64,000 nt of DNA from Petrachloros mirabilis ULC683 (GTDB taxonomy: Bacteria; Cyanobacteriota; Cyanobacteriia; Thermosynechococcales; Thermosynechococcaceae), in the NCBI RefSeq assembly GCF_009939295.1, contig NZ_WVIC01000012.1, forward strand, positions 1 through 64,000, given 5' to 3'. Shown here piece after piece: positions 1 through 64,000 of this stretch. The position numbers were made by a program, and so were the translations under genes. Within the stretch, counting starts at the first letter, position 1. Each line of letters begins with the position of its first letter. The notes under the pieces are model-generated. The model was not told the DNA's origin, made no database searches, and saw only the letters and a list, made by a program, of their open reading frames with translations.

Positions 1-38
1 AGTACTCGATTAGATATTTTTGCTAGTATGTAGTTTGC

Positions 39-566
39 ATGCTTAACAGCTTATTTCATAGTTTTCGCTCAGTTGAAGGTTTATTGGTCTTTTGGGCTAT
101 AGAGCATTATGGTAAACACATCTTCTTAAATGATAAGGGTGCTCCTCAGATTAAAAGTAGTATTAAACAAGTTTTGGATGCTTACTGGAAAGAAGTTAGT
201 TGTCGAAATCTACATTGGCTAAAAAGTCATGATCATGTAGGTCTTTTTAGTGCGAACTTATTTGATCTATTCAAAATAGCTAATCCAACTCTTAAAAGTG
301 ATCCCAATTTGTGTATTATTTGGGGGACTGCCAAGGATCAGCGTAATCAACAATTTCATCGTTTGTTAGGCTTGACAGAACCTGATTTATTTAAAGCCTG
401 GAGAGTTTATCAAAAAGGAAAACCAGAGGAGAATCGAAATGCATGGGAGCATAAAGTATTACAATGCCTCAATTCTATTTCTGGACAGAGCTACCCCTCA
501 TTGAAGGAAGCAAGCAAAATGGCAAGTTTGCATCAAGGCTTACTTAACGAGATTGATCAGTTATAA
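39..566 (+). CDS. HEPN-domain protein, C-terminal part (Csm6/Csx1-like)
   Basis: The 175-residue frame carries RNQQFH at about residues 102-107, which fits the HEPN RNase motif R-[NHD]-x3-H. An N-terminal helical stretch (SVEGLLVFWA) resembles the start of HEPN domains in Csm6/Csx1-type CRISPR effectors. Such proteins cut single-stranded RNA when a CARF domain binds cyclic oligoadenylate. No CARF domain is present here. The frame is closed upstream by TAG at 24-26, and the first bases read openly in another frame up to a stop at 31-33. The gene may therefore be a short HEPN protein, or the 3' part of a longer gene cut by a frameshift near the window edge. Base composition is much more AT-rich than the following genes, which suggests transfer. 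The HEPN motif is seen directly; the Csm6/Csx1 assignment is inferred. Confidence 0.55.
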   Translation: MLNSLFHSFRSVEGLLVFWAIEHYGKHIFLNDKGAPQIKSSIKQVLDAYWKEVSCRNLHWLKSHDHVGLFSANLFDLFKIANPTLKSDPNLCIIWGTAKDQRNQQFHRLLGLTEPDLFKAWRVYQKGKPEENRNAWEHKVLQCLNSISGQSYPSLKEASKMASLHQGLLNEIDQL

Positions 567-728
567 ATTCTGCATAAGTTGCCTCTAATCATCCTCATCC
601 ATCACCTTCATAAGCCGGACATCAGCTTGCTTCTGAAGCGCGATCGCCTCTCTCCCCTCACCAGTTACCTGCACTTGATGCTCTGATCTACCCTGGGATG
701 AAGGCATCGGGTGTGTCACAATCCTGAA

Positions 729-1637
729 ATGGCTAAAAACCCCTTTGACTCATTTTCTAAGCAGCTGCTTGAGGAGATCCTGTCTCCCTACGGAGCGGTC
801 GAAGTGAGCCGTGAAGTCCCTGGCGAATCACAATTTGTGGACGTCTATTTTGAGCCATCTTCACAGACCGCGATCACTCCCACAGAGCTAGAGCTATTAG
901 GGCGTATTGCCCAAACATCTTGCCTGTTGGAGCCGTTTCGCAATCAGCCAACACCCTCAGAAGTCCGTAGTTGTCTGCTGAAGCTCTATCAGGTTCACGG
1001 AGACTACCAGCGCAAAGCCAGACGGGAAAAAGAAGCCATTCTGGAAAATGACCTGCCCTATCTTTGGATATTGGCCTCATCTGCTTCAGAGAACCTACTC
1101 AATGGGTTTGGCTTTTCTGCAAACCATGACTGGCCTTCAGGGGTGTATTTTCTTCATCCGTCTCTCAGGACGGCCATCATTTCTATCAATCAGCTTCCGC
1201 GTAATGAAGAAACGCTCTTTTTGCGACTGCTGGGCAAAGGCCAGACCCAGAAGCAGGCGGTCAATGAAGTGATTGGGTTTGAGGCTGGGGATTCAAGGCG
1301 GTCGGCTATACTAAGACTATTAGCATCATGGAAAATCAGCCTTGAGATTACAGGTGAAACTGAAGCAGAAGAGGAGCTGATGATGGTTTTGACACAAGCC
1401 TATCTGGAATGGGAACAACAGACGGAACAGCGTGGACGTCAAGAAGGTGAACAGGCAGGCGAAGTACGGCTAGTCCTGCGCCAACTTACTCGCCGTATCG
1501 GTGACATTTCTCCAGACGTGCGATCGCAAGTTCAAGCGTTATCTCTCGCTCAGCTAGAGTCCTTGGGAGAAGCCCTCCTAGATTTCTTCACACCCAGCGA
1601 TTTAGAGTCCTGGCTGGCCAGCAATGTAGCAGGCTAA
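729..1637 (+). CDS. DUF4351 domain protein (cyanobacterial Rpn/PD-(D/E)XK-like group)
   Basis: About 302 residues. The C-terminal 55 residues (LTRRIGDISPDVRSQVQALS and onward to a LESLGEALLDFF block) match the DUF4351 pattern. That domain ends many cyanobacterial proteins related to Rpn/transposase_31-type nucleases. The N-terminal two thirds are typical of this group, with a DVYFEP segment near residue 40 and a long acidic helical region, but I do not see a complete nuclease active site. The ATG at 729 (MAKNPFDSF) is preferred over the upstream in-frame GTG at 711 because family members begin near this motif. It stands alone, with an AT-rich HEPN gene upstream and an acetyltransferase relic downstream. 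Function is unknown. Confidence 0.75.
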   Translation: MAKNPFDSFSKQLLEEILSPYGAVEVSREVPGESQFVDVYFEPSSQTAITPTELELLGRIAQTSCLLEPFRNQPTPSEVRSCLLKLYQVHGDYQRKARREKEAILENDLPYLWILASSASENLLNGFGFSANHDWPSGVYFLHPSLRTAIISINQLPRNEETLFLRLLGKGQTQKQAVNEVIGFEAGDSRRSAILRLLASWKISLEITGETEAEEELMMVLTQAYLEWEQQTEQRGRQEGEQAGEVRLVLRQLTRRIGDISPDVRSQVQALSLAQLESLGEALLDFFTPSDLESWLASNVAG

Positions 1638-1689
1638 AACCAAGCTCCAGCAGTGATCGCCCCGTTCACCCCTCTTCCATCGCCTCCAA

Positions 1690-1817
1690 AGACTAGGCTT
1701 CAGCTTGCTTCTGTAGATGCTTTGCGCGATCAAGTACAGCCACCAATCTCACTTGTCGCCGAGGACAACGGCACAATTGTAGGGCACATCATGTTTTCGC
1801 CCCTTTCGCTGAACCTG
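1690..1817 (+). pseudogene. GNAT acetyltransferase relic
   Basis: A plus-strand frame reads PPISLVAEDNGTIVGHIMFS, the conserved beta-strand block of small GNAT N-acetyltransferases (usually SLVAE-x-G-x-IVGHI-x-FSPV). The acetyl-CoA pyrophosphate loop and everything after it are missing. The frame runs directly into the 3' end of leuS on the opposite strand and then stops. I read this as a truncated remnant, not a working gene. An intact family member is about 160-170 residues long. Confidence 0.6.
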
Positions 1818-4379
1818 TCACCCTGCCAGTACAAAGTTAATCAGTTTACTCGGTACCACAATCACCTTTTTCACGGTTTTCCTTGTTAGGTATCGTTGCC
1901 CCACCTCCGAGTCGCGGGCGAGCTGCTCCAATGCCTCGCGACTGGCGCTAGCCGGGGCCTGAATGGTGCCCCGCGTCTTGCCCATAATTTGAATCACTAG
2001 GGTGATTTCATCCACAACCAGGGCGGCTGGATCCACCTGGGGCCAGGACTGTTGATGTACCGAGTCGGGATGTCCGAGATGGTGCCACAGTTCCTCGGCA
2101 ATGTGGGGGGCAAAGGGAGCCAGGAGCTTCAGCAGAGTTTCAATGCCCTCGGCATACACCGGGGAGGTGACACAGTTAGCGTCTGCCAGGGCATTGCTGA
2201 GCTTCATCAGCTCGGAAACAGCGGTATTGAACTGATAGTCGTCTTGCAGGTCTGCGGTGATCGCCTGGATGGCGGTATGGATGGCGCGGCGCAAGTCCTT
2301 TTCCTCTTTGGATAGGGATGGGGACTGGGTCGTACCTGGGGGTTGAACCTCCGTGACCAGCCGCCAAATTCGATTCAAAAAGCGGAACTGCCCTTCCACA
2401 TCGGCCACATCCCACTCCAGGTCTTTTTCGGGGGGCGCTTTGAACAAAATAAACATGCGGGCCGTATCAGCTCCATACTTTTCAATTACTTCAGTAGGAG
2501 CAACGCCGTTGTATTTGGATTTGGACATGGTCTGATAGGACACGGTCAGGGCTTCCCCGGTGTCTGGATCTTTGGGGTCAGCCGGATCAACCAGATGAGA
2601 AGGGATAAAGCGATCTTTGCCCGATTTGTTGGGGTTCATGTAGGTTAATCCCTGCACCATCCCCTGGGTCAGCAGGCGCTGGAAGGGCTCGTCAAAGCTG
2701 AGGAGGCCGCGATCGCGCAGCACCTTGGTAAAAAAGCGCGAGTACAGCAGATGCAAAATCGCGTGCTCAATGCCACCCACATATTGATCCACCGGCATCC
2801 AATCATTGGTCTGGGCAGGATCAAACACCTGCTCGGGATTTTGGGCGTCTGGGTAACGCAGGTAATACCAGGAGGAATCAATAAAAGTATCCATAGTATC
2901 CGTTTCCCGCTGAGCCGGCGTGCCACAGGTAGGGCAAGGCACATTGCGCCAGGACTCTAACTGAGCCAGGGGGGAGGCACCCCGCCCGGTCAAATCCACA
3001 TCTTCGGGCAACTGTACTGGCAGATCTGCCTCGGGGACAGGCACCACCCCACACTGGGGGCAATGAATCACCGGAATGGGAGCCCCCCAGTAGCGTTGCC
3101 GCGAAATCAACCAGTCTCGCAATCGGTATTGGATGCGGGCTTTGCCCCAGTCCTGGGCTTCGGCTTTAGCAATCATGGCCTGCTTGGCCAGGGGCGACGG
3201 CAGCCCGTCAAATTCACCGGAGTTGACCAGCACCCCTGCATCTGTAAACGCCTCGGTCAAAAGCGTATCGGCGTTGCCGCCCTCGGGCACAATGACGGTT
3301 TGAATCGTCAGGTCATTGTCCTGAGCAAACTTGAAGTCGCGGGTGTCATGGGCAGGCACCCCCATCACCGCTCCAGTCCCGTACTCATAGAGTACATAGT
3401 CAGCAATCCAGATGGGAATTTCCTGTCCCGTGAAGGGATTCACCGCTTTCCCACCCGTGGGAATGCCGCGTTTGGGCTGATCTTCAGCGGTGCGGTCTAG
3501 CTCGCTCTGAGCCGCCACTTCTTGAATAAAAACATCCACCGCTGCCCTTTGATCAGGGGTGGTGATCTGCAAGGTCAGAGGATGCTCGGGAGCCAACACC
3601 ACATAGGTGACCCCATGCACTGTATCCGGTCGGGTGGTAAACACGCCAATGGCTGTGTCCATCCCCACAACCGGAAACTCTAAATATGCCCCCACGGACT
3701 TGCCAATCCAGTTAGCCTGCATCAGCTTCACCCGCTCCGGCCAGCCCGTTAGCGTATCGAGATCATTCAATAACTGCTCAGCATAGTCGGTGATCTTCAA
3801 GAACCACTGCCGCAGCAGTTTGCGCTCCACTTTAGCCCCCGAGCGCCAGGAACGACCTTCGCTGTCAACTTGCTCATTGGCCAGCACGGTTTGATCCACC
3901 GGATCCCAGTTCACCGCTGATTCTTTCTGGTAGGCTAGTCCTGCTGCCAGAAATTGCAAAAAGATCCACTGCGTCCATCGGTAATAGTCCGGTGAACAGG
4001 TGGCCAGTTCACAGTTCCAGTCGTAGGACAGCCCCAGTCGCTTCAACTCCTGACGCATCTGGGCAATATTTTGGTAGGTCCACTGGGCTGGATGAACCCC
4101 CCGATCAATAGCGGCATTTTCAGCGGGCAGGCCAAAGGCATCCCAGCCCATGGGGTGCAGCACGCGATAGCCCTGCATCCGCTTGGCACGGGCGATGACA
4201 TCGGTAATGGTGTAGTTGCGCACATGGCCCATGTGCAGATTGCCCGAAGGATAGGGAAACATCGACAGGGCATAGAATTTGGGCTGCTCTGAGGAAGCAG
4301 GGGTCTGATCTAGGCCCTGCTCTGCCCAAACTTGCTGCCATCGAGTTTCAATTGCTTCGGGTTGGTAACGAGACTCCAC
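1818..4379 (-). CDS. leuS: Leucyl-tRNA synthetase
   Basis: Class I aminoacyl-tRNA synthetase that charges tRNA-Leu in the cytoplasm. It shows the HIGH-type motif in [16 protein letters not shown], the KMSKS motif as [12 protein letters not shown], and an editing (CP1) domain with TTRPDT and the [12 protein letters not shown] block. Length is about 853 residues, normal for bacterial LeuS. A longer frame begins with ATG at 4409. The GTG at 4379 (reading [11 protein letters not shown]) fits the family start and is preceded by an AGGAG ribosome site eight bases upstream, so I chose GTG. The gene is divergent from tRNA-Val. Confidence 0.97.
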
Positions 4380-4485
4380 AACCAATACTCCTGAGGACTG
4401 CTTCCACATTCTAAAGAATTTCGGGTCAATCTCCGGGCAAATTTGCCAGGGGGATTCAGCCTGTGCTACGTTAATATATCGCTAC

Positions 4486-4559
4486 GGACGCATAGCTCAG
4501 TTGGTTAGAGCACCACGTTGACATCGTGGGGGTCACTGGTTCGAGTCCAGTTGTGTCCA
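4486..4559 (+). tRNA. tRNA-Val(GAC)
   Basis: The acceptor stem GGACGCA pairs with TGTGTCC. The D-arm region is AGCTCAGTTGGTTAGAGC. The anticodon stem CCACG/CGTGG encloses the loop TTGACAT with anticodon GAC, and the T-arm loop is TTCGAGT. Length is 74 bases with discriminator A and no encoded CCA. Its 3' 48 bases are repeated 1.84 kb downstream. Confidence 0.95.
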
Positions 4560-4941
4560 TTGGTTGGGGAATCATAAGACAGCGGCATGACTCATAGTAA
4601 TGGCACCCATGAGGCATGGACAGAGAATCTGAACATCCTGACGGAACAGATCGGCAGGCTCACGGAGGTTGTCACCGTTGGTTTTGCCGAGATGAGAAGT
4701 GGCATCGGTGACCTCAAGGATGGCATTAGTGACCTCAAGGATGGCATTAGTGACCTCAAGGATGGCATCAGTGACCTCAAGGATGGCATGGGGCATCTCA
4801 GCGATGGTATGGATGATCTGAAGGCACTGGCTCGGGAACAGTCCGAGACCAGTAAGCGCCAGGAGCAGAATATATCTCGTCTGGTTGATACAGTGTCCCG
4901 TCAAGCTGAGATTGTTGAGGGACTCATTCGCGATCGCAGAT
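4512..4941 (+). repeat. Duplicated unit, copy 1 (tRNA-Val 3' half + coiled-coil gene)
   Basis: From 4512, inside the anticodon stem of tRNA-Val, to the stop codon of the coiled-coil gene, the sequence is nearly identical to 6351-6759. The copies differ by one 21-bp unit and a handful of substitutions. Identity ends abruptly on both sides: upstream at the base before ACCACGTTGAC and downstream just after GATCGCAGATAGCC. Confidence 0.9.
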
Positions 4942-4943
4942 AG
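4587..4943 (+). CDS. Heptad-repeat coiled-coil protein, copy 1
   Basis: 118 residues, almost wholly alpha-helical, with no membrane segment. The N-terminal block LNILTEQIGRLTEVVTVGF recurs in a second copy at 6426. A related block (LDILADQVGRLTEGL) occurs in the gene at 12074, so these form one paralogous family in the window. Residues about 42-69 are four copies of the seven-residue unit DLKDGIS or variants, encoded by a 21-bp tandem repeat. The protein should form a parallel coiled coil. It starts 27 bases after tRNA-Val and may be co-transcribed with it. Function is unknown. Open frames on the opposite strand are byproducts of the repeats. Confidence 0.65.
   Translation: MTHSNGTHEAWTENLNILTEQIGRLTEVVTVGFAEMRSGIGDLKDGISDLKDGISDLKDGISDLKDGMGHLSDGMDDLKALAREQSETSKRQEQNISRLVDTVSRQAEIVEGLIRDRR
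4710..4793 (+). repeat. 21-bp tandem repeat, 4 units
   Basis: Four consecutive 21-bp units, consensus GACCTCAAGGATGGCATTAG plus T, each encoding one seven-residue coiled-coil heptad. The last unit is divergent (ends GGGG). The paralogous copy at 6549-6611 has three units, so unit number varies. Confidence 0.93.
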
Positions 4944-4981
4944 CCAGACCAGAGGAACTTTCCCCCAGGTTTGGGTGAAAT

Positions 4982-5335
4982 TCAGGCAAGCTTAGCGATC
5001 AAATCGGCTTTGCGATCCTTCCCTCGGTAGGCAATTCCGGTAGCCTTGCAGCGACGACGCAGCTCCTTAACGGTGAGGGCTGCCAAGTTTTCCTTGGGCG
5101 ACCCTGGGGGAACTGCTGGGGCAAAGGTGCCACAGGCAGGCAGCGGCGCATCCCCGCCGAAGACATCCCAGGGCATCAGCAACCCGGCAATCTTGACTGG
5201 GGGCAGAATCAAACCCCCGTCCACAATCTCAGGCATGGGGGGCGTCGTAGCGGCCATCCACACTTCGTAGTGGGCGTAGAAGCACTCGGCTGTGTCGTAG
5301 CCAAAGGCAATAACGCCGGTGCAGGTTGCAGGCAT
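4982..5335 (-). CDS. SAP/HeH-like motif protein
   Basis: 117 residues. The C-terminal 35 residues (LTVKELRRRCKATGIAYRGK followed by DRKADLIAKLA) match the helix-extended-helix SAP or Rho-N-like motif, which usually binds nucleic acid. The N-terminal 80 residues are rich in proline and glycine with no domain I recognise. The gene is divergent from the ribbon-helix-helix-like gene at 5387, with only 51 bases between the two starts. Shared or mutual regulation is possible. Role unknown; the SAP-like motif is the only functional hint. Confidence 0.65.
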   Translation of the reverse strand: MPATCTGVIAFGYDTAECFYAHYEVWMAATTPPMPEIVDGGLILPPVKIAGLLMPWDVFGGDAPLPACGTFAPAVPPGSPKENLAALTVKELRRRCKATGIAYRGKDRKADLIAKLA

Positions 5336-5386
5336 GGCTTATGCCTGTAGTATTAAGGGTAGTCATTAATTGCAGGATGCCCAGCA

Positions 5387-5614
5387 ATGCCCAAAGGAAA
5401 CCCTAACCCGGTTGCGCCACCAAAGTTTGTCGCGGCTCGGTTCAAGCCACAGGGGGTAGTTGATGAACCCCTTGCAGATGTCGCTGTTCAAGTCAGGCTC
5501 ACAGAGTCTATCGATGCTCTAGTGCGATCGCTACCCAACCGGTCAGCATGGCTTCGGCGCGTCATTACCGAAGCAGCAGAACGTGAGCTGACGGGCAAGG
5601 AGGGTGAGGCGTGA
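5387..5614 (+). CDS. Ribbon-helix-helix-like small protein
   Basis: 75 residues, first gene of a translationally coupled trio (5387, 5611, 5970). The segment VAVQVRLTESIDALVRSLP followed by RSAWLRRVITEAAERELTG has the layout of a CopG/Arc ribbon-helix-helix fold: one beta strand, then two helices. The MPKGNPNP N-terminus is common in cyanobacterial proteins of this type. It probably binds DNA and may regulate its own operon or the divergent SAP gene. No toxin partner of a known family follows. Its stop overlaps the next start as GTGA. Confidence 0.65.
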   Translation: MPKGNPNPVAPPKFVAARFKPQGVVDEPLADVAVQVRLTESIDALVRSLPNRSAWLRRVITEAAERELTGKEGEA

Positions 5615-5973
5615 CCCAAGCTACCGATAGTGAGATTCGTGAAATCCGAGACTTAATCCTTGGCTTAGACAAAAAGATAGACAGCCTTGATAAACGATTC
5701 GAAGTCTCCCAAACCAGAACTGATGAGCGCTTCAACAGTATTGATGAGCGCTTCAACAGTATTGATGAGCGCTTCAACAGTATTGATGAGCGCTTCAGTG
5801 CATTGAACACCCAATTGTCGGACTTCAAAAAGACGACTGACACCCAGCTTGCAGACATTAGAACCCAGTTGAGATCTCAAGACAATCGACTGTGGACGTT
5901 TGTTACTGCTCTCGTCCTGGCGCTGGTGGGGTTGCTGTCTAAGCTGGCATTCTTCCCCGGGGACACCCCATGA
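5611..5973 (+). CDS. Coiled-coil protein with C-terminal membrane anchor
   Basis: 120 residues. Residues 1-85 are a charged heptad-patterned helix with three perfect and one imperfect copies of the unit DERFNSI. Residues about 94-112 (LWTFVTALVLALVGLLSKLA) are a single transmembrane helix, so the long coiled coil should lie in the cytoplasm with a tail anchor. It starts with GTG overlapping the previous stop by four bases, and its own stop overlaps the next ATG (ATGA). It resembles small cyanobacterial tail-anchored coiled-coil proteins often annotated as hypothetical. Function unknown. Confidence 0.65.
   Translation: MTQATDSEIREIRDLILGLDKKIDSLDKRFEVSQTRTDERFNSIDERFNSIDERFNSIDERFSALNTQLSDFKKTTDTQLADIRTQLRSQDNRLWTFVTALVLALVGLLSKLAFFPGDTP
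5722..5805 (+). repeat. 21-bp tandem repeat, 3 perfect + 1 degenerate unit
   Basis: Units GATGAGCGCTTCAACAGTAT plus T at 5722, 5743 and 5764 are identical. The fourth at 5785 is divergent. Each unit encodes one heptad of the coiled coil. Confidence 0.93.
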
Positions 5974-6278
5974 CATCAACGCCTGATCGAGAACCAAGCC
6001 TCCAAGACTTGGCCAACGGCTTGGAGCAGCTCAGGAATGAAATCAAACGGCTATCAAGTGACCTGGAGCAATCCCAGGCATGGCAAGGACGTTTTGCTTC
6101 TGACATTGAGCAGTCTCAGAAGTGGCAAGAGCGCTTTGCCTCTGACATCGAGCAGTCCCAGAAGTGGCAAGATCGTACCTGGGATGTTGTGAAGTGGGTT
6201 GGGGGTATCAGTGCTGGGTTAGCCATTGGTGCTGCGATCGCACTCGTGGGGATTGTCCTCAAACAAGCTTCGGGTTGA
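5970..6278 (+). CDS. Coiled-coil protein with C-terminal membrane anchor
   Basis: 102 residues, last gene of the coupled trio. It opens with MTSTPDREPSLQDLANGL, nearly the same as the gene at 6800, so the two are paralogues in their N-termini. The middle contains a 14-residue repeat (QSQKWQERFASDIE) in about 2.5 copies, encoded by 42-bp units, that is, two heptads each. Residues about 76-97 (GGISAGLAIGAAIALVGIVL) form a C-terminal transmembrane helix. ATG overlaps the preceding stop as ATGA. It may assemble with the tail-anchored protein before it. Function unknown. Confidence 0.65.
   Translation: MTSTPDREPSLQDLANGLEQLRNEIKRLSSDLEQSQAWQGRFASDIEQSQKWQERFASDIEQSQKWQDRTWDVVKWVGGISAGLAIGAAIALVGIVLKQASG
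6069..6176 (+). repeat. 42-bp tandem repeat, about 2.5 units
   Basis: Imperfect 42-bp units start at 6069 and 6111, and a partial unit starts at 6153. Each encodes 14 residues (two heptads). The second unit and the partial unit are more alike than the first. Confidence 0.8.
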
Positions 6279-6350
6279 CCACCTCATGTCCACTGCTTTA
6301 TTGAGAATCCTTGAAAGCGTTGAAAGTAGGCTTCTCTGGAAGGGGTGGGT

Positions 6351-6398
6351 ACCACGTTGACATCGTGGGGGTCACTGGTTCGAGTCCAGTTGTGTCCA
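6351..6398 (+). pseudogene. tRNA-Val(GAC) 3' half (duplicated fragment)
   Basis: 48 bases identical to positions 4512-4559 of tRNA-Val, from inside the 5' anticodon stem to the discriminator. The D arm and 5' acceptor strand are absent, so it cannot fold as a tRNA. The copy continues into the downstream gene. Confidence 0.93.
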
Positions 6399-6425
6399 TT
6401 GGTTGGGGAATCATAAGACAGCGGC

Positions 6426-6761
6426 ATGACTCATAGTAATGGCACCCATGAGGCATGGACAGAGAATCTGAACATCCTGACGGAACAGATCGGCAGGCTC
6501 ACGGAGGTTGTCACCGTTGGTTTTGCCGAGATGAGAAGTGGCATCGGTGACCTCAAGGATGGCATTAGTGACCTCAAGGATGGCATCAGTGACCTTAAGG
6601 ATGGCATGGGGAATCTCAGAGATGGTATGGATGATCTGAAGGCACTGGCTCGGGAACAGTCTGAGACCAGTAAGCGCCAGGAGCAGAATATATCTCGTCT
6701 GGTTGATACGGTGTCCCGTCAAGCTGAGATTGTTGAGGGACTCATTCGCGATCGCAGATAG
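6426..6761 (+). CDS. Heptad-repeat coiled-coil protein, copy 2
   Basis: 111 residues, identical to the 4587 protein over most of its length but one heptad shorter (three DLKDGIS-type units). NLRDG replaces HLSDG after the repeats. It follows the tRNA-Val fragment at the same distance as copy 1 follows the real tRNA. Downstream lies a gene (6800) whose N-terminus matches the gene at 5970, so the coiled-coil and anchored proteins recur as partners. Function unknown. Confidence 0.65.
   Translation: MTHSNGTHEAWTENLNILTEQIGRLTEVVTVGFAEMRSGIGDLKDGISDLKDGISDLKDGMGNLRDGMDDLKALAREQSETSKRQEQNISRLVDTVSRQAEIVEGLIRDRR
6549..6611 (+). repeat. 21-bp tandem repeat, 3 units
   Basis: Three units of the same 21-bp repeat as at 4710-4793, one unit fewer. 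The last unit begins GACCTTAAGG. Confidence 0.93.
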
Positions 6762-6799
6762 CCTGATACCTCCCCCAAACTCCAGCCAGGAAGCACCCC

Positions 6800-7096
6800 A
6801 TGACCTCAACACCTGATCGAGAACCAACGCTTCAAGACCTAGCCAACGGTCTAAAGCAACTCATTAGCGATCAGCAATCCACCAATGAACGGCTAAGGGC
6901 GCTAACCAAAGATCTTGAAATCTCCAATAGCCGCATGGATAAGTGGGAAAAACGATTTTTCCAGTTATCCAGGGACAACCTCATCATTGCCAGAACAGTC
7001 ATTATTGCTGCTGCCAGCGTTGTGATTCTGGGTAGCGTCCTAGACAAGGCTGAAGTGCTGATTTTAGGGCTGGCAAGACTGCTGGGAAAGGCATAG
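6800..7096 (+). CDS. Coiled-coil protein with C-terminal membrane helix
   Basis: 98 residues. The N-terminus MTSTPDREPTLQDLANGLKQ is nearly that of the 5970 gene. After it comes a different charged helix without the 14-residue repeat, then a hydrophobic helix at about 66-92 (TVIIAAASVVILGSVL). It begins 38 bases after copy 2 of the coiled-coil gene, so the two are probably co-transcribed. Function unknown; likely a tail-anchored partner of the preceding coiled-coil protein. Confidence 0.6.
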   Translation: MTSTPDREPTLQDLANGLKQLISDQQSTNERLRALTKDLEISNSRMDKWEKRFFQLSRDNLIIARTVIIAAASVVILGSVLDKAEVLILGLARLLGKA

Positions 7097-7176
7097 ATCC
7101 AGCGTCACTGATGAGGTGATGCTTCGCAATCTTCCCGCAGGTGATTTTATAAGTTGCCAGAATCATTACTCCAGTT

Positions 7177-10100
7177 TTAGTCCGTGTAGGCATCCAAGGG
7201 GAGGCAGGCACAGACCAAGTTGCGATCGCCGTAGGCATTGTTAATCCGACCCACAGCGGGCCAGAACTTCGCCTCCCGAGTCCAGGGGGCAGGGTAGGCA
7301 GCTCGTTCGCGGCTGTAAGGGTAAGTCCAATCTTCTGCTAGTACTGCTGCTGCTGGGTGGGGGGCATTTTTGAGTGGGTTATTCTCTGGATCGGCTTGCC
7401 CGGTTTCAATTTCGGCGACTTCAGCACGGATGGCAATCATAGCTTCACAGAAGCGATCCAGTTCCGCTAGGGATTCACTTTCGGTGGGTTCAATCATGAT
7501 TGTTCCCGGCACCGGCCAGGAGACGGTGGGGGCATGGAAGCCATAGTCCATCAGTCGTTTGGCCACGTCTTCGACTTCAATGCCAGCGGATTTCTTCAAG
7601 GGGCGCAAATCCAAAATGCACTCGTGGGCCACCCGTCCCGATTCGCCCGCAAACAAGACGGGGTAGTAAGGAGCCAGACGAGCGGCCATGTAATTGGCAT
7701 TGAGAATGGCGATCCGGGTGGCCAGGGTGAGGCCCTCAGCCCCCATGAGAGCAATGTAGACCCAGGAAATGGGCAGGATGCTGGCGCTGCCCCAGGGGGC
7801 GGCAGAGATGGCTCCCAGCCCTTGCTTACCCCCTACGGTCACGACCGGGTGGTTGGGCAGAAAGGTTACCAGGTGTTGTTTGACGCCGATGGGACCCATG
7901 CCGGGGCCACCCCCCCCATGAGGGATACAGAAGGTTTTGTGCAGATTTAGATGGCAGACATCAGCACCCATATCGGCGGGGCGACACAGCCCCACCTGGG
8001 CATTCAGGTTGGCTCCGTCCATATACACCTGACCGCCGTGGCCATGAACAATGGTGCAGATTTCTTTGATTTCCGTTTCAAAGACACCGTGGGTGGAGGG
8101 ATAGGTGACCATTAACGCCGCTAAGTCCTGGTGATGGGTCTCGGCTTTTTGACGCAGATCCACTAGGTCAATATTGCCCTGGTCGTCACAGCCGACCACC
8201 ACCACTTTCATCCCGGCCATGACGGCGCTGGCGGGATTGGTGCCGTGGGCCGAGTCGGGGATCAGACAGATATTGCGGTGATCCTCACCTCGGCTGTGAT
8301 GGTACTGACGAATCACCAGCAGACCCGCATACTCCCCTTGGGATCCAGCGTTGGGCTGAAGGGAGATGCCGTCAAAGCCGGTGATTTCGGCCAGCATGGC
8401 TTCGAGCTGCTCAAACAGGATCTGATAGCCTCGCGTCTGGCTGAGGGGGGCAAAGGGATGGATTTGATTAAACTCTGGCCAGGTCACGGGCAACATTTCC
8501 GTGGTGGCGTTCAGCTTCATGGTGCAAGATCCCAGGGGGATCATGGAGGTAGTGAGGGAGAGATCCTTGGCTTGCAGTCGGTGCAGGTAGCGCAGCAGTT
8601 CGGTTTCGGAGTGATAGCGGTTAAAAACGGGCTGAGTCAGATAGGGGCTGATCCGAGCTAGGGGGGGAGGATAGGTGGGGTTGACCTCGGCGATCAAGTC
8701 AGTGGGGTCAAAGGGCAGAGCCGGTCCAGCAAAAAGACTCCATAAATCCAGTAGATCCTGAGCGGTGGTGGTTTCGTCTAGGGAAATGCCCACACGGGTG
8801 GGGCTGACGATGCGGAGGTTGATGCGGGCGGCCTGCGATCGCACCATCACCTGCTCCAGCTCTCCCTCTGCTAATACCACCTGCACCGTATCAAAGTAAG
8901 GCTCCGGCGTGACGGTATAGCCTAGGCGTTTGAGACCCGCTGCCAGCAGTCCGGTCATCCGATGAATGCGATCGGCAATGGCTTTCAGTCCCTGGGAACC
9001 GTGGTAAACCGCATACATGCTGGCCATCACCGCCAGCAGCACCTGGGCGGTGCAGATATTGCTGGTGGCCTTGTCGCGGCGGATATGCTGCTCTCGGGTT
9101 TGCAGCGCTAGCCGCAGGGCAGGCTGACCGGACACATCCTGGGAGACACCGACAATCCGACCGGGGATCTGACGCTTGTAGGCATCTTTGGTGGCAAAAA
9201 AGGCCGCATGGGGACCCCCATAGCCCATAGGCACCCCGAAGCGCTGACTGCTGCCCACGGCAATATCCGCACCCAATTCGCCAGGGGGGGTGAGCAAGGT
9301 GAGGCTGAGCAGGTCGGTGGCCAGGGTGACCAACGCCCCCTGCTGGTGCGCCTGGTCAATGACAGTGCGATAGTCATCAATGGAGCCATCGCTGCCGGGA
9401 TACTGCAACAGCACCCCAAAGGTGGGTTGTGCCCCAAAGTCATGGGTGTGGGGGTCAGCGACGATGACGGTCAGCCCCAAGGGGAGGGCGCGCGATCGCA
9501 CCACATCTATGGTCTGCGGATGGCAATTTTCTGCCACCAAAAAAGTCTTGGCATCCCTCTTTTTGCAAAGGTTGTAGCTCATGCTCATGGCCTCAGCCGC
9601 AGCCGTCCCCTCATCCAGAAGCGAGGCATTGGCAATATCCAGTCCGGTTAAGTCCATTACCAGGGTCTGGAAATTCAGCAGCGCCTCCAGGCGACCCTGG
9701 GCAATTTCGGCCTGATAGGGGGTGTACTGGGTATACCAGCCCGGATTTTCCAAAATATTGCGCTGGATCACTGGGGGCGTGATGCAGCCAGCGTAGCCCA
9801 TGCCCATAAAGGAACGAAACACCTGATTTTGGGCTGCAATGGCTCGCAACTCTTGCAGCAGTTCATGCTCCCCTTTCGGCGCACCCAGAGCCAGGGGTCG
9901 CCGCAGCCGAATCTGCTCCGGGACCGCATCGTCGATCAGCGACTCCAGCGTGTCATAGCCCAACGTCTCCAGCATGGTGTTGACCTCTGCCTCAGTGGGG
10001 CCAATGTGTCGAGGCGCAAAAGCATCCAGGGGTTGGCAATAGTCAGCCAGAGCCGCCGAGACTGTGGGGGTCGCACCCTGTCCATTCTGAGGCGAGGATA

Positions 10101-10230
10101 GGGTTGTATCCCCTTGTCCGTGATCCATCTCATTCAGATAGCGCATATCGACAGTCTGCATCGGGGCTTCTTTCATGGCGAACTCACTAGATAGAGGTTG
10201 AGAGAGAGCAGAAACAGGGTTAAAGGTCAT
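7177..10230 (-). CDS. gcvP: Glycine dehydrogenase (decarboxylating), P protein
   Basis: Pyridoxal-phosphate enzyme of the glycine cleavage system. It decarboxylates glycine and passes the aminomethyl group to lipoyl-GcvH; in cyanobacteria it serves photorespiratory glycine metabolism. The PLP lysine lies in [16 protein letters not shown], followed by the glycine-rich [13 protein letters not shown]. The two halves typical of the long bacterial P protein are both present, in 1017 residues. The N-terminal about 60 residues before [16 protein letters not shown] are variable, and several internal ATG codons could serve as starts (for example at [16 protein letters not shown]). The neighbours are unrelated; gcvT and gcvH are not in the window. 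Confidence 0.96.
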
Positions 10231-10259
10231 CCGCAGAGTGTCTAGGGGCTTGGGTGCTG

Positions 10260-10437
10260 AGAGGCTGTTTGAAAAGCCTCATTCATCCCGGCATTAGCCC
10301 CCCCGCCCCCCTCGCGAAGCGTGCCCGAAGGGCGTAATTCTGGGGGGAATCAGATCGTCAAAGTCCCCCAGAATGGGGGATTTAGGGGGCTAGACAGGGT
10401 GGATAATGCAACCGAAGACTTGTGTGTACACAGCAGC
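10260..10437. repeat. Intergenic dispersed repeat (composite)
   Basis: This fills most of the 440-base gap between gcvP and the DUF39 gene. The left end, AGAGGCTGTTTGAAAAGCCT, matches the left end of the repeat at 17166. The interior has GCGAAGCGTGCCCGAAGGGC and runs of C and G (CCCCCAGAATGGGGGATTTA) shared with the 61557 copy. The right end, TGTGTGTACACAGCAGC, is a variant of the terminal repeat of the element at 42666. No real coding sequence is seen in it. Confidence 0.7.
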
Positions 10438-10670
10438 GTATTAAGGAGGGTCGGCGACAGCCGGGGGGTATGCAGGGCATCGTTATTCACAACTAATTGA
10501 GGATTGCCATAAATATGGTTTAGCTTACCGCCATCCCCCTGAAAATGCAGCAATCATGTCAGAGTGGGCTTATCCCGGTGTAGGCTCCAACATAAGCCTC
10601 AGGCCGAAAAACTGGCAATTTGCCAGGACAGTGGCAAAATATGCCCTGCATTGTAACGCTTGTTCACACT

Positions 10671-11870
10671 ATGCGCACCATTGCCGAAATCAACGCCAAA
10701 ATTCAACACGGATCCGCGGTGGTGAAAACCGTGGAAGCCGTTAAAGCGCAAATTTCTGAAATAGGGATCACCCAGACAGCCAAGGCAGTAGATGTAGTGG
10801 TGACCGGCACCTTTGAACCCATGGAGTCCTCCGGGGCGATCCTCAATCTCGGGCATACGGATCCCCCCATTAAAATTCGGCAGTGCTGGCTCGATGGCGT
10901 TCCGGCCTATGCCGGGTTTGGTGCAGTGGATTTATACCTGGGGGCATCCCAGCCCGCTGAACCCCTGGGGGCAGGTGACAGTCCCGATGGGGAACCTGCC
11001 CACGAACGAGGCGGTGGCCATGTCATTGAAGATTTGATCGCGGGAAAAAACATTCCCCTGCGCGCCGTGGGACAGGTCACCGACTGCTATCCCCGCGCCA
11101 CCCTGGATACGATGATTAACCAAGACACCATCAATCAGTTCTATCTGTTTAATCCCCGCAATTTGTACCAGAATTTCATTGTGGGCGTCAATGGCGGCGA
11201 TCGCCCCCTCTTTACCTATCTGGGACCCCTCCAGCCCCGCCTGGGAAATGCCGTCTACGCCAACTCGGGTGCCCTTTCTCCCCTATTCAATGACCCCACC
11301 CTGCGCTTGATTGGCATTGGCACCCGCATTTTTCTGGGTGGGGGCATCGGCTATGTCACCTGGGAGGGCACCCAGCATTTCCCGTTGCAAAAGCGCCTCC
11401 CCAACGACACCCCCATCGGCCCTGCCGCCACCCTGGCCCTGATCGGGGATGCCAAGCAGATGCAGGCCAAGTGGGTGCGCGGCTGTTACTTCCGCCAGTA
11501 TGGGCCCTCCCTGATGATTGGGGTGGGGGTCCCCCTGCCAGTCTTAGATGAAACGGTGATTCAGCGCTGTGCCATTACCGATGCGGAACTAGTGGCTCCG
11601 GTGGTGGATTTTTCCATTCCCCGACGGGTTCGTCCCACCTTTGGCCTGGTCAGCTACGCCCAGCTCAAATCGGGCCGGATCAAAATTGAAAATAAAACTG
11701 TGCGCGTGGCACCCCTCACCAGCCTCTATCTGGCACGGCAGGTGGCCTCGGAACTACAACAGTGGATTCAGTCAGGGCAGTTTTTGCTGAGCGAGCCTGT
11801 AGCCGAGATTCCGTGCGATCGCACCTTCAAGCCCCAAAATACCTGGGGGTCACAGATGACCTTAGAGTAG
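10671..11870 (+). CDS. Homocysteine biosynthesis family protein (DUF39/HcyBio)
   Basis: 399 residues. The N-terminus RTIAEINAKIQHGSAVVKT and the block TGTFEPMESSGAILNLGHTD are characteristic of the DUF39 family, implicated in archaea in making homocysteine from aspartate semialdehyde. Cyanobacterial members are widespread; their reaction is less certain. A longer frame begins at 10620, but the ATG at 10671 (MRTIAEIN) matches the family start. The gene stands alone behind a repeat-filled gap. I saw no clear riboswitch in the 5' region. The usual CBS or ferredoxin partner of the archaeal system is not adjacent. Confidence 0.88.
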   Translation: MRTIAEINAKIQHGSAVVKTVEAVKAQISEIGITQTAKAVDVVVTGTFEPMESSGAILNLGHTDPPIKIRQCWLDGVPAYAGFGAVDLYLGASQPAEPLGAGDSPDGEPAHERGGGHVIEDLIAGKNIPLRAVGQVTDCYPRATLDTMINQDTINQFYLFNPRNLYQNFIVGVNGGDRPLFTYLGPLQPRLGNAVYANSGALSPLFNDPTLRLIGIGTRIFLGGGIGYVTWEGTQHFPLQKRLPNDTPIGPAATLALIGDAKQMQAKWVRGCYFRQYGPSLMIGVGVPLPVLDETVIQRCAITDAELVAPVVDFSIPRRVRPTFGLVSYAQLKSGRIKIENKTVRVAPLTSLYLARQVASELQQWIQSGQFLLSEPVAEIPCDRTFKPQNTWGSQMTLE

Positions 11871-12073
11871 AACCCCTCTGGGGTAGCCACAAAGCCGAAG
11901 TTTTAAGTCTGCCCACGTGCCCCTGAAACAGCCCTAAACGTTGTGAAGATACAGTAACATTTGGGGAGAAGCTCCACGGTCAAGCGAACACCGATGGCAC
12001 GATTCAGCAGTAGGTTTGTGACGCGATCGCAGGTCTGGAAGATAGTTGAAACCTAATGTATGGAGGTTGATAG

Positions 12074-12319
12074 GTGCTTCAGCCAAGCAGCAATGACAGG
12101 CTAGACATTCTGGCTGATCAAGTAGGACGTCTGACCGAAGGACTGACAGAGATCAAGGTATTGGTTGAGCGAGTTGCCCATACGGTTGAGCGAGTTGCCC
12201 ATACGACAGAGCAACAGGCTGCTGTCGCAGAGAGAAATGCCGCGATTGCAGAGCGGCAGGCTGCCAGTGTAGAGAGGCTCACCCAAATTGTGGAAAATCT
12301 GATCCAGGGAAAAGCTTAA
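12074..12319 (+). CDS. Coiled-coil protein related to the 4587/6426 family
   Basis: 81 residues, GTG start preceded by GGAGG at seven bases. It opens with LDILADQVGRLTEGLTEIK, similar to LNILTEQIGRLTEVVTVGF of the genes at 4587 and 6426. It contains two copies of a seven-residue unit VERVAHT encoded by 21-bp repeats, then AVAERNAAIAERQAASVER. There is no membrane helix. Its end overlaps the convergent DUF2085 gene by four bases. Function unknown; probably part of the same family of heptad-repeat helical proteins. Confidence 0.65.
   Translation: MLQPSSNDRLDILADQVGRLTEGLTEIKVLVERVAHTVERVAHTTEQQAAVAERNAAIAERQAASVERLTQIVENLIQGKA
12164..12205 (+). repeat. 21-bp tandem repeat, 2 units
   Basis: GTTGAGCGAGTTGCCCATAC plus G occurs twice head to tail, giving two identical heptads in the coiled-coil gene. 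Confidence 0.92.
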
Positions 12320-12885
12320 CGGGAGCCAGCGTACTGCACTGGTCGGCGATAGATTAGGGGCATGATATAAGCACCCAGCCCCAGCCCTGAAACCAGTCCA
12401 AAGGCCGTCACCACCCAGTTGTTGTAATCCCACCAGCCCAAGTGCTGAGCTAGAAGTTCTGCTGGGTAAACCAAACAGAGCAGAATGGCCAAGGCTAAGC
12501 CCACCAGTCCATACTGCGGTAGCCAGTAGCGTCCCCAGCCTTGGGTTTTAGCAACCCAGTAGCGAGTGATCACCAGCCCAATGAGCGTGCCATAGCAGCG
12601 CATACAAACTGCCATGAGATAGGGGGGCGAAAGAACCAGGCCCATTTCTGGCTGTGGACAGACATGGTTCCCCATCCAGTAAATAATGTTGGCAATTAGA
12701 GGCAGTACCGGTAGAGGTGTTGCTGCCAAAAAAGGAGCTGCCAAAGGACCACCGACTAGCGCGGCCAGCACCAAATCTGCAAAAGGTTCTCGCCAAGGCT
12801 TAGACCTGGAGGGCGACTTGGGGAAAGAAGGTGCTGCTTTGGTCATTGGGTAAAGATATTGTGAGAGGCTCAGCTTGGGGATCAT
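12316..12885 (-). CDS. DUF2085 membrane protein
   Basis: 189 residues, integral membrane. The conserved core MGNHVCPQPEMGLVLSPPYL followed by MAVCMRCYGTLIGL matches DUF2085, whose cysteine pairs (C-x-Q and CxRC) are its signature. There are about four hydrophobic helices: after residue 35, around the CMRC segment, 120-140 and 155-180. The start is uncertain: the first ATG is at 12885, and MTKAAPSFPKS at 12846 is equally possible. Family role unknown; the paired cysteines hint at metal or redox involvement. It is convergent with the coiled-coil gene at 12074. Confidence 0.78.
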   Translation of the reverse strand: MIPKLSLSQYLYPMTKAAPSFPKSPSRSKPWREPFADLVLAALVGGPLAAPFLAATPLPVLPLIANIIYWMGNHVCPQPEMGLVLSPPYLMAVCMRCYGTLIGLVITRYWVAKTQGWGRYWLPQYGLVGLALAILLCLVYPAELLAQHLGWWDYNNWVVTAFGLVSGLGLGAYIMPLIYRRPVQYAGSR

Positions 12886-12955
12886 CTATGCTTTTGTATG
12901 ATAGCGTCCAACTCAAGCCCAATCTAGAGGTGAGGGCTGATGCGATCCAGCCCAA

Positions 12956-14554
12956 CTACTGTGCGCTTTGACGCGCCCAGGACAGAATGCGATTAATTTT
13001 GCTGAAGACCGTGGTTTTTTCTAGATCAATCAGAATAGGAGTCACGGTAGATGTTTCATTTTGAGTCAGAGTTTTTACCCAAAGGGTTCCGGTGATCTGC
13101 GTATTATCAAGGGTCATGACTGACTTTGGTGCAAACACAAAGAGCTTCAGATCAGGATTGTTTGTGAAGGTGATATCCCCATCACCATAGACATATATTT
13201 GAGCATTATCCACTGCGCCTGCATTGGTGATGGCGCTGACTAGCTCGTCAGTTGATGCCGCCTCTGAAGCCCCCTCTAGGGTTACCTCGGATGCCATCTC
13301 AGGAGTGGCTTCAAACTGTACTGGAAGTCCATTGGCCTGTTCATCCAAGTTGCTCCCAATCAGGTTAACCGTCCCATGGGCATACACGATCAACGCTCCT
13401 GCTGCCGAAATGGCAATTGAGCCAGGAGAAAGGGTGAGATCACCCTCTAGCATATAAATCACTAAAGTTGAATCGTCAGCCACCTTGAGTGGTTGATCAA
13501 GAGCCAAATCTCCCTGGACATAAAGAACAATGGTGTCTGCCGCTCCTTGGCCAACAGTCTGGGGGAGTAGATCAAGGTTGCCTTTAACCCCATAGGGCAG
13601 AAACTTGGGGGGAAGTGTGGCACAAAAGGCTTTCACCGTTTTAGCATCAGCGGTGTCTGCACTGCCATTGACGCAGGGATGCTCCAGGTCGTCCGTTAAA
13701 GCAGGAAGGCGCTCAAGGATCTTGGCGTCAGGCAGACTCAAGCCCGCCGTGGGCAGGACAGGCATTGGTGTCTGAGAACAGTTGGCATCATCCTGCAAGT
13801 CGGCAAATTCCCACTGGGCGGCAACTGCGTCGGGCTGTGCCCCTCGAATCGGAATCTCAACCGCCAAGCGGGTCACAGTTACTTTGGCTGTGTCTACTTG
13901 GGTGGGATCGCCATGGATGTAAAGGGTCTCGTTTTCGGGATAAGCTCGGCCTTCAACGACCAGTTCAGCGATACCTAGAGTGGTGTCAGAGGCATTTGCC
14001 AGGGAGTGGGGTTCATAGGTGTATCGAACCAGACGGTAGTCACTGGCCATGCCATGCTGAATCGTGAGGGAGTGCCAGTATTCTGTGAATGCTCGGGCGC
14101 TTACTTCTTTTACGGCGCAAACATCCAATGTGGGAATGGTGCCGCTAAGCCAGGTGTCACCCTGACAGTGGGCAGAGTGTTGGGTGTGTTGGTCGTCATC
14201 ACGGGCGCAGTAGGTTGAGATCGCACGGTGCTGGTTGAGGAGCGCCTGGTAGTGAGCAATGCCCGTTTCGGCTGCGGCTAAGCTTTGAGCCACCTTGTTC
14301 TGGGTGCTGGCCATGATTTGGGTTTGCTGAGAGCGCAAGATCAACGATATGCCCACCAGAAGCATCGCTATACCCAAGATCGAGGTTAACGGCAGCACAA
14401 ACCCCCCCGATTGAGCAGATCGGTACGATGGTGTCTGGCGAGCCTTAACCCCGCGCCACCAGACTTTTGGGGCTGGCCTGAACTGAGGTCTAACGTGAAC
14501 CATGGTGCTTGACCCTCTGCGCTGTTTACGTCTTGATGGGGACTGCTCACGCAT
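12956..14554 (-). CDS. PilX-like prepilin/envelope protein
   Basis: 532 residues. A basic leader ends in SGGF, followed by the hydrophobic helix VLPLTSILGIAMLLVGISLI at about residues 52-72 and the segment QNKVAQSLAAAETGIAHYQA. This is the arrangement of PilX-type minor pilins and related type IV prepilin-like proteins. The long C-terminal part is rich in beta strands (short polar repeats such as ADDSTLVIYMLEGDLTLSPG) and should be extracellular. A role in type IV pilus assembly or surface display is inferred. MVHVRPQFRP (start 14503) is an alternative start. No other pil genes are adjacent. It ends about 70 bases from the DUF2085 gene and may share its transcript. Confidence 0.65.
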   Translation of the reverse strand: MREQSPSRRKQRRGSSTMVHVRPQFRPAPKVWWRGVKARQTPSYRSAQSGGFVLPLTSILGIAMLLVGISLILRSQQTQIMASTQNKVAQSLAAAETGIAHYQALLNQHRAISTYCARDDDQHTQHSAHCQGDTWLSGTIPTLDVCAVKEVSARAFTEYWHSLTIQHGMASDYRLVRYTYEPHSLANASDTTLGIAELVVEGRAYPENETLYIHGDPTQVDTAKVTVTRLAVEIPIRGAQPDAVAAQWEFADLQDDANCSQTPMPVLPTAGLSLPDAKILERLPALTDDLEHPCVNGSADTADAKTVKAFCATLPPKFLPYGVKGNLDLLPQTVGQGAADTIVLYVQGDLALDQPLKVADDSTLVIYMLEGDLTLSPGSIAISAAGALIVYAHGTVNLIGSNLDEQANGLPVQFEATPEMASEVTLEGASEAASTDELVSAITNAGAVDNAQIYVYGDGDITFTNNPDLKLFVFAPKSVMTLDNTQITGTLWVKTLTQNETSTVTPILIDLEKTTVFSKINRILSWARQSAQ

Positions 14555-14605
14555 CCCGCATTGATTGAAATGAATGGGTGTCCACTATTCTCGCTCAGAG
14601 GTTGC

Positions 14606-15244
14606 CTAACCGTAAAACGGCAGGACATCTTGCCAGGCAGTGTTCTGACCGAGATGCAGATAGTGCTGCCCCAAGTCCAGCAGAGCCAGTCCCAACTGCT
14701 GTGCAGATAGATCGAGCGCATCAGTGCGCACTCTCTCCAGCGCTATAGGATACTGGGCAAGATGGTCTTCCCAATCTGCGATCGCAAACTTCTGATCGCC
14801 ATCAATGGGGACTACCCCCGACCCTAAATTCTCATAAATTGCTCCATAGACCTGCCCCTGCTGTGCAGGCATCTCCACCGCAATTGGGGTAATAGAATCT
14901 CGCTGGCTGTGGCCATGAACCCAAGCCACCATCGCCAGAGTGGAAACCGGTATCAGTGGGATCTGAAGCTGTTGCGCCAGGGTTCGGGCTGTAATCACCC
15001 CAATCCGGGTACCTGTAAAACTGCCGGGGCCACGAGCGACCACAATGCTAGTCAGATCTGACCAATCGTAAGGCAGCACAAACTGGCGCAGATACCCATG
15101 GAGCTGAGTAGACAACCCTCGCCCCAAATCCCAGCCTTGCACCCGAGGGACTGCTGTGCCAATTTGAAAGCTCAAAACTAACCCTGGCTGTGTGGTGTCC
15201 AGACCCAAAGTAATCTCAGTCACGGCATTCACCCTATCCGGCAT
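14606..15244 (-). CDS. tsaB: tRNA threonylcarbamoyladenosine biosynthesis protein TsaB
   Basis: 212 residues, actin-like ASKHA fold. It partners TsaD and TsaE in making the universal t6A37 modification of ANN-decoding tRNAs. Visible motifs are LGLDTTQPG at the N-terminus (phosphate-1 region) and VARGPGSFTGTRIGVITART, the most conserved block of the family. Length is normal. It lies upstream of the prepilin-like gene, 51 bases away on the same strand; the pairing has no obvious functional link. Confidence 0.93.
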   Translation of the reverse strand: MPDRVNAVTEITLGLDTTQPGLVLSFQIGTAVPRVQGWDLGRGLSTQLHGYLRQFVLPYDWSDLTSIVVARGPGSFTGTRIGVITARTLAQQLQIPLIPVSTLAMVAWVHGHSQRDSITPIAVEMPAQQGQVYGAIYENLGSGVVPIDGDQKFAIADWEDHLAQYPIALERVRTDALDLSAQQLGLALLDLGQHYLHLGQNTAWQDVLPFYG

Positions 15245-15432
15245 AACTCAATTGTCGGCCTTACCCTGAACTTGCCCTGAGAATTTTGTAAGCAACTCAT
15301 CCTCATTTAAGATTTAATTAATAAGTCATCCCTAATTTGAAATCATCTTCAAACCTAAAACACTTTCCCCATCCGTTGCAGTGATTTCTCAAGGATAATC
15401 ATCACCCTCAATCGGCATCACCGCCATTTCAC

Positions 15433-16590
15433 ATGTCGTCAATGCCCCAGTTACCCTCCGACTTTGTGGCCGCCTCCAATGCTGCGCTACAGCTTATACT
15501 TTTTGTGGATAAGCGTGCTGCTTCCAAGCGGCAAAACCAGCAGGTGCAAGACTACCTGAAGTCCATAGAACCCTCCCATTCCTGGAATCTGCAAGTGGCG
15601 GATGTTGAAGAGCAGCCCTACTTAGCTGAGTACTATAAACTGGTCGCCACCCCAGCTCTGATCAAGCTTTACCCAGAGCCACGCCAAATTTTGACAGGCG
15701 CAAACTTGGTCGCCCAAATGACAGCCCTTTGGCCTCGATGGCAAAGCGCTCTAACAACGCTGATCAATTCTCAGGCCAGCCAAAACGGTAGCGCTCTTGC
15801 CTCCCCCCCTTCCGTCAAGCTGATGGAACTGGTCGATCAGGTGTTTTTGCTACAGCAAGAGAATACATCCCTGCAAAATCAGATCAAATTCAAAGATCGA
15901 ATTATTGCCATGTTGGCTCATGACCTCCGCAATCCGCTCACTGCTGCAAACATTGCCCTAGAGACCCTGGAGGCACAGTTGAGTGATTTGCCCCCTCAGA
16001 GGGGGCAGGAGTCTAACCTGCTGAGGAAGCTGACCCACCATGCACTAACCCAAACCCAGGTCATTGAGCGGATGATTGTCAATCTCTTGGATTCCACTCG
16101 GGGGAACTGTGCGGCCATTCAAATTCAACCGAAAGAGGTTGATCTAAGATCGCTGTGCCTTGAGGTGGTGGCAGGGTTGCAGTCTCGCTTTCTCAACAAG
16201 CAACAAACCCTGGCAACTGATATTCCCAGTGATTTGCCCCCAGTTCATGCCGATCGAGATCATGTGCGCCAGGTGATCATCAATCTCTTAGACAATGCCA
16301 GTAAATATACCCCGACACCTGGGGTGGTGCGCCTCTCAGTTCTGCATCGCACCATGCAAAAGGTACAGGTCACGATTTGTGACAATGGTCTGGGCATTCC
16401 CAAGGAAAAGCAGCGGCATATTTTTGATGATGAGTTTCGGCTTGACCGCGATAAAGATTGCGAAGGGTATGGCATTGGACTGGCGCTGTGCCGTCGCATC
16501 ATCCTGGCGCACTATGGTCAAATTTGGGTGGACTCAACCCCCAACCAGGGCAGTTGCTTCCATTTCACTCTGCCTGTATACCGCGTCTGA
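15433..16590 (+). CDS. sasA: Circadian clock histidine kinase SasA
   Basis: 385 residues. Residues about 15-105 form a KaiB-like thioredoxin-fold domain (LQLILFVDKRAASKRQNQQV through VATPALIKLYPEP), which binds KaiC. A short coiled coil follows. The kinase core has the H-box in AMLAHDLRNPLTAANIALE (His near residue 163), the N-box LLDNASKYTP, the G1 box CDNGLGIPKEK and the G2 box GYGIGLALCRR. In cyanobacteria SasA autophosphorylates on KaiC and passes phosphate to RpaA, driving circadian transcription. Length matches S. elongatus SasA (387). The kai genes are not in the window. The AT-rich 190 bases upstream likely hold the promoter. Confidence 0.96.
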   Translation: MSSMPQLPSDFVAASNAALQLILFVDKRAASKRQNQQVQDYLKSIEPSHSWNLQVADVEEQPYLAEYYKLVATPALIKLYPEPRQILTGANLVAQMTALWPRWQSALTTLINSQASQNGSALASPPSVKLMELVDQVFLLQQENTSLQNQIKFKDRIIAMLAHDLRNPLTAANIALETLEAQLSDLPPQRGQESNLLRKLTHHALTQTQVIERMIVNLLDSTRGNCAAIQIQPKEVDLRSLCLEVVAGLQSRFLNKQQTLATDIPSDLPPVHADRDHVRQVIINLLDNASKYTPTPGVVRLSVLHRTMQKVQVTICDNGLGIPKEKQRHIFDDEFRLDRDKDCEGYGIGLALCRRIILAHYGQIWVDSTPNQGSCFHFTLPVYRV

Positions 16591-16727
16591 GACTACATCC
16601 CAAAGATTTATGACAATTACAGTCAACGAGGTCATAAAAGTTCATACCTTCAAGGCGATGAGTGCGACAAGAGCGTAGTAGGCTGAGAAATAATTGACCC
16701 GTTTGTAAATCACTAAGGTATAGATTT

Positions 16728-16934
16728 ATGGTTCAACGCGGTTCTAAAGTTAAGATTCTCCGCCCAGAGTCTTATTGGTACAACGAAGTGGGTACCGTAG
16801 CTTCCGTGGATCAAAGCGGCATTAAGTATCCAGTCATTGTTCGCTTTAATACGGTGAACTACACCGGATACAGTGGCAATGCCAGCGGTGTAAACACCAA
16901 TAACTTTGGTCTACACGAAGTCGAAGAAGTGTAA
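16728..16934 (+). CDS. psaE: Photosystem I reaction centre subunit IV
   Basis: 68 residues, the SH3-like stromal subunit that helps dock ferredoxin and supports cyclic electron flow. The sequence [20 protein letters not shown] and the closing block [13 protein letters not shown] are diagnostic. It is monocistronic as in most cyanobacteria: sasA ends about 140 bases upstream, and a 530-base repeat-rich gap follows. Confidence 0.98.
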
Positions 16935-16976
16935 GTTCTTGCCAAGGCAGACTGCTGAGGTGTTCCTTGCTATCTC

Positions 16977-17121
16977 TAAGAAGCGGTTTGAAAAGTTTCT
17001 AACGCCTTGCACCCGCCCCCTAAATCCCCTATTCTGGGGGACTTGAGAGTGATCAAAGCCCCCCAGAATGGGGGATTTAGGGGCAAATGTAGAGCATGGG
17101 AAAATCTTAAAGACAGCCTCT
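16977..17121. repeat. Intergenic repeat, family B
   Basis: About 145 bp. In reverse orientation it matches 46484-46620: TAAGAAGCGGTTTGAAAAG at one end and TCTTTAAAGTCTT-like sequence with GCTCTACATT at the other. The interior has CCCCCAGAATGGGGGATTTA. Partial copies lie at 24938-25012 and 27443-27509. No coding potential. Confidence 0.8.
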
Positions 17122-17165
17122 AAAAGATTTGGGTCACTTCAGCAATGGTCTCAGTTTTCTGCTTA

Positions 17166-17345
17166 AGAGGCCGCCTGAAAAGCCTCATTCATCCCTGCAT
17201 TGGCCCCCCTCAATCCTCCCGCGCGCAGCGTACCCGCAGGGCGTAATTTTGGGGGGAGAAAGCCAAAAACTCTGCTCATTTCCCCCCAGAATTGGGGGGC
17301 TAGGGGGGCAAGTGCAAGGTCTAAGCAACTTCTCAAACAAGCTCT
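17166..17345. repeat. Intergenic repeat, family A
   Basis: 180 bp with imperfect terminal inverted repeats, AGAGGCCGCCTGAAAAG on the left and CTTCTCAAACAAGCTCT on the right. The interior has GCAGCGTACCCGCAGGGCGT flanked by C and G runs. The left end matches the repeat at 10260. Short open frames in it are incidental. Confidence 0.75.
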
Positions 17346-17465
17346 AAGGCGTTCGTTCAAAACAGGGCAGAGAGGGTCATTTGTCACTCCTGCCTGTTTT
17401 TTGTGTCCAGCCTGCTATGGCCTTGGCGCTGATTAGGATGTAGGGGTCTGCGTTGCGCGTTATTT

Positions 17466-18383
17466 GTGCCTGAACTGCCTGAAGTTGAAACCGTGCGTCG
17501 GGGGTTGGCTCAAGCTTGTCTTGGGGTGACCTGTCTGGGCGGTGAGGTGTTGGATCGGCGAGGGCTAGCTTCTCCCCAGTCTGAAGCTGCATTTTTGCAT
17601 GGACTGCGGGGTCAAACCTTTGTAGACTGGCAGCGTCGGGGCAAGTATCTGTTGGGGCGCTTAGCGATGATGGCTAGTACAAGTCGCACTGGAGAAGGCC
17701 ACGAACCCGGTGGATGGCTCGGCGTTCACTTGCGTATGACGGGGCAACTCCTCTGGCTTGAGGCCAATGCTCCCCTGCAAAAACATACGCGCGTGCGCTT
17801 GTTTTTTGAAGGCCAGCGAGAACTCCGCTTTGTGGATCAGCGCACCTTTGGCAAGCTGTGGTGGGTGTCGCCTGATCAAACACCAGAGGGGGTCATCTCT
17901 GGTTTACAGCATCTAGGTCCAGAGCCACTGTCGCCGCAGTTTTCGGCATCCTATCTTCAAGAGAGGTTGCGCGATCGCAAGCGCCCAATTAAATCAGCTC
18001 TGCTCGATCAAGCCTTAGTAGCAGGATTGGGGAATATCTATACCGATGAAGCACTGTTTTTAAGTGGACTGCACCCCGCCACTCCAGGCTCCGAGCTAAC
18101 CTTCTCGCAGCTTCAGCGTTTGCAATCCGCCATTGTCCAAGTCTTAGAAACCAGTCTTCGAGAAGGCGGCACCACCTTCAGTGATTTTCGTAACCTGTCG
18201 GGAGTGAATGGCAACTATGGCGGAGTCGCCTGGGTCTATCGGCGTGGGGGACAACCTTGTCGGGTTTGCAACACCGTGATTCTGCGCCTAAAATTGGCCG
18301 GACGATCTAGCCATTTTTGTCCATACTGTCAGCCTCTCACCTCTCATCTGAATCCTGAGGCTAAAAACAATTTCGCAATCTGA
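17466..18383 (+). CDS. mutM: Formamidopyrimidine-DNA glycosylase
   Basis: 305 residues, bifunctional base-excision repair enzyme that removes 8-oxoguanine and other oxidised purines. GTG start gives MPELPEVETVRRGL; the proline after the initiator is the Schiff-base nucleophile and the following glutamate is catalytic. The C-terminal zinc finger is CRVCN...FCPYCQ. QALVAGLGNIYTDEALF is the H2TH region. It is slightly longer than the usual 270-290 residues because of an insert near residue 75 (MMASTSRTGEGHEPGG). It lies downstream of a repeat-filled gap; the next gene on the strand begins 60 bases later. Confidence 0.96.
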   Translation: MPELPEVETVRRGLAQACLGVTCLGGEVLDRRGLASPQSEAAFLHGLRGQTFVDWQRRGKYLLGRLAMMASTSRTGEGHEPGGWLGVHLRMTGQLLWLEANAPLQKHTRVRLFFEGQRELRFVDQRTFGKLWWVSPDQTPEGVISGLQHLGPEPLSPQFSASYLQERLRDRKRPIKSALLDQALVAGLGNIYTDEALFLSGLHPATPGSELTFSQLQRLQSAIVQVLETSLREGGTTFSDFRNLSGVNGNYGGVAWVYRRGGQPCRVCNTVILRLKLAGRSSHFCPYCQPLTSHLNPEAKNNFAI

Positions 18384-18443
18384 TCGCGAATGCCAAGATA
18401 GAAATAGATAAGCGTATGCTCTGGTGTTTTCCCAGAAAAAGTA

Positions 18444-18887
18444 ATGGCGACTTACGATTCTGACCTGACCCAACTCCTCTCGCCTGAACTGTATCAGCGA
18501 CTCCTGGCCCATCAGCAACAGCAAGGCTACGCCACCCTCGCCGAAACATTGGCCGCAGCCTTAAGTGCCTACTTTGGGCAACTCTCTCAAGATCAACCCG
18601 CATCTCAAGACCTGAAGATCCAAATTCATGCCCTAGAGCAGCGGTTGCAAACCCTCACCCAAGAAGTCGTGCGCCTGAGGCAAGATGTTCCTCATCGATA
18701 CGACCAGTTGCGCGAACAAATGGCCACCGTTCGCCTCAGTCACTCCGGGCTCCTGCGGGACTTGCGTCAGCGACTAGAAGCCCTTGAGCAATCTCTGGCG
18801 CAGCCTGCAGATGGCTATTCGTCAACCGCCCATGAGAGCCCAATTACGGCAGTCTGGCCCCAGACTGGGGAAGTGGGTATCGAGTGA
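18444..18887 (+). CDS. Hypothetical helical protein
   Basis: 147 residues. It begins MATYDSDLTQLLSPELYQRL, then a long helical region with heptad patterning at about 60-125 (IHALEQRLQTLTQEVVRLRQ). The N-terminal 50 residues could form a small CopG-like or helical dimerisation domain, but I do not recognise a family. It lies 60 bases after mutM and about 125 bases before the S41 protease, same strand, possibly one transcript. Function unknown. Confidence 0.6.
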   Translation: MATYDSDLTQLLSPELYQRLLAHQQQQGYATLAETLAAALSAYFGQLSQDQPASQDLKIQIHALEQRLQTLTQEVVRLRQDVPHRYDQLREQMATVRLSHSGLLRDLRQRLEALEQSLAQPADGYSSTAHESPITAVWPQTGEVGIE

Positions 18888-19012
18888 ATTAGGGTGCTGG
18901 CCGCAACTTGGCATTAAAGCACAATCAGGTTGGCGGAAAACCGCAAGTCGTCGGCTCCCGCAAGCAGAAGACATGTGTTAGATTGAGCGTACTTTTAACG
19001 ATAAGCTGGGTG

Positions 19013-20323
19013 ATGCCGATGGTGTTCTCAACACGTGGACTGGTTCTCGGGGCAACTGCTCTCCTCGGAGCAGGTGCCGTCGTCACGGGGGCAGGCCTTC
19101 ATCTCTCCAGCAGTTGGGCGGTTTTTCGAGATAGTCCTAAAGAAGTTATTGATCAAGTCTGGCAGGTCATCAACCAGGAATATGTTGATGGCACTTTCAA
19201 TGGCGTTGATTGGCGAGCCGTTCGTACTCAATATCTCAACCGCAATTATGCTTCAACCGACGAAGCCTATACCGCTGTGCGAGAGATGGTTGATAAGCTG
19301 GGCGATCCCTATACGCGTTTTATGGATCCGGGGCAGTTCCAAAGTATGCGGATTGACACCTCCGGAGAGTTGACTGGCGTAGGAATTCAAATTTCTCAAG
19401 ACGAAGAGACTAAGAAAATTACGGTCATCTCACCCATTGAAGGTAGTCCTGCTTCTGATGCGGGCATCCGAGCCCAAGACATCATTTTAGAAGTGGATGG
19501 TCAGAGCACCGAAGGCATGGACATTAATCAGGTGGTCAGTCTCATTCGTGGCCCAGTGAATTCAAATGTGGTGCTGACTATTTCTCGGGGAACTCAAGAG
19601 CTAAGCTACACCCTGAAGCGAGCTCGCATTGAGCTGCACCCCGTGCGCTTTAGCCAGAAGTCGTCACCCATGGGAGATATTGGATACATCCGCCTCACCC
19701 AGTTCAACAGTAATGCAGAGACCGAAATGCGCAATGCAATTCGGGAGCTAGACAGTCAAGATGTGGCTGGGTTCATCCTGGACTTGCGATTTAACCCGGG
19801 CGGTCTTTTGGACTCCAGTGCCAAAATTGCCCGCATGTGGATGGATCACGGTGATATTGTCTCAACGATTGATCGCCAGGGAGTTGAGGTGCGCATGAGT
19901 GCTGAGCGCCGAGGCAAGCTCACGGATAAGCCCCTGGTGGTATTGGTAGATGGTGGCTCTGCCAGTGCCAGTGAAATTTTGGCGGGTGCCCTCCAGGACA
20001 ATAACCGGGCGGTGCTGGTTGGAACCAAGACCTTTGGTAAGGGGCTGGTGCAAATGGTGCATCCTTTGAGGGATGGCTCGGGCTTGGCCGTTACCATCGC
20101 TAAGTACTATACCCCCAGTGGTCGTGACATCAATAAAAAAGGCATTGAGCCTGATATTACGGTAGAGCTGACCGAAGAGCAGCAAGAAAAACTCACCCGC
20201 GATACGGTGGGTACCCAGGAAGACCCTCAATATCTGAGAGCGCTCAGTGCGCTCAATGAGCAAATCACGGCGCAGCGATCGCAGATTCAGTCTTCGGCAC
20301 CGGAGCAGGGCGTCTCAAATTAA
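19013..20323 (+). CDS. Carboxyl-terminal processing protease (S41 family)
   Basis: About 437 residues. A signal anchor lies at the N-terminus (TRGLVLGATALLGAGAVVTG), so the protease is periplasmic or lumenal. A PDZ domain spans about 100-185 (SGELTGVGIQISQDEET). The catalytic dyad is Ser in GGSASASEILAGAL and Lys in VGTKTFGKGLVQ. It is related to cyanobacterial CtpA, which matures the D1 protein, and to CtpB/CtpC; I cannot tell which paralogue. A longer frame starts at 18908, but MPMVFSTRGL at 19013 (or the ATG at 19019) gives a normal signal sequence. Confidence 0.9.
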   Translation: MPMVFSTRGLVLGATALLGAGAVVTGAGLHLSSSWAVFRDSPKEVIDQVWQVINQEYVDGTFNGVDWRAVRTQYLNRNYASTDEAYTAVREMVDKLGDPYTRFMDPGQFQSMRIDTSGELTGVGIQISQDEETKKITVISPIEGSPASDAGIRAQDIILEVDGQSTEGMDINQVVSLIRGPVNSNVVLTISRGTQELSYTLKRARIELHPVRFSQKSSPMGDIGYIRLTQFNSNAETEMRNAIRELDSQDVAGFILDLRFNPGGLLDSSAKIARMWMDHGDIVSTIDRQGVEVRMSAERRGKLTDKPLVVLVDGGSASASEILAGALQDNNRAVLVGTKTFGKGLVQMVHPLRDGSGLAVTIAKYYTPSGRDINKKGIEPDITVELTEEQQEKLTRDTVGTQEDPQYLRALSALNEQITAQRSQIQSSAPEQGVSN

Positions 20324-20382
20324 CGTTTACGGATGAATGCTCACTGACCGATCCAGTCACGGATTATAATCAGCTCTCAAAA

Positions 20383-20411
20383 AAGCCCAGGGCAGTAAAT
20401 GCCTTGGGCTT
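20383..20411. terminator. Possible hairpin terminator
   Basis: AAGCCCAGGGCA and TGCCTTGGGCTT form a 12-bp stem with one G-T pair around a five-base loop, 60 bases after the S41 protease stop. The run of seven A residues before the hairpin would give a U tract on the minus strand; none follows on the plus strand. It may be bidirectional or only an RNA end-protecting hairpin. Confidence 0.45.
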
Positions 20412-20561
20412 CTGCATAACGGCTGGCCATCAGGGGTGCGTGCAGAAATGGAAAAACCCCAACCAGTAGGGTGTTTCGAGCGTCCCTTGCATGGCCTTGT
20501 CAGACAGAACCATGCAAGCATATAATGTACTGTGTTGCCGTACGTTTGGAGCCTGTCCCCA

Positions 20562-20834
20562 ATGGATACCGTAAGCGTAAACAAATTCAGAGACACTTTG
20601 AAAGACTGTGTTGAGAAAGTTATTAGTCAACATAATCCCCTTAAGGTTACTCGCCGAAATGGGAAAGATTTTGTTGTGGTTAGTGCTGAGGACTGGGAGC
20701 AAGAGCAAGAAACCTTACATGTGCTGCAAAACAATAACTTAATGAGTCAAGTTTCCAATTCAATGGCCACTCATACACAGAAACAAGGCTATTCACCGAC
20801 TGATGAGGAGATCAATGAGATCCTTAGTGTTTGA
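20562..20834 (+). CDS. yefM: Antitoxin, YefM/Phd family
   Basis: 90 residues starting MDTVSVNKFRDTLKDCVEKV, with the Phd/YefM fold and the block LKVTRRNGKDFVVVSAEDWE. It binds and neutralises YoeB and usually represses the operon. An upstream in-frame start at 20532 exists, but the family begins at the ATG at 20562. The 3' end overlaps the toxin start by 20 bases. Both genes are more AT-rich than the flanks, which fits a mobile toxin-antitoxin pair. Confidence 0.9.
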   Translation: MDTVSVNKFRDTLKDCVEKVISQHNPLKVTRRNGKDFVVVSAEDWEQEQETLHVLQNNNLMSQVSNSMATHTQKQGYSPTDEEINEILSV

Positions 20835-21087
20835 AGGAAATACCTGGAATGCATATGAGCAATTGCGCCAAAATGACAAAAAACTACACGAAAACCTTTG
20901 TAAAATCCTTCAAGAGATGCTGAGAGGCAATCCAAAAGCAGGAATCGGTAAACCTGAACCTCTTAAACATAATTTATCCGGTCTTTGGTCTCGAAGGTTA
21001 TCGCAAAGAGATCGAATAATCTACAAGTTTGATAGTGACTATATTTATATATTTGCAATCGGTGGTCACTACGAGCAATTTAGATAG
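20815..21087 (+). CDS. yoeB: Toxin, Txe/YoeB family mRNA interferase
   Basis: 90 residues. RSLVFEGNTWNAYEQLRQND and KPEPLKHNLSGLWSRRL followed by RDRIIYKF are YoeB signatures. The catalytic Glu, Arg and terminal His (in AIGGHYEQF) are all present. YoeB cuts mRNA at the ribosome when the antitoxin is degraded. Start at 20815 within the antitoxin end; an earlier in-frame start at 20803 adds only four residues. Confidence 0.92.
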   Translation: MRSLVFEGNTWNAYEQLRQNDKKLHENLCKILQEMLRGNPKAGIGKPEPLKHNLSGLWSRRLSQRDRIIYKFDSDYIYIFAIGGHYEQFR

Positions 21088-21247
21088 GCAGGGCTGTTTC
21101 ATTCTAAAATCTGACACTTTATGCATCTACGAAAATACGCCATTATAGGCATCAGGGATTTATTCGCTCTGTGGCTGAAATTACCTAAACTCCTTGCCTA
21201 AACCTAGAATGAGATGACCCTGATTGCCGCCTAACAAGTTTCTGTGA

Positions 21248-23191
21248 TCAGATGTCAAGTTCCGCTAGGTTTAGGCGCGGACCATGGGTTTCAATGAATT
21301 CGCGTCGGGGTGCCACCCGATCGCCCATCAAGATGGTGAAGATGCGATCCGCTTCAGCAGCGTCTTCAATGTCAATTTTCTTGAGGGTGCGGCTTTCTGG
21401 ATTCATGGTGGTTTCCCAGAGCTGTGTGGGCATCATTTCCCCGAGTCCTTTAAAGCGCTGAATGGTGTAGTTGGCGTTGTTGGGAAATTCATGCTGGATC
21501 AGGTTGGTTAACTCGCGATCGCTGTAGCAATAGTAGTGAGAACGTCCTCGCTCTACCTTGTAGAGGGGTGGGCAGGCAATGTAGACGTATCCTTGATCTA
21601 CCATGTCTCGCTGATAGCGATAGAAAAATGTGAGCAGAAGGGTGCGGATGTGAGCGCCATCTACGTCTGCGTCGGTCATGATCACGATGCGGTGATAGCG
21701 AAGTTGGGCGGGGTCAAATTCTTCGCCTTTGATCCCTAACCCTAGGGCGGTAATCAAAGCCTGGATCTCAGTATTTTTATAAATCTTGGCGTCGTCGGTT
21801 TTCTCAATATTGAGAATTTTCCCCCGCAGCGGCAAGATGGCCTGGAATCTGCGATCGCGCCCCTGCTTAGCACTGCCGCCCGCAGAGTCGCCCTCCACAA
21901 TAAAAATTTCTGATTCACTGGGGTCACGAGTGCTACAGTCCGCCAGCTTCCCAGGTAGAGTGGAAGACTCTAGCACCGATTTACGGCGTACTAACTCCCG
22001 GGCTCGTCGAGCGGCTTCGGCGGCATTGAATGCCTGAATCGCTTTTTCCAGAATAGATTCTACGATGCTGGGGTGAAATTCAAGATACTCAGTCAGCACC
22101 TCACCCACCAAGGAGTCCACCACCCCCCGCACTTCAGTATTGCCCAGCTTGGTTTTGGTCTGTCCTTCAAACTCAGGGTCGGGCACCTTCACTGAAATGA
22201 CTGCCGTCAGTCCTTCGCGCACATGCTCACCCCCCAGATTGGGGTCATTATCTTTGAGCTTGTTCCGCTTGCGGGCAAAGGTATTCATGGTGCGGGTCAA
22301 CACAGCCTTCAACCCCTCTAGGTGAGTTCCTCCATCAATGGTACGAATATTGTTGGCGAATCCCAGTAGGTTGTCAGAGTAGGCATCACTACACCATTGC
22401 AGCGCCACTTCGACCTGGATGTTGTTGCGCTCCCCTGAGACGTAAACAATCTCGTCGTGGAGGGCTGTTTTATCCCGGTTCATATAACCAACATATTCGC
22501 GAATGCCGCCGTCATAGCGGTAGGACTCTACTTTCGGTTCGCCTTGTTCTAGTTGATCTGGGCGGCTGTCTCGAAATGTGATTTCTACCCCTGCATTCAG
22601 ATAAGCCAGTTCTCGAAATCGGCCAGACAGGGTTTTATAGTCAAAATCAATGCCGGTGGTAAAAATTTGGGTGTCCGGCATAAACGAAATTGAGGTGCCC
22701 GTGCGCTTTTCCCCACCGGGGGCTGCTTCTAGACTTTTGATCGGCATGCCCCGTTCAAACCGTTGGGTAAACACCTGGTTGTCTCGCCAGACCTTAGCTT
22801 CAACCCAGGCCGACAGCGCATTCACCACCGAGATCCCGACCCCGTGCAGCCCCCCCGAAACTTTGTAGCCACCGCCGCCAAACTTGCCGCCAGCGTGGAG
22901 AACCGTCATGACTGTCTCTAAGGCTGATCTGCCCGTGCGGGGATGAATATCTGTGGGGATGCCGCGACCATCATCGACGACGGTGACTGAACCCTCCGCA
23001 TTGATGTCTATTTGAATGTTTTTACAGTAGCCAGCCAGGGCTTCATCGACGGAGTTGTCCACAACCTCGTACACTAAATGATGGAGTCCTCGGGGGCCGG
23101 TGCTGCCAATATACATCCCAGGACGTTTGCGGACAGGCTCCAGTCCTTCTAAAACTTGAATTTGACTGGCACCATAGTTATCAGTGGTCAT
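21248..23191 (-). CDS. gyrB: DNA gyrase subunit B
   Basis: 647 residues, ATPase subunit that introduces negative supercoils with GyrA. ATP-binding GHKL motifs: [32 protein letters not shown] and [37 protein letters not shown] and [20 protein letters not shown]. The C-terminus [18 protein letters not shown] is typical. The ATG at 23191 (MTTDNYGAS) has GGAGCAGGA upstream and is preferred over 23215. Divergent from miaA; gyrA is elsewhere. Confidence 0.97.
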
Positions 23192-23319
23192 TCGGCATCC
23201 TGCTCCTAAAAGCAATTTAAGGCTGATTTGTGGCCGCGAATATCAAAAATTATCAAAATTCTATCACAAAAGCCTTGAAGACGGTTTTTGGTGCTTCATA
23301 GAAGAGATTTACTCTAGGG

Positions 23320-24285
23320 ATGGATCCTGATATTTTGACCCCCATTAAGTTGACCTGTCCGGGGCTGATCGTGGTGGGTGGGCCAACGGCAACGGGCAAG
23401 TCGGCTCTAGCCCTGGCCTTAGCTCAGGGGCTGGGTTGCCCCATCCTTAGCGCGGACTCTCGTCAGGTGTACTGTGGTTTTGACATTGGTACGGCCAAGC
23501 CTACGGTTGCAGAGCAAGCCCAAGCCCCCCACTATTTGATTGATCTGTGCTCACCACGAGACATCCTGACCCTGGCTGAGTATCAAGCTCAGGCTCAGGG
23601 GTTGATTGCCCGGTTTCATCGGCAGGGACAAACCCCGATCTTGGTGGGGGGGACGGGTCTCTACATTCGAGCCATTACTGAGGGCTTGCAGATCCCTCGC
23701 GTGCCGCCGCAGTGGGAGCTGCGATCGCAGCTCCAATCCCTCGGACAACTTCAGAGTTACCAGTGGCTCCAGCAAGTAGACCCAGCAGCAGCAGTTCAAA
23801 TTCACCCCCACGATCAAGTGCGTACCCTGAGAGCCCTAGAAGTGTTTTATGCGACCGGTCGTCCCTTGTCCCAACAACAGGGCACCCAGATACCTTCCTA
23901 CCCCATTCTGCAACTCGGGTTAGATCTAGCAGACTCAGACCAGCGTCTGACTCGAATTCGCCAGCGCACCGACCAAATGCTGGCTCAAGGCTGGCTCTCA
24001 GAAGTCCAAACCTTGATGTCAACCTATGGTGAAGATTTACCCCTCCTAGAGACCCTGGGCTATCGAGAACTCAAACAGCACCTCCAAGGAGATCTATCCC
24101 TTCTAGAGGCACGAAATCGGATCATCCTCCGCACCCGCCAGTTTGCCAAGCGTCAGCGCACCTGGTTTCGAGCCATCCCTCAGATGCAGTGGTTTGAGGC
24201 CACCGATACCAGTCTCTTAAATCAAGTCGGGACGGCGATTGAGACATTTTTAGCCACCTGTGTTTCCTATTCCCCATGTTCCTGA
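23320..24285 (+). CDS. miaA: tRNA dimethylallyltransferase
   Basis: 321 residues. It transfers a dimethylallyl group to A37 of tRNAs reading UNN codons. P-loop GGPTATGKSALALALA, then SADSRQVYCGFDIGTAKP and DLCSPRDILTLAEYQAQAQG, which are diagnostic. GGTGLYIRAITEGL is also conserved. Its end comes close to the DprA-like gene downstream on the same strand. The promoter is likely in the AT-rich gap shared with gyrB. Confidence 0.96.
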   Translation: MDPDILTPIKLTCPGLIVVGGPTATGKSALALALAQGLGCPILSADSRQVYCGFDIGTAKPTVAEQAQAPHYLIDLCSPRDILTLAEYQAQAQGLIARFHRQGQTPILVGGTGLYIRAITEGLQIPRVPPQWELRSQLQSLGQLQSYQWLQQVDPAAAVQIHPHDQVRTLRALEVFYATGRPLSQQQGTQIPSYPILQLGLDLADSDQRLTRIRQRTDQMLAQGWLSEVQTLMSTYGEDLPLLETLGYRELKQHLQGDLSLLEARNRIILRTRQFAKRQRTWFRAIPQMQWFEATDTSLLNQVGTAIETFLATCVSYSPCS

Positions 24286-24362
24286 GGGAACACCAGGACA
24301 AAATCGGCCAAACCTCGCGCACCTCTGTTAAAATAGCTGGGTTGTCTTGCCATAGAACTTCT

Positions 24363-24881
24363 TTGAGTCAGTCGCTAGATCTACCCCAAGTAGACGAACC
24401 TAGAGTTGATGAATTTTTGCAAGAGCTTGCTGCAATTCAGCAAACTAGCGCCAAACGCATTGCACTTTTAGGGTCTCGTCATGTGCCACTCATGCACCAA
24501 CACATGATTGAAATGATGAGCTATGCGCTGGTTTTAGCAGGCAATCAACTCTTGACCTCCGGAGCCACGGGAACTAACGCCGCAGCCATTCGGGGTGCCA
24601 TGCGCGCCGACCCCAACTTGTTGACCGTGGTGTTGCCCCAAAGCATGAAACGACAGCCTCCAGAATCACGGCGACAGCTTCAGCAAGTGATGCACCTGGT
24701 CGAGAAGCCTGAAAATGACCCCCTTTCTTTGGCAGAGGCCAGCGCCATCTGTAATCAAGAAATTATTTCACGCTGCCAGCAACTTGTCTGCTTTGCCTTT
24801 CATGATAGTCAGACCCTATTGAGCACCTGTTCTGAGGCCGAAGAACAACGTAAGCTCGTCACCTTATTCTACTTTGACTAA
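24363..24881 (+). CDS. DprA/Smf-like protein (cyanobacterial DNA recombination-mediator A)
   Basis: About 172 residues from TTG at 24363. The core KRIALLGSRHVPLMHQHMIE, LTSGATGTNAAAIRGAMRAD and LLTVVLPQSMKRQPPESRRQ is the conserved cyanobacterial short Rossmann protein related to the DprA core. DprA loads RecA on incoming single-stranded DNA; the role of this short form is not established. Family members begin SQSLDLPxVDE, which is why I prefer TTG at 24363 over ATG at 24276, which would overlap miaA by ten bases. A TAAAAT box lies about 35 bases upstream. Confidence 0.8.
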   Translation: MSQSLDLPQVDEPRVDEFLQELAAIQQTSAKRIALLGSRHVPLMHQHMIEMMSYALVLAGNQLLTSGATGTNAAAIRGAMRADPNLLTVVLPQSMKRQPPESRRQLQQVMHLVEKPENDPLSLAEASAICNQEIISRCQQLVCFAFHDSQTLLSTCSEAEEQRKLVTLFYFD

Positions 24882-24937
24882 CGCACCAAGACCCGATACA
24901 GCTCTAAAAACACCCCAATAGAATCAAGGAAATGTTC

Positions 24938-25012
24938 AGAGACTGTCTTTAAAGTCTTGCTCTACATTTGCCCCCCAACCCCCATTTTAGAGGGCTTTGA
25001 TCACGAGCCATC
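24938..25012. repeat. Family B repeat, partial
   Basis: AGAGACTGTCTTTAAAGTCT and GCTCTACATTTGCCCCCCAA match the left 70 bases of the copy at 46484; the rest is missing. Confidence 0.75.
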
Positions 25013-25050
25013 ATCAGGATCTTGAGGCCATCCGCTGCAAGCTTTGGTTA

Positions 25051-25204
25051 ACGTGAGTTCGACAGCTCTCGTCTGCCCTCACCCCAACCCCTCTCCCAAT
25101 CCTGGGAGAGGGGCTAAAACGTTGAATTTCTGCTCTGTTCCCCCTCTCCCAATGTTGGGAGAGGGGGCTAGGGGGTGAGGGCGGATAAGTCGTCGAACTC
25201 ACGT
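25051..25204. mobile_element. Miniature inverted-repeat element with 7-bp target duplication
   Basis: 154 bp bounded by perfect 13-bp inverted repeats, ACGTGAGTTCGAC and GTCGAACTCACGT, and flanked by the direct repeat TTGGTTA (25044-25050 and 25205-25211). The interior has two nested palindromes, CCCCTCTCCCAAT...TTGGGAGAGGGG in type. No coding sequence, so it must have been moved by a transposase elsewhere. Confidence 0.8.
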
Positions 25205-25215
25205 TTGGTTAGACT

Positions 25216-25440
25216 TTAACGTGATTCTAAAAACTCTTCTACTGTCAAGTTAATATCATCAGCAATCTGCTTTAGCAATCTAGGTGCAATATCTCGTCCC
25301 TTATGAAAAGGAACCGTTGTTGCACGACCATCTTCATGACGAAATTGCTTATGTGAGCCTTTCTGACGCACTTCAACGAAGCCAAGACTTTCCAAGATAC
25401 GAACTACTTCTTGAGGTTTCAGAACGGGAATATTTCCCAT
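25216..25440 (-). CDS. hicA: HicA-type toxin (mRNA interferase)
   Basis: 74 residues, double-stranded RNA-binding-like fold. The pattern LKPQEVVRILESLGFVEVRQ followed by KGSHKQFRHEDGRATTVPFH contains the HicA GSH catalytic histidine. It follows hicB with a two-base gap. The toxin would cleave mRNA when HicB is lost. The end sits only a few bases from the inverted-repeat element. Confidence 0.93.
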   Translation of the reverse strand: MGNIPVLKPQEVVRILESLGFVEVRQKGSHKQFRHEDGRATTVPFHKGRDIAPRLLKQIADDINLTVEEFLESR

Positions 25441-25442
25441 AA

Positions 25443-25658
25443 TTACGCAATCATGATTTGTTGTGTACCCACAAATACTGTTTCAAATCTTGTTTGATCG
25501 TCTTCAAGGAGCATTTCTATAACTTCACAAAGATTGCTCTGCAATTCATCTAAAGTTTCACCTTGAGAATGTGCTCCAGGGAAACCAGGAACATAGCCAA
25601 CATAAAGATTGGTTTCAAAATCTTTTTCTATGACAGATGTGAATATATTCATAATCAA
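25443..25658 (-). CDS. hicB: HicB-type antitoxin
   Basis: 71 residues with the degenerate RNase H-like HicB fold: VIEKDFETNLYVGYVPGFPG, then AHSQGETLDELQSNLCEVIE. No separate DNA-binding domain is fused, so this is the short form. Antitoxin first, toxin second. The upstream 130 bases are AT-rich and probably carry the promoter. MNIFTSV two codons later is an alternative start. Confidence 0.92.
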   Translation of the reverse strand: MIMNIFTSVIEKDFETNLYVGYVPGFPGAHSQGETLDELQSNLCEVIEMLLEDDQTRFETVFVGTQQIMIA

Positions 25659-25857
25659 TATTTAATTCTTAGACTGTAAAATATAAGATAATTATGACAT
25701 AAATGACAAGGTATTTGCCTGCATATTAGACAGCACTCCGTATCTATAGCAAGCCTAAATCAGTTGTGAGTAAAGACATCCTGCCTGGTTGACTGACAAA
25801 ACTCCTGAAACCCCTATGAATTCCTCGTTGAGACCAGTGAATAAATTCGCTCCTACA

Positions 25858-25998
25858 ATGTCAAAACCGAACAAAGTAATCAGGAACAAACAGAAAGCTC
25901 CTGGAGCGATGCCTCCCTCTCGCTGGCCATGCAGGGCATGGAAGCTGAAGAGACTCCTGAATACACTGAAGCCGATGTGAAAGTGCCCTTTTCATGAA
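25858..25998 (+). pseudogene. Frameshifted small gene
   Basis: ATG at 25858 reads MSKPNK, but adding one A in the AAAA run at 25863-25866 gives an in-frame product of about 46 residues. That product has SSWSDASLSLAMQGMEAEE and ends at TGA 25996-25998. The second-frame segment has the look of short conserved cyanobacterial antitoxin-type proteins, but I cannot name the family. The frame before the shift has no sensible continuation, hence the pseudogene call. Confidence 0.45.
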
Positions 25999-26000
25999 AC

Positions 26001-26123
26001 AAGCAGTGGGTATGGCTAGCGATAGATACAGACACCTGAGAAATCATCGGCTATCATATCGGCGACCGTTCTAGAGAATCGGCAATTGCCTTATGGCAGT
26101 CAATACCTGCTGTATACATTTAA
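26001..26123 (+). pseudogene. IS1-family transposase relic
   Basis: The frame reads KQWVWLAIDTDT, stop, then EIIGYHIGDRSRESAIALWQ and SIPAVYI before a second stop. This is the D-E-rich core of IS1-type transposases. The internal stop (TGA at 26037-26039) and missing ends show it is dead. No inverted repeats were found around it. Confidence 0.7.
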
Positions 26124-26226
26124 CCTACTGTGATGTAGATCATCTGCCACCTCAGGTTCAATCACGTCGAGAGGTGCCCTGACGTGGAATCATCAGAGTA
26201 TTGCATACCTCACAGGAGCTTATTGC

Positions 26227-27267
26227 ATGAAGTCTCGGCTGTATTTGTGGAGTGCGATGGCCGGAAGCCGGTCTTTGACCATCGCAGCTCTGATGCTTGG
26301 GGGAATCGCCTGCGGTTATTCTCCAGTGGCCAACGGTGGCACAGCGGCCTCGGCAGACAACCATTCCCTTGACGGTTTCGAAATGATGGTGGCAACAGAA
26401 GGCGCGATCGCACCTTCGGGGTTGAATGCCTGTCTCACCTGGTCAGACTACCAGACATACCACTTAGAAACCACAGGTGAAGTCATCCCCACCTATCTGA
26501 GGATGCCCCAAGGGTTTCAGAAAGGCTGTGTCTTTCAAACCGGATTCAGCCTTGCCAATCCCGTTTATATTCTGCGGGATGGGCTAGACTTTGCCGCCAT
26601 ATCCAGAACGGATGCATCCTTAACCGATTCCTCAACATCTGCCATACCCAGATTTGAAGGTTTCGATGTCAACTATGACACCATTGATGCCTTAATCCAG
26701 CAAGGTGATCTGCTGGTGTACGCCAACGCTTGCACCACCACAGGGCGATATCTCGACAACTGTGAAGGATTTCCGCAAGATCGTCCCTATCTACTGCGAG
26801 AGCTAAGCGTTTGTTTTCAAGGCAATTGTTTAGAGGGTGGGAACCTTTCTAGGGAACAGCGTTTAGCCCTATGGTCTGGGTATTCCGAGGCAACAGAGGC
26901 CAATGGTCTTACAACTGAACAAGTATCGGCTCGCCACCAATATGAGGAAATTTCCCTGGAGAGCTTGTTTTCCGCCCTGCCAGTGATTGTCAAAAATGAC
27001 GAGTCTCTGGCATTTGAGATGTTTGGCCGATCTCAACCCCAAGAGGGTGAACAAGAGACTGTCATCGAAACTGTAGGCACCTACGAGAACTACAGGGTCT
27101 TGCAATTGACTAACCTAGGGGCGGCGGATGACTCAATTGGCGGGCAGCGCTACCGGTTTGAGTTTGAATACTTTGACAATGACCAGCTCAATCTGGTTTG
27201 GGTCGGACAACAGCGCTACTGTCGTCATACCACACCTCCACAGTGGACCCATGAAAGGTGTCCTTGA
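26227..27267 (+). CDS. Secreted protein of unknown function
   Basis: 346 residues. The N-terminus has basic residues, then the hydrophobic stretch LTIAALMLGGIACGYS, so it is exported. The GIAC segment resembles a lipobox but has Gly at -3, so lipidation is doubtful. The mature part has scattered cysteines (for example QKGCVFQTGF, ACTTTGRYLDNCEGF, CFQGNCLEGGN) suggesting disulfides, and is probably rich in beta strands. I do not recognise a family. It stands alone between the IS1 relic and a repeat-bearing gap. Confidence 0.6.
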   Translation: MKSRLYLWSAMAGSRSLTIAALMLGGIACGYSPVANGGTAASADNHSLDGFEMMVATEGAIAPSGLNACLTWSDYQTYHLETTGEVIPTYLRMPQGFQKGCVFQTGFSLANPVYILRDGLDFAAISRTDASLTDSSTSAIPRFEGFDVNYDTIDALIQQGDLLVYANACTTTGRYLDNCEGFPQDRPYLLRELSVCFQGNCLEGGNLSREQRLALWSGYSEATEANGLTTEQVSARHQYEEISLESLFSALPVIVKNDESLAFEMFGRSQPQEGEQETVIETVGTYENYRVLQLTNLGAADDSIGGQRYRFEFEYFDNDQLNLVWVGQQRYCRHTTPPQWTHERCP

Positions 27268-27442
27268 GAAGGTGCGACCTCTATTAATTGGGGCGTCCTG
27301 CTCTGCTGCTCGGCAAACTGACAGGGGATTGTGACGATTGGTTAATCTGCATGGTTTCTACGTAGACACGCCACTATATTTCCCAATTCGATGAGCTTAT
27401 CCAAGAGCAAGACAGCGATTTTGCCCGGGTGCATCCCACTTA

Positions 27443-27509
27443 AGTCCCCCAGAATGGGGGATTTAGGGGGCGAGTGCGAGGTGTTAGAGACTTTTCAAAT
27501 CGCCTCTTA
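27443..27509. repeat. Family B repeat, right-end fragment
   Basis: AAGTCCCCCAGAATGGGGGA and TTAGAGACTTTTCAAATCGC followed by CTCTTA match the right half of the 46484 copy. The rest of the 353-base gap (27268-27621) shows no gene. Confidence 0.75.
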
Positions 27510-27621
27510 AATTGTAGATCACTACCTAAATTTATAAATCATTTAGGATCGCTATAGCAACTTAAACAGGCGGCTGGTGAGCGGATCAAATACTGTTGAC
27601 TAAAAGCTGTACTTTCAACAG

Positions 27622-29067
27622 CTATAGGCTAAGGGCAACGCGAAATCCTCGATCATCTGAACGCAAGTTTGCAGATCGATAAGTCCGACTAGCAGAACGG
27701 CAGTCGGATGGAAGGGAAGCCCAAGAACCACCCCGCACTACGTTATCACCTACGGCTGAACCTGTTGACCATGCTTTGCCGTCCTCTGGGGCACTTTTAT
27801 AAGAATCATGCCAACGATCCGCACACCACTCCCAAACGTTTCCGTGCATGTCGTATAAACCAAAAGAATTAGGAGGAAAAAGATCAACTCGTGTTGTTTG
27901 CTGGCGAAACTTTCCCTTTTCTCCAGAACCATAGGTGAATGTTGCATTGTAGTTGGCTAAGCAAGAGGCAAGCGTATTCCCCCAAAAAAAGGGGGATGCA
28001 GTGCCAGCACGACAGGCATATTCCCATTCTGCTTCGCTGAGTAAGCGATAGTTTTTGCCAGTTACTCTTAAAAGACGATTACAAAATTCAACTGCTTCAT
28101 ACCAATTAATAGACTCAACAGGGTGATAATCTCCGTTAAATTTTGAGGGATTAGGTCTTAATTCAATAGAACTTGTAGACTTTGAAACAACTGCTCTCCA
28201 TTGAGCTTGAGTGATAGGATATTTGCTAACAAAAAATGGAGGTATTATGACTAAATGCATGGGACTTTCACTTGAAGATCGAGCAAGTTCCGAGTCGGGT
28301 GATCCCATTAAAAAACTGCCTCCAGGTAAGGCAATCATTTCTAGAAAAATTCCATCACCTAGATCTTCTGATAGCTTTTCAGGTTTTCTTACAGAAACTC
28401 TTCTGTCAGATAAATTTATAGTTGCTGAAGCAGATTCTCTCGGCTTAGTATTTGTTTTTACGGGGGTCTTTTCAATTTTTATTGTGACTTCAATTTGACC
28501 TAAATCAAGAAGATTAAAAATACCAAAACCTAAATGGCTAATAGTTGCTGGCTTTAAGAGTTTGATTTGAGTTTTATCGATATGTTGAGATGTCTTTACT
28601 TCAAAAACTCTTTGAACTTCTCGAAGAGATTTGTGTAGATTTTTGTTAAGACAATTTGGAATCAAAATAATTTTGCTTTTGTCAAATTTTTGAAGTATAA
28701 AAAATACTTCTTCTTTAGGTTTATTGCTTATTTGAAATTCGATGTTCCTTTTTGATCTTTGCTGCTTTTCTGAAATTTCCATGGGCAAAAGATCTTGAAA
28801 ATCTAAATATTTATCACTTCTATTATTAAAATCATGAAGTAAGGCTTTGATAAAATCTTCACTTGGAGGCTCAAGACTATAGGTTTTCTTATTTAGACTA
28901 GAAGTTTCCTGGATTGTATCTATTGTATCTTTTTCTAAAGTGTTTAATTGATTATTATTTTGCTCATAAATTTTATTGACTTTAATTATTTTAGCAAAAT
29001 ATTTTAATCGAATAATCTGTAGAGTAATAAGCAAAACCAGTGCAAGAAATATGAATATATTTAGCAT
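27622..29067 (-). CDS. Membrane-anchored FGE/C-type-lectin-fold protein
   Basis: 481 residues, last gene of the six-gene operon. One N-terminal transmembrane helix (3-18) is followed by lysines, so the rest is probably cytoplasmic. Residues about 68-194 hold a domain shared with the next gene (EEVFFILQKFDKSKIILIPN). Residues 240-481 are a formylglycine-generating-enzyme-like domain: PGGSFLMGSPDSE, LLSEAEWEYACRAGTASPF, GLYDMHGNVWEWCADRW, VRGGSWASLPSDCRSASR. The cysteine pair of true sulfatase-activating enzymes is not present, so a binding role is more likely. The gene is strongly AT-rich outside the FGE part. Such domains serve as ligand- or protein-binding modules in many bacterial signalling and conflict systems. 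Confidence 0.82.
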   Translation of the reverse strand: MLNIFIFLALVLLITLQIIRLKYFAKIIKVNKIYEQNNNQLNTLEKDTIDTIQETSSLNKKTYSLEPPSEDFIKALLHDFNNRSDKYLDFQDLLPMEISEKQQRSKRNIEFQISNKPKEEVFFILQKFDKSKIILIPNCLNKNLHKSLREVQRVFEVKTSQHIDKTQIKLLKPATISHLGFGIFNLLDLGQIEVTIKIEKTPVKTNTKPRESASATINLSDRRVSVRKPEKLSEDLGDGIFLEMIALPGGSFLMGSPDSELARSSSESPMHLVIIPPFFVSKYPITQAQWRAVVSKSTSSIELRPNPSKFNGDYHPVESINWYEAVEFCNRLLRVTGKNYRLLSEAEWEYACRAGTASPFFWGNTLASCLANYNATFTYGSGEKGKFRQQTTRVDLFPPNSFGLYDMHGNVWEWCADRWHDSYKSAPEDGKAWSTGSAVGDNVVRGGSWASLPSDCRSASRTYRSANLRSDDRGFRVALSL

Positions 29068-29101
29068 AGGGTAGAGTCAACAAAAGAGCCATTATTTCAA
29101 T

Positions 29102-30253
29102 TTAATAGATTTCAGCTTCTCCATAATTGATCAATCTCCAAACTCCTGGAGACATAAGCTGAACTTTAGCTGGAGAAATCAGGTTGATATTTGATCCAGA
29201 TTGACTCTTCAAGCTAAACAGAGCACTGTTATCAACAATTGATCGGTAAGCACTAGATCTAAATAAATTTGGAATTAACCAAGATTCCTCTTGATCTTCA
29301 ATAATTAAAAATTCACCACGTTCATTACCATTTTGTTCTAACTCAAATTCCCAAATTCGATTTGCACCAGCATCGTGAAATCCTCGATGAGTTGCTTGGG
29401 TTAATCTAACAGGATTTATTTTTTGATTATTAAAAAATCTAATGTTATTTTGATTAAAAGCATTGATAATTTCAACATCTCGTTGAACTTTCTCTTTGGT
29501 ATGAAAATAAGGCTGATTGCCAGGAGGATAGTATGTGGATTGCTTATTAAAGCCTTTTACTGATTGAGGTGTTGTTGGTTGCTGGTAATGTATCCTATTA
29601 ATTAGATCAGCATCTAGTTGATCTATCCTTTGCTGAAGAGAATCCAATTGACTTTGATGGCTTGACAAAGTTGATTGTAGGCTGATTAGATGGGAATTAA
29701 TATTACTATTTTCTCTGTCATTATTAAATTTTTGTGAATTTATTTTATCATTTAACTTATTCAAATCTTTCTTAAAAAGGTCTGTTAATTCAGAAATATT
29801 GCTTCGGATTCTTTTGTCATAAATCCAAAATCCAAGTATCAATAAAATGATGGCTGTCAAAAGTAGCAAAATATTAACAATACTTATTCCAGATGATTCA
29901 GGTTGAGCCTGAATCTCTGTACCAGTTTCAGGTTCAGAGATTTCAGGTAATGCTGGATTATTACCTTGATTTATCTCAGGCGGAATATCATCAGATGGCG
30001 TTTGATTGTCTTCAGTCTCCAATTCACCCACAGAGGGGTCATTCTGCGCTATTACGATGGTTTCTTGTAGATTCTGAGGTGCATCTAATGATTCAATGGC
30101 CACAGCACTCAGGCTATCAAACTCAATCCGTTGAGTGACGCTATCCGGCAAAGCATTACCGATCCGCTTCTCTGCCAGTAGTTCCACTCCCAACCAACCA
30201 CCACTAATGAGTAATGCCGCTGAAGCAGTCGTGAGCCAAATCTTTGTTTTCAT
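29102..30253 (-). CDS. Bitopic membrane protein with coiled coil and shared C-terminal domain
   Basis: 383 residues, AT-rich. Membrane helices lie at about 7-26 and 123-146, separated by an acidic, proline-rich stretch that should be periplasmic. A cytoplasmic coiled coil spans about 150-222 (SLQSTLSSHQSQLDSLQQRI). Residues about 258-383 form a globular domain (ERGEFLIIEDQEESWLIPNL, ending GVWRLINYGEAEIY). It resembles residues 68-194 of the downstream protein and 70-181 of the 37748 protein. It lies 13 bases after the Hsp70-like gene and 34 bases before the FGE gene. It could couple the periplasmic lipoprotein to the cytoplasmic NTPases. The family is not one I can name. Confidence 0.72.
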   Translation of the reverse strand: MKTKIWLTTASAALLISGGWLGVELLAEKRIGNALPDSVTQRIEFDSLSAVAIESLDAPQNLQETIVIAQNDPSVGELETEDNQTPSDDIPPEINQGNNPALPEISEPETGTEIQAQPESSGISIVNILLLLTAIILLILGFWIYDKRIRSNISELTDLFKKDLNKLNDKINSQKFNNDRENSNINSHLISLQSTLSSHQSQLDSLQQRIDQLDADLINRIHYQQPTTPQSVKGFNKQSTYYPPGNQPYFHTKEKVQRDVEIINAFNQNNIRFFNNQKINPVRLTQATHRGFHDAGANRIWEFELEQNGNERGEFLIIEDQEESWLIPNLFRSSAYRSIVDNSALFSLKSQSGSNINLISPAKVQLMSPGVWRLINYGEAEIY

Positions 30254-30266
30254 ATCCTTACTTCCA

Positions 30267-33200
30267 TTAGTTTTTGGTTGCCCATTCTTTCGCTAGCACC
30301 TTCAAAAATGCTTTATGAACCATCAAGAAGGGGGGTTCTGCTTGAAAATCCTCGCGAGTTCCCTTTTTGCCCCGCGCGTTACAGCAGGTGATTACCTCCC
30401 GGTCTAGCTTGTCTTTCCAAGTCTCATCAAACACAAAATTGCGATCTCTACGGAAATCTCTTAAAGGCTGAATGCTGCTGATGCGCTCGCTGGCTAGAAT
30501 CCGGTTAAAGTTATCAACAAATTCAAGATAAGTGCTGAAATCATGGATTTCAAACCGTTCAATTCGTTCAACATTGTCTGGAACTTCTAAACGATCATGT
30601 GCAGAAAATTCTTGATTGTTGATTTTGCAGGGTAAGCCATTAAAAATAATGTCATCTGGATTATTTAGTCCCTTGAGTTGGGTGGTGCTCACCACTAATC
30701 CTGCTGCTGCTTCTTGCTTTGGCTGATCTGATAGCACCGTGTCATAGTCTCTGGGTTCAAAGCCTCCAGCTTTTGCCAATACCCGCGCCAGCATCAAATT
30801 TGCCTCCGAGTCAGAACGATAGCGTCCGCCTAAGGCTAGCCAGTGCATAAACCGAGAGCCGTTGCCCCCCAGCAAGACAGGCGTTGCCTGTTTGCGATCC
30901 ATTTGGCCTTCTTCGGCTAAATACTTCAGCAGCAGCCCCACATAGTGATACAGCCCTGCAAAGCCAAAAGTAAGCAGCGTGCGGAACTGTTCAATTCGCT
31001 TACGCCCTGAACTCTCGGAATTCAAGCGCCTGAGAATGTTTTCAGTTTCTCCCCTTAAATAAATGTCAAGAGTGGAATTAAAGTTGGGTGAGTTTTCCAG
31101 CTTTTCTCTCAAGTCTTTGGTATCTTTATCACTCAAGCAAAAGAGCGTCCCCAAGTGTTGAAGATTTGACTGTAAAAGTGAATGGAAGATGTCACGCCCT
31201 GCAAAGGGCACCGAGGCTTGATGTTTTAGCTCCATTCCTTCCCAAATGGAAATATCACTAGTGCCCCCGCCAATATCGATACAGGTGGTATGCACCAGAT
31301 CTCGACCTTTGAGATCGGCAAAGAATTGGGCAAAGGCAATGCTTTCTGTCTTAAAGGCGTCCTCATCTTCGGCATGGCGATGGCTCTGCCCTGAGATCTG
31401 GTTTAGCTCCTCTAAAATTCGCTCCCAGGTGCCTTTATACCAAGACAAGTCGGCGCGGGAAAATGCTGAAGGAAAGGAAACATGCCAGCGAATCTCTTGC
31501 ACCCCCTGCTGTGCCCCTTGAGCCGCAATCATGCGCGTCAGCTCGGCTAAAAAGGGCTGCTGGTACTTGGGGTTGTCCCATTTAATGTTGCTCTTGATGT
31601 GATCGCCCGATTTAACCTCAGCCAGAATTGGCACATAGATCCGAGCTTCAGTGAGTAAGCTGGGGATATGGTTGGCGATCTCGCCCCAGCCTTTGATGGT
31701 GATCATCGTAGACAGGGGTGGGTTGTCCTTAACGGGCAGCAATTGATCGGGCACAAAATATTCTCGATAGCGGAGAATGCCTGAACCACCTGTATTGGTA
31801 ATTTGAAACAAACTGGTTTTTAGTTCTAAGCGTTGGGGTCGCTCGGCCTGGCGTAGATAGACGTTGGTAAAGGAGGTGCCAAAATCGACTCCCACATTCC
31901 AGGTCTGGGCTGCCCCTGGTTCCACAATGGGAACGTTCAGTGGCAATAATCCCAGAATGCGTCCATTGCGATCCATCATCTCTAAGATTTCAGGGTAGCG
32001 ATCGCACCTCCAAATCCGGAACTGATAGGTCACCCCATCCTTGAGCGGTGTGGGAGTGGCCGTATCCGAAGGACCGTTCACCACAAACCCAAACTCCTCA
32101 CGATCTGACTCTTCTGCCAGCAAGAAATATTCTGTCCAACCTCCCGGTGGCACATTGGGCCATAACGCCAGCGTTGGCAGCTCGCCTTTCAGCTCATTTT
32201 CGGCCTTCAGGGGAAAGTCTTGATAAATGGGGCAACTCATCGCCCGATCGACCCCACTGAGTTCGAGCTTCAAGCTCACTCGAACTCCGGGACCTTCTGG
32301 GGTCTGGCAGGGTTCGATGCGGGTCATGCGCTTCAAATCATCGCTGCTGAAATAGTGGCGCAGCTCTGGGTTTAAGGGCAGCAGAATTGAGTAAGACTGA
32401 TCTTGCAAGTGGGTATTCAGCCAACTGCCCGGGAACGCTTGGGGCAGCTTAAAGTAAAACAATTCGGGGCTGAACATGCTGGCTCGGTCGAGAAAAAGAC
32501 CGCGCTGGGTTGGGGCATTTGGGTGCCGAAAACTGCTCAGCGTCACGGCATCATGGACAAAAATTTGATGCTCGGGTAGCCCCAAAGTCCGGGGCACTAA
32601 GTCTTTATCCACAAAGTACAACCGTTTGCCAGACTTATGCCGCAGCAACACCTCCACATTAGACGGCTGGGGCATAGACTGCACCGGCTGAGCCAAAGCT
32701 GCATAGGGCATCTGATTCATGGGAATGCCAAAGGGCTGGGCATTGCTGATCACATTGACCACACCCCCACCTGTTCCCCCCAACTCCTGAACAAAGCTCA
32801 GCAAAACCTGAACCACTGCTCCCACCAGAGCTGAGTCCCGGCCTTGGGTGTTCAGGACGGCCTGCTTCAGCATCTCAAACCAACCCGCTAGCAACGCCTT
32901 TTCGGTGGGTGCCAGCTTTTCCGCTGGCTCCGCAAACCGATAGCCCTGGCCATCCTGATGCGCGGCCCCCGCCTCCAGCCAGGGAATACTGTTGAGCAAC
33001 TGCCCCGGCATCACACTGGCTGGCACCACCAGGGTCGCGGGGCTAGAAAACCCAATCACCCGGCCCTGAATCGAAAATAAATAGATCGACTGCCAGGGTT
33101 CATTAACTAGGGCAGGCAACAGGCTCGTTTCCTTAGGAGGGCGCAAATTCCAGAGCGCCTTGGCAAACGGATGGGTGGTCGATTGGGTGCGTAGATCTAG

Positions 33201-33524
33201 CTCCCGTGCCTCAATAGGAATGTTTTTGACCTGGCACAGCGCCAGTGCCGCCAAGAGTCCCTTGTATTGAGTCAACAGCGATTTGCGCGTGGGGTAGCGC
33301 GAATCCAGAATGGCAGACTGTAACTGAATCGCCCGGGCCCAGGGGTTAGGAACTGAGTTGACCTGCTCATCGGGGGGCAAGTCATAGTCAATCTCGTCGG
33401 CAATGTTGCCAAAGAGCGCCACCCCTGGACTGGTATTCCAGCGACCGGTGGCAGTGCCGCCAGCAATGGCGTTGGTTTTGAGCTTGGGCAACAAGGGTTG
33501 AAATTGGCTGGAGGATTGGGTCAT
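30267..33524 (-). CDS. Hsp70/actin-type ATPase with large N-terminal extension
   Basis: 1085 residues. The ATPase domain starts near residue 545 with phosphate-1 motif WNVGVDFGTSFTNVYLRQAE. Phosphate-2 is IDIGGGTSDISIWEG near 746, and the adenosine motif is LLGGNGSRFMHW near 880, so all three ASKHA signatures are present. The N-terminal about 540 residues have no domain I know; part may be beta-rich (LELSGVDRAMSCPIYQDFPL). No DnaK-type substrate-binding domain follows; the last 150 residues are a separate region. It probably hydrolyses ATP and could polymerise like MreB/ParM or act as a remodelling switch. It lies 41 bases after the tubulin-like gene. Confidence 0.85.
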   Translation of the reverse strand: MTQSSSQFQPLLPKLKTNAIAGGTATGRWNTSPGVALFGNIADEIDYDLPPDEQVNSVPNPWARAIQLQSAILDSRYPTRKSLLTQYKGLLAALALCQVKNIPIEARELDLRTQSTTHPFAKALWNLRPPKETSLLPALVNEPWQSIYLFSIQGRVIGFSSPATLVVPASVMPGQLLNSIPWLEAGAAHQDGQGYRFAEPAEKLAPTEKALLAGWFEMLKQAVLNTQGRDSALVGAVVQVLLSFVQELGGTGGGVVNVISNAQPFGIPMNQMPYAALAQPVQSMPQPSNVEVLLRHKSGKRLYFVDKDLVPRTLGLPEHQIFVHDAVTLSSFRHPNAPTQRGLFLDRASMFSPELFYFKLPQAFPGSWLNTHLQDQSYSILLPLNPELRHYFSSDDLKRMTRIEPCQTPEGPGVRVSLKLELSGVDRAMSCPIYQDFPLKAENELKGELPTLALWPNVPPGGWTEYFLLAEESDREEFGFVVNGPSDTATPTPLKDGVTYQFRIWRCDRYPEILEMMDRNGRILGLLPLNVPIVEPGAAQTWNVGVDFGTSFTNVYLRQAERPQRLELKTSLFQITNTGGSGILRYREYFVPDQLLPVKDNPPLSTMITIKGWGEIANHIPSLLTEARIYVPILAEVKSGDHIKSNIKWDNPKYQQPFLAELTRMIAAQGAQQGVQEIRWHVSFPSAFSRADLSWYKGTWERILEELNQISGQSHRHAEDEDAFKTESIAFAQFFADLKGRDLVHTTCIDIGGGTSDISIWEGMELKHQASVPFAGRDIFHSLLQSNLQHLGTLFCLSDKDTKDLREKLENSPNFNSTLDIYLRGETENILRRLNSESSGRKRIEQFRTLLTFGFAGLYHYVGLLLKYLAEEGQMDRKQATPVLLGGNGSRFMHWLALGGRYRSDSEANLMLARVLAKAGGFEPRDYDTVLSDQPKQEAAAGLVVSTTQLKGLNNPDDIIFNGLPCKINNQEFSAHDRLEVPDNVERIERFEIHDFSTYLEFVDNFNRILASERISSIQPLRDFRRDRNFVFDETWKDKLDREVITCCNARGKKGTREDFQAEPPFLMVHKAFLKVLAKEWATKN

Positions 33525-33565
33525 GGTGGGGACTCAATTAAAGACAGGATAGTCAAGCAAAAAAC

Positions 33566-35053
33566 CTAAAGCTTGGTGTAGAGGCTATGAACCAGACCTT
33601 TCACGCCTGGATCCGGAGGAGGGGGGGCATCGGTGAGTTGATTTTTGATGCGATCGCAGCAGTCTTGGGCCACCTCTTCCCGAGGTCGTTCCCCTTCTAG
33701 GGTAATGTCGCCCAAGGTATCGCGGCAGGGGCGTTGGTCACCCACCTTGCCCAAGCGCTCCAGCTTAAACAGTTGATCTGTTTGTCCAGCGGAGGCACAA
33801 ATCTGTTGAAGCCAGCTCAGACAGGTCTGCGCCCACTGATCCAACGCCTCACAGAGCTGTTTTTGCTCCTCAGCGCTGACTTGGGGGCGTTCCGTATCCC
33901 GGGGACTCAGGGCAAAAAACTGCTCTAGCCAGGGGCCCCCCTTAATGAAAGTCTTGGCTCCGACGGCGCGGGCATCTTCTAGCTCCAGCGCAAAGTTGTA
34001 ATACCAAGCATGGAGAAACCGGATGCCCTTCCGCAGCCGAGGTTTAGTCACTTCTGGCTCTGGCAAGTCATTCCAGTCCAGCCCCGTAGAGGTGGTGCGG
34101 CTAATATAGGCCGCCTGGGTTTGTTGGGCTGACTGTTGCACGCTGTGGCGCAGCGCCAGCGCCGCATAGAGTTCAGCAAAGTGGGCCCCATTTTCTTGAC
34201 GAGCCCCTCCGGTCGAAGCTTCATAGCGGGACTTGCTGGTGCTGCCCACCAGATACACCGTGTCAAAAGTGTTTTGGCCCATGCGCTTCAAGTATTGCAG
34301 AGCGGCATCTGTATTCAGGGTAAAGTTGCGGGTCTCGGCGTAGATGTCTTTGTCGTCGGGACGGTCAAACTCAAAGTAGGGCAGCAGCAGCGAAGAATTG
34401 ACGCGCACACTCTGCCGTAAACCCATATCCCCCAGTCGCCGCGCCAGCAGTGTTCCCAGAGTGGGCACGCCCGAAGCACCCGTGCCCCCAAACACCGAGC
34501 CACAGATATGAATCGTAGGACGGTTGCCACTAGACACATCCGCACTCAAATCATTGAGAATCTGCTCCCAGGGTCCTGAACGGAAGTCGTCTTCGCCGAC
34601 CTGGCTCATCACCGCCGAGCCGATCGCAGGTCGCCCCCGAAACCCCACCCCCAAATCTGCCCCCTGCTCTTCAGGGGTATAGAGGGCATCAAAGAGCTGA
34701 GCCAGGGCTGGTTCAGCACTATCCATCAGGGTTTTGTTATAGATGGCCGCCAGATTGTTGCTGCTGTTCCCGTGACTGAGAGGATTCCAGGTGCCATAGT
34801 CCACAAATTCCCCGGCCATAAAGTCACTGTTGCCTCGGGTAAACCCCCGCCAGCAGCGCAGCAGCTTTTGAAAGGTGGTACCGGTGCGTTGCAGGTTGCC
34901 ATTGGCAGCATCGGCATCCACCAGCAAAACTTTTAGCTCTGTCGTCTGCGCAGCATCGTTAAACACCCCTAGGGCATGGAGATGGAGCGCCGCTTCTACG
35001 CACTTCGCACCGCTGCCGCCCACGCCGATCAAATAAATAGGAATCTTGTCCAT
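33566..35053 (-). CDS. Tubulin/FtsZ-like GTPase
   Basis: 495 residues. N-terminal nucleotide loop LIGVGGSGAKCVEAALHL, then a strand ending LLVDADAANGNL. Near residue 187 comes CGSVFGGTGASGVPTLG, the tubulin signature G-G-x-G-[AS]-G. It fits the Tubulin_2 (tubulin-like) family, distinct from cell-division FtsZ. The C-terminal 180 residues are helical and acidic. It probably binds GTP; filament formation is an inference. It lies four bases after the four-helix membrane gene, so translation may be coupled. Confidence 0.85.
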   Translation of the reverse strand: MDKIPIYLIGVGGSGAKCVEAALHLHALGVFNDAAQTTELKVLLVDADAANGNLQRTGTTFQKLLRCWRGFTRGNSDFMAGEFVDYGTWNPLSHGNSSNNLAAIYNKTLMDSAEPALAQLFDALYTPEEQGADLGVGFRGRPAIGSAVMSQVGEDDFRSGPWEQILNDLSADVSSGNRPTIHICGSVFGGTGASGVPTLGTLLARRLGDMGLRQSVRVNSSLLLPYFEFDRPDDKDIYAETRNFTLNTDAALQYLKRMGQNTFDTVYLVGSTSKSRYEASTGGARQENGAHFAELYAALALRHSVQQSAQQTQAAYISRTTSTGLDWNDLPEPEVTKPRLRKGIRFLHAWYYNFALELEDARAVGAKTFIKGGPWLEQFFALSPRDTERPQVSAEEQKQLCEALDQWAQTCLSWLQQICASAGQTDQLFKLERLGKVGDQRPCRDTLGDITLEGERPREEVAQDCCDRIKNQLTDAPPPPDPGVKGLVHSLYTKL

Positions 35054-35057
35054 GGGG

Positions 35058-35597
35058 TTAACCTCCTGTCAATTTCCGTAGTCCCCGCGCCCCCGGCGTG
35101 ATGTACCGCAGGGTGCCAAAAGTGCTGAGGGCGGTGGGCACCCAAAACAGCAGCACCACATCAATTACTAAAAACAAGGCCACCCAGCCCAGGGGCGCAT
35201 TGGCAAACACCGTTTGGACAAGGCCCGTGTTCAGCATCTCTTCAGACCCCGGTTGGGTGTAGGGGTAGCCAATGCCCAGCTCAATCCCCAGATACAACCC
35301 AAAGAGGACGATGTAGAGAAAAATCGCCCACAGCCACCAGGTTCCGGTGCGGGCGCGGGCTTCACGAGAGGAGGCAAAGCGGGCTTTACTAGAGCGGTAG
35401 ATCCAGATCAAGGCTAGGCCAAAGCCGAGAAGGAGAGACGCGATCGCACTCCACACATACACCTGCTCCACCCAATCCGGGGGGTTGGGCACCGTCGTCA
35501 GCGGCAAAATATCTGCCAAAAGCCACCGCTTGACCACAAACAGCCAGAGCACCCCCACCACTCCGGTCACACACAGCCAAATATACTCAGACTTCAT
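35058..35597 (-). CDS. Four-helix membrane protein
   Basis: 179 residues. Hydrophobic segments at about 5-25, 47-67, 88-110 and 131-155 indicate four transmembrane helices, with a basic loop (RSSKARFASSREARARTGTW) between helices 2 and 3 that should face the cytoplasm. The basic C-terminus (TPGARGLRKLTGG) should also be cytoplasmic. No known family. Its position between the lipoprotein and the GTPase suggests it is the membrane platform of the system. Confidence 0.75.
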   Translation of the reverse strand: MKSEYIWLCVTGVVGVLWLFVVKRWLLADILPLTTVPNPPDWVEQVYVWSAIASLLLGFGLALIWIYRSSKARFASSREARARTGTWWLWAIFLYIVLFGLYLGIELGIGYPYTQPGSEEMLNTGLVQTVFANAPLGWVALFLVIDVVLLFWVPTALSTFGTLRYITPGARGLRKLTGG

Positions 35598-35609
35598 GAG
35601 CCATCCTTG

Positions 35610-36995
35610 CTAACGTTGGTACGCAATACAAAACCGCGCCGCTGGGGCCGCCTCTCCGGTCGCCATCACCGCCTGCCGCAGCCCCCCCACAAACAACAAC
35701 AAATTCTGAATCTGATTGCCACTTTGACCCATGCCCTGTAAATTCCAGTCCTGCCACTGCAGTAGATCCAGCACCTCCGGGCGCAAATTTAAGCGTTGGG
35801 CATGTACCCCCGTCGCCGTCAAGCGCGCCTGCAGACGAATGCGTTCCCCGTCAGAGATCACCTCCGTAATATTCAGCGCAGCGCTACTGCCCTCTGCAGC
35901 GGTCAACCCACTGACGGGCAGCTCACCCACCGCCAACCCCGGAATCAGTTGCGACTCAAAGGTCAGCGTTGCACCGGCATCGCGGCCACAACTGCGCAGC
36001 AAGACCCATTGATCCGCCTGGCCATCTGCCGGACTAATACGACTAGCCCAGCCCCGATTGAGGGCATAGACCTGGCTGGTACAAGTTGCATCGGCACTGC
36101 TGAAAGTCGGAGTGAGTGTCGTGGTCGTGGTCGTTCCCAAACCAAATTTAGATACCCGGAAAGTGTCTGCCGTTGCTGTCTCCAGACTAGAAAACCCATC
36201 AATGAGCTGACGGACCGCCTGGGATGGCCCCACTAGCAACATAAAGAAAGGGCGTCCGGCCTCATCTACCGGTTGGTTGGCTGTCGAGTAAGGGAACGGC
36301 TCAAAGGAACCGGGCACATTGGGAAACACCCGCCCCTCAAACTCACTGCGAATACCGACCAAAGCCGCTTCATAGCCAGGATTTTCACTCAACTGACGAC
36401 TAATCTGCCCAGACAATCGGCCCAAGGCCAGTCCATCTGGCTCTAAATCTGTGACCAACACCCGCAGCACTGCTTGATCTTCGGCCACTGCCCCCACCTC
36501 TAAAAACTGAATTAAGGGGCTAGTGACACAGGGAAACTGATCCGAGGAGCAATCATAGAAACGCGACTGCTGTGCTGCCAAAAATTGAGAATCACTGAGC
36601 CGTTGAGAAGCATTCTGTCCTGCTTCATCCACCCCAATTCGCCAATACTCTAGTGAGTCATGGGGCACCACCTGGTTTTGAAGGCTGACACTGAGGGCCG
36701 TAATACTGGCCTGATAGCGGGAGTTTCTGGCATTGGCATAGCCCGCCATTGACCCACTTCCATCCACACTGACAATGATGGATAAATTTTCTGGCACCGC
36801 TGTCGCTGCAGACTCCTCAAGGCAGGTTAAAGGGGTGGGACGACAGGCACTCAATCCGAACGCTAGCAGCAGAAGGCCAGCCCAGCGAGTCGGTTTTCGC
36901 GGCCAAAGTGGCTTTGGAAATTGCTTCAAGGTCAGCGCTTCCCCAGCAACAAACAAGGATGAAGTAATTCTAGTCGAAGGCTTTTTAATTTGCAC
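35610..36995 (-). CDS. von Willebrand A domain lipoprotein
   Basis: 461 residues, first gene of the operon. The hydrophobic stretch WAGLLLLAFGLSAC ends in a canonical lipobox (LSAC, Cys 51), so it should be lipidated and face the periplasm. The von Willebrand A domain starts IIVSVDGSGSMAGYANARNS; D78, S80 and S82 form the MIDAS metal site, with a later acidic position in VLVTDLEPDGLAL. The C-terminal 170 residues are beta-rich. vWA domains bind protein ligands through the MIDAS metal. The leader is long (50 residues), so the true start may be internal. The likely promoter is in the 230 bases before the toxin gene. Confidence 0.85.
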   Translation of the reverse strand: MQIKKPSTRITSSLFVAGEALTLKQFPKPLWPRKPTRWAGLLLLAFGLSACRPTPLTCLEESAATAVPENLSIIVSVDGSGSMAGYANARNSRYQASITALSVSLQNQVVPHDSLEYWRIGVDEAGQNASQRLSDSQFLAAQQSRFYDCSSDQFPCVTSPLIQFLEVGAVAEDQAVLRVLVTDLEPDGLALGRLSGQISRQLSENPGYEAALVGIRSEFEGRVFPNVPGSFEPFPYSTANQPVDEAGRPFFMLLVGPSQAVRQLIDGFSSLETATADTFRVSKFGLGTTTTTTLTPTFSSADATCTSQVYALNRGWASRISPADGQADQWVLLRSCGRDAGATLTFESQLIPGLAVGELPVSGLTAAEGSSAALNITEVISDGERIRLQARLTATGVHAQRLNLRPEVLDLLQWQDWNLQGMGQSGNQIQNLLLFVGGLRQAVMATGEAAPAARFCIAYQR

Positions 36996-37227
36996 AGAGT
37001 CTAATAATCAACGTCAAGAAATTAAACTTTTAGCCCGCAGTAGATACTTCTTTATATCTTTCCCCGCAGTTGGGACAATCTGACAGTTTGTCTCTGATGT
37101 CTAGGGCAGCTCAAGGCAGACAGCTTCAGAGTGTATATCACCGGAGGAACCCACCTATTGCGGAGCCGCACGATGGGTGAGGTGAGAGGGAGGATTCGTA
37201 AGGTCTCTCTCTCCCGATTAACTGAAG

Positions 37228-37488
37228 CTATCTACCTCGTAACAAGCGGTCATATTCTGCATGTGTTCCAATCCAGAACCATGCGATATCATCGTTTTCC
37301 TCTACTGCCAAAGCGCGATAATGGCTGCCGATTCGCACTGACCAAAACTGTCCTACCCTCTTGAAGTGTAACGATGGATAGCGAGAATCCTGTTTGAGTA
37401 AGTCATAGCACCGATCAGCTAGACTTTGAATTTCATCTGGCAATTGTCGATAGTGATGCCAAAAATCAGGTGTTGCTCGATATCTCAC
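37228..37488 (-). CDS. RelE/ParE-superfamily toxin
   Basis: 86 residues: YRATPDFWHHYRQLPDEIQS, then LHFKRVGQFWSVRIGSHYRA and WFWIGTHAEYDRLL. This is the RelE/YafQ-like small ribosome-dependent RNase or ParE-like fold. Its start overlaps the antitoxin stop by four bases (ATGA). It separates the vWA operon from the 37748 gene and may be an insertion. Confidence 0.85.
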   Translation of the reverse strand: MRYRATPDFWHHYRQLPDEIQSLADRCYDLLKQDSRYPSLHFKRVGQFWSVRIGSHYRALAVEENDDIAWFWIGTHAEYDRLLRGR

Positions 37489-37685
37489 AGATCAGTGCAA
37501 CGTCCTTCTCGCAAATGTTGCAATGCCCGCTCCGCCAGTCCATTTAACCGACCTGCTGTGACATCTTCTTCAAATTGCCGATCCCACATCTCAGCATCGA
37601 ACTCTGCAAACCAGGTTCGGAAGGCAGTCAGTTCATCTGAAGATAATTGACTGATGGCAGTTTCGATTTCTTGTAGATTATTCAT
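37485..37685 (-). CDS. Antitoxin of the RelE-type pair
   Basis: 66 residues from ATG at 37685: MNNLQEIETAISQLSSDELT, then FRTWFAEFDAEMWDRQFEED. This is a common small antitoxin paired with RelE-like toxins in cyanobacteria. An upstream in-frame start at 37766 adds unrelated residues. It overlaps the toxin by four bases, so expression is coupled. Confidence 0.82.
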   Translation of the reverse strand: MNNLQEIETAISQLSSDELTAFRTWFAEFDAEMWDRQFEEDVTAGRLNGLAERALQHLREGRCTDL

Positions 37686-37747
37686 AACGACCAAGAGAAA
37701 TGTAGAAACTTGAGTGTACACTGCGATCTCATCCCACGAACACCACC

Positions 37748-38818
37748 CTAATCCAGCGCCATCCAATTCCCTTTCAGCGCCACCAGCACGCGCTCAGCCG
37801 CCTCCCAGTTCTCAGCCATGACCCAGGTTTGACCACTTTCATCGCACAAATAGGGCTGTCGAGGTAAATAGGGATGATCGGCTCTAGCTCGCGTCACCTC
37901 TGTGGTTTCGTGGCGGTGAAAATGACCAAACATGGAGTTACGCCAGTCGATGCTTTGATCGGTAGCAGGCATCACCTGCACCGCCGCACTTAAATCCACA
38001 TTGCAGGGCACAATCCGAAACACCGTGTCTTGTTCATAAACGGCATAGGCTTGGGGCGCGCAGGTATTCACCAAAATGCGGCGGGGTTCTCCATATTGTT
38101 TTTGGAGCTGACTGCGGCGTTGTTGGGCTGAGAGTTTTGTCTGTATACCCCCATCTCCTTGGGTTGCCGTTTGCAACAACTGTTGCAGTTGCTCTTGGTT
38201 CTGGATAATCTCTTGATACTCTTGCTCCAGACGCCGCAAGCGCTGTTGCCACTGAAACTGCAAGGCACTCTCACCCAACTGAATTTGGCCTCGATTTTGA
38301 AGTTGCCAGCGTTTACATCGCTGAACGGTTTGCACGCGGGCTGCTGCCTGTAAACACCAATCGTCACCCTCCCCCGTGACCGTAAACAACTGTTGGAGTG
38401 TATTCAGCCGAGCCAAGTTTTGGGTACGGGGTCGAGGCACCAGAATTTCACCCCCGTCTTGAATTCGTAGTACCCAATACTGACCCAGGGGATCAGCAGC
38501 CAGCTCGGGAGTGGCTTGGAGATTGTGGAGGCTTTCAGACGTTAAGCTGGTACTGATGGCGTAGGCGCTTAAGAGCTGCGGGCTTTCTTGATAGCAGTCT
38601 AGAACCTGCTCTAACGCTAAATCCAACAGGAATTGGGTTTCCCCCTCCCCGGCTGGCGATCCAACAGTTGAGGCTACGGGTTGCGCTCTAGACAAAGCCA
38701 AGTGCAAGACTTCAAGCTGTGCTTCGGCGGCCTGGAGCCGTGTTTGCAGACCTTGAACCAGAGTTGACAAATCCAAGGTGTCTGGAGCCGATGGATTGGG
38801 CGTTTCAGAGGAATTCAC
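37748..38818 (-). CDS. Coiled-coil protein with shared domain
   Basis: 356 residues. A short N-terminal coiled coil is followed at about 70-181 by a domain (GQYWVLRIQDGGEILVPRPR, ending RWQLQNRGQIQLGE). It lines up with the C-terminal domain of the 29102 protein and residues 68-194 of the FGE-anchored protein. A second coiled coil spans about 185-260 (RLRRLEQEYQEIIQNQEQLQ). A further C-terminal domain of 90 residues follows, with MFGHFHRHETTEV and TWVMAENWEAAERVLVALKG. It may be nucleotide- or protein-binding, but I do not recognise the family. No membrane helix is seen. It lies on the same strand as the vWA operon, which starts 750 bases further on beyond the RelE-type pair, so it could be functionally linked. 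Confidence 0.65.
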   Translation of the reverse strand: MNSSETPNPSAPDTLDLSTLVQGLQTRLQAAEAQLEVLHLALSRAQPVASTVGSPAGEGETQFLLDLALEQVLDCYQESPQLLSAYAISTSLTSESLHNLQATPELAADPLGQYWVLRIQDGGEILVPRPRTQNLARLNTLQQLFTVTGEGDDWCLQAAARVQTVQRCKRWQLQNRGQIQLGESALQFQWQQRLRRLEQEYQEIIQNQEQLQQLLQTATQGDGGIQTKLSAQQRRSQLQKQYGEPRRILVNTCAPQAYAVYEQDTVFRIVPCNVDLSAAVQVMPATDQSIDWRNSMFGHFHRHETTEVTRARADHPYLPRQPYLCDESGQTWVMAENWEAAERVLVALKGNWMALD

Positions 38819-38827
38819 ACGCCACCT

Positions 38828-40063
38828 CTAGGCTAAGACCACATCTTCTTTCAGGGCAAAAATCTTTTCCATCACGTCTGAAACCGCTTTATCTGGCGTA
38901 GAGGCACCAGAGGTGATACCCACCACAATGGAGCCATCGGGCAGCCAGTTTTCTTTCACTTCCAACTCTCGATCTAGGGGCTTGTGCTGAATGCGGTTGC
39001 CAGGGCCAATACGCTCGGCGCTGTCAATGTGGTAAGAGGGAATTTTCCTGTCGATGGAAATTTCTTGCAGATGGGTGGTATTGGAAGAATTAAACCCGCC
39101 AATTACCACCATCAAATTTAGCGGCTCCTCTACCAGCTTAAACATGGCATCTTGGCGTTCCTGGGTGGCATCGCAGATGGTGTTAAAGCTAAGGAAATGT
39201 TGGTTCAAGTCCTCTGGCCCGTAGCGGCGCATCATGGTGTGCTCAAACAGCTTGCCAATTTGCTCGGTTTCGCCCTTGAGCATGGTGGTTTGGTTAGCAA
39301 TGCCAATGCGAACCAGATCGGTTTGGGGGTCAAACCCCACGGAATAGGCTTTCGCAAATTTTTGCAGAAACTGATCTCGCCGCTGGGCTTGTTCTTCAGG
39401 GGTGTTCCCCGGATTGAGAATGTAGTGGCTGACGGACTGGGCTTCTTCCAGATTCAGCACAATCAAATACTTGCCCGCAAAAGAACTAGTGGCAATGGTT
39501 TCTTCGTGTTTGTACTTGCCGTGGATGATCGAGGTGTAGTCTACCTTTTTGTGTTTTTCCACCGTATTCCACACCTTGGAGACCCAAGGGCAAGTGGTGT
39601 CCATAATCTTGCAGCCCTTGTCATTGAGCAACTGCATTTCCTGAACGCTGGCTCCAAAGGCTGGCAAAATCACCACATCACCGCCATCAATGCCAGAAAA
39701 ATCCTTTTGCCCCTGGGCATCGACAGGGACAAACTTCACCCCCATCTCCCGCAGCCGCTCATTCACAGAAGGATTATGGATAATCTCATTGGTGATCCAG
39801 ATGCACTCGGTGGGGAACTGACGCCGGGTTTCGTAAGCCAAGGCCACGGCTCGCTCTACCCCCCAACAAAAGCCAAAGGCTTCAGCCAGTCGAATGGTGA
39901 CGTTCCCTCGTTGGAGCCGATAGCCATTGTCACGAATTTGCTGCACCAAGCTGCTGTTGTATTCTGTTTGCAGCAGACCCGTGACTTCAGCTTCATGCCC
40001 AAATCCCTTACGGTGATACTGCTCAGACTGCTGAAGCGATCGCTTGAAGGCTTTTGTATCCAT
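38828..40063 (-). CDS. ispH: 4-hydroxy-3-methylbut-2-enyl diphosphate reductase
   Basis: 411 residues. Last step of the MEP pathway, reducing HMBPP to IPP and DMAPP with a 4Fe-4S cluster. The first cluster cysteine is in [17 protein letters not shown]; others are in [12 protein letters not shown] and [15 protein letters not shown]. The long N-terminal extension ([20 protein letters not shown]) is typical of cyanobacterial and plant IspH. ATG at 40063 is chosen over the frame start at 40069. Divergent from the DUF2235 gene. Confidence 0.96.
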
Positions 40064-40162
40064 GACCATACACCTAAAATGGGGCAGCGCAAACTTTTCT
40101 TATCCTAGTGGATCTTTGGGTCAACACTGCCTAGGCTGGAACGGGGTTTCTTAGAGGTTGTG

Positions 40163-41227
40163 ATGAAACGCTTAATTGTCTGCTGCGACGGCACCTGGCA
40201 GGATCTCAATACTGCCTTCCCCACCAATGTTGTTAAAATGTGTCAGGCTATTCAACCCGTGGCAAATGATGGCTGCCGCCAAAGTATTTTTTATGGTCGG
40301 GGGCTGGGCACAAGACCCCGAGATCGACTCCCGGGTGGTGCTTTGGGTAGAGGAATTGATTTAGAGATTCAAGATGCCTACTTATTTTTGTGTCTCAACT
40401 ACGAACCAGGGGATGAACTATACCTATTTGGCTACAGTCGAGGAGCCTACACAGTCCGCAGCGTGATTGGCTTGATCAACTGCTCTGGTTTATTGAAGCG
40501 TCACAATACGCGTAAGTTACAGCAAGCCTATAAGATTTATCGCGATCCAGAGATTAAACCCAGTCATCCAATCGCGCAAGCATTTCGGGCTGAGAATGGA
40601 AATCGCGTCTCGATCACCCTGCTAGGCTGCTGGGATACGGTTGGCTCTCTGGGAATTCCTGACTTAGTTCCCTGGCTGCCGCTGAATAATTGGATAAACC
40701 GTCAATATCAGTTTCATAACACCACCCTGAGTCGAATTATTCAACGGGCGCTCCATGCTGTTGCCATTGACGAACGCCGACGCGTTTTTGACCTGACACC
40801 TATGGAACAAAATCCAGAGCATACTGGCCAATTGCTGCGTCAAGTGTGGTTTCCAGGCAATCATGGCTGTGTTGGCGGCGGTGCCGCTGCTACCCAAGAG
40901 CTATCCAACGCCACTTTTCTTTGGATGATTCAGCAAATTTCCCAGCTTGGTCTGGGTTTGGGGCTTGATACGAGCCCAGTTGAAGCGGGGGTTGATGTAG
41001 ATCACCGGTGTGATTTTCAGAACAAAACTGGATTGTTTGGGGCTTTGGGCGGCACAATCTGGCGGCAGATCCCGGCGAAGAGCTTTAAGCTTTTGCATGA
41101 AAGTGCTCAGTGGCGCTGGTGCGATCGCAGCGATTATCGCCCCGCTAATCTGCGTCAATATGAGGCCAACCTAGATGCCCAGTGTCAAAATGGTCTCCGA
41201 AGGCTGAATGAGAACGCGAGGAACTGA
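40163..41227 (+). CDS. DUF2235 alpha/beta hydrolase
   Basis: 354 residues starting MKRLIVCCDGTWQDLNTAFP. The nucleophile elbow is LFGYSRGAYTVRSVIGLI (G-x-S-x-G), a feature of DUF2235, the family that includes Tle1-type phospholipase effectors of type VI secretion. No export signal and no type VI genes are nearby, so a cytoplasmic esterase role is as likely. GTG three bases upstream is the alternative start. Confidence 0.85.
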   Translation: MKRLIVCCDGTWQDLNTAFPTNVVKMCQAIQPVANDGCRQSIFYGRGLGTRPRDRLPGGALGRGIDLEIQDAYLFLCLNYEPGDELYLFGYSRGAYTVRSVIGLINCSGLLKRHNTRKLQQAYKIYRDPEIKPSHPIAQAFRAENGNRVSITLLGCWDTVGSLGIPDLVPWLPLNNWINRQYQFHNTTLSRIIQRALHAVAIDERRRVFDLTPMEQNPEHTGQLLRQVWFPGNHGCVGGGAAATQELSNATFLWMIQQISQLGLGLGLDTSPVEAGVDVDHRCDFQNKTGLFGALGGTIWRQIPAKSFKLLHESAQWRWCDRSDYRPANLRQYEANLDAQCQNGLRRLNENARN

Positions 41228-41304
41228 CTAGCGATGCTCAGAGTCTGAATACTTGGGATCACGAACCTGCGAAATCCCACTGTGTTTCAACATCCGGATC
41301 AATT

Positions 41305-42579
41305 ATGAGAAGTTTCCCTTCAATTTCATTGAGCCTTGCCATTGCCCTAGGTGCAATCTTGACCAGCCTGCTTGCTGCTACAGGATTCCAAGTGTTTCAG
41401 TCTAGTCAGGCTCAGACATTACCCCCAGCCGAGCCAGAACTGACGATGCCGACCGACAGCGTGGATCCTGAACTGATTGCTGCCAATCATCGCCTTGGGT
41501 TTAATCTGCTGGAGCAATTACTCCAGGATGCGCCGGGAGAAAATGTGTTGATTTCCCCGACCAGTGTGGCCATGGCACTGGCGATGGCCTACAACGGAGC
41601 CGAGGGCGACACCCAACAGGCAATGGCAGAAGCCTTAGAGATTCAAGGGCTGAGCTTGGAAGCGCTGAATCAGGCCAATGGGGCACTCAAGGAAGCCCTA
41701 GCCAGTGACGATCCCGCCGTGACGCTGGCGATGGCCAATTCCTTATGGGCACGGCAAAATGTTGAGTTTAAGGCCGATTTTTTAGCGCGCAATCGTCAAT
41801 TTTATGGAGCTGAGATCGCATCATTGGACTTTGGCAACCCAAAAACGCTGAATGTGATCAATGCCTGGGTCAACGATCAAACCAAGGGCAAAATTCCTGG
41901 CATTTTGGATCAAATCTCACCAGAACAGGTGATGTTTTTGATCAATGCCCTTTACTTCAAGGGCGATTGGCAAACGCCCTTTGATCCGGATCAAACGACT
42001 GACAAGCCCTTTTATCAGGCCGATGGGGCTGAAAAGCAACTGCCGATGATGGCGAGATCCGACAGCTTCCAGTATCTAGAAACCGATCAAGTGCAGGCGG
42101 TGAGTTTGCCCTATGGGGAGGGGCGCTGGGCGATGGATATTTGGTTGCCCAAGTCTGATGTTGGGTTTGAAGCCTTTGCTAAGGAATGGACGGCAGAGCA
42201 GTGGCAGCAGTCTCTAAATCAATTCCGCAGCCGTGAGGGATCTCTGGAGTTGCCCCGGTTTCAGGTGGACTATGAAGCGTCACTCAGCAGTGCCCTCTCA
42301 GCCCTGGGTATGGGGCAAGCATTTACAGATGAAGCTAATTTTGCCGGGATGAGCGATCTAGATCTGCTCATTGATGAGGTGCGCCACAAGACGGTGCTGG
42401 AGGTAAATGAAGAAGGCTCGGAAGCAGCGGCAGCCACATCAGTGGGTATTTCGGTGACCTCGATTCAGATCCCCCAAGATCCTTTCGAGATGGTGGTGGA
42501 TCGGCCTTTTATGGTGACGATTCGCGATCGCGAGACGGGGACACTGCTGTTTATGGGTGCCATTGTTGATCCTCAGTAA
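41305..42579 (+). CDS. Secreted serpin (serine protease inhibitor)
   Basis: 424 residues. A signal peptide covers about 1-36 (IALGAILTSLLAATGF). The mature protein is a full serpin: VLISPTSVAMALAMAYNGAE, FLINALYFKGDWQTPFDPDQ and the C-terminal FMVTIRDRETGTLLFMGAI. The reactive-loop hinge reads VNEEGSEAAAATSVGISV, matching the inhibitory consensus EEGTEAAAAT, so it should trap proteases. The exact P1 residue is not certain. Serpins are sporadic in bacteria and often transferred. The target would be an extracellular or periplasmic protease. A repeat-bearing gap follows. Confidence 0.92.
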   Translation: MRSFPSISLSLAIALGAILTSLLAATGFQVFQSSQAQTLPPAEPELTMPTDSVDPELIAANHRLGFNLLEQLLQDAPGENVLISPTSVAMALAMAYNGAEGDTQQAMAEALEIQGLSLEALNQANGALKEALASDDPAVTLAMANSLWARQNVEFKADFLARNRQFYGAEIASLDFGNPKTLNVINAWVNDQTKGKIPGILDQISPEQVMFLINALYFKGDWQTPFDPDQTTDKPFYQADGAEKQLPMMARSDSFQYLETDQVQAVSLPYGEGRWAMDIWLPKSDVGFEAFAKEWTAEQWQQSLNQFRSREGSLELPRFQVDYEASLSSALSALGMGQAFTDEANFAGMSDLDLLIDEVRHKTVLEVNEEGSEAAAATSVGISVTSIQIPQDPFEMVVDRPFMVTIRDRETGTLLFMGAIVDPQ

Positions 42580-42665
42580 TCCTTGTCGGTCTGATTGACT
42601 GGCAAATCAGACCCACTCTGCGAGAAGAGCAAAGCTCTACACCCCCAACCCCTCTCCCAGAGCGG

Positions 42666-42800
42666 GCTACGGTGTACACACATCTCTAGGTAAACCCATT
42701 CCACTCTGCATTAGCCCCCCCGACCCCCCAAACTTGGGGGGCTAGGGGGGCGAGCGCAAAGATTTTGAATTCTTTTCAAGACTTGTGTGTACACGGTAGC
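42666..42800. mobile_element. MITE with 17-bp terminal repeats and 9-bp target duplication
   Basis: 135 bp. Termini GCTACGGTGTACACACA and TGTGTGTACACGGTAGC form a near-perfect inverted repeat (one mismatch). The flanking direct repeat CCAGAGCGG occurs at 42657-42665 and 42801-42809. The interior has CCCCCC/GGGGGG blocks. A second copy in the opposite orientation is at 46767. No transposase inside. Confidence 0.85.
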
Positions 42801-42825
42801 CCAGAGCGGAAGAGGGGAGCCGGAG

Positions 42826-43305
42826 CTATCTAGGAAACAACTCCTCCAGAAAGTGACAAAACGCATTTAAGTCTTTGACCAGTGCCTTATGACAATCGGG
42901 CAACATTGCCACCAACTCCCCGAGGCGAGAAGGGTTCAGGTTAAAGCTGTAGACGTTGCGAATCACATGGCGCAAGCCACGATATTCGTCTAGACAGTGC
43001 CGGGAACTGTGTTGCAACACCCTGGGACGAACCCCCGGAAATTCAACGGAGAGTTGCGCTAACAAATCACGATGCCATTCTCGGCCAGAGGGCACCGCGC
43101 CATCGACTTCCCTGGCAATGTCTGCCAGAATGCGTTCAACAGCGGTGTAAAAGCTGTGTAAATTCAGGGCAACGCCGTCATAGTAGTCCTCATCTTGTTG
43201 CTCAACTGCCTTGGTGAACAATCGCTGGGCTCGCTCCACCACCTGGGCAATGTCTGCCAGTTCTGCGCGAATGCGGATTGGCAGGGTGGTTGCATTGGAG
43301 TTCAT
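42826..43305 (-). CDS. hepT: HepT-like HEPN protein
   Basis: 159 residues, all-helical, paired with an MntA-type nucleotidyltransferase with a four-base overlap. The conserved centre is EYRGLRHVIRNVYSFNL, the pattern of the cyanobacterial HepT-like group. In classic HepT the motif is R-x4-6-H-x-Y; here RN is followed by VYSF without the His, so the RNase site looks altered. In the known system MntA AMPylates HepT to silence it. The toxin role is inferred from the pairing. Confidence 0.78.
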   Translation of the reverse strand: MNSNATTLPIRIRAELADIAQVVERAQRLFTKAVEQQDEDYYDGVALNLHSFYTAVERILADIAREVDGAVPSGREWHRDLLAQLSVEFPGVRPRVLQHSSRHCLDEYRGLRHVIRNVYSFNLNPSRLGELVAMLPDCHKALVKDLNAFCHFLEELFPR

Positions 43306-43670
43306 AGGTCAATTCCAGTGGCTGCGATAGCCTCACCCAGTCGGGATGGGGCAGTTTCCACTTCCACCAAGTCCACTGCTATCTCGGGATGAAGCCCTTG
43401 CAGTTGACCGACGGCTCGAAAATAATCGCGGGGATTCAGTCCCCAAACGGCCAGATCCACATCGGAGCGCTCATGAACTTGGTTGGGCGATCGCATCGAT
43501 CCAAACAGCACCACTCGCTGAGCGTTAAAGTCACGCTTCAGAAGGTCGCTGGCCTGGTGAGCGACCTTTAACCCCAACTGTTGCCGGTGTCTGAGACGAT
43601 TTTGGTATCGCTGCTGCCGGTTCTGAGCTGAAGCCCGATAGATCGCCATTTGAGCATCGGTCACTGACAC
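43302..43670 (-). CDS. mntA: MntA-type minimal nucleotidyltransferase
   Basis: 122 residues. VVLFGSMRSPNQVHERSDVD LAVWG: the G-S and D-x-D motifs of minimal nucleotidyltransferases are intact, and a third Asp follows in IAVDLVEVE. A longer than usual N-terminal helix (QMAIYRASAQNRQQRYQNRL) precedes. MntA neutralises HepT by AMPylation. It is the first gene of the pair. Confidence 0.85.
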   Translation of the reverse strand: MSVTDAQMAIYRASAQNRQQRYQNRLRHRQQLGLKVAHQASDLLKRDFNAQRVVLFGSMRSPNQVHERSDVDLAVWGLNPRDYFRAVGQLQGLHPEIAVDLVEVETAPSRLGEAIAATGIDL

Positions 43671-43739
43671 CTTGAGTCTCTCTCCCGTTTCTCTAGATGC
43701 TATCTTCCCATTGCTAGAATTGCCCGGATGCAGGGTTGC

Positions 43740-44933
43740 TCAAGGGGTCAGCAGGGACATGAAGGGCTTGGTTACCCAATGCAGCCCGACTTTGAGCTGA
43801 TGCTCTAGGGTGGGCATGCGATAGAGGTAAATCAGCCGTCGAGCCAGATAGGCTGCGGAGCCATCTAGCTTCAACCCTAAGCCCGTTAAAGCAGCGGTGC
43901 TTTGCCCCAGGGTGAGCATTTCGCCCAGGTGGGTATAGCGGAAGGGCAACAAGGGGCGCTCGGTGAGGGAGGCCCACACATTCCAGGCGGCACAGTCGGC
44001 TTGTTGTAGGGCGGCCTGGGCGGTACCAGGAACCTGCTGCCCTTGGGCATCATGGCAGTCGGCCAGATCACCGAGGGCATAGATGTCGGGATGATCCTGC
44101 ACTTGTAAGGTGGGCAGGGTGGGCAATTGCCCTCGCGGATTGTGGGGGAGTTTAACCGCTCGAATGGGGGCTGCGATCGCCGTGCCCACGGTCCACAGCA
44201 CCAGATCCACGGGGAGGGTATCGGTTTGATTTTTGTAGGTGAGGGTGAGTTGATCGGCTTCTACTTTCTCTACCGTGGTTTCTAAATCTAGCCAAACACC
44301 CTGTTCTTCTAGGGTTTTGAGGGCAGCTTGCTGATTAAACTCAGGGGCACTTTCTAAAATGCTGGAGCCGCGATCAATGATCCGAATCCGACCGCGATCG
44401 CCCAAGCGCTCCGCCAGTTTACAGGCCAGTTCCACTCCGCTGGGGCCAGCCCCGGCAATAGCCACCCGGATCACCTCCTGTGGAGCCGTTTCAAATGCCC
44501 GCAGTCGCGCTTCTAGCTGGTAGGCATCGGCCACAGTACGGAAGGGCAGGGCATACTCGGCAGCCCCCGGCACCTGATGACGTGGGGTTTCTCCTCCCAA
44601 AGCCAGCACTAGCCGATCAAAGGGCAAGGTGCGGTCATCGGCCAAGGTAACCTGGCGCTGTTGGGGGTCAATGTCTTGCACCGTTGCCTGGATAAACTGC
44701 ACCCCAGTCTCGGCTAGCAGTTCGGTAAAGGGTGGGGCAATCTCCCAGGCTTGCAGTTCCCCAGTGACCAGTTCGTAAAGAAAGGGGGAGAACAAAAAAT
44801 GATCGCTTTGATCCACCAGGATGATCTCAGGGGTTTGTCCCTCAGGCCAGGGCAGTTGGCTCAAACGCAGTGCCGTATAAAGGCCACCGAAACCGCCGCC
44901 TAAAATACAAATTTTGAGTGAGGTCTGGGTCAT
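43740..44933 (-). CDS. Type II NAD(P)H dehydrogenase (FAD)
   Basis: 397 residues, non-proton-pumping NADH:quinone oxidoreductase type. FAD site LKICILGGGFGGLYTALRLS; NAD(P) site VAIAGAGPSGVELACKLAER; second FAD site IYALGDLADCHD. The C-terminal segment about 365-397 is amphipathic, as in membrane-bound NDH-2 proteins. It is similar in size to cyanobacterial NdbA/NdbB; I cannot assign which. Divergent from folP with 72 bases between. Confidence 0.88.
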   Translation of the reverse strand: MTQTSLKICILGGGFGGLYTALRLSQLPWPEGQTPEIILVDQSDHFLFSPFLYELVTGELQAWEIAPPFTELLAETGVQFIQATVQDIDPQQRQVTLADDRTLPFDRLVLALGGETPRHQVPGAAEYALPFRTVADAYQLEARLRAFETAPQEVIRVAIAGAGPSGVELACKLAERLGDRGRIRIIDRGSSILESAPEFNQQAALKTLEEQGVWLDLETTVEKVEADQLTLTYKNQTDTLPVDLVLWTVGTAIAAPIRAVKLPHNPRGQLPTLPTLQVQDHPDIYALGDLADCHDAQGQQVPGTAQAALQQADCAAWNVWASLTERPLLPFRYTHLGEMLTLGQSTAALTGLGLKLDGSAAYLARRLIYLYRMPTLEHQLKVGLHWVTKPFMSLLTP

Positions 44934-45005
44934 GGCTGCTGGGTTTCAGGTTTAATGGGAAGAGCCTCTTTAGGATAACAAGCTCTTAGCGGCAGCCTCC
45001 TCGCT

Positions 45006-45887
45006 ATGTTTCCCCTGCCCCGTTCTGCTCATCCCCCGGCCTGGCATCTGCGCGATCGCACCTTCAACTGGGGAGAGCGCACCTACTTGATGGGGATTTT
45101 GAACGTCACCCCCGATAGCTTCAGCGATGGGGGGCAATTTAACCAGTTAGATCGAGCGCTGGCCCAGGCTCGACACCTGGCAACCGCAGTGGACATTCTG
45201 GATATTGGCGGCCAGTCTACCCGCCCCAATGCCCAGGAGATTTCAGTCACCGAAGAACTGGATCGGGTGATTCCGGTGATTGAGGCGGTGCGGGTCGAGC
45301 TGTCTATGCCCATTTCGGTGGATACGACCCGGGCGGTGGTGGTAGAGGCGGCGATCGCCGCTGGGGCCGATGTCGTCAACGATATTTCGGGGGGCACCTA
45401 CGATGCCGCCCTGTTGGCCACCGTCAGCCGTTTGGGTGTACCGCTCATCCTGATGCACCGGCGAGGGACGCCAAGCACCATGCAGCAAATGACCGACTAT
45501 ACCAATTTGATCGGGGAAATCTCCCAGTTTTTAGCCCAGCAGGTGGGGGCTGCGATCGCAGCCGGCATCCCGGCCAGTCACCTGATGATTGACCCCGGCA
45601 TTGGCTTTGCCAAAACCGTTGACCAGAATCTAGAACTTCTCCAGAACCTGCCTGTCTTTCAGGCTCTAGGCTGTCCGTTGCTGGTGGGAACCTCCCGCAA
45701 AAGCTTCATCGGTCACCTCCTCAACCAGCCCGACCCCCAACAGCGGGTTTGGGGCACAGCGGCCACCTGCTGTGCCGCCATTGCTGGTGGGGCTGATATT
45801 CTCCGCGTTCATGATGGCGTCGAAATCCAAGACGTCTGTCGGGTGGCTGATGCGTTGTGGCGACGCCCCCTCCAAGATAAGAAGTAA
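45006..45887 (+). CDS. folP: Dihydropteroate synthase
   Basis: 293 residues, TIM barrel. It joins p-aminobenzoate to 6-hydroxymethyl-dihydropterin pyrophosphate in folate synthesis. Signature LMGILNVTPDSFSDGGQFNQ, then DIGGQSTRPNAQEIS; the substrate-binding block LMIDPGIGFAKTVDQN and the closing RVHDGVEI are present. A 15-residue N-terminal extension precedes the barrel. The hli gene begins 69 bases downstream and may share the transcript. Confidence 0.96.
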   Translation: MFPLPRSAHPPAWHLRDRTFNWGERTYLMGILNVTPDSFSDGGQFNQLDRALAQARHLATAVDILDIGGQSTRPNAQEISVTEELDRVIPVIEAVRVELSMPISVDTTRAVVVEAAIAAGADVVNDISGGTYDAALLATVSRLGVPLILMHRRGTPSTMQQMTDYTNLIGEISQFLAQQVGAAIAAGIPASHLMIDPGIGFAKTVDQNLELLQNLPVFQALGCPLLVGTSRKSFIGHLLNQPDPQQRVWGTAATCCAAIAGGADILRVHDGVEIQDVCRVADALWRRPLQDKK

Positions 45888-45955
45888 GTCTGTTTGTTAG
45901 ACTTAAGTTAAATCTTGCTTTACATTTAAATTCGTTTCCTATTGCAATCAAATCT

Positions 45956-46120
45956 ATGACTCAGCCGAGCCAAGCCCCCAAACTCGCCCAGCCCAAGTAT
46001 GGTTTTAACGACTACGTTGAGCGCCTCAATGGTCGTGCTGCGATGATTGGCCTGCTCGCTGCCGTGGTCATTGAGCTGTTGACTGGGTACGGGGTATTAG
46101 ATTGGCTGGGATTCCGGTAA
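45956..46120 (+). CDS. High-light-inducible protein
   Basis: 54 residues. The single transmembrane helix carries the chlorophyll-binding motif ERLNGRAAMIGLLAAVVIEL (E-x-x-N-G-R-x-A-M-I-G). These one-helix proteins protect photosystems and chlorophyll synthesis under light stress. The N-terminus is a short cytoplasmic tail ending KYGFNDYVERLN. It lies between folP and the next membrane gene. Probably light-stress induced; the AT-rich 68 bases upstream could hold the promoter. Confidence 0.93.
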   Translation: MTQPSQAPKLAQPKYGFNDYVERLNGRAAMIGLLAAVVIELLTGYGVLDWLGFR

Positions 46121-46172
46121 AGTAGCGAGCATTCCAGCACTTCATTAGGAACCTGTTGTCGAGCACACCGCT

Positions 46173-46463
46173 ATGATCTGGACTCAATTTCTCAAACCCA
46201 TTTACCGCAAAGAGCCTATTTCAGCGTTCTTAATCTTAGTTGGAGCCGTAGATGCCACCCTGGGTGGCGTGGGAGGGCACGGCTCCCTGCTGTTTCTGGG
46301 TGTTGCCACCATCGCAGGAGCACTGGTGATTCGCTGGCAACAAGCTCAGCGGCGTCAGGAGATGCAGCCCGAACCAATCACGCAGCGCTATTTGCCCACC
46401 AATTCATCTCAGTCAGAGTTACCCATGCTGTCTATTTCTAAAAAGCAGCCACCCCAGCCATGA
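46173..46463 (+). CDS. Small membrane protein
   Basis: 96 residues. Two hydrophobic segments (AFLILVGAVDATLGGVGG and LLFLGVATIAGALVIRW) are followed by a polar C-terminal tail. It is a common conserved cyanobacterial hypothetical protein. It starts 52 bases after the hli gene on the same strand. Function unknown. Confidence 0.7.
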   Translation: MIWTQFLKPIYRKEPISAFLILVGAVDATLGGVGGHGSLLFLGVATIAGALVIRWQQAQRRQEMQPEPITQRYLPTNSSQSELPMLSISKKQPPQP

Positions 46464-46483
46464 GGAACAAAGTCCTGACCTTC

Positions 46484-46620
46484 AGAGGCTGTCCTTAAAG
46501 TCTTGCTCTACATTCGCCCCCCAACTCCCCATTCTGGGGGGCTTTGATCACTCCTAAGTCCCCCATGGGGGATTTAGGGGGCGGGTGCAAGGCGTTAGAA
46601 ACGTTTCAAACTACCTCTTA
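46484..46620. repeat. Intergenic repeat, family B (full)
   Basis: 137 bp: left end AGAGGCTGTCCTTAAAGTCT, right end ACGTTTCAAACTACCTCTTA. The interior contains CCATTCTGGGGGGCTTTGAT. Reverse copy at 16977-17121; fragments at 24938 and 27443. Confidence 0.8.
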
Positions 46621-46766
46621 ACTCCTCTTCAAGGTGATTGATTACATCATCCTTGAAGGTTCGAGTTCAGTGACGGGTTGACTCACAAAACTTCTCAGCC
46701 AAAACCCTAGAAGCCTTCTCAGAGAGAAGCCGCTTCGCGTCTACATCCTAGTCCTCTCCCGAGAGA

Positions 46767-46942
46767 GCTACCGTGTACGCACAAGTCTTGAAAAATTCAA
46801 AATCTTTGCACTCGCCCCCCTAGCCCCCCAATTCTGGGGGGAACTAGTCCTAACTTTCGGATTTCTCCCCCCAATTTTGGGGGGTTGGGGGGGCTAATGC
46901 AGTGTTGAACACGGAGAACTAGAGATGTGTGTACACCGTAGC
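46767..46942. mobile_element. MITE copy 2 (inverted)
   Basis: 176 bp. The left end GCTACCGTGTACGCACAAGT matches the reverse of the right end of the 42666 copy, and the right end TGTGTGTACACCGTAGC matches its left end, so orientation is opposite. A degenerate direct repeat flanks it (CCGAGAGA against CCGAGGGA). The gap 46464-47045 is filled by this and the family B repeat; no gene seen. Confidence 0.8.
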
Positions 46943-47045
46943 CCGAGGGAGAGAGAAACAGAAGGGTGGATCAGCTCGCCGCTCTTTCGGGGAGAGGGGT
47001 TGGGGGTCATAGACTTTGATCAGTCAATCAGGTTCGGGGGTGACA

Positions 47046-49658
47046 ATGGTGATTAAGCAGCCTTTTTTGAGTGCGTGGACTGTGCTCACCTCCCTACCTA
47101 CAGCCACCCCATCAGGGGGACAAATGTTGATCACGCTGCTGGCCGGACTGTTGCTGGCGATCGCCTTTCAATTTTTGCTGACCAATCTGGGTATTGCCTT
47201 GGGCATCAGTGTCCTCAGTTTTCGGCCAGCCTCCAAGTCCACCCAATCTCAGGCTGCCCTAGACGCGGACTCTGACAACTCTGGGTGGGACGGACTCGTG
47301 CCAGTGATTAGTCTGGCCACTGGCTTAGGGATCTTGCTGACCTTGAATGGGGTGTTGGCTGGGGCTTGCTTTTTAGCCGTCAAGCTCAGCTTTGCCCCGA
47401 CCCCCCTCATGGGTGCCATCCTGGGGCTTTTGATTTGGGCTGCCTATGGCCTGTTATTGTTCTGGCTCAGCTCCGTCGCTGTGGGGTCGGTGATTGACCT
47501 GGCACTGAGTTCGGTGACGGTGGGTCTGCGCCGTCTCAAGACAGCGATGCAACAGCTTTTCAAGGGGTCAGAGCCAGATCCCGATATTGACCTGAGCCAA
47601 CGTGTACAGGAGGAGGTGGCCTCAGCGTTGGCAGATAACACCCTCCAGCAAGACTTAAGGGCAGCCCTGGCGGCTCTCAAGACGGCCAACCCCCAGCCAT
47701 TACAATCCATGCCAGAGACCACGGCTCAGGCAGAACCCCCCCCAGCAAAGCAGACCCATGAAGATGGCGAGACAGCACTGATCCAAAGCGGTGAGAACCG
47801 ACTAGACGCAAGGCGTCCCATGCTGCGCTTGAATGAGTCATCCTCTAGTGACTCATCCATGTGGGCAGAGGGCAAAGATTGGGTCAAATCCCGCCTCGCC
47901 GCCTTAGATGTGCCCCAACTCCTCAGTCAAGCGCTGAATCAAGCTTTGGCACAGGTGGACTTATCAGACTGGGATCTAGAACAACTCTGGCAGCAAGTCT
48001 TGCCCACCGAGCCATCCCAGGTAGCAGAGAACAAAAGCCTGACTTATCTGGAGGTGGCGGACTATCTTCAGCAGGCTCATACCTGGACGTTACATCCTGA
48101 GGTCTTAGAAACGGAGTTCCCGGCGCTTCTGTACGACCCAGAAGCCGATCCCCAATGGATAGCTGAGCAACTGGTGGGGCTGAGTCGAGACACTTATGTA
48201 GAACTCTTACAAGGGCGGGGTGACCTCACTGACACTCAGATTGACTCCCTAGCCGATGTGCTGAGCGAGCTGCAAGCTTCGGTGCAGGATCGCCTCCCCC
48301 CTGGGGATTCTCCACCCCAGTCAGCAGACGTCACCGCCCTGAGTGAACCGCTGATCAATTATTTGCGTTACACCAATCTCAACAAACTCTCTGAGGCAGG
48401 TGTAGCCCAAAAAGTTGAAGATCTCAAAGCAGAGTTTGCCTTGAAGGATCTACCACCCCTTGCTCTGGAGCCCTTGGCGGCTATTTTGAAGCGTCGGCAA
48501 GGGTTAAGTCGTCGCCGCCGTCAGTCGTTGTTGACCCAACTGGAGCAGTCCTGGGCGGCTGACACCGCCGCGCCCCAAACCCACCCCATCACTGCGGCGC
48601 TCCCAACCATTGACTGGAGCGCCATCACCCTTGAAGACCTGAAGCCTGACCTGCTGAAGTTGTTTGAAGATCCGAGCCAGGGGGTATCCGTTGTGGGTCA
48701 ACGAATCGCACAACTTGATTGGGAACCTCTGGTCAAGCAACTCCAGAACCAGGTGGATCCTGACCAAGCCCGACAGGTGACACAGTGGCTACAGCAGCGA
48801 GTTGCCATCGCACTGCGTCAGTCTCGACGGTGGCTACGAGGTGCCAGACACAACTTGTCAGAGGTGCAAACGCAACTACAGCGTTATCTGCGCTACCAGT
48901 CAAAAACTCGGTTGACCCCAGCCGCCATTCAGGAGGATGTGGCCGCTCTGCTGTCTGCTGGCGCGGCCAATTTCAGCCAAGACAGCTTGACCGCGCAGAC
49001 GAAAACCTTGACGGCTGAAATTTTTGAGGGGCTGTCAACCCGAGCCGATCTGACCCGCACTGAAGCCGAAGCGGTGGCGGCTCAAGTTCAGACTGCCATC
49101 GAGACCATGGTGGACTCTTGGAAGTCTAAACCGGAGAACCTGCCACCGCTGCTAAAAGAAGGGCAACAAGCCACCCCCCAGATCGAGTCAGCCCCTGACC
49201 TGGCGACGATCAAAGAGACTCTCTCCGCCCAACTGCAACTGCCCAGCCTGGAGTCTCTCAAGCAGTCTGTGGGCAACCTCTTGGCTCAAAGCTCTATGCC
49301 CAATTTAGAAAACCTGTCGCTGACAGCACTGCGAGACCCCCTTGTTAATCTTGCTCAAGAGGCCCAGTCTACGGTACTAGAGATGGGAGATCAACTCTCT
49401 GAAACAGTCACTCAAGATCTGATGGCGCACATCGCAGCCACTCGCGATCGCTGTCTAGCGCAACTGGAGCAGATGCAAGCTGATCTGCAAGCCCAGGTCG
49501 ATGGGGTGCGCCATCAAGTGCAAGCTCGGGCAGAGTCGGCGCGCAAAGTAGCTGCGATCGCAGCCTGGTGGCTCTTTTTCACCGCCCTGACCACTGGAGC
49601 CACAGCAGCACTTGCCGGGTTCTATGCCGTCAGAGGCTTACCCCTTGTTTCTGGCTAG
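47046..49658 (+). CDS. Large membrane/coiled-coil protein, hypothetical
   Basis: About 870 residues from ATG at 47046 (MVIKQPFLSAW); an upstream in-frame start at 47016 adds ten residues. Three or four hydrophobic segments lie near the N-terminus (about 24-50, 85-115, 120-155). A 620-residue helical, acidic cytoplasmic region follows, rich in Leu/Gln with repeated LTQLEQSW-type and WLQQRV-type stretches. A final transmembrane helix lies near 840-860 (WWLFFTALTTGATAALAGFY). Such proteins are conserved in cyanobacteria but uncharacterised. A membrane-spanning structural or tethering role is a guess. Confidence 0.7.
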   Translation: MVIKQPFLSAWTVLTSLPTATPSGGQMLITLLAGLLLAIAFQFLLTNLGIALGISVLSFRPASKSTQSQAALDADSDNSGWDGLVPVISLATGLGILLTLNGVLAGACFLAVKLSFAPTPLMGAILGLLIWAAYGLLLFWLSSVAVGSVIDLALSSVTVGLRRLKTAMQQLFKGSEPDPDIDLSQRVQEEVASALADNTLQQDLRAALAALKTANPQPLQSMPETTAQAEPPPAKQTHEDGETALIQSGENRLDARRPMLRLNESSSSDSSMWAEGKDWVKSRLAALDVPQLLSQALNQALAQVDLSDWDLEQLWQQVLPTEPSQVAENKSLTYLEVADYLQQAHTWTLHPEVLETEFPALLYDPEADPQWIAEQLVGLSRDTYVELLQGRGDLTDTQIDSLADVLSELQASVQDRLPPGDSPPQSADVTALSEPLINYLRYTNLNKLSEAGVAQKVEDLKAEFALKDLPPLALEPLAAILKRRQGLSRRRRQSLLTQLEQSWAADTAAPQTHPITAALPTIDWSAITLEDLKPDLLKLFEDPSQGVSVVGQRIAQLDWEPLVKQLQNQVDPDQARQVTQWLQQRVAIALRQSRRWLRGARHNLSEVQTQLQRYLRYQSKTRLTPAAIQEDVAALLSAGAANFSQDSLTAQTKTLTAEIFEGLSTRADLTRTEAEAVAAQVQTAIETMVDSWKSKPENLPPLLKEGQQATPQIESAPDLATIKETLSAQLQLPSLESLKQSVGNLLAQSSMPNLENLSLTALRDPLVNLAQEAQSTVLEMGDQLSETVTQDLMAHIAATRDRCLAQLEQMQADLQAQVDGVRHQVQARAESARKVAAIAAWWLFFTALTTGATAALAGFYAVRGLPLVSG

Positions 49659-49777
49659 GACTACAAACTGAATACCCACCAATCTACAAACCATCTGAGC
49701 ATCCTCCTATTTTTGGGAAAACCCAGTCAATACTGGGGAGATGACAACCCCACCAAAACCGCATTTAGAGATGTGCC

Positions 49778-50566
49778 ATGAGCCTTGATTTAGCCCCTGA
49801 AATCTCTCCAACTCCACTGGCCGGAACTGCCTTGATTGTGGGTGCCACCCAGGGCATTGGCTTAGAGATCGTGCAGCAGTTACTGCGACAGCCGCAGATC
49901 AGCCTTGTTTATGCCACTTATCGCCGCACCGAAACCGCAACAGCCTTGATGGCACTTCAGAGCCAATATCCTGACCAACTGAACTGCCTGTCCATGGACA
50001 TCACCGACGAAGCTCAAATTGCAGCTACGCTAAACCACATTCAGCAGCAGACGCCAACCCTACACCTGTTGTTGAACAGCGTGGGTCTGCTCCACGACGG
50101 CAGCTTGCAGCCAGAAAAAAACTTACAGCAAATTCAACCCGAGCATCTGATGCGGTTGTTTCAGGTGAACAGCATCGGATCAGTGCTATTGGCCAAACAT
50201 GCATTGCCCCTACTTCGCCATCCTCACCGCAGCATTTTGGCCAGCATCTCTGCCAAGGTGGGTAGCATCGGGGACAATCATTTGGGGGGCTGGTATGGCT
50301 ATCGCGCCTCCAAAGCAGCGTTGAATATGTTTATGCGTACCGTGGCTCTAGAGTATCGACGTAAAAGCCCCCAGACCCTGGTGGTCACCCTGCATCCCGG
50401 CACCACAGATACCGCCCTGTCCCAACCTTTTCAGCGCCAAGTGCCTCCTGAAAAGCTATTTCCGGTAAGGCGCACGGCACAACAACTGCTGCAAGTGTTG
50501 GCGGGGCTAACCCTTGCAGATAGCGGTCAGTTTTTCTCCTGGGACGGGTCGCGGTTGCCCTGGTAA
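49778..50566 (+). CDS. Short-chain dehydrogenase/reductase
   Basis: 262 residues. Cofactor motif LIVGATQGIGLEIVQQLL (T-G-x3-G-x-G type), NSVG block, and catalytic Y-x3-K in WYGYRASKAALNMFMRTVAL. The loop HPGTTDTALSQPFQ is typical of the C-factor-like SDR subgroup. Substrate unknown. Upstream is the large membrane protein; downstream is the broken recombinase. Confidence 0.88.
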   Translation: MSLDLAPEISPTPLAGTALIVGATQGIGLEIVQQLLRQPQISLVYATYRRTETATALMALQSQYPDQLNCLSMDITDEAQIAATLNHIQQQTPTLHLLLNSVGLLHDGSLQPEKNLQQIQPEHLMRLFQVNSIGSVLLAKHALPLLRHPHRSILASISAKVGSIGDNHLGGWYGYRASKAALNMFMRTVALEYRRKSPQTLVVTLHPGTTDTALSQPFQRQVPPEKLFPVRRTAQQLLQVLAGLTLADSGQFFSWDGSRLPW

Positions 50567-50640
50567 GACACGGGTATCTGGTACATCGAAACCCTGAGTC
50601 CGGTGTTACCCGTCACCTGTCTAATGCCGGATGGTGAAAT

Positions 50641-51009
50641 TCAGCCCTTGGAACTGCAAGTCGATAACGAGGGAGAGTCCGAAAAATCCCGCTGTAGTTG
50701 GCGCAGCGATCGCAGTTCGGTTCCGGGAATGCGTTGAGTGCTAGGCTTGCCATTTTTGAGACGACGGACATGGAGCTGTCCTTCTTTGAGATCTATTTGG
50801 CTTCAGTGCAGGGAGATCGCCTCACTCACCCACAGCCCATGCCGATACATCATTAGCAAAAGTGTGTAGTTGCGCTGACCGTACCAACCCATCTTTTTAG
50901 GAGCTTGCAGGAGTTGATCGACTTCATCGGGCAGGGGGTACTCGCGCGATCGCAGCTCAATATTGTTCGGTCGCTTCAGCAGCGAAGTCGGGGCATCTAC
51001 AGTCATCAT
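50641..51009 (-). pseudogene. Tyrosine recombinase (integrase) fragment with internal stop
   Basis: The first 68 codons read a tyrosine-recombinase N-terminal/core start: EYPLPDEVDQLLQAPKKMGW, then RNYTLLLMMYRHGLWVSEAI. A TGA after SLH (expected Trp of RW) is followed in the same frame by SQIDLKEGQLHVRRLKNGKP and RIPGTELRSLRQLQ, then a final stop. The catalytic R in GLWVSE and later H-R-Y residues are lost or altered. Its ATG overlaps the vapC stop by four bases. Confidence 0.8.
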
Positions 51010-51431
51010 CTCTCTCCTAGCGTTTTCACTGTGATGTTCTCAAACCGAGAGAAATGTTTACGGTCAAAGGTATAGGCTGTGCTGATCTGTTGTTGCACCA
51101 TCCAAGCAGCATTGTAGGCATCAATGAAATCCACGTTCTTGGCGGCGTAGTTGGTAGCCGCTTCAATCAACAAATCAAACTCTGCTATCTCTAGTCCTGG
51201 TGTGTTGAGAATCGCCAACACGCGATCTCGGATTTGCTCACGGGACAACCCATAAAACGAAGTCAGCGTCCAGACAATTTCCGCGATGACGAGGGAGGTT
51301 GTGACCAAGATAATTTCTCCGAGGGCGGCGCGTTGGAGCAAGTCTTCGACACAATCCGCTTTTTCGGGAAGATCGTTGGTCAGGTATCGCAGGAAGAGGT
51401 TGGTATCGATGAAGGCGCGCTCAATCGTCAT
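51006..51431 (-). CDS. vapC: VapC-family PIN-domain toxin
   Basis: 141 residues. PIN nuclease acidic residues: AFIDTNLFLRYL (Asp 8), ETVWTL-like IAEIVWTL (Glu), NVDFIDAYNAAW and a final Asp in TAYTFDRKHFSRF. It cleaves tRNA or rRNA in related systems. Translation overlaps the antitoxin by 11 bases and the recombinase relic by four. Confidence 0.9.
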   Translation of the reverse strand: MTIERAFIDTNLFLRYLTNDLPEKADCVEDLLQRAALGEIILVTTSLVIAEIVWTLTSFYGLSREQIRDRVLAILNTPGLEIAEFDLLIEAATNYAAKNVDFIDAYNAAWMVQQQISTAYTFDRKHFSRFENITVKTLGER

Positions 51432-51672
51432 CCGTCACGCTCCTGTAGGCACGACGATCTAGAACCTGCTGGCGAATGGCATCAAAGTCTTGGGGTTCGG
51501 AGACGGGAATGCTGCCTCGAAAGTCTGACAGAGTGGTTTTAAGGGGCTGTAAGACCACTTCATCGCCCCGGCGCACAAAGGCAAGGCGATCACCTTCTTG
51601 CAGATTTAATTCCTGACGAATCAGGCGCGGAATCGCAATCTGTCCCCGTCGTCCAACTTTACTGACATTCAT
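51421..51672 (-). CDS. vapB: VapB/AbrB-type antitoxin
   Basis: 83 residues with a swapped-hairpin AbrB/MazE DNA-binding start (KVGRRGQIAIPRLIRQELNL followed by EGDRLAF) and a C-terminal toxin-binding tail. First gene of the pair; likely autoregulates through the 5' region. Confidence 0.9.
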   Translation of the reverse strand: MNVSKVGRRGQIAIPRLIRQELNLQEGDRLAFVRRGDEVVLQPLKTTLSDFRGSIPVSEPQDFDAIRQQVLDRRAYRSVTDDD

Positions 51673-51811
51673 AGGTAAATCTCAAAAGTGACTGACAAGT
51701 CTGATTTTGACTGACATTTCTATTTTAGACTAACCCTTCAGATTTGACCTAATTTTAAGACTGTCCGGTTTTAGCTCACACCTCAGCCGCATACAAAACC
51801 ACCGATAAAAT

Positions 51812-51892
51812 TCAACTCGAAAGCGACATGCCATTCTTTTGAGCTGCTTCCTTCAGCAACCGCTTATCATCTGGCGATAAGCGCAATTCCAT
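51812..51892 (-). pseudogene. DUF1778-type antitoxin fragment
   Basis: 26 codons: MELRLSPDDKRLLKEAAQKN and GMSLSS, then TGA. This is the ribbon-helix-helix start of TacA-type (DUF1778) antitoxins, which are normally about 90 residues; the rest is missing. No acetyltransferase toxin is adjacent. Its start touches a GCGATCGC palindrome. Confidence 0.6.
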
Positions 51893-51901
51893 GCGATCGC
51901 C

Positions 51902-52165
51902 CAAGACTTTCCCAACGCTCAATGGCTTTACACCCTCCCCACCTCCGACTTTTGGAACCGCTTACCTACATCCGGCGGGGCAGATATTGCCGACTGGATT
52001 GCAGATTATCAACTGAGCACCACTGATATTTGGGAAGCCTGCGAACCCCGTCGTATTCAAGCTGCTCAACCCCAATCACCCCTTATATCAGCGATGCGAG
52101 TTATATTACAGCGAGTCCGTTTGTCCCAAGTGACGATTGAAGGTGCAAGGGTAGGAGCCAATTGA
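51902..52165 (+). pseudogene. Orphan C-terminal coding fragment
   Basis: The frame reads QDFPNAQWLYTLPTSDFWNR, then SGGADIADWIADYQLSTTDI and ends at TGA 52163-52165; no start codon near the beginning. The GADIADWI segment resembles primase/helicase-like proteins of cyanobacterial mobile elements, but this is a weak resemblance. It probably is the tail of a deleted gene. No other gene is seen in 51673-52207 besides this and the DUF1778 relic. Confidence 0.4.
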
Positions 52166-52207
52166 AAACGATGGCTCAGTGAGGTTGATCTTGGAACGAG
52201 CAGCAAC

Positions 52208-53200
52208 ATGACACGCATTATCGCGGGGGATATTGGCGGCACTAAAACTCTGCTTCGTCTGGAGCAGAAAACAGGGTCAGAGCGGCAAACGCTAGGGGAG
52301 TCACTCTATGTCAGTGCCAACTACGCCCATCTCAATGACATTGTGGCGGATTTTCTGCACCAGGTGGGCGGGGAACGACCCCAGGCAGCGTGCTTTGCGA
52401 TCGCAGGTCCGGTCGTGAGCGGCACCAGTCAGCTCACCAATCTGTCCTGGTATTTAGAAGAGCATCAGATGTCCAAGGCTCTGGAGATTCCCCAGGTGCG
52501 CCTGATCAATGACTTCGCAGCGGTCGGCTATGGCATTTTGGCTCTCCAGCCCGAAGACCAGGTGATCTTGCAAGATCAGCCCAGGGTGGCCAAAGCCCCC
52601 ATTGCCGTTATCGGAGCAGGAACCGGCTTGGGACAAGCCCTGTTGATCTGGCAAGGCCAAGACTACGATGTACTGGCCATAGAAGGCGGTCACAGTGACT
52701 ACGCCCCCCGTACAGACTTAGAAATTGGGCTGCTGCAATATCTGCGCCGTCGTCATCATCGGGTTTCTGTTGAGCGGGTGGTGTCTGGTCAGGGCATTTA
52801 CGCCATCTATGAATACCTACGCGATACCCAGGTTGCCCCAGAGAGTGCCGACATCAAAGCCCGGATGGCTGAGCAGGATCCCGCTGCGGTGATTACCCAG
52901 GCTGCCCTGGCGGGGCTTGACCCCCTGTGCCAGAAAACCCTGAACTTATTTGTGTCTGCCTATGGGGCTGAAGCGGGCAACTTAGCGCTCAAAAGCCTTC
53001 CCTACGGGGGTGTCTACATCGCGGGGGGCATTGCGCCCAAAATTTTGCCCAGTCTGCAAGATGGTTGCTTTATGGACAGTTTTATGGACAAAGGTCGATT
53101 AAATACCCTATTGGCCACCCTGCGCGTCACCATCATTCTCAATTCTAAACTGGGGCTGATCGGGGCGGCACTCTATGCCCATCGGTTGCTCAAAAGCTGA
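52208..53200 (+). CDS. glk: Glucokinase
   Basis: 330 residues. Phosphorylates glucose with ATP. ATP/phosphate motif IIAGDIGGTKTLLRLEQ; catalytic Asp region VRLINDFAAVGYGI; glucose loop GAGTGLGQALLIW; C-terminal GGVYIAGGIAPKIL. Bacterial group A glucokinase layout. Its last 93 bases lie opposite the 3' end of scpB. Confidence 0.93.
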   Translation: MTRIIAGDIGGTKTLLRLEQKTGSERQTLGESLYVSANYAHLNDIVADFLHQVGGERPQAACFAIAGPVVSGTSQLTNLSWYLEEHQMSKALEIPQVRLINDFAAVGYGILALQPEDQVILQDQPRVAKAPIAVIGAGTGLGQALLIWQGQDYDVLAIEGGHSDYAPRTDLEIGLLQYLRRRHHRVSVERVVSGQGIYAIYEYLRDTQVAPESADIKARMAEQDPAAVITQAALAGLDPLCQKTLNLFVSAYGAEAGNLALKSLPYGGVYIAGGIAPKILPSLQDGCFMDSFMDKGRLNTLLATLRVTIILNSKLGLIGAALYAHRLLKS

Positions 53201-53803
53201 ACCTGACTCGCTTTCATCTTCCATCCCGACGGGGGTGGCCTCTTCCGTCTCGTCAGCTTGGCTAACCTGTCGAGCTTCTTTGGCTTTCAGTCGCAGGGTA
53301 AGCTGCTCCAAACCAGGAAGCTGATCAATTTGAAAATACTGGTAAAACTGATTGGTGACCTGTACCTGGTAAGAGCGCCCGCTGGTGAGGCGACGTTTGC
53401 GAATAAAGCCTTGCTCCGCTAGCTCAGAAACATGCTGATAGGCACCAGAGCCCCGCAGATCTACGAGATCGGTTTGGGCAATGGGGCCTTTGAGGGCAAT
53501 CACCGCCAGGGTTCGCAGGGCACCCAGCCCTAAATCTAAGGGGATGAGCTTTTGGACGAGATCTTGGTATGTTTCACGCAGTTGCAGGCTGTAACCTTGA
53601 TCGGTTTCGACAATTTCTAGGGCGCTGTCTCGGTGGGCAAAGTCTTGCATGAGGTCGATGAGCGCATCTTCTACGGCGTCGCGATCGCAGCCTGCGTACT
53701 CAGCAATTTCTGCAATGGTGAGCGGCTGTGCCTTTAAGTAGAGAATCGCCTCAATTTGAGTGGCCAACTGGGAAGCCGTGGCCCTGTCATCAGAACTGAT
53801 CAT
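53108..53803 (-). CDS. scpB: Segregation and condensation protein B
   Basis: 231 residues from ATG at 53803. Winged-helix partner of SMC and ScpA in chromosome condensation. ATQIEAILYLKAQPLTIAEI and LGALRTLAVIALKGPIAQTD, then RGSGAYQHVSELAEQGFIRK, are signatures. The C-terminal 55 residues are acidic and extend past the conserved domain, lying antisense to glk. MALGNST at 53824 is an alternative start. Confidence 0.93.
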   Translation of the reverse strand: MISSDDRATASQLATQIEAILYLKAQPLTIAEIAEYAGCDRDAVEDALIDLMQDFAHRDSALEIVETDQGYSLQLRETYQDLVQKLIPLDLGLGALRTLAVIALKGPIAQTDLVDLRGSGAYQHVSELAEQGFIRKRRLTSGRSYQVQVTNQFYQYFQIDQLPGLEQLTLRLKAKEARQVSQADETEEATPVGMEDESESGSAFEQPMGIECRPDQPQFRIENDGDAQGGQ

Positions 53804-53842
53804 GGTGCTATTGCCTAGAGCCACAACCTAACTCACCGCATT

Positions 53843-54727
53843 CTAATCGAGATTGCGTCCGGTCAACTCCACAAAAATATCTTCCAGGTTGGCGGGTCGA
53901 ACCATCATCCCCACTCGGTTGGGCTGAGCATCTAAAAAGGCTTGTGCCTCCTCCAGGCTAGAGAAAAAGCGATAGTCCCAGCGGAGCGACCCTTCCCGAC
54001 CGGCCTCATGACTATCTAATTGCTTGACCACCAAGGCTTCCCCATGCCGTTGTTTCAGTTCGGCCAGGGTGCCTAGGGCAATCAGTTTGCCCATGTCCAT
54101 AATGCCGATGCGATCGCAGAGGGCTTCCACTTCTTCCATATAGTGGGTGGTGAGTAAGAGGGTCATGCCGCGCTGATTTAGGTCCTGAATAATTTCCCAA
54201 ATGCGCCGCCGAGACTGGGGATCTAGGCCGACCGTGGGTTCATCCAAGAATAAAGCCTCTGGTTCATGGAGCAGGGCACGGGCAATTTGCAAACGCCGCA
54301 ACATACCGCCGGAGAGCGTTTTAGCTTTATCCTGTTGGCGATTGAGCAAATCAACATACTCTAAGTATTGATGAATCTGTTGTTGACGGAGTGCCTGGGG
54401 CAGATGGTGTAATCGCCCCTGAAATTCCATGTTTTCCCAAACCGTCAGATCGCGATCAACACTGGTTTGTTGCAACACCACGCCAAGCCGACGCTTCACC
54501 TCTTGGGCATGTTTGAGAACATTAAACCCAGCCACCTCAATGTCGCCCTCCGTCGGTCGGGTGAGGGTAGTCAACATGCGAATAGTAGTGGATTTACCGG
54601 CTCCGTTGGGGCCGAGTAAACCAAAAATTTCACCCTGGGGAATAGTCAAGCAGAGGTCATTGACAACGGGCGTTTGATTATAGTGCTTAGACACATGCTG
54701 TAGAGAAACAGCCACAGATGGCGTCAT
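53843..54727 (-). CDS. ABC transporter ATP-binding protein
   Basis: 294 residues. Walker A GLLGPNGAGKSTTIRML, signature LSGGMLRRLQIARAL, Walker B EALFLDEPTVGLDPQ. It belongs to the DrrA/CcmA-type drug or polysaccharide exporter subfamily with a C-terminal regulatory segment. No permease gene is adjacent; its partner must be elsewhere. It lies 39 bases upstream of scpB on the same strand. Confidence 0.9.
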   Translation of the reverse strand: MTPSVAVSLQHVSKHYNQTPVVNDLCLTIPQGEIFGLLGPNGAGKSTTIRMLTTLTRPTEGDIEVAGFNVLKHAQEVKRRLGVVLQQTSVDRDLTVWENMEFQGRLHHLPQALRQQQIHQYLEYVDLLNRQQDKAKTLSGGMLRRLQIARALLHEPEALFLDEPTVGLDPQSRRRIWEIIQDLNQRGMTLLLTTHYMEEVEALCDRIGIMDMGKLIALGTLAELKQRHGEALVVKQLDSHEAGREGSLRWDYRFFSSLEEAQAFLDAQPNRVGMMVRPANLEDIFVELTGRNLD

Positions 54728-54914
54728 TCCAAAGTCTCAATAGGGCAGGGTTTAACTCAATCTAGCAGCTAGGTCGGATCATACCTGTGCTAGAATTACT
54801 ATTCGTGTATTTTTTGGCATTGCTCTCTTCGCCACTGCACGGCAAGAGGGCATTGGTCTGACACTCTGTATTAGATGCTGTCTTGATCCTAACCCCTAAC
54901 ATTATGAGGTAAAC

Positions 54915-55106
54915 ATGGCTAAACGCCGGAACCTAAAGAAAGAGAAGGCTCTCCGCAACCAAGCATACGCCCGCAAGTTCCGTAAGCGAAATACGGGACG
55001 CTTTGGCCGACGGTTTAACAACTACCAAGGTGGCCGTCAGGAAAACAATAGCGATCAAGATCAAGATAACCAAGATAGCAACGCTGCTACGGCTGATCAC
55101 AATTAG
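54915..55106 (+). CDS. Small basic conserved protein
   Basis: 63 residues: MAKRRNLKKEKALRNQAYAR, then KFRKRNTGRFGRRF, with an acidic Asn/Asp-rich tail. It is conserved in cyanobacteria without a known function; the basic head suggests nucleic-acid or ribosome binding. GAGG ribosome site five bases upstream. A terminator hairpin follows at 55216. Confidence 0.8.
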   Translation: MAKRRNLKKEKALRNQAYARKFRKRNTGRFGRRFNNYQGGRQENNSDQDQDNQDSNAATADHN

Positions 55107-55215
55107 GATAAAACGCGAAGGGCGCAAGCCTGGAAAGGTCTGCACGCTATGAAAAGCGTACCTGTTGGATCTAGATCGCACAGCCGTCAGCTTGCATAAC
55201 CGTTGGATTAGTGTA

Positions 55216-55248
55216 TTGGGTCAAGGTCGTTGCTTTGACCCAATTTTT
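55216..55248 (+). terminator. Rho-independent terminator
   Basis: TTGGGTCAA and TTGACCCAA form a nine-bp stem around a short loop, followed by TTTTT. It ends the transcript of the small basic protein. Confidence 0.8.
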
Positions 55249-55279
55249 ATGATAGACGCTCGACATTCCAAATCTGAAC

Positions 55280-55792
55280 TCATACCTGCGCCTGCCAGTA
55301 GCCTGAGCGTCCCCCCCGTTTTTCCAGAAGTCGAATCTGTTCAATGGCAATGGATTTTTCTAGTGCTTTGGCCATGTCGTAGAGGGTCAATGCTGCCACA
55401 GAAACAGCGGTGAGGGCTTCCATTTCTACCCCCGTTTCTGCCTTTGTCTTAACAGTTGCCGTAATTTGATAGCCCGGCAACTGGCGATCCACAGCAATTT
55501 GTACCGAGACTTTGCTGAGCGGTAGGGGATGACAGAGTGGAATCAACTGGGCGGTTTGCTTGGCAGCCATAATACCCGCCAACCGGGCGGTACCCAAGAC
55601 ATCGCCTTTGGGAGCATTTCCCGCTTCAAGGGTGGCAAGGGTTGCAGCCTGCATTCGCACCTGCGCGATCGCAGTGGCTTCACGAATGGTAACCGCTTTG
55701 GCAGAAACATCGACCATCTGAGCCTGTCCCTGATTGTTCAGGTGAGAAAGCGATTCTAGGGCAGGATCTGGAGCAGAGGTTGAATCGGTCAT
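55280..55792 (-). CDS. moaC: Cyclic pyranopterin monophosphate synthase
   Basis: 170 residues. It converts the MoaA product to cyclic pyranopterin monophosphate in molybdenum cofactor synthesis. Conserved [27 protein letters not shown] and [20 protein letters not shown], then MAKALEK. Length normal. Other moa genes are not adjacent. Confidence 0.96.
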
Positions 55793-55907
55793 AGGTTAAG
55801 GGGCTGGCAATACCTGCAATCATCTGCTGGCAAGATAACGAAACACCGAAAAAAATGGTTTCTGAGCACCAGCGTCCTGCAACTATGATAAGATGATAGA
55901 CCTGTTA

Positions 55908-55980
55908 GGGCTTGTAGCTCAGTGGATAGAGCACGTGGCTACGGACCACGGTGTCGGGGGTTCAACTCCCTCCAAGCCCG
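55908..55980 (+). tRNA. tRNA-Arg(ACG)
   Basis: The acceptor GGGCTTG pairs with CAAGCCC, discriminator G. Anticodon stem CGTGG/CCACG with loop CTACGGA and anticodon ACG. T-arm GGGGG...TTCAACT...CTCCC. 73 bases, CCA not encoded. A34 is normally deaminated to inosine. Confidence 0.95.
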
Positions 55981-55997
55981 TTTTAATTTTTGCTTAA

Positions 55998-56079
55998 TGC
56001 GGATGGCGAGACTCGAACTCGCAAGGCTTTCGCCACACGCCCCTCAAGCGTGCGTGTCTACCGGTTCCACCACATCCGC
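55998..56079 (-). tRNA. tRNA-Leu(GAG)
   Basis: Read on the minus strand: acceptor GCGGATG with CATCCGC and discriminator A, anticodon stem CACGC/GCGTG around TTGAGGG (anticodon GAG), long variable arm (TGGCGAAAGCC), T-arm TTCGAGT. 82 bases, class II. It lies tail to tail with tRNA-Arg, 17 bases apart. Confidence 0.95.
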
Positions 56080-56391
56080 AAGGAAACCATTTGGTTTGAA
56101 TGTCGTTCGCAAACGCCACCAAAGGCATAGAGAACGGCACTTCGCTATCAATGGCTCACCTAGTATAGCAGCATATCTGATGGTCTGATTTAGAGCCAAA
56201 AGAGAATCCAGCCAAATTCTGTCTTGGTCGGGCTGACAATGGCCACAAGTCTGAACATAGGTGCTTTGGAGGATCAAGATGGGGATTTCATCACCCATGG
56301 GGGTGGGAATATTCTGCTCAGTTGCCAGTGCTCTGGATGTTGAGTGGATCGCTGACAGATTATAGTAAAAGGGCTTTTGAGTGATGTCCCT
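56080..56391. other. Intergenic, no gene seen
   Basis: 312 bases between tRNA-Leu and the next small gene. A TATAGTAAAA box at about 56361 could be the promoter of the small membrane gene. Open frames on the minus strand have no family resemblance. Confidence 0.6.
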
Positions 56392-56556
56392 ATGTCCTTA
56401 TTTCGGCAATATATCGCCCCTTTTCTGATTGTCTGTATCTTTTTGATGGCGCTGCTGGCTGTCAGTGCCCGTATTTTTCTGCCCAGCGATATGGCACAAC
56501 CTGCCCCTGTGGGAACCGTGCCTCTGAGGTTTGAGGAGCATAGGCTAGGAGTCTAA
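56392..56556 (+). CDS. Small membrane protein
   Basis: 54 residues with one N-terminal transmembrane helix (FLIVCIFLMALLAVSARIFL), then PSDMAQPAPVG. A cyanobacterial short conserved protein. Its TAA overlaps the next ATG (TAATG), so it is coupled with the acetyltransferase. Function unknown. Confidence 0.75.
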   Translation: MSLFRQYIAPFLIVCIFLMALLAVSARIFLPSDMAQPAPVGTVPLRFEEHRLGV

Positions 56557-57023
56557 TGCCAGTGAAATCCCAATTGCCACCTGGGTTTCGATTGCAGGTC
56601 GGCAAAAGGTGCGATCGCGCTTTACTAATGCACTGTCTGTGGCACAGCTACCAGGCCGTCAACCCCCAGGTTGCGTCCGATCATTTGGTTAATCTCCTCG
56701 ATCAGTATTGGACGGAGGCGACTCCGGTCTGGTTTGCCTATGCCATGGATACAGAAATGCCCTGTGGCTGTCTGTGGCTAGGACGGGCAGTGGATGCCCT
56801 CACGGGAGAGCGCTACACCCATGTGTTTTTGGTTTACGTTGCCCCCGACTATCGGCGACGGGGGCTGGGTTCAGCTCTAATGGCACATGCAGAGCAATGG
56901 GCGGCTCACCAGGGCGATCGCCAGATGGGGCTGCAAGTGTTTACGGGGCATCAACCCGCCCAACAGCTCTATCAATCCCTGGGCTATCAATCCCAGTCGC
57001 TTTCCTTGGTGAAGGCGCTCTAG
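56556..57023 (+). CDS. GNAT N-acetyltransferase
   Basis: 155 residues. Acetyl-CoA loop in YRRRGLGSALMAHAEQWAA (R-x-x-G-x-G/A), preceded by VFLVYVAPDYR. The C-terminal HQPAQQLYQSLGYQSQSLSL is typical. Substrate unknown. Start shares bases with the previous stop. Confidence 0.88.
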   Translation: MPVKSQLPPGFRLQVGKRCDRALLMHCLWHSYQAVNPQVASDHLVNLLDQYWTEATPVWFAYAMDTEMPCGCLWLGRAVDALTGERYTHVFLVYVAPDYRRRGLGSALMAHAEQWAAHQGDRQMGLQVFTGHQPAQQLYQSLGYQSQSLSLVKAL

Positions 57024-57067
57024 GGCAAATCCCAATTTTTGCTGAGTGACCGGCGAACCCATGGCTG

Positions 57068-57265
57068 CTAAACGACCTGGGGGGAGTATCCCGAGTTTGC
57101 GATCGCAGCCACAACTGCCTCCGCCGACACCGTGGTTTTGACCTTAACCACCTTGGTCTGCGGATCTGCTTGCACTTGAGCCGCAGGATCCAAGGCAATC
57201 ACCGTAGCAGTGATGGTTTCAGCGCAGGCCGCGCAGGCCATATCAGAAACAGTCAGGGTAATCAT
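57068..57265 (-). CDS. Heavy-metal-associated domain protein (copper chaperone-like)
   Basis: 65 residues. MITLTVSDMACAACAETITA: the MxCxxC metal site binds Cu(I) or a similar ion, as in CopZ/Atx1. It would hand copper to P-type ATPases. The in-frame start at 57337 adds unrelated residues that lie within the 3' end of rlmN, so ATG at 57265 is chosen. Confidence 0.88.
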   Translation of the reverse strand: MITLTVSDMACAACAETITATVIALDPAAQVQADPQTKVVKVKTTVSAEAVVAAIANSGYSPQVV

Positions 57266-57275
57266 GGGGAATTTC

Positions 57276-58331
57276 CTAAATTGGGGACTGTGACTCAGAG
57301 GAATGACCAGCTCGTAGTTGACCACAGGCAGCATCACGATCTAATCCCCGGGAGCGGCGAATGCTAGCCGCAATTCCCTTCTCTTGCAATAAATTTAGAA
57401 ACCCCTGCAATTGCTGACCACGAGGACGCTGGTAGGAAACTTCCTCAATGGGATTATAAGGAATCAAATTAACGTGGCTCTGGAACCCCCGCAGGTGTTG
57501 AGCCAATTCCAGGGCATGTTGGGGCTGGTCATTTAAGCCAGCCAAGACAATGTATTCAAAGGTAACGCGACGCCCGGTTATGCGCACATAGTCCCGACAG
57601 TCGGCCAGCAATGCCGTTAAGGGATAATGATTGGCGCTGGGCACCAGTTGACTTCGTAATGCCTGGTTGGAGGCATGGAGACTGACGGCCAAGGTGATTT
57701 GCAATTTCGCCTCGGCCAGTTGATGAATCCGCCCCGGAATACCCACCGTTGACACCGTAATCGAGCGCTGGCCAATGCCGACATCTTGGTTGAGCGAGCG
57801 TACTGCTTCCAGAACATTCGCTAAATTTAGCAGGGGTTCACCCATGCCCATAAACACCACATTGCTGACCCGTTGCTGAAAGTCTTCCTGAACCGTCAGT
57901 ACCTGATCGACAATTTCGTGCCGTCCCAGATGGCGCTGAAACCCGCCTTTGCCCGTGGCACAAAAGTCGCAGGCCATGGCGCAACCGACTTGAGACGAGA
58001 CACAAACCGTCAGCCGCTTAGCAGTGGGAATCCCCACAGTTTCAATAATTTGCCCATCTTCTAGGCGCAGCAGGTATTTCACTGTGCCATCTTGGCTGGG
58101 AGAGCGCAGTGCAAGCTGAGAGCGACCCACAGGCACATCAGCCAATGACTGCCGCCACGGCTTGGGCAGTACCGTGATTTCACTCAAGGAGCGAATGCCC
58201 TTTTGATAAATCCACTGGTGAAGTTGCTGCCCCCGATAGGCAGGCTGGTCTTGGGTTTGCACCCAAGCAGTGAGCTGCTGGCGCGAGGCTCCCAACAAGG
58301 GCGGAATCGTTGACCGTGAAGAAGGAACCAA
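57276..58331 (-). CDS. rlmN: 23S rRNA (adenine2503-C2)-methyltransferase RlmN
   Basis: 351 residues, radical SAM. The cluster motif [18 protein letters not shown] (C-x3-C-x2-C) is present, and [20 protein letters not shown] is conserved. It methylates A2503 of 23S rRNA and A37 of some tRNAs. The small metal-binding gene follows ten bases later on the same strand. Confidence 0.95.
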
Positions 58332-58454
58332 GAGCGTTGTGCTAAATCAGTATCTCTATGCTGCCACATTGTCATCGGCTGCGACTGTTTGCACGAGATA
58401 GGGTGGCGGCCTTGGGTGCTTTCCCCAAGCTCCAAGTCTGAATCTGGACAGGGC

Positions 58455-60977
58455 TTAAACGATGGTTTGCCAGAGAACATACCCCAAAACCAGGGTGGAA
58501 ACATGCTGTGGCACCAGCATTGAGATCGATTGACGAGCAATTTTCTGGGTCAATAGCAGTGTCAGCAATATAGCGGCCATCAAAGTGGTGCCCTGGAGAA
58601 AGGCAATCACCGCTGGGTGTGCCACCCAGATCGGGAGGCTGGTGCCCGAGAAGCCAAAGGTTGCCCAGGTGACCGGTAACAGTTGACCAGCCTCCCCCAA
58701 GCCCAAACGCAGGTAGTGGGCAAGGGTTCCCCCCAAAACCAGGGGTAAGTAGCCATAGGCCAATTCCACGAAAGGACGAGGCTGGTGCAGAATGATCCGC
58801 ATGAAGCCATGGGCGATCAGGGGTAACAGAGGTGCGATCGCCAGCACCCCCACAGACACCGCTGCATGAATCCCAAATTGCTCCAGATGTAAATTCACCC
58901 CCAGCCAGGCTTGTAGTTCCGGCAACCGATGCAGAAAAATTCCCCCTAACAGGAGCATGAGCAATGCCACCTCATAACTGCGGGGTTGATGGGTTGTCCA
59001 CAGTTCAATGCCGGGCGGACGCAGATTCAGCTCCACGGAGCGGTGGGGGCAGGCTTTGAGACAAGTCATGCACAGAACGCAGTCCCGGTTGTCTTCGAGC
59101 TGAGCTGGGTGGGAATAGAGGGGGCAGCCCTCGGTTTCCAACCCTTCCCCCTTTTGGGGGCCGCCCTTGTAGCACTGGTAGGTGGTGCATTCTGCCGAAC
59201 AGGTGCCTTGCTGGGCACGTAATTCTGTCATTGAGAGTTTGGCAAATAGGCCATTCATGCCGCCAATGGGGCAGAGATAGCGACACCAAAAGCGCCGCTC
59301 AAAAATCACCGAGCCAATCACCGCGCCCCCAGTAATCAGCAACAGCAGCCAACTGGAGAGATAAGCGGTATTCTGCAAATCCCAAAGCTCTTCCCAAAGG
59401 AAAATTAGGGCAAACAAGCCCAATAAAAACCAGCCGCCCCACTGCTCGGCTGAATGGCGGGGCCAGCGCTTGAGTTCCCGGGGCACCAGCCACAGGGACA
59501 GCTTTTGAGCCACTTCGCCATAAATCATAAAGGGGCAGATGGCGCACCAGAGCCGTCCGACAAAGGGAAACCCGATCAGCACCAAGGGCCACCACCAGGC
59601 CCAGAATAGGTTCAAGGCAAAATTCTGGTCGCGGCTCTGGGGTCCGACAAACAAAATCCCCACCACAAAGGCAAATAAGGCGAGGGTAAACCCGTAGTTA
59701 ATCCGCGTCGGCCACCAATCACTGCGGAGAAAGCGACGTAGCCAGGGATAGGCATTCAGGAGATTCCAGCGAAATCGTTGTTTTTTAGTCCCGCTGGGCC
59801 AGAACAGCTCTTCGGTCAGATCTCCTTGACTCGGTGCTTGGGCCACAGCCCGTTCCACTAGGCTTTGCAACTCGGAAACATTGCCCGGAAAGGCATAGGT
59901 CTGAAGTCGCCGCAGCGCTTCTGGGGTCATCCCCCGCCTAGGGAAGCCCTTGCTCTGGGCAATCAAGCTGAGGTAATAGTCCACTTTGACCTTAATATCG
60001 GCTTTGCGAATTCGCAGGGGGGGCACCTTAATGGAATGCTGAATGAAGGGGGATAGCGCTTTCATCACCTTTTCGGTGACGATGATGATTCGGGCGGTGG
60101 ATTGCCGGACTTCTACAGGGAGATTGGGGTCGCGGGAGACCGGACTGTAGGTTTGGGTCTCTAGCAAGGTCTTAATCCCAGGAAGCAGTTCCGAGGGCAG
60201 TTCTTGAATATTGTTGAGAACCAGGGTGCCATCCCCTAGGGCTTCCAGCAATCCCGGTTTGCCGCCCCCTCGGCCCCATAAATCGGCTCCACTGGCTTGG
60301 AGGGTGCCACAGTTGACTTTGATTATGGGTTCCCGTCGCCAGGGGGAGCCAAAGTGAATCAGGGCGGCGATGTTGTCTTTTTCCAAGCCCGGTTCTCCGA
60401 AAATGAGGACGGGCTGGCGATCGCGGGCTGCCTGTTTAATTTGCTGTCGTAGCTTGACGGCATAGCGACTGGTACCGACAATGCCATGCTTTACGCGCGG
60501 CACCAAATAGGGTCGGAGGACGGCCTGGCGCTCCTGTTCAAAGGCCAGTTGCGACGAGACCTGCTGCAATTCCGCTGCCAATTGCCGCGACACTGCTTGC
60601 GCTAGCTCGGGATAGGCTGCCGCCAGTTCTAAAAATGCCTCCTTGGGTAAGACTCCCAACTCACAATCTGTGAGGGTAATCACGGTTCGGGCAGCGGGTT
60701 GATCCAGCAAGAGTTCTGTGAGATGAATCACTGACCCAGGGAGTAAGCTGGTGGCCTGAGCTGACCCTGTCGGACTGGTGCGGTAGCTCTCCAGTCGTCC
60801 TGTTCGCAAAATGTAGAGGGCGTCGGGGGGGGTGTCTTCTAATACCAGGCGGCGGTTAGCGGCCACTTCTCGGATTTCTAATTGGGGTGCGATCGCGGCC
60901 AAAACGGGACGGGACAATTGGCCTAAGGCCGAGCGCTCCTGTAACCAGACCAGGGAAATGGCCTCCGGTGTGTTCAT
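58455..60977 (-). CDS. cNMP-binding / AAA+ / NapH-type polyferredoxin fusion
   Basis: 840 residues. Residues about 15-130 form a cyclic-nucleotide-binding domain (DALYILRTGRLESYRTS). About 165-390 resemble a sigma54-activator AAA+ domain, but Walker A reads FGEPGLEKDN and Walker B reads GTLVLNNIQEL, so both are degenerate, and no GAFTGA loop is clear. From about 420 there are several transmembrane helices with CxxCP (LWCAICPF) and CxxxCP (FWCRYLCPIGG) motifs and a ferredoxin motif CVLCMTCLKACP, as in NapH/NosR. This is likely a membrane electron-transfer protein with a sensory head. The gene begins 70 bases from the DUF1348 gene, same strand. Regulation by cNMP is inferred. Confidence 0.85.
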   Translation of the reverse strand: MNTPEAISLVWLQERSALGQLSRPVLAAIAPQLEIREVAANRRLVLEDTPPDALYILRTGRLESYRTSPTGSAQATSLLPGSVIHLTELLLDQPAARTVITLTDCELGVLPKEAFLELAAAYPELAQAVSRQLAAELQQVSSQLAFEQERQAVLRPYLVPRVKHGIVGTSRYAVKLRQQIKQAARDRQPVLIFGEPGLEKDNIAALIHFGSPWRREPIIKVNCGTLQASGADLWGRGGGKPGLLEALGDGTLVLNNIQELPSELLPGIKTLLETQTYSPVSRDPNLPVEVRQSTARIIIVTEKVMKALSPFIQHSIKVPPLRIRKADIKVKVDYYLSLIAQSKGFPRRGMTPEALRRLQTYAFPGNVSELQSLVERAVAQAPSQGDLTEELFWPSGTKKQRFRWNLLNAYPWLRRFLRSDWWPTRINYGFTLALFAFVVGILFVGPQSRDQNFALNLFWAWWWPLVLIGFPFVGRLWCAICPFMIYGEVAQKLSLWLVPRELKRWPRHSAEQWGGWFLLGLFALIFLWEELWDLQNTAYLSSWLLLLITGGAVIGSVIFERRFWCRYLCPIGGMNGLFAKLSMTELRAQQGTCSAECTTYQCYKGGPQKGEGLETEGCPLYSHPAQLEDNRDCVLCMTCLKACPHRSVELNLRPPGIELWTTHQPRSYEVALLMLLLGGIFLHRLPELQAWLGVNLHLEQFGIHAAVSVGVLAIAPLLPLIAHGFMRIILHQPRPFVELAYGYLPLVLGGTLAHYLRLGLGEAGQLLPVTWATFGFSGTSLPIWVAHPAVIAFLQGTTLMAAILLTLLLTQKIARQSISMLVPQHVSTLVLGYVLWQTIV

Positions 60978-61046
60978 GGCTAGCCCTCTCGCAACAGTTA
61001 ACTTTACGCTAGCCTATGGCACCTGTGCGTTGTGAAGCGATGCTCC

Positions 61047-61517
61047 TTAAATCGGAGCGTTGATCAGTCCCGGATGATTGAGGGGACGAGGGCCAGGAGC
61101 GGGCCAATGGAAGCGACGGTCTGCGGCGGCGATCGGACGGTCGTTAATACTGGCCTCCCGTCGCTGCATGAGGCCGCTGTTGGCAAATTCCCAGTTTTCG
61201 TTGCCATAGGCCCGATACCACTGTCCGGCATCGTCATGCCATTCGTACTGGAATCGCACCGCAATTCGGTTGTCGCCAAAGGCCCACAGCTCTTTGACTA
61301 GGCGGTAGTCCAGCTCCTTGTCCCATTTGCGGCGCAGAAAGGCGCGAATAGCGTCGCGCCCTTGGAAGATTTCAGCCCGGTTGCGCCAGTGACTATCTTC
61401 GGTGTAAGCCAGGGCGACTCGGTCGGGGTCGCGGCTGTTCCAGGCATCTTCGGCCATGCGGACTTTGGCGATCGCACCTTCTCGATCAAACGGCGGCACG
61501 ATGGATTGCGGACTCAT
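61047..61517 (-). CDS. DUF1348 / NTF2-like protein
   Basis: 156 residues from ATG at 61517 ([15 protein letters not shown]). Cone-shaped NTF2/SnoaL-like fold: [20 protein letters not shown], then [20 protein letters not shown] and [20 protein letters not shown]. Function unknown; small-molecule binding is likely. A repeat lies upstream. Confidence 0.85.
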
Positions 61518-61556
61518 GGCAGGGGCTCCAACACACAAATCTAAGAAGATGATTTA

Positions 61557-61722
61557 AAAGCCTCCAACATCCTTACACTCGCCCCCCTGCCCCCCTCGCG
61601 AAGCGTGCCCGAAGGGCGTAATTTGGGGGGTTCTGAATATCTCACAGTCCCCCAGAATGGGGGATGTAGGGGGCGAATGCAGGGTGAAATCGTTTTTCTC
61701 AGACTTGTGTGTACACGGTAGC
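61557..61722. repeat. Composite intergenic repeat
   Basis: About 166 bp with GCGAAGCGTGCCCGAAGGGC shared with the 10260 copy and a right end TGTGTGTACACGGTAGC shared with the MITE at 42666. The left MITE end is absent. Confidence 0.75.
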
Positions 61723-61810
61723 CCGCCCTGGGAGAGGGATTTAGGGTGAGGGCTACACAAGTGGGATGCACCCTGGCCAACAGCCTTCGGAGCGAGATTG
61801 ATGGCAGCGG

Positions 61811-62254
61811 CTACCACTTCTTGTAGGGCAAAAACTTGCCGCACATAATGATTTTGACGCGATCGCCCTTGGGATCTTCTTGCTTTTCCACATCCAGGGT
61901 GAAGTCGATGGCGCTCATAATGCCGTCCCCAAACTTTTCATGAACCACGGCCTTGATGGGCATCCCGTAGACCTGCATGATCTCGTAGAAGCGATAGATT
62001 AGTGGGTCGGCGGGAATGACCGGATCAAGGGAACCTTTGAGGGGGCATTCTGTGAGCGGCTCAATCAGGGATGCATCGGCTCCAATCGCTTCTACGATTT
62101 TGGTGGCTTCTTCTAGAGAAGCACTGGCCTGACGGTAAATGACGGCGGCAAGCCAGACTTCATCACCGCCGACTTTGGCTTCTAGATCCGCGAAGGTCAG
62201 ACCCGCAGCTTTTTTGGCGGCCAGAAGTTTTTCGGTCACAACAGAAATTGACAT
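61811..62254 (-). CDS. cynS: Cyanate hydratase (cyanase)
   Basis: 147 residues. It converts cyanate and bicarbonate to ammonia and CO2. The active-site region [20 protein letters not shown] holds the Arg and Glu, and MSAIDF holds the Ser. N-terminal helix-turn-helix-like domain as in the family. It lies downstream of cynD on the same strand, completing the cyanate operon. Confidence 0.96.
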
Positions 62255-62347
62255 GGTAAGTCCTTGGGTTACGTCTAGGCGGTCAAAGTTAGTCCTGGGC
62301 GGGAGCCCCAGTGAGAAAAGAGAGACTTCAGCCTGGGAGCGGCTGAC

Positions 62348-63232
62348 TTATCGCCCCACCCTCGCGGCTTCCACCGCCCGAGTTTCGCGGAACAGGTGGC
62401 TTTCCATTTCCGCTTTCAGCTTGGGATAGGCGGGGTGCTGCTGAATGGTTTCGCGGTTGCGGGGCCGGGGAAAGGGCACGTCCAGGATTTCGTCGATGCG
62501 GGCGGCAGGGCCACGGGTCATCATGACGATGCGATCGCTGAGCAGCAGGGCTTCCTCGATGCTGTGGGTAATCATGATCACGGTTTTGCGCTGCTGTTCC
62601 CAGATGCGCTCAACTTCCTCTTGCAGAAAGCCCCGCGTCAGAGCATCTAAGGCACCAAAGGGCTCGTCCATGAGCAAGATTTGAGGGTTAATGGCCAGGG
62701 CGCGGGCAATGCCCACCCGCTGCCGCATCCCCCCCGATAGCTCGTGGGGATGCTTCTTTTCGGCTCCGGCAAGTCCCACCAATTGCAGATATTCCTTGAG
62801 GATGCGATCGCGCCGTTTCGCCGAAATTTTCGGATCCACCGTTTCCACCGCAAACCGCAGGTTTTCCTCCACCGTCATCCACGGCATCAGCGCATAGTTC
62901 TGGAAGACCATGCCCCGATCTGACCCTGGCCCAGTGATGGGGGCACCGTTCAGTAACACCTCGCCACTGCTAATAGAGCTAAGACCCGCAATCATATTCA
63001 GAAGGGTCGATTTACCACAGCCAGAAGGGCCGATGATGGTCACAAAGGTATTGGGCTCAATCTCCAGATTAATATCCTGGATGGCCACGAAATCGCGCCG
63101 GGTCTTGCCCGTTAGCTTGTTGAACCAACCCCTTTTGCCAGGGAAAACCTTGGTGACGTTGCGGATCGACAACTGAGCCGTTGACGATTGCTGTTCCACA
63201 AAAGTAGCAGTATTCACGGGTGCCAATCTCAT
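62348..63232 (-). CDS. cynD: Cyanate ABC transporter ATP-binding protein
   Basis: 294 residues from ATG at 63232, whose ATGA overlaps the permease stop. Walker [21 protein letters not shown], signature [15 protein letters not shown], Walker [16 protein letters not shown]. Nitrate/taurine/cyanate-type importers share this subunit; the adjacent cynS points to cyanate. It powers uptake with CynB. Confidence 0.88.
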
Positions 63233-63996
63233 GAGTTTCGACCAAATGCAACACATTTCTCCAGAGCTGCAAACAAGCTATCCAGCAGCAGCCCCACCAG
63301 ACCAATAATAAAAATGGCCACCAGAATATTGGGAATGGATAGGTTGTTCCATTCATTCCAGATGAAATAGCCCAGCCCTGTACCCAGCAGCATCTCTGCC
63401 GCCACAATCACCAACCACGCAATGCCCATGCTGATCCGCAGCCCTGAGACAATGTTGGGCAGTGCCGCTGGAATAATCACCTTGAGAATGGTGCGCAGGC
63501 GCGAGGCTCCCAGCGTATTGGCCACATCCAGGTAGTCCTTGTCAACATTGGCCACCCCAAAGGTGGTGTTGATGAGTGTGGGCCACATACTGGAAATGAA
63601 AATGATGAAAATGCCGGTCTTCTCGGAATCGCGCAGCAGGTAAAGCCCCAAGGGCAGCCAGGCCAAGGGCGAAATAGGCTTGAGCAACTGCACATAGGGA
63701 TTAAATGCCTTGTAGGCCACTGGGGAAATGCCAATTAAAATCCCCAGCGGCACGGCCACCAGCGAGGCCGCAATATAGCCGATAGCGACTCGTCGCAGAC
63801 TGATGAGCAGGTTCCAGCCAATGCCCAGGTCATTGGGGCCGTTGTCGAAAAAGGGGTTAGTCACCCACCACCAAAATTCCTGAAGGGTCTCCGTCGCGGT
63901 GGGTACCCCTCTAATAAACCAGCCTGAGCGTGCCCCCACTTCCCAAAACAGCAGGAACAGTCCCAAGGAGAGCATAAACAACCCAAAGGCTTTCAC
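63229..63996 (-). CDS. cynB: Cyanate ABC transporter permease (possibly incomplete at 5' end)
   Basis: 255 residues with about six transmembrane helices. The inner-membrane BPD_transp_1 EAA loop is in [20 protein letters not shown], followed by [16 protein letters not shown]. It reads from GTG at 63996, four bases from the window edge; the real start may lie further upstream. Paired with CynD, and a periplasmic cyanate-binding protein would be expected beyond the edge. Confidence 0.85.
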
Positions 63997-64000
63997 ACTC

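Follow-up and report, generated by a model that had tools for sequence, protein, structure and literature searches.

Petrachloros mirabilis ULC683 encodes an 840-amino-acid protein in which a CRP-like domain and a pseudo-ATPase AAA+ domain of the bEBP type (NtrC/NifA/PspF family) are fused to a NapH-type membrane polyferredoxin. The gene lies near one end of the 64,000-nucleotide stretch of DNA that was analysed (hereafter, the window), and its fusion architecture is genuine and not a local accident. The AAA+ domain has lost the catalytic residue of its ATPase site and the loop needed to contact sigma54, and yet its pocket is among the strongly conserved parts of the protein. These observations suggest that a piece of gene-control machinery has been reused to regulate membrane redox chemistry. 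If so, the protein represents a clear case in which the ATPase of a transcription factor has been recruited to control membrane electron transfer post-translationally, and this within a phylum without the sigma factor that the AAA+ domain normally serves, and the idea of a pseudo-AAA+ domain acting as a nucleotide sensor becomes testable. It also brings forward an unexplored cyanobacterial electron-transfer component, one clade of which is tied to cysteine synthase and to gene islands of the sulfide/low-oxygen type. All component parts are of known kinds. An incomplete search of the open-access literature returned no published description of a fusion of a cNMP fold, a pseudo-AAA+ domain, and a polyferredoxin, which weakly suggests that the stable combination, with its conserved pseudo-ATPase in a sigma54-less phylum, is apparently undescribed.

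Architecture and distribution of the fusion

The features of the gene, with residue numbers of the encoded protein, are as follows:

58455–60977, minus strand: whole open reading frame (ORF), 840 aa; CRP-like domain, pseudo-bEBP AAA+ domain, and NapH-type membrane polyferredoxin
60615–60872, minus strand: cNMP-binding-fold domain, residues 36–121 (Pfam, model, fold comparison); phosphate-binding cassette degenerate
60507–60608, minus strand: long helix, residues 124–157 (structure model), occupying the place of the CRP C-helix
60024–60497, minus strand: AAA+ core, bEBP type, residues 161–318 (Pfam, structure comparison)
60372–60398, minus strand: degenerate Walker A, GEPGLEKDN, residues 194–202 (alignment); K200 invariant
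60252–60275, minus strand: loop 1 remnant, GRGGGKPG, residues 235–242 (alignment); GAFTGA loop deleted
60207–60227, minus strand: degenerate Walker B, TLVLNNI, residues 251–257 (alignment); NN where DE is canonical
60021–60074, minus strand: sensor I/arginine-finger segment, residues 302–319; six residues shorter than in NifA
59802–60023, minus strand: AAA+ lid, residues 319–392 (Pfam, structure model)
59304–59717, minus strand: membrane helices 1–4, residues 421–558 (structure models)
59532–59546, minus strand: CxxCP motif, C478–P482, first Fer4_5 (Pfam, alignment)
59268–59285, minus strand: CxxxCP motif, C565–P570, second Fer4_5 (Pfam, alignment)
59046–59201, minus strand: ferredoxin segment, residues 593–644, with eight invariant cysteines (Pfam, alignment)
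58461–58979, minus strand: membrane helices 5–9, residues 667–839 (structure models)

The ORF is intact, beginning with ATG and containing no internal stops. In order along the protein, Pfam matches were obtained to cNMP_binding (residues 36–121; 7.5e-16), Sigma54_activat (PF00158; residues 166–295; 3.8e-14), AAA_lid_14 (PF25601; residues 322–384; 1.1e-12), and, in two stretches, Fer4_5 (1.4e-8), with weak ferredoxin matches behind the latter. NCBIfam relates the AAA+ part to bEBPs and the membrane part to NapH/MauN, with all matches below threshold. These results, all in one frame, bear out a preliminary description of this DNA, which had proposed a polyferredoxin fused to cNMP-fold and AAA+ domains. 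The sequences that it quoted, GLEKDN and LNNI, are indeed present, within GEPGLEKDN (residues 194–202) and VLNNIQE (residues 253–259), and its CxxCP and CxxxCP motifs read CAICP (residues 478–482) and CRYLCP (residues 565–570). In a profile search of the P. mirabilis genome, both Fer4_5 matches fall in the fusion gene and nowhere else, and this gene also gives the strongest sigma54-activator-like match, ahead of five that are much weaker.

When one genome per species was scanned, 443 loci that encode relatives were identified, and the 80 that were retained all come from cyanobacteria and match the protein over essentially its full length. In a phylum-wide sample of 194 genomes, 52 have a match at E ≤ 1e-40, and in 58 near-relative genomes most matches are full length, with 56–71 per cent identity. 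The existence of full-length, single-frame relatives across the phylum excludes a chance fusion. A split into two genes in relatives, which the preliminary description named as evidence against its reading, has no clean instance in the main clade; the one broken locus (L155 in genome G035) belongs to the sister clade. At that locus (8256–10968), a cNMP-AAA ORF and a polyferredoxin ORF overlap in different frames, and a frameshift, an assembly error, and a programmed shift are candidate causes of the break.

The alignment contains 147 distinct sequences, of which 133 form clade A (>52 per cent identity, including the window protein) and 14 form a second set (39–44 per cent). In the tree, most of the second set is split off with 100/100 support, and the deeper branching order is unsettled. 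Rooting with a homolog from Deinococcus was rejected, its branch being far too long. The gene is absent from four genomes (G005, G011, G026, and G027) of the genus that also includes G028, a same-family relative whose copy (G028:C25:4197–6600) is broken by stop codons and is likely a pseudogene. Existing annotations of family members, such as 'nitrogen assimilation regulatory protein' and 'cyclic nucleotide-binding domain-containing protein', are misleading.

The cytosolic head

The AAA+ core and lid have the same fold as those of bEBPs: in addition to the matches to PF00158 and PF25601, VIA gave Z of about 21 to DmpR, FleQ, and NtrC1 (range of 19–22 across bEBPs). The preliminary description held that Walker residues had been lost, which is correct for the third glycine of Walker A and for both Walker B acids. 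It is incorrect for the Walker A lysine, since K200 is invariant (147 of 147 relatives). Specifically, nearly all clade A sequences have GEPGL(E/G)KDN as Walker A, with glutamate usually replacing the third glycine; an intact GxGKT P-loop is found in 12 of the 14 second-set sequences. Walker B carries NN in the window protein and in 93 of 96 clade A representatives (<90 per cent identity to each other), and mostly aspartate followed by asparagine or glutamine in the second set. The catalytic Walker B glutamate occurs in none of the 147 sequences, which overall have N, Q, H, or C, and mostly NN. An intact ATPase site, the finding that would have spoken against degeneracy, was therefore looked for in 147 relatives and seen in none. 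The losses extend beyond the Walker residues to the GAFTGA loop, which is deleted family-wide (28 residues between the flanking anchors in clade A vs. 38 in NifA), and to the segment from sensor I to the arginine finger (25 residues in most of clade A vs. 31 in NifA). E302 is invariant across clade A.

Despite the absence of the catalytic residue, mean entropy is 0.20 at 12 pocket positions (the motif positions plus E302, which was chosen after its conservation had been seen) vs. 1.22 for the AAA core, and none of 20000 random draws was as low. This test shows maintenance of the pocket and nothing about its ligand. Because the remainder of the AAA domain is much less conserved than the pocket, the domain appears to be a maintained pseudo-ATPase and not a product of decay, and we read this as selection on the degenerate pocket for a non-catalytic role. 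In clade A, nucleotide binding may have been lost altogether, given the replacement of the third glycine by glutamate and of the Mg-binding aspartate by asparagine. The second-set site resembles that of an engineered bEBP Walker B mutant, and by this analogy it could bind nucleotide without turning it over. Two loci have unusual AAA+ complements: the 1121-aa product of L173 (8643–12005; genome G053) contains tandem AAA+ domains, of which the first is closer to the canonical form (GEAGVGKVN, VLDH) and the second is degenerate (GEPGLGKDN, LNN), and L162 has one AAA+ domain with GEAGTGKVN and DH.

The fusion protein cannot be a sigma54 activator, because it has no GAFTGA loop, it has no match to a helix–turn–helix (HTH) family in Pfam where a C-terminal FIS-type HTH would be (the membrane helices directly follow the lid), and no match to rpoN (PF04552) above the cut-off was found in 58 related genomes, including its own, while control genomes were matched. 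In a survey of 842 genomes, sigma54 and its activators were absent from all 29 cyanobacteria then sequenced (PMC3162934). Candidates in that survey were filtered by GAFTGA, and the family described here would thus have been discarded. In the alignment, loop 1 of Brucella NtrX, one of the best sequence matches, is likewise short and lacks GAFTGA. VpsR, TyrR, and DhaR are still transcription factors. In them too GAFTGA is deleted, and they work, or are believed to work, independently of sigma54 (PMC3162934). Unlike these proteins and NtrX, the fusion protein has no HTH, carries NN in Walker B, has a membrane redox partner, and belongs to a phylum without sigma54. The proposal that a transcription-factor-like module became the regulatory head of a redox protein stands in part: a module derived from a transcription factor is fused to a membrane redox protein and its DNA-binding domain is gone, while regulation of the redox half by the head is suggested by the architecture.

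The N-terminal domain has the cNMP fold, as indicated by the structure model and structure comparison, and shares with CRP/FNR-type domains a beta-roll followed by a long helix, which in the model (residues 124–157) runs into the AAA+ domain. It differs from CRP in its ligand-contact residues. In an alignment to CRP made by eye, the glycine and glutamate positions of CRP correspond to H85 and L86 (H/N and L in the family), and the phosphate-binding arginine (R97) is not conserved, being present in only 25 of the 96 clade A representatives. The canonical phosphate-binding cassette of CRP/FNR regulators (G-E ... R-S/T) is not found. Nor is there a match to an HTH family (Pfam) after residues 36–157, where that of CRP would lie; the AAA+ domain begins at residue 161. 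The domain has no near-invariant positions and is the least conserved region of the protein, and it is missing in L150–L152 (clade A) and in L147–L149. Sensing of cAMP or cGMP was rejected because the ligand-contact residues are missing. For the same reason, the cNMP binding implied in the preliminary description is not supported and appears doubtful.

The membrane half

The membrane half was predicted to have nine helices, four before and five after the Fe-S segment, although the Fe-S part of the model has pLDDT <50. As the preliminary description proposed, CxxCP and CxxxCP motifs of the NapH type are combined with 4Fe-4S motifs and membrane helices. All 12 cysteines of the membrane and ferredoxin parts are invariant in the 147 sequences, including the eight of the ferredoxin segment (residues 593, 597, 602, 618, 633, 636, 639, and 643), which would suffice for two [4Fe-4S] clusters, the number being deduced from the cysteine count. 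If the head is cytosolic, the helix count would bring the ferredoxin segment to the side on which the motif cysteines lie, probably the cytosolic one. The Fe-S segment is the most conserved region of the protein (66 per cent near-invariant) and the cNMP domain the least, the pattern to be expected if a variable sensor is attached to a catalytic body.

NapH/MauN proteins (TIGR02163) and, more loosely, NosR and CcoG similarly have the two motifs between helices followed by a ferredoxin segment. In contrast to NapH/MauN, the fusion protein has five additional C-terminal helices and a 400-residue cytosolic head; it scores 48.5 bits against TIGR02163, for which the cut-off is 213, and no napG or napC was seen among the neighbours of the fusion gene. 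The fold of the membrane half had no Foldseek match at E < 0.001 and no VIA match above Z of 6.7, the model being weak and the result uninformative either way; by sequence, the half has weak ferredoxin matches only.

A standalone 4Fe-4S binding protein encoded on plasmid pDFI1 of Deinococcus ficus (WP_027463891.1; DFI_RS15945) is 32 per cent identical to the fusion protein over residues 405–817, that is, the whole membrane half, and has neither an AAA+ nor a cNMP head. The membrane module can thus occur by itself, and the head has been added to it. On this plasmid (L178; 5150–7431), the gene of a His-rich secreted or membrane protein overlaps the start of the polyferredoxin gene, and the two may be a metal-handling pair. 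This upstream neighbour was also considered as a separate AAA+ gene, which would have made a two-gene split, and was rejected as an unrelated His-rich protein.

Gene neighbourhoods and possible function

In the window, the fusion gene comes after a cyanate locus (cynS, an ABC ATPase, and a permease). Conserved adjacency to nitrogen genes, a check that the preliminary description recommended, was not observed: no cyanase homolog is near any of the 107 other loci with >12 kb of sequence, and the cyanate adjacency is a peculiarity of the P. mirabilis genome. By a hand count in the phylum sample, cyanase and the fusion family co-occur in 32 genomes. Because the unrelated cytochrome bd likewise overlaps in 32, the correlation most likely reflects genome type, and the nitrogen-gene link was rejected. 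The window also contains an 89-aa ORF (57068–57337, minus strand) with an HMA-like MxCxxC motif (MACAAC), which overlaps the 3' end of an rlmN-like gene (57276–58331).

No conserved neighbour was found for clade A genes. In the sister clade, cysK lies at most three genes downstream on the same strand at 11 of 13 cNMP-bearing loci (9 genomic and 2 plasmid), with a profile score of 425.6 bits (cut-off of 351), and it is downstream of none of the clade A loci examined. Sister-clade loci L136–L143, L146, L176, and L177 have approximately 40 per cent identity, an intact GxGKT, D-N/Q in Walker B, and cysK downstream. Also near sister-clade genes are ArsR-type regulators, ACR3 and ArsP-type transporters, a distant SQR-family oxidoreductase, DsrE, rhodanese, an extra Rieske protein, and a psbA copy. 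These surroundings resemble the sulfide/low-oxygen islands of anoxygenic cyanobacteria, in which arsR-like genes are beside sqr and psbA variants can also be near it (PMC5061849), and their position suggests a possible tie between the fusion family and sulfide/low-oxygen physiology. At two loci of Acaryochloris-type genomes (L157, 17868–18872; L158, 7557–8555), a Rieske-domain oxygenase-like gene is directly upstream of the fusion gene on the same strand.

We regard it as an evenly balanced proposition that quinone and a cytosolic partner exchange electrons through the body and that the head is a ligand- or nucleotide-responsive, non-hydrolysing regulator. The NapH-like body would pass electrons between the quinone pool and the partner via CxxCP/CxxxCP and two 4Fe-4S clusters. 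In the cytosolic head, a long coupling helix would connect a CRP-like sensor domain to a AAA+ domain that descends from bEBPs and has ceased to hydrolyse ATP. With the P-loop lysine retained in its pocket, and in the sister clade also the Mg-binding aspartate, with asparagine or glutamine replacing the catalytic glutamate, the AAA+ domain may have been retained as a static sensor of nucleotide or ligand that also serves as a platform for oligomerisation, and the state of the head would turn the electron-transfer half up or down. Tentatively, and with some doubt, we extend this to a whole family whose head senses nucleotide or energy charge without hydrolysis, controls the polyferredoxin allosterically, and links adenylate or ligand status to quinone-pool electron flow in cyanobacteria, in the sister clade for sulfide and cysteine metabolism.

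The main rival to a head that regulates the body is the reverse flow of information, in which the membrane Fe-S clusters sense redox, oxygen, or sulfide and the head signals to a partner such as a transcription factor or RNA polymerase, making the protein a membrane-tethered one-component sensor. Both head domains derive from transcription regulators, and sister-clade genes adjoin genes of the sulfide/low-oxygen type (in Acaryochloris, also an ArsR-type regulator), in keeping with such a sensor. However, the DNA-binding domains of both parent families and the sigma54 contact loop are gone, and 12 invariant cysteines and nine helices fit an electron-transfer protein better than a minimal sensor; we therefore consider reverse flow unlikely. 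Still less probable is a role of the membrane half in assembly or metal reduction, with the AAA+-like head as the scaffold on which a client metalloprotein docks. Such a role has been proposed for CcoG-type proteins, which share the Fer4_5 motif with NapH, and the Deinococcus standalone gene directly follows that of a His-rich protein, which may bind metal; this context is a single case, however, and in cyanobacteria no gene for a metal enzyme is consistently found nearby. Finally, it is very improbable that the head is a functionless, decaying passenger retained merely through the fusion, as the variability of the cNMP domain, its absence from L147–L152, and the stop-ridden G028 copy might suggest, given that the AAA+ pocket residues are strongly conserved despite the loss of catalysis and that G053 has a duplicated AAA+ domain.
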